Assembly (NCBI GenBank): GCA_018827845.1
Contig: JAHJXC010000030.1
Span: 1-10,338 of the forward strand
DNA: 10,338 bases
Source: Patescibacteria group bacterium
Lineage (GTDB): Bacteria; Patescibacteriota; Minisyncoccia; UBA9983
Reading direction: 5' to 3'
Shown here: piece by piece, positions 1 to 10,338 of the stretch
Layout: every line of letters begins with the position of its first letter
How positions within the stretch are numbered: position 1 is the stretch's first letter
Position numbers and translations under genes: made by a program
Notes under the pieces: generated by a model
What the model was told of the DNA's origin: nothing
What the model saw: only the letters and a program-made list of their open reading frames with translations
Databases searched by the model: none

Positions 1-321
1 AGGAATACATAACTGGGGGCCTAATATAACATCCACTCTTACTGCTCTTGATAATGCCTCTTCAATTTCTTTCAAGAAGCCCTGAGAAAGGTAATATCTG
101 GGATTACCTTCACCTCCTACTATCAAGATTCTTTTTTTTGCTGATTGAAAAGCTTCTTTTGTCCATGTAATGCCCGCTTCTACGGGTTGATTTTGAAGTC
201 TTTCCCGAGATGGGACTCCTCTCATTAATATATCAAGAAAGAGTAGGAGAAAGGGAAAGAGAGAGAGTACTAATATTATCGTTACTATCATATAGTCCTT
301 GAAAAAATTTGCTTCCATCAT
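1..321 (-). CDS. Partial membrane-anchored protein, possibly PLD-like (5' part only)
   Basis: An open frame of 107 codons starts at the ATG at 319-321 and runs off the left edge, so the C-terminus is missing. The start is supported by a near-perfect SD, TAAGGAGG at 328-335, six bases upstream; a second ATG follows directly at 316-318. Residues about 10-32 are a strongly hydrophobic membrane segment preceded by few charges, then an arginine-rich stretch. From about residue 55 the pattern is alpha/beta, with a strand (RILIVGG), a helix (GFLKEIEEALSRA) and a second strand (VDVILGP). This resembles the first half of a phospholipase D-like repeat, but the HKD motif would lie beyond the edge, so that assignment is only a suggestion. 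It has its own promoter downstream of ftsW. Confidence is high that it is a gene and low for its function. Confidence 0.75.
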   Translation of the reverse strand, partial: MMEANFFKDYMIVTIILVLSLFPFLLLFLDILMRGVPSRERLQNQPVEAGITWTKEAFQSAKKRILIVGGEGNPRYYLSQGFLKEIEEALSRAVRVDVILGPQLCIP

Positions 322-379
322 ACCTAACCTCCTTATTCAATTTTAAAGGTGCTTTTGATGATTGATTCTCTTTAAATCT

Positions 380-409
380 ATTATATAACGCGATTCTCTT
401 CAACGTCAA
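380..409 (-). promoter_or_regulatory. Sigma70-type promoter of the left-edge gene
   Basis: Reading the minus strand, TTGACG (404-409) and TATAAT (380-385) are separated by 18 bases. The predicted transcription start is near 373, giving a leader of about 50 bases before the ATG at 321. The -35 hexamer abuts a 13-bp tandem repeat whose units also contain TTGAC. The promoter implies that the left-edge gene is transcribed separately from ftsW. Confidence 0.55.
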
Positions 410-436
410 CGTGGCAGGTCAACGTGGCAGGTTGAC
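405..436. repeat. 13-bp tandem direct repeat with flanking inverted hexamer
   Basis: GTCAACGTGGCAG occurs twice head to tail (405-417 and 418-430) and is followed by GTTGAC (431-436), the reverse complement of the first six bases of the unit. The array can therefore form a short stem with either copy. It lies between the ftsW 3' end and the promoter of the left-edge gene and supplies TTGAC motifs to that promoter region. Confidence 0.7.
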
Positions 437-442
437 ATTGTT

Positions 443-465
443 GTTTGGAGATTGAATCTCCAAAC
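443..465. repeat. Perfect 11-bp inverted repeat just after the ftsW stop
   Basis: The arms are 443-453 (GTTTGGAGATT) and 455-465 (AATCTCCAAAC) around a single central base at 454. The repeat begins one base beyond the ftsW stop codon (467-469). On the transcript it would fold into a hairpin at the end of the division operon. No T-run follows on the minus strand, so it is not a canonical intrinsic terminator; it could stabilise the 3' end, bind a protein, or end transcription by another route. Confidence 0.6.
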
Positions 466-466
466 A

Positions 467-1558
467 TTACCCGTTTTTGGAGATGTTGAGCAATATACCC
501 ATGCTGGCGAGGGCCATTGCAAGCGCTGAACCGCCCTGGCTGATGAAAATCAAAGGCAATCCAGTCAGAGGCACAATGCCGATTATTGATCCGATATTGA
601 TAAATGACTGGATTATTATCAGCATAACAATTCCCGAACCCAAGAGTCTGGCAAAGGAATCAGGGGAGCGCATAACTATCCGAAAACCGCGATAAAGAAA
701 AAAAAGAAATAATCCCAATAAAAATAAACTTCCTATAAAGCCAAACTCTTCTGCAAAAACAGCGAAAATTGAATCACCTATGGGCTCGGGAAGATAATTG
801 AATTTCTGAATACTCATTCCAAATCCCCTGCCAAAAATTCCTCCTGATCCAATGCCAATCAATGACTGCCTAAGCTGATATCCTATGCCCTGCGGATCAA
901 CAGAAGGATTTAAAAAAACAGTTACTCTGGACATGGCATGCGGTTTTATAAGTATCAAAACATAAAGAACAGCCACGCCTAAAAAAATCAATAAAGCAAC
1001 TTGGCTGAATCTGCCTCCAGCCACAAAGAACATAAGCGCGGCAGTAATAGCTATAACACCCAAGGTGCCGATATCCGGCTCTAAAACCAAAAGCGCACCG
1101 ACAAAACCAGTGATAATCAAAAAAGGAAGAAAACCAAACTTGAACGATTTGACATCATCCTTGCGGCTGCTAAGCCAGGATGCGAGATAGATGATGAAAG
1201 CAAATTTCAAGATTTCTGACGGCTGGAAAGTGAAAGATCCAAAACTGATCCAGCGTTTTGCTCCTCCATGGCTAAAACCAAGATGTGGTTCAAAAACCAA
1301 AAGCATAAGCAGAAAAGAAAAAATAAAGAGCGGCAGAGCGAATCTTTTCCATTTTTTGTAATGGATTCTACTGGCTATCAAGAAAAGAACAATGCCTGGA
1401 CCTAACCCAAGGGCCATTTGTTTAATGACAATGCTGGAAAAACTGGCTCCTTCCCGGCTCAATAAACCCATGGAAGCAGAAACAAGAATGAAAAGGCCGG
1501 CCAATATCATAAGGCAAACGGTTATCAGAAAAACTTTGTCATAATTTTTATTTCTCAT
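467..1558 (-). CDS. ftsW: SEDS peptidoglycan glycosyltransferase FtsW
   Basis: A 363-residue polytopic membrane protein of the SEDS family, which polymerises lipid II into septal glycan strands together with a class B PBP. Visible family signatures are GGAKRW (98-103), FQPSEILK (111-118), LEPDIGT (159-165), the long extracytoplasmic segment with YQLRQSLIGIGSGG (227-240), LPEPIGDSIFAVFAEEFG (256-273) containing the conserved Asp262 region, and PLTGLP...GGSAL (330-346). About ten hydrophobic segments fit the family fold and the length is normal. FtsW is preferred over RodA because the gene directly follows ftsI, with five bases between the ftsI stop and this ATG. The usual PLPFISYGGSS near the C-terminus reads PLIFISQGGSA here, a mild divergence. 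There is no clear SD; translation is probably coupled to ftsI. Confidence 0.92.
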   Translation of the reverse strand: MRNKNYDKVFLITVCLMILAGLFILVSASMGLLSREGASFSSIVIKQMALGLGPGIVLFLIASRIHYKKWKRFALPLFIFSFLLMLLVFEPHLGFSHGGAKRWISFGSFTFQPSEILKFAFIIYLASWLSSRKDDVKSFKFGFLPFLIITGFVGALLVLEPDIGTLGVIAITAALMFFVAGGRFSQVALLIFLGVAVLYVLILIKPHAMSRVTVFLNPSVDPQGIGYQLRQSLIGIGSGGIFGRGFGMSIQKFNYLPEPIGDSIFAVFAEEFGFIGSLFLLGLFLFFLYRGFRIVMRSPDSFARLLGSGIVMLIIIQSFINIGSIIGIVPLTGLPLIFISQGGSALAMALASMGILLNISKNG

Positions 1559-1563
1559 ATTAA

Positions 1564-3273
1564 TTATCTATCCGGCGGAACTTGATAATAATTTAATAAA
1601 AATTTAGTAATGTTCATAAACGGTTCTGTTAAAGAATGAGATGCGTAGCGCACTCCCTGCGGTTTTGACAGAAACAAGAAGGTTAAAAATCTTGCATCAA
1701 AGGCAGGGGCGTACCCGAAAAAAGTGTGAGTATATTCACTTTCGCTATATCCTCCTTCTCTTGCCCCGGAAATCTGGGCTGTTCCTGTTTTAGCAGCAAC
1801 AGTATAATGCTCCATTTTATAAATTCCTCCCAAAAGCGCTTCATCCACCACTCTGACAAGCATTCTGCTAATTTCTTCTGATGTTTCTTTTTTTAAGACC
1901 TGGCGGCGCTCATTTTTTTCTGTAATTTTTTCTATTCCTTCTTCCGGTTTTATTTTTTCAACAACATAAGGCGTCATCAATATGCCGCCATTAGCAAGAG
2001 TTGAAAGAGCCGCGGCCATTTCAATCGGCGTTACAGCAATGCCCTGGCCAAAAGAAGCAGTGGCAAATTCAATATCCCGGCCGCTGTCCAAATTGGAAAT
2101 TAATCCTGTAATTTCATCAGGCAAGTCAATGCCGGTCTTTTCTCCCAGGCCGTAATTGATTATATATTCTTTGAATTTTTCCTTGCCCAATTTTTGCATA
2201 ACAAAAACAGCGCCTGTATTAAGAGATTGATTCAGAACCTCCTGCATATTTACGACTCCTCTGGCTTTGGCGTCATAGTTTTCAATTCTTTTATTGTTTA
2301 AGACAACATATCCCTTATCGTCATAAGTAGTCTCAGGAATAATTTTATTCTGATCCAGGGCAGCAGCCAGAGTCAATGGCTTCATAATAGAACCCATTTC
2401 AAAAACATTCTGAGTAATTGGATTTAGAAATAATGATAAATCTTTTTCTTCCCCATAATAATTGGGGTTAAAATCGGGTTTTACAGCCATGGCCAATATT
2501 TTCCCGGTCCGCGGATCTATTACCAGCCCGCCGGCCATCTCTGCTTCGTATTTTTCAAGAGTGGCTTGCAAGGAATTTTCTAAAAAATTTTGCGCCTCCG
2601 GATCAATGGTTAAAACAATGTCTCCTTTTAGCGAAGTGCCGGAAATGACTTTTTTAATATCCATAATAATTTCTGCAAACGAATTGGCTATGAACTCTCC
2701 TTCGTCTCCTCTTCCTAAAACAGATTCATAAAATTTTTCCAACCCGTATCTTCCTTCCAATTTATCTCCGTTATATCCTACAAAACCTAAAACCCTTGAG
2801 GCCAAGTTGGCTCCAGGATAAAAACGCCATCTTTCAGAATAAACATTCACTCCTTTCAATCCTAACTTTTTTATTTCCTCTCCATTTTCTCTGCTGATTT
2901 TATGGGCTATTTCCTCATAAATGTCGTCTTTTTTGTCAACGCTTTTGAAAAATAAGTCTTTGTCTAAATCTATAATTTGCGAAAGTTTATCGCATATCTC
3001 TTCTGGATTTTCTATTAATTTCGGGTTGATAGCCAGCAAAAATCCCTCTTTTATAGCGGCGGCTGAAATCAATTGGCCGTTTTTATCCTTGAAAAAGATT
3101 GACCCCCTGTCAAAATATTGGGCAGGAGAAGCAAAATACTGCTGATTCGCAAGTTCTTTATAATAATCATGGCGGACAACTTGAACAAAAAAAAGGCGCG
3201 TTAGAATAACCGATCCAAAGATAAAAAGAAGGATATAAATAATCCTGATACGAAAAACAAAATTGTCCTTCAT
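1564..3273 (-). CDS. ftsI: Class B penicillin-binding protein, septal transpeptidase FtsI (PBP3)
   Basis: A 569-residue D,D-transpeptidase that cross-links septal peptidoglycan. It has a single N-terminal membrane segment (about 8-30), then the pedestal domain beginning with FDRGSIFFKDKNG (54-66) and containing RWRFYPGANLASRVLGFVG (148-166). The transpeptidase domain follows, with all three active-site motifs: S295-x-x-K298 (GSIMKP), S350-L-N352, and K495-T-G-T498 (AAKTGTAQ). Length and order match the FtsI/PBP2b family, and no PASTA repeats are seen at the C-terminus. The pedestal is full length, in contrast to the PBP2 in this window. Six bases separate it from the upstream ftsL-like gene and five from ftsW, so the genes are co-transcribed. 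The ATG at 3273 has no recognisable SD; translational coupling is likely. Confidence 0.95.
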   Translation of the reverse strand: MKDNFVFRIRIIYILLFIFGSVILTRLFFVQVVRHDYYKELANQQYFASPAQYFDRGSIFFKDKNGQLISAAAIKEGFLLAINPKLIENPEEICDKLSQIIDLDKDLFFKSVDKKDDIYEEIAHKISRENGEEIKKLGLKGVNVYSERWRFYPGANLASRVLGFVGYNGDKLEGRYGLEKFYESVLGRGDEGEFIANSFAEIIMDIKKVISGTSLKGDIVLTIDPEAQNFLENSLQATLEKYEAEMAGGLVIDPRTGKILAMAVKPDFNPNYYGEEKDLSLFLNPITQNVFEMGSIMKPLTLAAALDQNKIIPETTYDDKGYVVLNNKRIENYDAKARGVVNMQEVLNQSLNTGAVFVMQKLGKEKFKEYIINYGLGEKTGIDLPDEITGLISNLDSGRDIEFATASFGQGIAVTPIEMAAALSTLANGGILMTPYVVEKIKPEEGIEKITEKNERRQVLKKETSEEISRMLVRVVDEALLGGIYKMEHYTVAAKTGTAQISGAREGGYSESEYTHTFFGYAPAFDARFLTFLFLSKPQGVRYASHSLTEPFMNITKFLLNYYQVPPDR

Positions 3274-3279
3274 AAATTA

Positions 3280-3594
3280 TTAGCGCTGGGCGACAGTGGT
3301 CTGGCGAACCGCAAAATCACCCTTTTTTTGCTCAACAAATCCTAAGGAACGTGCGTAATCCAAATCAACCTCGTCAATGAGCTTAAGATAATTTTCTTCC
3401 AATTGCTGATATTGAAAACTGATAGTTTGAAAATGTTTTGTATTGTTATTTTTATTTATTATTTGAAAAATAGTGGTTCCTGCAAAATAAACATATAAAA
3501 TTCCAATCATAATTATGGCAATCATAATCAAGCCAAAAATCTTTTTCTGGTTTTCCATCTCTTTTGATGAAATTGTTTTAATTGCCCTTACCAT
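3280..3594 (-). CDS. ftsL: FtsL-like small bitopic division protein
   Basis: This encodes 104 residues with one membrane segment (about 19-38), a short cytoplasmic N-terminus and an extracytoplasmic part with a helix likely to form a coiled coil (about 55-77, FQYQQLEENYLKLIDEV). It ends with DLDYARSLGFVEQKK, reminiscent of the FtsL/DivIC pattern after the coiled coil. FtsL proteins link FtsQ/FtsB to FtsI/FtsW and are poorly conserved. The call rests on topology, size and position between rsmH and ftsI, where FtsL normally lies. The chosen ATG at 3594 overlaps the rsmH end by 17 bases. An alternative ATG at 3558 would give 92 residues without overlap and keeps the whole membrane segment; neither start has a good SD. 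Confidence 0.7.
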   Translation of the reverse strand: MVRAIKTISSKEMENQKKIFGLIMIAIIMIGILYVYFAGTTIFQIINKNNNTKHFQTISFQYQQLEENYLKLIDEVDLDYARSLGFVEQKKGDFAVRQTTVAQR

Positions 3595-4483
3595 ATTTTT
3601 CTATTGCTCTTAGTTTTGCGCTTCGCGAAGAAGAATTTGATATTATTTCTTCTTGTGATGGAATTATTGGTTTTTTTGTTAAAATCAATAATTCTTCTTT
3701 TTTTGATTTTTCCTTGAAAAAGTTCTTAACGATTCTGTCTTCTAGTGAATGAAAAGATATTACAACCAATCTTGATTCAGCAGATAATAATTTCCATACC
3801 TTGCTTAACCCTTCTTCTATGGCATTCAATTCATCATTTACGGCTATGCGCAGTGCTTGGAAAGTTTTAGTGCAGCAGTTTAATCGCTGATTATTTCTGT
3901 AAAAAGACGGTACGCTTAATCTTATTATTTCTGACAGGTCAAATGTTGTTTTTATTTCTTTTCTTTCCCGGATATCAACAATATTTTTTGCAATCCGCCT
4001 GCTAAATCTTTCTTCTCCGTATTTATACAAAATGTCTGTAATATCTTTTTCGCTCCATTTATTGACAATATCTTGAGCAATAAGGTCAGTGCTGTTTATG
4101 TCTGACTTGTAAGTCATAAGAAGCGGTTCGTTTTTTTGGAAAGTGAATCCCCTGCCAGATTCTTCTAGTTGCAGCATGCTCGTTCCAAGATCGAAGATAG
4201 CGCCATCTATTTTTTCTATATTATTATTTTTTAAAAGTTCATCTAAATTCCTAAAATTTCCGTTTATCAAAATTACATTATTTTTGAGATTTGAGATTTG
4301 AGATTTGAGATTTTCAAGAATCACCGCATCCTGATCAATTCCTATAAGTGTTCCTGTTTTGCCAATCTTTTGCATTATTGCCTCTGCATGTCCTCCCCCG
4401 TCAATTGTTGCATCCAGAATAATATCGCCCGGTTCGGGTTTCAAATATTCTATTACTTCTTTTAAAAGAACCGGGGTATGCAT
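3578..4483 (-). CDS. rsmH: 16S rRNA (cytosine1402-N4)-methyltransferase RsmH (MraW)
   Basis: A 301-residue SAM-dependent methyltransferase that modifies C1402 in the decoding centre of 16S rRNA. Signatures seen: N-terminal HTPVLLKEV (2-10), SAM-binding DATIDGGGHAEAI (24-36), GIDQD (48-52), FDLGTSMLQLEESGRGFTF (97-115), KTFQALRIAVNDEL (206-219), VISFHSLEDRIVKNFF (241-256) and the terminal SSSRSAKLRAIEK (284-296). The usual PLDMRM is replaced by PLLMTY. Residues 58-68 are encoded by a 7-bp tandem repeat without altering the expected length of that helix. It starts three bases after the mraZ stop; a TAGGAG at 4495-4500, 11 bases upstream, may serve as a distant SD. It is the second gene of the dcw cluster. 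Confidence 0.95.
   Translation of the reverse strand: MHTPVLLKEVIEYLKPEPGDIILDATIDGGGHAEAIMQKIGKTGTLIGIDQDAVILENLKSQISNLKNNVILINGNFRNLDELLKNNNIEKIDGAIFDLGTSMLQLEESGRGFTFQKNEPLLMTYKSDINSTDLIAQDIVNKWSEKDITDILYKYGEERFSRRIAKNIVDIRERKEIKTTFDLSEIIRLSVPSFYRNNQRLNCCTKTFQALRIAVNDELNAIEEGLSKVWKLLSAESRLVVISFHSLEDRIVKNFFKEKSKKEELLILTKKPIIPSQEEIISNSSSRSAKLRAIEKYGKGN
4284..4311. repeat. Four tandem TTGAGAT heptamers inside rsmH
   Basis: Units at 4284-4290, 4291-4297, 4298-4304 and 4305-4311 are identical. Because 7 is not a multiple of 3, the array is read through all three phases and encodes a seven-residue period (NLKSQIS, then NLK again). It falls in the helix after the GIDQD motif and causes no net length change relative to ordinary RsmH proteins as I recall them. 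Confidence 0.9.
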
Positions 4484-4486
4484 GTT

Positions 4487-4921
4487 TTAATATACTCCTA
4501 GCTCCCCTAATTTTTCTGCCAGCATGTCAGTTTGTTTTTCAATACGTTCTTTGTATGATTCCCAATTTTCTTCATTCCATATTTCCAGCCGTTTATGAAC
4601 GCCGACTATGACAACTTTTTCTTTAAGGCCGGCAAATTCTTTCAAGTTGTCAGGAATCAAGATTCTGCCCAAAGAGTCTAGTTCTACGTCTGTTGCCCCT
4701 GAGAGGAAAAGGCGGACGAAGTTTCGGGTGTCAGCTGAGCCGGTCGGAAGCTCGCTGAGTTTTTCGGCCACCTTTTCCCACTCTGGCATCGGATAAGCAA
4801 AGAGGCATTGGTCCAATCCTCTAGTAATAACAACTTTGTCTCCTATTTCTTTTCTAAATTTGGCTGGAATAGCCATTCTTTTCTTAGGATCAAGGCTGTG
4901 TTTATATTCTCCTATAAGCAT
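4487..4921 (-). CDS. mraZ: Transcriptional regulator MraZ
   Basis: A 144-residue MraZ with two AbrB-like swapped-hairpin repeats. The first carries SLDPKKRMAIPAKFR (9-23) and the second ELDSLGRILIPDNLKEF (80-96); these are the family's Dx(K/G)Rxx(I/L)P motifs. It ends with a charged helical tail. MraZ forms ring-shaped oligomers that bind short direct repeats upstream of its own gene and control the dcw cluster. Here the leader contains repeated GTGG motifs in the expected place, reaching within nine bases of the start. The ATG at 4921 has no SD. It is the first gene of the division operon, three bases before rsmH, and length and context are typical. Confidence 0.94.
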   Translation of the reverse strand: MLIGEYKHSLDPKKRMAIPAKFRKEIGDKVVITRGLDQCLFAYPMPEWEKVAEKLSELPTGSADTRNFVRLFLSGATDVELDSLGRILIPDNLKEFAGLKEKVVIVGVHKRLEIWNEENWESYKERIEKQTDMLAEKLGELGVY

Positions 4922-4929
4922 ATTTTAAG

Positions 4930-4968
4930 TTATCCACATTATCCACATAGTTATCCACAATTCACCAC
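4930..4968. promoter_or_regulatory. Direct-repeat operator in the mraZ leader: MraZ boxes and/or DnaA boxes
   Basis: Exact TTATCCACA occurs at 4930-4938, 4939-4947 and 4951-4959 (plus strand). In the direction of mraZ these read GTGGATAA, and a further GTGG lies at 4965-4968. The GTGG cores are spaced 9, 12 and 10 bases apart, close to one helical turn. MraZ operators in other bacteria are short GT-rich direct repeats about 10 bp apart just upstream of mraZ, so this fits autoregulation. The same nonamer is also the consensus DnaA box. Both readings remain open. Confidence 0.65.
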
Positions 4969-4977
4969 TTTATTAAC

Positions 4978-5006
4978 ACTATACACCACTTCCCTATATT
5001 TTCCAA
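4978..5006 (-). promoter_or_regulatory. Candidate promoter of the mraZ-ftsW operon
   Basis: Minus-strand TTGGAA (5001-5006, four of six consensus bases) and TATAGT (4978-4983, five of six) are 17 bases apart. The predicted start near 4971 would place the repeat boxes at 4930-4968 immediately downstream of it, where a bound protein could block initiation. The -35 overlaps the tail of the lysS terminator. Confidence 0.4.
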
Positions 5007-5034
5007 AACAAAAACTGTGGATAACTTCCACAGT
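5005..5034 (-). terminator. Intrinsic terminator of lysS containing a TTATCCACA box
   Basis: On the minus strand the stem ACTGTGG (5028-5034) and CCACAGT (5014-5020) encloses a seven-base loop and is followed by TTTTGTTTT (5005-5013). The hairpin lies 28 bases beyond the lysS stop. Loop and 3' arm together contain an exact TTATCCACA (5016-5024, minus strand), the fourth copy in this intergenic region. Confidence 0.65.
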
Positions 5035-5038
5035 CAAT

Positions 5039-5059
5039 ATTAGAAATTAGAAATTAGAA
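5039..5059. repeat. Three tandem ATTAGAA heptamers after lysS
   Basis: Units at 5039-5045, 5046-5052 and 5053-5059 are identical and a partial ATT follows. The array starts four bases beyond the lysS stop codon (5063-5065), before the terminator hairpin. It has the same 7-bp period as the array inside rsmH but a different unit. Confidence 0.85.
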
Positions 5060-5062
5060 ATT

Positions 5063-6526
5063 TTATTTTGGTTTTAAAGTTGGAAAAAGTATTACTTCGC
5101 GGATGTTGTGGGTGTCTGTTAAAAGCATTATTAGCCGGTCTATGCCAATGCCCAGCCCGCTGGCTAAAGGCATGCCATATTCCATTGCCTCAAGATAATC
5201 CTCATCGCTCGGAGAAATCTCTTTTTCCCCTCTTTCTTTAGCTTTATCTTGCTCTACAAATCTCTCCTTTTGATCAATTGGATCATTGAGTTCGGAAAAG
5301 CCATTTACAACTTCCAGCCCCCCTATTATTAACTGAAACCTGTCAATTAAATTATTCTCCTTTGATTTTCTTTTGGCTAAAGGAGAAGTGCCAACAGGAT
5401 AATCAATAACAAAAGTCGGCTGGATTATTTTTGGCCGGCACAGTTTTTTAAAAAGATTGTCCATTATCTTTTCTTTTGTTTCAAAATCCCTTACATCTAT
5501 GCCAAATTGTTTTGCTTTTAAGGCTATATCTTCCCTGCTGGAATTTGCAGGGTCTAGAAGAAGGGCGTATTTTTTTAAGACATCATAATAACTAAGAATA
5601 TTAAACTTTTTTGACATTGAGATTTTGTTGCCATTAAATTCTATGTCATTTTTGCCTAAAATTTTCTTTGTAATTGCTTTTATGCCTTTTTCTATAAACT
5701 TCTGCAGATATTGAGCATCTCTGTATGCCTCATATACTTCTATCATTGTAAACTCCGGATTATGCGTGGCATCGATTCCTTCATTTCTGAAACTTCTGCC
5801 TATTTCATAAACTTTTGTTATTCCTCCGATTAACAACTCCTTTAGATAAAGCTCCGGCGCAATGCGCAGGTATAAATCAATATCAAGAGCATTGTGGTGA
5901 GTTGTAAATGGTTCTGCCAAGGCGCCTCCAGCCACTAGTTGCAATATTGGCGTCTCCACTTCCAAAAAACCTTCTTTGTCCAGAAAATTTCTTATCTCAG
6001 AAATTATTTTGGAACGCAGTAAAAATCTTTTTTTGACTTCCTTGTTCATTAGTAAATCCAAATAGCGCTTTCTGAAACGCTCCTCTGTATCTTGTAATCC
6101 ATACCACTGTGCTGGCAACGGTCTTAAACTTTTGGCTGACATTCTCCATTGGGAAACTTTAATAGTTTTTTCTTTTTTCTTTGTGACAAAAAAACTACCC
6201 TTGAGTTCTACAAAATCGCCCATGTCAACTGTTTCTCTAAAAAGAGAAAACTGCTCCTCACCTGCCTCATCTTTTTTTAGATACGCCTGCATTTGGCTGG
6301 AGCCGTCATTTATATCAAAAAAGATTGAACCGCCATGTTCTCTTATGGCCATTATTCTGCCAACCACATAGGAATGTTTTTTCTTTTTTGAAAGTTTGGA
6401 AAAATCCTTAAGGACCTCGGAAATCAAAAAATCACGGCTCACAGAAACCGGGTAAGGATCAACTCCTTTTTCTTTAAGAATCTCTAATTTTTTAATCCGT
6501 TCGTTGCGAATATCTTCAAGACTCAT
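5063..6526 (-). CDS. lysS: Lysyl-tRNA synthetase, class II
   Basis: A 487-residue cytosolic enzyme that charges tRNA-Lys. The N-terminal anticodon-binding OB-fold (about 52-130) includes VVGRIMAIREHGGSIFFDI (54-72). The class II catalytic core follows: motif 1 around RSKIISEIRNFLDKEGFLEV (171-190) with ETP (191-193), motif 2 with FRNEG (246-250) and HNPEFTMIEVYEAY (255-268), and motif 3 GLGIGIDRLIMLLTD (457-471). LVAGGALAEPFTTHHN (197-212) and YLRIAPELYLKELL (219-232) are also typical of LysRS. Length is normal for bacterial LysS. It has its own promoter, whose -10 box lies only seven bases from the ATG, so the message may be leaderless, and it ends at an intrinsic terminator, so it is probably not part of the dcw operon downstream. 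Confidence 0.97.
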   Translation of the reverse strand: MSLEDIRNERIKKLEILKEKGVDPYPVSVSRDFLISEVLKDFSKLSKKKKHSYVVGRIMAIREHGGSIFFDINDGSSQMQAYLKKDEAGEEQFSLFRETVDMGDFVELKGSFFVTKKKEKTIKVSQWRMSAKSLRPLPAQWYGLQDTEERFRKRYLDLLMNKEVKKRFLLRSKIISEIRNFLDKEGFLEVETPILQLVAGGALAEPFTTHHNALDIDLYLRIAPELYLKELLIGGITKVYEIGRSFRNEGIDATHNPEFTMIEVYEAYRDAQYLQKFIEKGIKAITKKILGKNDIEFNGNKISMSKKFNILSYYDVLKKYALLLDPANSSREDIALKAKQFGIDVRDFETKEKIMDNLFKKLCRPKIIQPTFVIDYPVGTSPLAKRKSKENNLIDRFQLIIGGLEVVNGFSELNDPIDQKERFVEQDKAKERGEKEISPSDEDYLEAMEYGMPLASGLGIGIDRLIMLLTDTHNIREVILFPTLKPK

Positions 6527-6533
6527 AGATATT

Positions 6534-6562
6534 ATTATAATATTTTACTAATAAAAAGTAAA
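6534..6562 (-). promoter_or_regulatory. lysS promoter, predicting a leaderless or near-leaderless mRNA
   Basis: Minus-strand TTTACT (6557-6562) and perfect TATAAT (6534-6539) are 17 bases apart. Seven bases separate TATAAT from the lysS ATG (6524-6526), so transcription would begin at or just before the start codon, leaving no room for an SD. The -35 lies in the T-rich tail of the upstream terminator. Confidence 0.55.
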
Positions 6563-6585
6563 AGAGCGCTCACCGAGCGCCCTTT
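6552..6585 (-). terminator. Intrinsic terminator overlapping the stop codon of the 107-aa gene
   Basis: The stem arms are 6575-6585 and 6561-6571: eleven pairs including one G-U, with core GGCGCTC and GAGCGCT, and a three-base loop (6572-6574). TACTTTTTA follows at 6552-6560. The TGA stop (6570-6572) lies inside the hairpin, spanning the loop edge and the 3' arm. This is one of the strongest terminators in the window. Confidence 0.85.
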
Positions 6586-6893
6586 AAAGTAAAACCATTG
6601 AAAAAGAACTGAAAGAATTTTGGGACCAATTTTATTAACCTCCAAAGAAGAATTGTTAACCATTTAATCACACCAATAACAATAGGTCCGATAACTGCGG
6701 CAGGCCAAGTTAACAAAAAAAATATTTTCATTACAATACTACTTTTTGTAGTGAGTATCTTTCTATCAGTAGGACGTACTAAGATGTCCCAAAGCTTGTT
6801 AATTGGTCCCCATTTAACTTCTATCCCAACGACAAACAAATTTATCAATAAACATCCTACTATAACTATCACTGTCGCCCAAAATATCTCCAT
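6570..6893 (-). CDS. Small membrane protein of unknown function (107 aa)
   Basis: I do not recognise a family. The protein has an N-terminal membrane segment (about 4-23), a short soluble loop (about 26-52, WGPINKLWDILVRPTDRK), and a second hydrophobic region (about 53-88) long enough for one or two helices. It ends with an aromatic, basic tail (KFFQFFFNGFTLKGAR). It is a real gene by its signals: a consensus promoter (TTGACA and TATAAT), a full SD (AAAGGAGGAG at 6901-6910, about nine bases before the ATG) and a terminator overlapping its TGA stop. It lies downstream of the PaaX/Cas2-like gene on the same strand, and the related 38-bp element lies directly upstream of its -35, so it is a candidate target of that regulator. 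Confidence 0.75.
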   Translation of the reverse strand: MEIFWATVIVIVGCLLINLFVVGIEVKWGPINKLWDILVRPTDRKILTTKSSIVMKIFFLLTWPAAVIGPIVIGVIKWLTILLWRLIKLVPKFFQFFFNGFTLKGAR

Positions 6894-6954
6894 CTTATTA
6901 CTCCTCCTTTGTCTTTTTGGTTTCTAAAATTTTCCCTGTTTTTAATCCGCTTTA

Positions 6955-6984
6955 ATTATACCAAACCCAATGCTATTTTGTCAA
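6955..6984 (-). promoter_or_regulatory. Consensus promoter of the 107-aa membrane protein gene
   Basis: Perfect TTGACA (6979-6984) and perfect TATAAT (6955-6960) are separated by 18 bases on the minus strand. The predicted start is near 6948, giving a leader of about 55 bases with a strong SD. The -35 directly abuts the palindromic 38-bp element at 6985-7022. Confidence 0.75.
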
Positions 6985-7022
6985 CTATCCCAATCTCTAC
7001 GCTATAGCGAGATCTTTGTGTC
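6985..7022 (-). promoter_or_regulatory. Palindrome-cored 38-bp element, copy B
   Basis: The centre is the perfect palindrome CGCTATAGCG (7000-7009). Aligned with copy A (7648-7685) in the same orientation, 29 of 38 positions are identical, including the 11-base run GCTATAGCGTA on the minus strand and an ACACA at one end. It sits directly upstream of the -35 of the 107-aa gene. It is a likely binding site for a dimeric regulator, the obvious candidate being the PaaX/Cas2-like protein next to it. Confidence 0.6.
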
Positions 7023-7037
7023 ATTTTCATAAAAAAT

Positions 7038-7628
7038 TTATTTAAGATTATAATATCTCCTCAAAAAATTCTCATCTTTCTCGTCTATTTCCTTTACTAC
7101 AAAATAATGAACAAATTTTCTTACGTCAAAAAATTCGCTTACAAAATCAACTTCATTCCGACAATCAAATGGACAAATAAAAACACTTTTTTGAAGAGGG
7201 TATATTTCCATTTCTTTTAATTTTTTAGTCAGTGCGTCCCTGCCCTTTTTATATCTTTCCGGAATATCAAAAATAATCATCCGCCAATACTCATCCCATT
7301 TTTTCGGCCTAGCAATAACTATCTCGTCAAATTTATATTTTAAAATTCTTTTCTTGCCCCTCTCAGTAATTTCCATAACCATGTCCTCGCCTTTTTCATA
7401 AATATCAATTAATTTCTGTTTCTCAAGATTCTGAAGAATGCGATTCATTTTATACCGTTCACGAGAAGTTTTTACTCCGAATAAATGAAAGACCTGCGGA
7501 AGATTCGGCAATGCGAAACTGGCAATAATTAATCCGCCAACTGCCAATCCTTTTAAAATCTCCTTTGCTAATTCTCCCTTGGAATAATTATCTCTGATAG
7601 ATTTTATTCCTTGCTTTTTCGTTTTCAT
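7038..7628 (-). CDS. PaaX-family-like regulator with Cas2-like C-terminal domain
   Basis: This encodes 196 residues. A basic N-terminus is followed by a hydrophobic stretch (about 25-47, ILKGLAVGGLIIASFALPNL). A winged-helix-like region (about 55-98) contains SRERYKMNRILQNLEKQKLI and a wing near ITERGKKRIL. The C-terminal domain (about 108-180) has WDEYWRMIIFDIPERYKKGR (111-130) and LQKSVFICPFD (145-155). This WxxxWRxxxFDIPE...R..L...L...LQ.SV...P pattern is the PaaX C-terminal domain, which shares the ferredoxin-like fold of Cas2; D121 is at the position of Cas2's conserved strand-1 Asp. No cas genes or CRISPR array are present, so a DNA-binding regulator is favoured over adaptation. It has no SD and a very short leader. 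A palindromic element overlaps its promoter, which suggests autoregulation. Confidence 0.75.
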   Translation of the reverse strand: MKTKKQGIKSIRDNYSKGELAKEILKGLAVGGLIIASFALPNLPQVFHLFGVKTSRERYKMNRILQNLEKQKLIDIYEKGEDMVMEITERGKKRILKYKFDEIVIARPKKWDEYWRMIIFDIPERYKKGRDALTKKLKEMEIYPLQKSVFICPFDCRNEVDFVSEFFDVRKFVHYFVVKEIDEKDENFLRRYYNLK

Positions 7629-7641
7629 TTTTATCTATAAT

Positions 7642-7647
7642 TTTATA
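7642..7647 (-). promoter_or_regulatory. -10 box of the PaaX/Cas2-like gene
   Basis: Minus-strand TATAAA (7642-7647) is followed 13 bases later by the ATG at 7628. Transcription would start near 7635 and leave only a few leader bases. The -35 position (about 7665-7670) falls within the palindromic core of the 38-bp element and has no good consensus match. Confidence 0.4.
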
Positions 7648-7685
7648 CTAACACAATGTTTACGCTATAGCAAAATTTATGTGTT
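7648..7685 (-). promoter_or_regulatory. Palindrome-cored 38-bp element, copy A (likely operator)
   Basis: An interrupted palindrome spans 7650-7685: outer arms AACACA and TGTGTT, and inner perfect GCTATAGC (7664-7671), all on one symmetry axis. It directly abuts the -10 box of the PaaX/Cas2-like gene and covers its -35 region, the classical location for an autorepressor. It matches copy B at 29 of 38 positions. Confidence 0.65.
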
Positions 7686-7731
7686 GTTTTTAATTTTATT
7701 ATTTTTTTATTAAACTCGTTACTTATTTGAG

Positions 7732-9411
7732 CTATTCTAAATACTCCGGCGTGTAAATACTCATCAAATCTATGAGATGGCGCATTACAAAGGGGGCGCC
7801 GACGAGATTGCTATACGGCCCTCTTTCCATCACCACCGCAAAAGCATATTTCGGATTTTGGTACGGGAAAAACCCTATCACCCATGAATTCACATATTTT
7901 TTCGCTCCGCCAATTTCAGCAGTTCCTGTTTTTGCTGCAATAGCAACGCTCGGCACTGCCAAGGCGCTGGCAGTGCCTTCTATTACTGACATTCTCATTC
8001 CATCATGAATAACATCAAAATAATCCTTGGGGATATTAATTTCGCGGATCACACGTGAATTATTTTGCGAATCATCCAGAACAAGATGGGGCTGGATGAT
8101 TTTTCCTTTATTTGCCAGAGCTGAAACATAAACCAGCATTTCTATTGGAGTTATATGAAAATATCCCTGGCCAATACTAGCATTATAAGTGTCCCCTATT
8201 CTCCACATCGGATCTGACGGATCTGATTTTGCTTTTAATTCTGGGTTGGGCACAGTGCCTATTTCTTCGCCATCCAGATCTATTCCTGTTGCAGAATCAA
8301 AACCAAATATCTTTGTGTATTCTTCAATTTTGTTAATGCCCAAGCCTTTCTGTCCCTCAAATCCGCCCCCAATTTCATAAAAATAAACGTCTGAAGAAAC
8401 AGCAATAGCCCTTCTCATATCCACCCAGCCGTGGGCTTTCCAGTCCTTAAAAACACTGAACTTGCCTGGAAAATAAGGATTGGGAATGGAAATACTTCCT
8501 GTACTTAAAATCTGTTTTTCCGGCGTAATAATTCCTTCGTTCAAAGCAACAAGAGCAATAAGAGGTTTTATTATGGAGCCGGGAGCATAAAGGCCGGATG
8601 TGGCCCTGTTTAAAAACGGCTTGTTTTTATCATTAATAAATTCATTAATTTTTTCTATATCCTTTCCCTTGGAAATGATTTGCGAATTATATTCCGGATA
8701 ACTGGCCAAAGAAAGTATTTCTCCGTTATTAACATTCATTAACATTCCTGTTCCAGCCTGGAATCCTCTGTCTTGAGCAACTGATTTAATGATTTTAAAA
8801 AATTCTGACTGTATTTTTGAATCTATGGAAATATTTACATCTTTGCCATCCTGAGGCCATTGCTGAATGCTTTCAGAAATAACATTGTTTTGGGAATCAA
8901 CCTCAATAATTTTCATTCCTGGTGTGCCGAACAAAATATCCCCATAAACTTTTTCAATGCCTTGCTTGCCAATCATCGCCTCCATTAAAACTCCTTCTTT
9001 ACTTTTTAGATCTTCTTCTGACGGCAGGCCGATGTATCCTAAAACATGGCTGAAGCCATCAAGGTTTGTATAAACTCTTGAATCAAAGTCATTCCAGGCC
9101 AATTTTTCTCCATTTCTGTCATATATAATCCCTCTATTGGGAAGAATAAAAGTTTTGTTCAGACGGTTATTCTCGCTTCTTTGGGCATAAATTTCGCCGT
9201 CCAAAACCTGCAAAGAAAAAATTTTTGTTGCAAAAACCAGGGCAATAACCAGAAAGGCCACGGACAAAGCAACGAACGATTTTTTACTTATTGACTTCTC
9301 AATTCTGCCCTCCATCTGATAGGTGTCAAATTGAGGAAGGTTTTGGGAATCAAGAAAAATCTCATCCGGATAAATTTCTTCTTTCTTCTTTCTTCTTTTT
9401 CTTCTAAACAT
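7732..9411 (-). CDS. mrdA: Class B penicillin-binding protein PBP2 (elongation transpeptidase MrdA)
   Basis: A 559-residue D,D-transpeptidase for lateral-wall synthesis with RodA/MreCD. A highly basic cytoplasmic tail (FRRKRRKKK, 2-10) precedes one membrane segment (about 44-65), then the pedestal entry NRGIIYDRNGEKLAWN (92-107). Active-site motifs are S279-x-x-K282 (APGSIIKP), S339-S-D341 in SSDVYFYEIG, where SxD replaces SxN as is typical of PBP2, and K494-T-G-T497. SSDVYFY and the MreD-like neighbour identify PBP2 rather than FtsI. Unusually, only about five residues separate LAWN from SRVYTNLDGFSHVLGYIG (111-128); E. coli PBP2 has roughly 90 there, so much of the head region is absent. 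Its start overlaps the upstream gene by eight bases, without an SD. No rodA is seen here. Confidence 0.93.
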   Translation of the reverse strand: MFRRKRRKKKEEIYPDEIFLDSQNLPQFDTYQMEGRIEKSISKKSFVALSVAFLVIALVFATKIFSLQVLDGEIYAQRSENNRLNKTFILPNRGIIYDRNGEKLAWNDFDSRVYTNLDGFSHVLGYIGLPSEEDLKSKEGVLMEAMIGKQGIEKVYGDILFGTPGMKIIEVDSQNNVISESIQQWPQDGKDVNISIDSKIQSEFFKIIKSVAQDRGFQAGTGMLMNVNNGEILSLASYPEYNSQIISKGKDIEKINEFINDKNKPFLNRATSGLYAPGSIIKPLIALVALNEGIITPEKQILSTGSISIPNPYFPGKFSVFKDWKAHGWVDMRRAIAVSSDVYFYEIGGGFEGQKGLGINKIEEYTKIFGFDSATGIDLDGEEIGTVPNPELKAKSDPSDPMWRIGDTYNASIGQGYFHITPIEMLVYVSALANKGKIIQPHLVLDDSQNNSRVIREINIPKDYFDVIHDGMRMSVIEGTASALAVPSVAIAAKTGTAEIGGAKKYVNSWVIGFFPYQNPKYAFAVVMERGPYSNLVGAPFVMRHLIDLMSIYTPEYLE

Positions 9412-9667
9412 AGCGTATTTTTTTTCTTATAAAATTGAAAATAAAAAATAGAATTAAAGCGCTGATTGAAAAAACGCCGAAACGGGCAAAGAATTTTTGC
9501 TCGGGCAGAGAGTAAAAAGCGTCAATAATAAATCCAGCAAGTATTGCCTCCCAAAAATTTCCGAACAAAATCAAACCCAAAATCCCCAGCCCAACCGTCA
9601 CCCACCACGGCGCTAAAAACAAACTTCCAAATAGCACAATATCAAAGATAATTCGTTTAATCATCAC
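9404..9667 (-). CDS. Short MreD-like membrane protein
   Basis: This encodes 87 residues with three or four hydrophobic segments (about 5-20, 22-36, 40-52 and 65-81) and a basic tail (FIRKKIRYV). The region FWEAILAGFIIDAFYS resembles the central GxxxDxxY/S part of MreD proteins, and the gene directly precedes mrdA, where mreD belongs. It is about half the usual length of MreD (about 160 residues), so it is either a reduced MreD or an unrelated small protein in its place. The start is GTG at 9667 or ATG at 9664; an in-frame TAG lies directly upstream, so no longer version exists. An AGGTG abuts the ATG too closely to be a standard SD, and a GGAGG at 9686-9690 is about 21 bases away. It overlaps mrdA by eight bases, so translation is probably coupled. 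Confidence 0.55.
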   Translation of the reverse strand: MMIKRIIFDIVLFGSLFLAPWWVTVGLGILGLILFGNFWEAILAGFIIDAFYSLPEQKFFARFGVFSISALILFFIFNFIRKKIRYV

Positions 9668-9702
9668 CTAAATTATGCCGTATTTCCTCCCCAAAATCAC
9701 CC

Positions 9703-9734
9703 TTGACAAGAATAAACAAATTTGCTAGTATAAT
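9703..9734 (+). promoter_or_regulatory. Promoter of the plus-strand membrane protein gene
   Basis: Perfect TTGACA (9703-9708) is followed by TAGTAT (9726-9731) at 17 bases with an extended TGC before it, or by perfect TATAAT (9729-9734) at 20 bases. Either could be the -10. It drives the plus-strand gene at 9793, divergently from the MreD-like gene. Confidence 0.6.
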
Positions 9735-9744
9735 ATTGGATCGA

Positions 9745-9763
9745 AATGATTTTTAAAATCATT
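9745..9763. repeat. Perfect 9-bp AT-rich inverted repeat in the plus-strand leader
   Basis: AATGATTTT (9745-9753) and AAAATCATT (9755-9763) flank one central base. It lies just downstream of the predicted transcription start and upstream of the SD, so it could be an operator or a weak leader hairpin. Confidence 0.5.
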
Positions 9764-9776
9764 AAATTTATAACAG

Positions 9777-9786
9777 AAAGGAGGTG
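9777..9786 (+). promoter_or_regulatory. Strong SD that decides the start at 9793
   Basis: AAAGGAGGTG (9777-9786) is a full complement of the 16S rRNA 3' end. GGAGG ends eight bases before the ATG at 9793, which is optimal. An in-frame GTG at 9784 lies inside the SD itself and therefore cannot be the start. Confidence 0.85.
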
Positions 9787-9792
9787 TATCAG

Positions 9793-10227
9793 ATGGATGT
9801 AAAAGCCACTGTTGATGTTGGTCAAAATACAAAAGAACTTCTTGAAAGCGCAGGAGGTACAGTATCTAAATTAATTGAAGAGTTGGCGAATACGCTGGGG
9901 ATGACAGTTGAAAAAATCTTCCCGTATTATATTAAGCAGGCATATATTAAAGGCCTGACTTGGTTAATCAGCTGGAGCATATTTGAAATCGTCGTTCTCC
10001 TTATAACTCTAATTTCTCTCAAGCTCATTTTTGTGTATGATAAACGAGACGAAGAAGACTTCGCAACGGCTGCTGGAATTGTCTGCATAATCTCCCTGAT
10101 AGTTTTTGTAATTGGTGTTGGTGTAGGAGCATATAACATGGCTGATTGGATAGCCATGATTAAAAATCCACAATATTTAGCTATCCAGAGCCTCATTAGT
10201 GATGCCGGCAAACTAATACGAAAATAA
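9793..10227 (+). CDS. Two-TM membrane protein of unknown function (144 aa), solitary plus-strand gene
   Basis: This is the only convincing plus-strand gene here. The N-terminal 50 residues are soluble and helical (TVSKLIEELANTLGMTVEKI, 23-42), then two membrane helices (about 55-82 and 91-115) separated by a charged loop (YDKRDEEDF, 82-90), and a C-terminal tail with NPQYLAIQSLI (125-135). I do not recognise a named family. The layout (helical 'LxxxLGxxxEKxxPxxxKQAxxxG', two TMs, terminal NPxYxAI) reminds me of small membrane proteins of phages and mobile elements, but this is from memory and weak. It has its own promoter, optimal SD and strong terminator, and it lies between the MreD-like gene and whatever is upstream of it, as if inserted. 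The minus-strand reading frame across it is a shadow. Confidence 0.8.
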   Translation: MDVKATVDVGQNTKELLESAGGTVSKLIEELANTLGMTVEKIFPYYIKQAYIKGLTWLISWSIFEIVVLLITLISLKLIFVYDKRDEEDFATAAGIVCIISLIVFVIGVGVGAYNMADWIAMIKNPQYLAIQSLISDAGKLIRK

Positions 10228-10235
10228 CAAAAAAT

Positions 10236-10270
10236 GGGTCCTCATTTATCTGAGGACCCTATTTCTTTTT
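10236..10270 (+). terminator. Strong intrinsic terminator, probably bidirectional
   Basis: GGGTCCTCA (10236-10244) and TGAGGACCC (10251-10259) form a perfect nine-pair stem with a six-base loop, followed by TATTTCTTTTT on the plus strand. On the minus strand the stem is followed by ATTTTTTG, so it could also end transcription from a gene at the right edge. Confidence 0.9.
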
Positions 10271-10338
10271 ATATTTTTATCATCACGTAATTGAGTTCCT
10301 GGATGTTGACTGGCAAACGGAAGATAATTTTTTGGAAT
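10269..10338 (-). CDS. Possible 3' end of a minus-strand gene running off the right edge
   Basis: One minus-strand frame is open from the window edge to TAA at 10269-10271 and would encode 22 C-terminal residues (ending ELNYVMIKI). The stop lies nine bases before the bidirectional terminator, as expected of a convergent gene. The other two minus frames are also open over much of this stretch, so the frame choice is inference. Position would suit an upstream mre-cluster member such as mreC, but the fragment is too short to identify. Confidence 0.3.
   Translation of the reverse strand, partial: FQKIIFRLPVNIQELNYVMIKI

Follow-up and report, generated by a model that had tools for sequence, protein, structure and literature searches.

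A candidate composite MraZ/DnaA control region at the head of a Patescibacteria division operon, containing a nonamer found in other promoters of the class

The spacer between lysS and mraZ in a 10,338-nt stretch of a Patescibacteria genome (hereafter the window) raises the question of which protein or proteins read four exact copies of the nonamer TTATCCACA, three in tandem and one inverted, packed into 95 bases. A sequence-only reading of the window had pointed out this cluster and offered three alternatives: DnaA control of the division operon, a replication origin, or an MraZ operator converged on the same bases. The four copies lie exactly where that reading had placed them, and its remark that the window holds no others was borne out for exact copies (further exact copies = 0), the search adding a single copy with one mismatch at 8199. 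The nonamer is also, as had been said, the DnaA-box consensus, as given in excerpts of PMC11317965. What did not last is the framing of the three options as competitors, since the MraZ and DnaA options seem to hold together and the origin fails. We give a probability of about 0.5 to the reading that the spacer is a composite MraZ/DnaA control region acting on the division operon, whose upstream nonamer would be one case of a class-wide promoter module.

The features of the spacer are collected in Table 1. The mraZ product matches MraZ of the solved structures 1n0e (E 2.4e-23) and 9qlr (E 1e-22), and the distance between the mraZ start and the predicted promoter (TTGGAA-17-TATAGT) implies a leader of about 50 nt. 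Read toward mraZ, the repeat array advances in steps of 10, 11, 10, 12 and 9 bp (GTGG at 4986, 4965, 4955, 4943 and 4934; GTGT at 4976), in rough agreement with the spacing of about 10 bp claimed earlier. The three tandem nonamers contain the last three GTGG repeats, all inside the leader. Behind lysS, a stable hairpin of nine pairs (folding z -4.83) is followed by a T-run, as in an intrinsic terminator. The fourth nonamer copy, in a double role that the sequence-only reading had not described, is an arm of this hairpin and stands 32 bp before the -10 hexamer of mraZ. Elsewhere in the window, an ORF of 196 aa (7038-7628, minus strand) presumably resembles PaaX/Cas2-like regulators.

Table 1. 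Coordinates of the lysS–mraZ spacer and its flanking genes, numbered from the first base of the window
Feature	Position	Strand	Basis
mraZ, 144 aa	4487..4921	-	ORF and structure matches
Exact TTATCCACA with last GTGG repeat (CCAC 4934-4937); abuts next box	4930..4938	+	
Exact TTATCCACA (CCAC 4943-4946); next box 3 bp away	4939..4947	+	
Exact TTATCCACA (CCAC 4955-4958); AAGTGG repeat 10 bp away	4951..4959	+	
AAGTGG, first downstream MraZ-type repeat	4965..4970	-	
Promoter repeats GTGG 4986-4989 and GTGT 4976-4979, phased with the array and flanking or overlapping the -10	4976..4989	-	
Putative -10 hexamer TATAGT of the mraZ promoter	4978..4983	-	Consensus scan; similar hexamers in relatives
Putative -35 hexamer TTGGAA, weak match, 17-bp spacer	5001..5006	-	Consensus scan
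Intrinsic-terminator-like hairpin behind lysS, then T-run; 3' arm is the upstream nonamer	5013..5035	-	
Upstream nonamer (32 bp to the -10), oriented as TTATCCACA when read with transcription	5016..5024	-	
Upstream gene, 487 aa, named lysS in the sequence-only reading	5063..6526	-	ORF

To compare relatives, 93 genomes were searched, namely our own, 10 of its genus or family and others of its class. An MraZ match was found in 89 of them, our own included, and was absent in G061, G068, G070 and G077. In the DNA upstream of all 89 mraZ genes (for G005, a region of only 2 bp), a pair of GTGG repeats 9-13 bp apart occurs in 80 genomes and three or more repeats in 49; the nine regions missing a phased pair include the one of 2 bp. 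Control tetramers occur in two or more phased copies in 0 (CCAC), 0 (CACC), 7 (GGTG), 15 (TGGG), 6 (GGGT) and 8 (GTGT) of the 89, and TGTG, which overlaps the repeats, in 38. The array pattern GTGGN6GTGGN6-8GTGG gave 61 matches in 51 of the 93 genomes (reversed pattern, 7), and comparison of positions by reading placed 52 of these at mraZ and 9 elsewhere; our own genome has a single match, in the window. GTGGnnTAnnnT was found in 66 of the 89 upstream regions. The mraZ promoter carries direct repeats with a GTG/GTGG core, spaced by about 10 bp, and the MraZ gene lies next to them; the phased array over the -10 and leader is thus well supported as an MraZ-type operator, in favour of one of the options first proposed.

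The MraZ operator of E. coli is built of TGGG repeats. That of Mollicutes consists of direct repeats of AAAGTG[T/G], according to excerpts of PMC8475190. The array described here resembles both in that the mraZ promoter has direct repeats with a GTG core, spaced by about one helical turn, and resembles MraZ operators in occurring essentially once per genome; it differs from the two in that the distal repeats are mostly full TGTGGATAA, set at steps of 12 and 9 bp, and in that the nonamer also stands upstream of the promoter.

The sequence-only reading had held that DnaA would drop out if relatives kept only the GTGG spacing. Comparison of the mraZ upstream regions revealed that they keep the full nonamer, TGTGGATAA occurring in 60 of 88 with 0.44 expected from three relatives' stretches. 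The repeats are of two kinds. Among 81 chains, some of which (e.g. in G040, G047, G052, G074, G086 and G088) look like accidental pairs at a large distance from the start codon, the first repeat is mostly AAGTGG, with A before it in 60 and ATAA after it in 4. Repeats at the 12-bp step have a leading T in 31 of 33 cases and are followed by ATAA in 19, ATAG in 7 and ACAA in 4, and those at the 9-bp step have T before them in 13 of 14 and ATAA after them in 14 of 14. These distal repeats are mostly full TGTGGATAA, unlike the first, suggesting that the whole nonamer is read by something. Repeats at the 10-bp step are mixed (ATAA after 39 of 91), which makes the second repeat a hybrid and indicates that MraZ might read part of the tail. 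Since the 12- and 9-bp repeats lie on roughly the same helix face, an MraZ oligomer could cover them. Another sequence, GGGGATAA, is present in 19 of the 88 mraZ upstream regions, where 0.22 would be expected; its complement is present in none of them.

The upstream copy has its own pattern of conservation. Of the 69 mraZ promoters that were located (the other 20 of the 89 being left out), 33 have a nonamer, with one mismatch allowed, 26-36 bp from the -10; control windows gave 5, 2, 0 and 2. Of these 33 nonamers, 19 are forward at 30-35 bp and 14 reversed, 8 of them at 29 bp. The same arrangement is widespread away from mraZ: TTATCCACA-N15-45-TATAAT gave 311 matches in 77 of the 93 genomes (reversed pattern, 7), with a gap of 28-32 in 66 of the 150 matches listed, and the opposite nonamer orientation gave 192 (reversed pattern, 3), with a gap of 26-31 in 89 of the 150 listed. 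Position 5 is mostly C, the 311 matches comparing with 81 for A, G and T together; the reversed pattern yielded 19 for the latter, indicating that these variants are weakly enriched too.

To avoid choosing sites by their -10, we collected 75 nonamers irrespective of it: 32 from our own genome, 19 from the mraZ-less G068 and G070 and 24 from three relatives' stretches. TATAAT stands at a gap of 26-34 in 17 of the 75, and in 16 of 66 once mraZ sites are removed (own genome 8/28, mraZ-less genomes 5/19, relatives' stretches 3/19). Because a maximal-order Markov model is uninformative at these counts, permuted nonamers (n = 1,679) served as the control, which covers the three relatives' stretches. 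They have TATAAT at this gap in 0.84%, the value for TTATCCACA in the same stretches being 4/24, mraZ sites included. Five of the 1,679 reach the frequency of TTATCCACA (24 copies), so it is position, not number, that distinguishes TTATCCACA. In these stretches 20 of the 24 nonamers fall outside ORFs, such DNA making up 6-12% of the sequence; in our own genome (558,660 bp in 95 contigs), where TTATCCACA occurs 32 times and the reversed pattern twice, 14 of the 28 sites away from mraZ do so by a cruder ORF caller.

A survey of the phylum found the promoter pattern in 141 of 379 genomes, the table tallying to 22 of 32 in our own class and 119 of 347 in others, indicating that the promoter nonamer is stronger in the class yet not confined to it. 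A stricter pattern gave at least 118 matches in public genomes; among the 80 listed, 56 are by title Patescibacteria (Moran-, Nomura-, Harrison-, Taylor-, Magasanikbacteria and others) and 7 belong to other phyla. The upstream copy at mraZ is therefore best read as one case of a putative nonamer promoter module used at many genes of the class. Across 385 nonamer sites the flank showed a preference for G at -1 (239) and A at -2 (248), extending the motif to AGTTATCCACA.

Which protein reads the nonamer was addressed through the genomes without an MraZ match. G068 and G070 hold 13 and 6 nonamers (reversed pattern, 1), and the persistence of promoter nonamers in both makes MraZ an unlikely reader of them; as reader of the nonamer genome-wide it is disfavoured. 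G077, also mraZ-less, has one promoter match and G061 none. DnaA was matched in 91 of the 93 genomes, 87 over the family cut-off, and some of the others are fragments or weak. The motif [RK]DH[TS]T of the box-reading helix is present in the DnaA C-termini of 30 of 30 relatives, our own genome showing an N-terminal fragment only. The DnaA of one relative aligns closely to 8btg, which we take to be the B. subtilis protein.

At mraZ the nonamers match the TTATCCACA consensus and form a same-direction pair 3 bp apart (4939/4951), confined to the leader, the upstream copy being single. Excerpts of PMC11317965 report that the preferred target of E. coli DnaA is a pair of boxes in the same direction, spaced by 2 or 3 bp, that the protein binds 13 of 32 single consensus boxes, and that the whole E. 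coli genome contains 32 TTATCCACA in a compact DnaA regulon. The consensus and the 4939/4951 pair agree with these double boxes; unlike E. coli, our genome has 32 TTATCCACA in 0.56 Mb, mostly single and often at a set distance from a -10. Away from mraZ, a second box (at least 7 of 9 matching, at 2-3 bp spacing) lies 2-3 bp upstream in 8 of 325 nonamers (1.24 expected, P 5e-5), a count that leaves out 132 sites in mraZ loci, 13 near an MraZ-like start and 16 duplicates. Four of these eight are at dnaA loci, which had been deliberately sampled, and away from both mraZ and dnaA a DnaA-like partner accompanies 4 of about 310 nonamers, little above chance; the mean-match profile away from mraZ shows no peak at the double-box spacing. 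With mraZ loci included, 19 second boxes were counted at offsets -11/-12 in 385 sites. The fall of the excess to 8/325, half of it at dnaA loci, led us to lower the probability of the composite reading from about 0.55 to 0.5, and slightly that of the general role for DnaA considered below.

Within 900 bp of 30 dnaA genes we found TTATCCACA 12 times, TTATACACA 8 times and TTATTCACA 4 times, so that position 5 of the boxes near dnaA is C in 12, A in 8 and T in 4. At 31 dnaA loci (130.6 kb), TTATCCACA occurs 15 times, with 4.3 expected from the relatives' density or 7.5 from that of our own genome. Given the consensus, the 3-bp double box at this locus and the pairing of boxes at dnaA loci, we consider DnaA the best candidate and somewhat more probably than not the reader of the nonamer. 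The earlier proposal of DnaA action at the division operon thus gains indirect support, from the retention of the full nonamer and its use elsewhere as a positioned promoter element. In G021, G033, G057 and G077, a TTATCCACA with TATAAT behind it starts some 100-310 bp before the dnaA match, an arrangement that would suit autoregulation by DnaA.

A cluster of four DnaA boxes within 95 bp could also mark a replication origin, and the scan of our own genome that had been suggested did reveal the mraZ cluster as its densest. The sole other pair of TTATCCACA less than 200 bp apart lies on contig C95, beside a DnaA fragment matching the first 63 positions of the protein, so that dnaA has two boxes of its own on a separate contig. 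GC skew was taken from two relatives, our own genome being too fragmented, and no sign change was seen at mraZ in either. In G065, mraZ (60 kb) sits in a positive-skew stretch of the 400 kb covered, with sign changes inside a masked segment (80-140 kb) and around a positive one (310-340 kb); its dnaA, at position 551 of 837 kb, falls outside the part covered. In G039 the skew is negative throughout 200 kb. On these grounds the origin was rejected, with next to no probability left to it.

From the sites, their phasing, their conservation and their distance from the -10, we infer MraZ and DnaA as readers, together with the signs of regulation. An MraZ oligomer would bind the GTGG repeats over the -10 and leader, on about one helix face, and repress its own operon. 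DnaA would bind the full nonamers both upstream and in the leader: at the copy upstream of the -35 it would help RNA polymerase, and on the tandem leader copies, which include the pair spaced by 3 bp, it would block. The upstream nonamer would be part of a promoter module shared by many genes in this class (probably Paceibacteria). The MraZ-type operator and the terminator would be the ordinary part of such a region, and the DnaA-type boxes, interlocked with the operator and placed as in other promoters, the new one.

The composite reading has points against it: promoter nonamers mostly occur singly, although paired boxes are what E. coli DnaA prefers; C predominates at position 5 in promoters, while boxes near dnaA also have A and T; the upstream copy doubles as a terminator arm; and the mraZ-less G061 lacks a promoter match. 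The first two of these would suit another transcription factor that shares the DnaA consensus and acts as an activator just upstream of the -35, at mraZ together with MraZ. The scarcity of DnaA-like pairs away from mraZ and dnaA agrees with such a factor, as does the dominance of prepilins and MscS-like channels among downstream genes. We hold it to be rather unlikely, given that the nonamer is the exact DnaA consensus, that dnaA loci have paired boxes and an excess of nonamers, that nearly all the genomes have a DnaA match, and that lexA, recA, dnaA and ribonucleotide reductase are among the downstream genes.

A simpler account leaves DnaA out of mraZ altogether, with MraZ reading all repeats and the ATAA tail and leading T forming part of its box. 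The near-universal GTGG phasing at mraZ, the placement of the downstream repeats on roughly one helix face and the ATAA found after 39 of 91 repeats at the 10-bp step fit this well. It does not explain why the first repeat rarely has ATAA (4/81) and mostly has A before it, why the same nonamer is promoter-linked elsewhere and persists in two mraZ-less genomes, or why the upstream copy is in promoter position at 33 of 69 located mraZ promoters, and we regard it as unlikely. More doubtful still is the view that the inverted copy serves solely as the lysS terminator's 3' arm, with no regulatory role, and that the tandem three stand alone. The hairpin with its T-run and low z value is what this view predicts, yet the 33 mraZ promoters just cited carry an upstream nonamer, and L049, L055 and L061, where the terminator is separate or none such exists, keep it at the same distance from the -10 as judged by eye.

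The composite MraZ/DnaA reading has a precedent in the DnaA control of a division gene, C. crescentus ftsZ, described in excerpts of the review PMC8203912. In both, expression of division genes would be tied to the replication initiator; unlike that case, the site here is the head of the mraZ operon, interlocked with an MraZ operator. The word mraZ has a count of 0 in the main text of that review. No DnaA boxes in promoters of these bacteria were found in the open-access literature, as judged by listings, and in excerpts of PMC4736985 DnaA boxes are mentioned only near an origin. A composite region at mraZ would directly link replication and division, which bears on the timing of replication, division and surface structures in gene-poor, hard-to-grow bacteria, and a class-wide module would offer a testable map of a core regulon.

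A broader possibility, to which we give somewhat less than an even chance, is that in Paceibacteria, and probably in ABY1, DnaA serves as a general promoter activator through a single box at about -47, as a standard module. These cells have few regulators, and DnaA would then be wired to pili, MscS-like channels, DNA repair, DNA methylation, nucleotide reduction and the division operon. The genes concerned were sampled as the first ORFs after nonamer promoters, many of whose loci came from the stricter pattern, so that the sample is not random and includes some loci whose contig title was not checked. The family scan covered 134 of 160 ORFs, after removal of 4 mraZ, 5 whose contigs bear titles of other phyla, and a further 17 discarded manually on no fixed criterion (for the most part short or very long ORFs, or the second of a locus). 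It assigned 28 to a mechanosensitive-channel helix family, 19 to the prepilin motif, 5 to LexA, 4 to N6/N4 DNA methylases, 3 each to PilM and NYN, 2 each to ribonucleotide reductase, GreA and C-5 methylase, and 1 each to RecA and DnaA. No ORF followed 39 of 201 promoter-linked nonamer sites. The MscS-like membrane protein, often of about 228 aa, was with prepilins the commonest product in the sample (loci L301-L418 and L211-L239). Finally, fewer than 10 bases separate the -10 hexamer from the start of the ORF behind it in 22 of the 160 cases, suggesting leaderless or nearly leaderless mRNAs.
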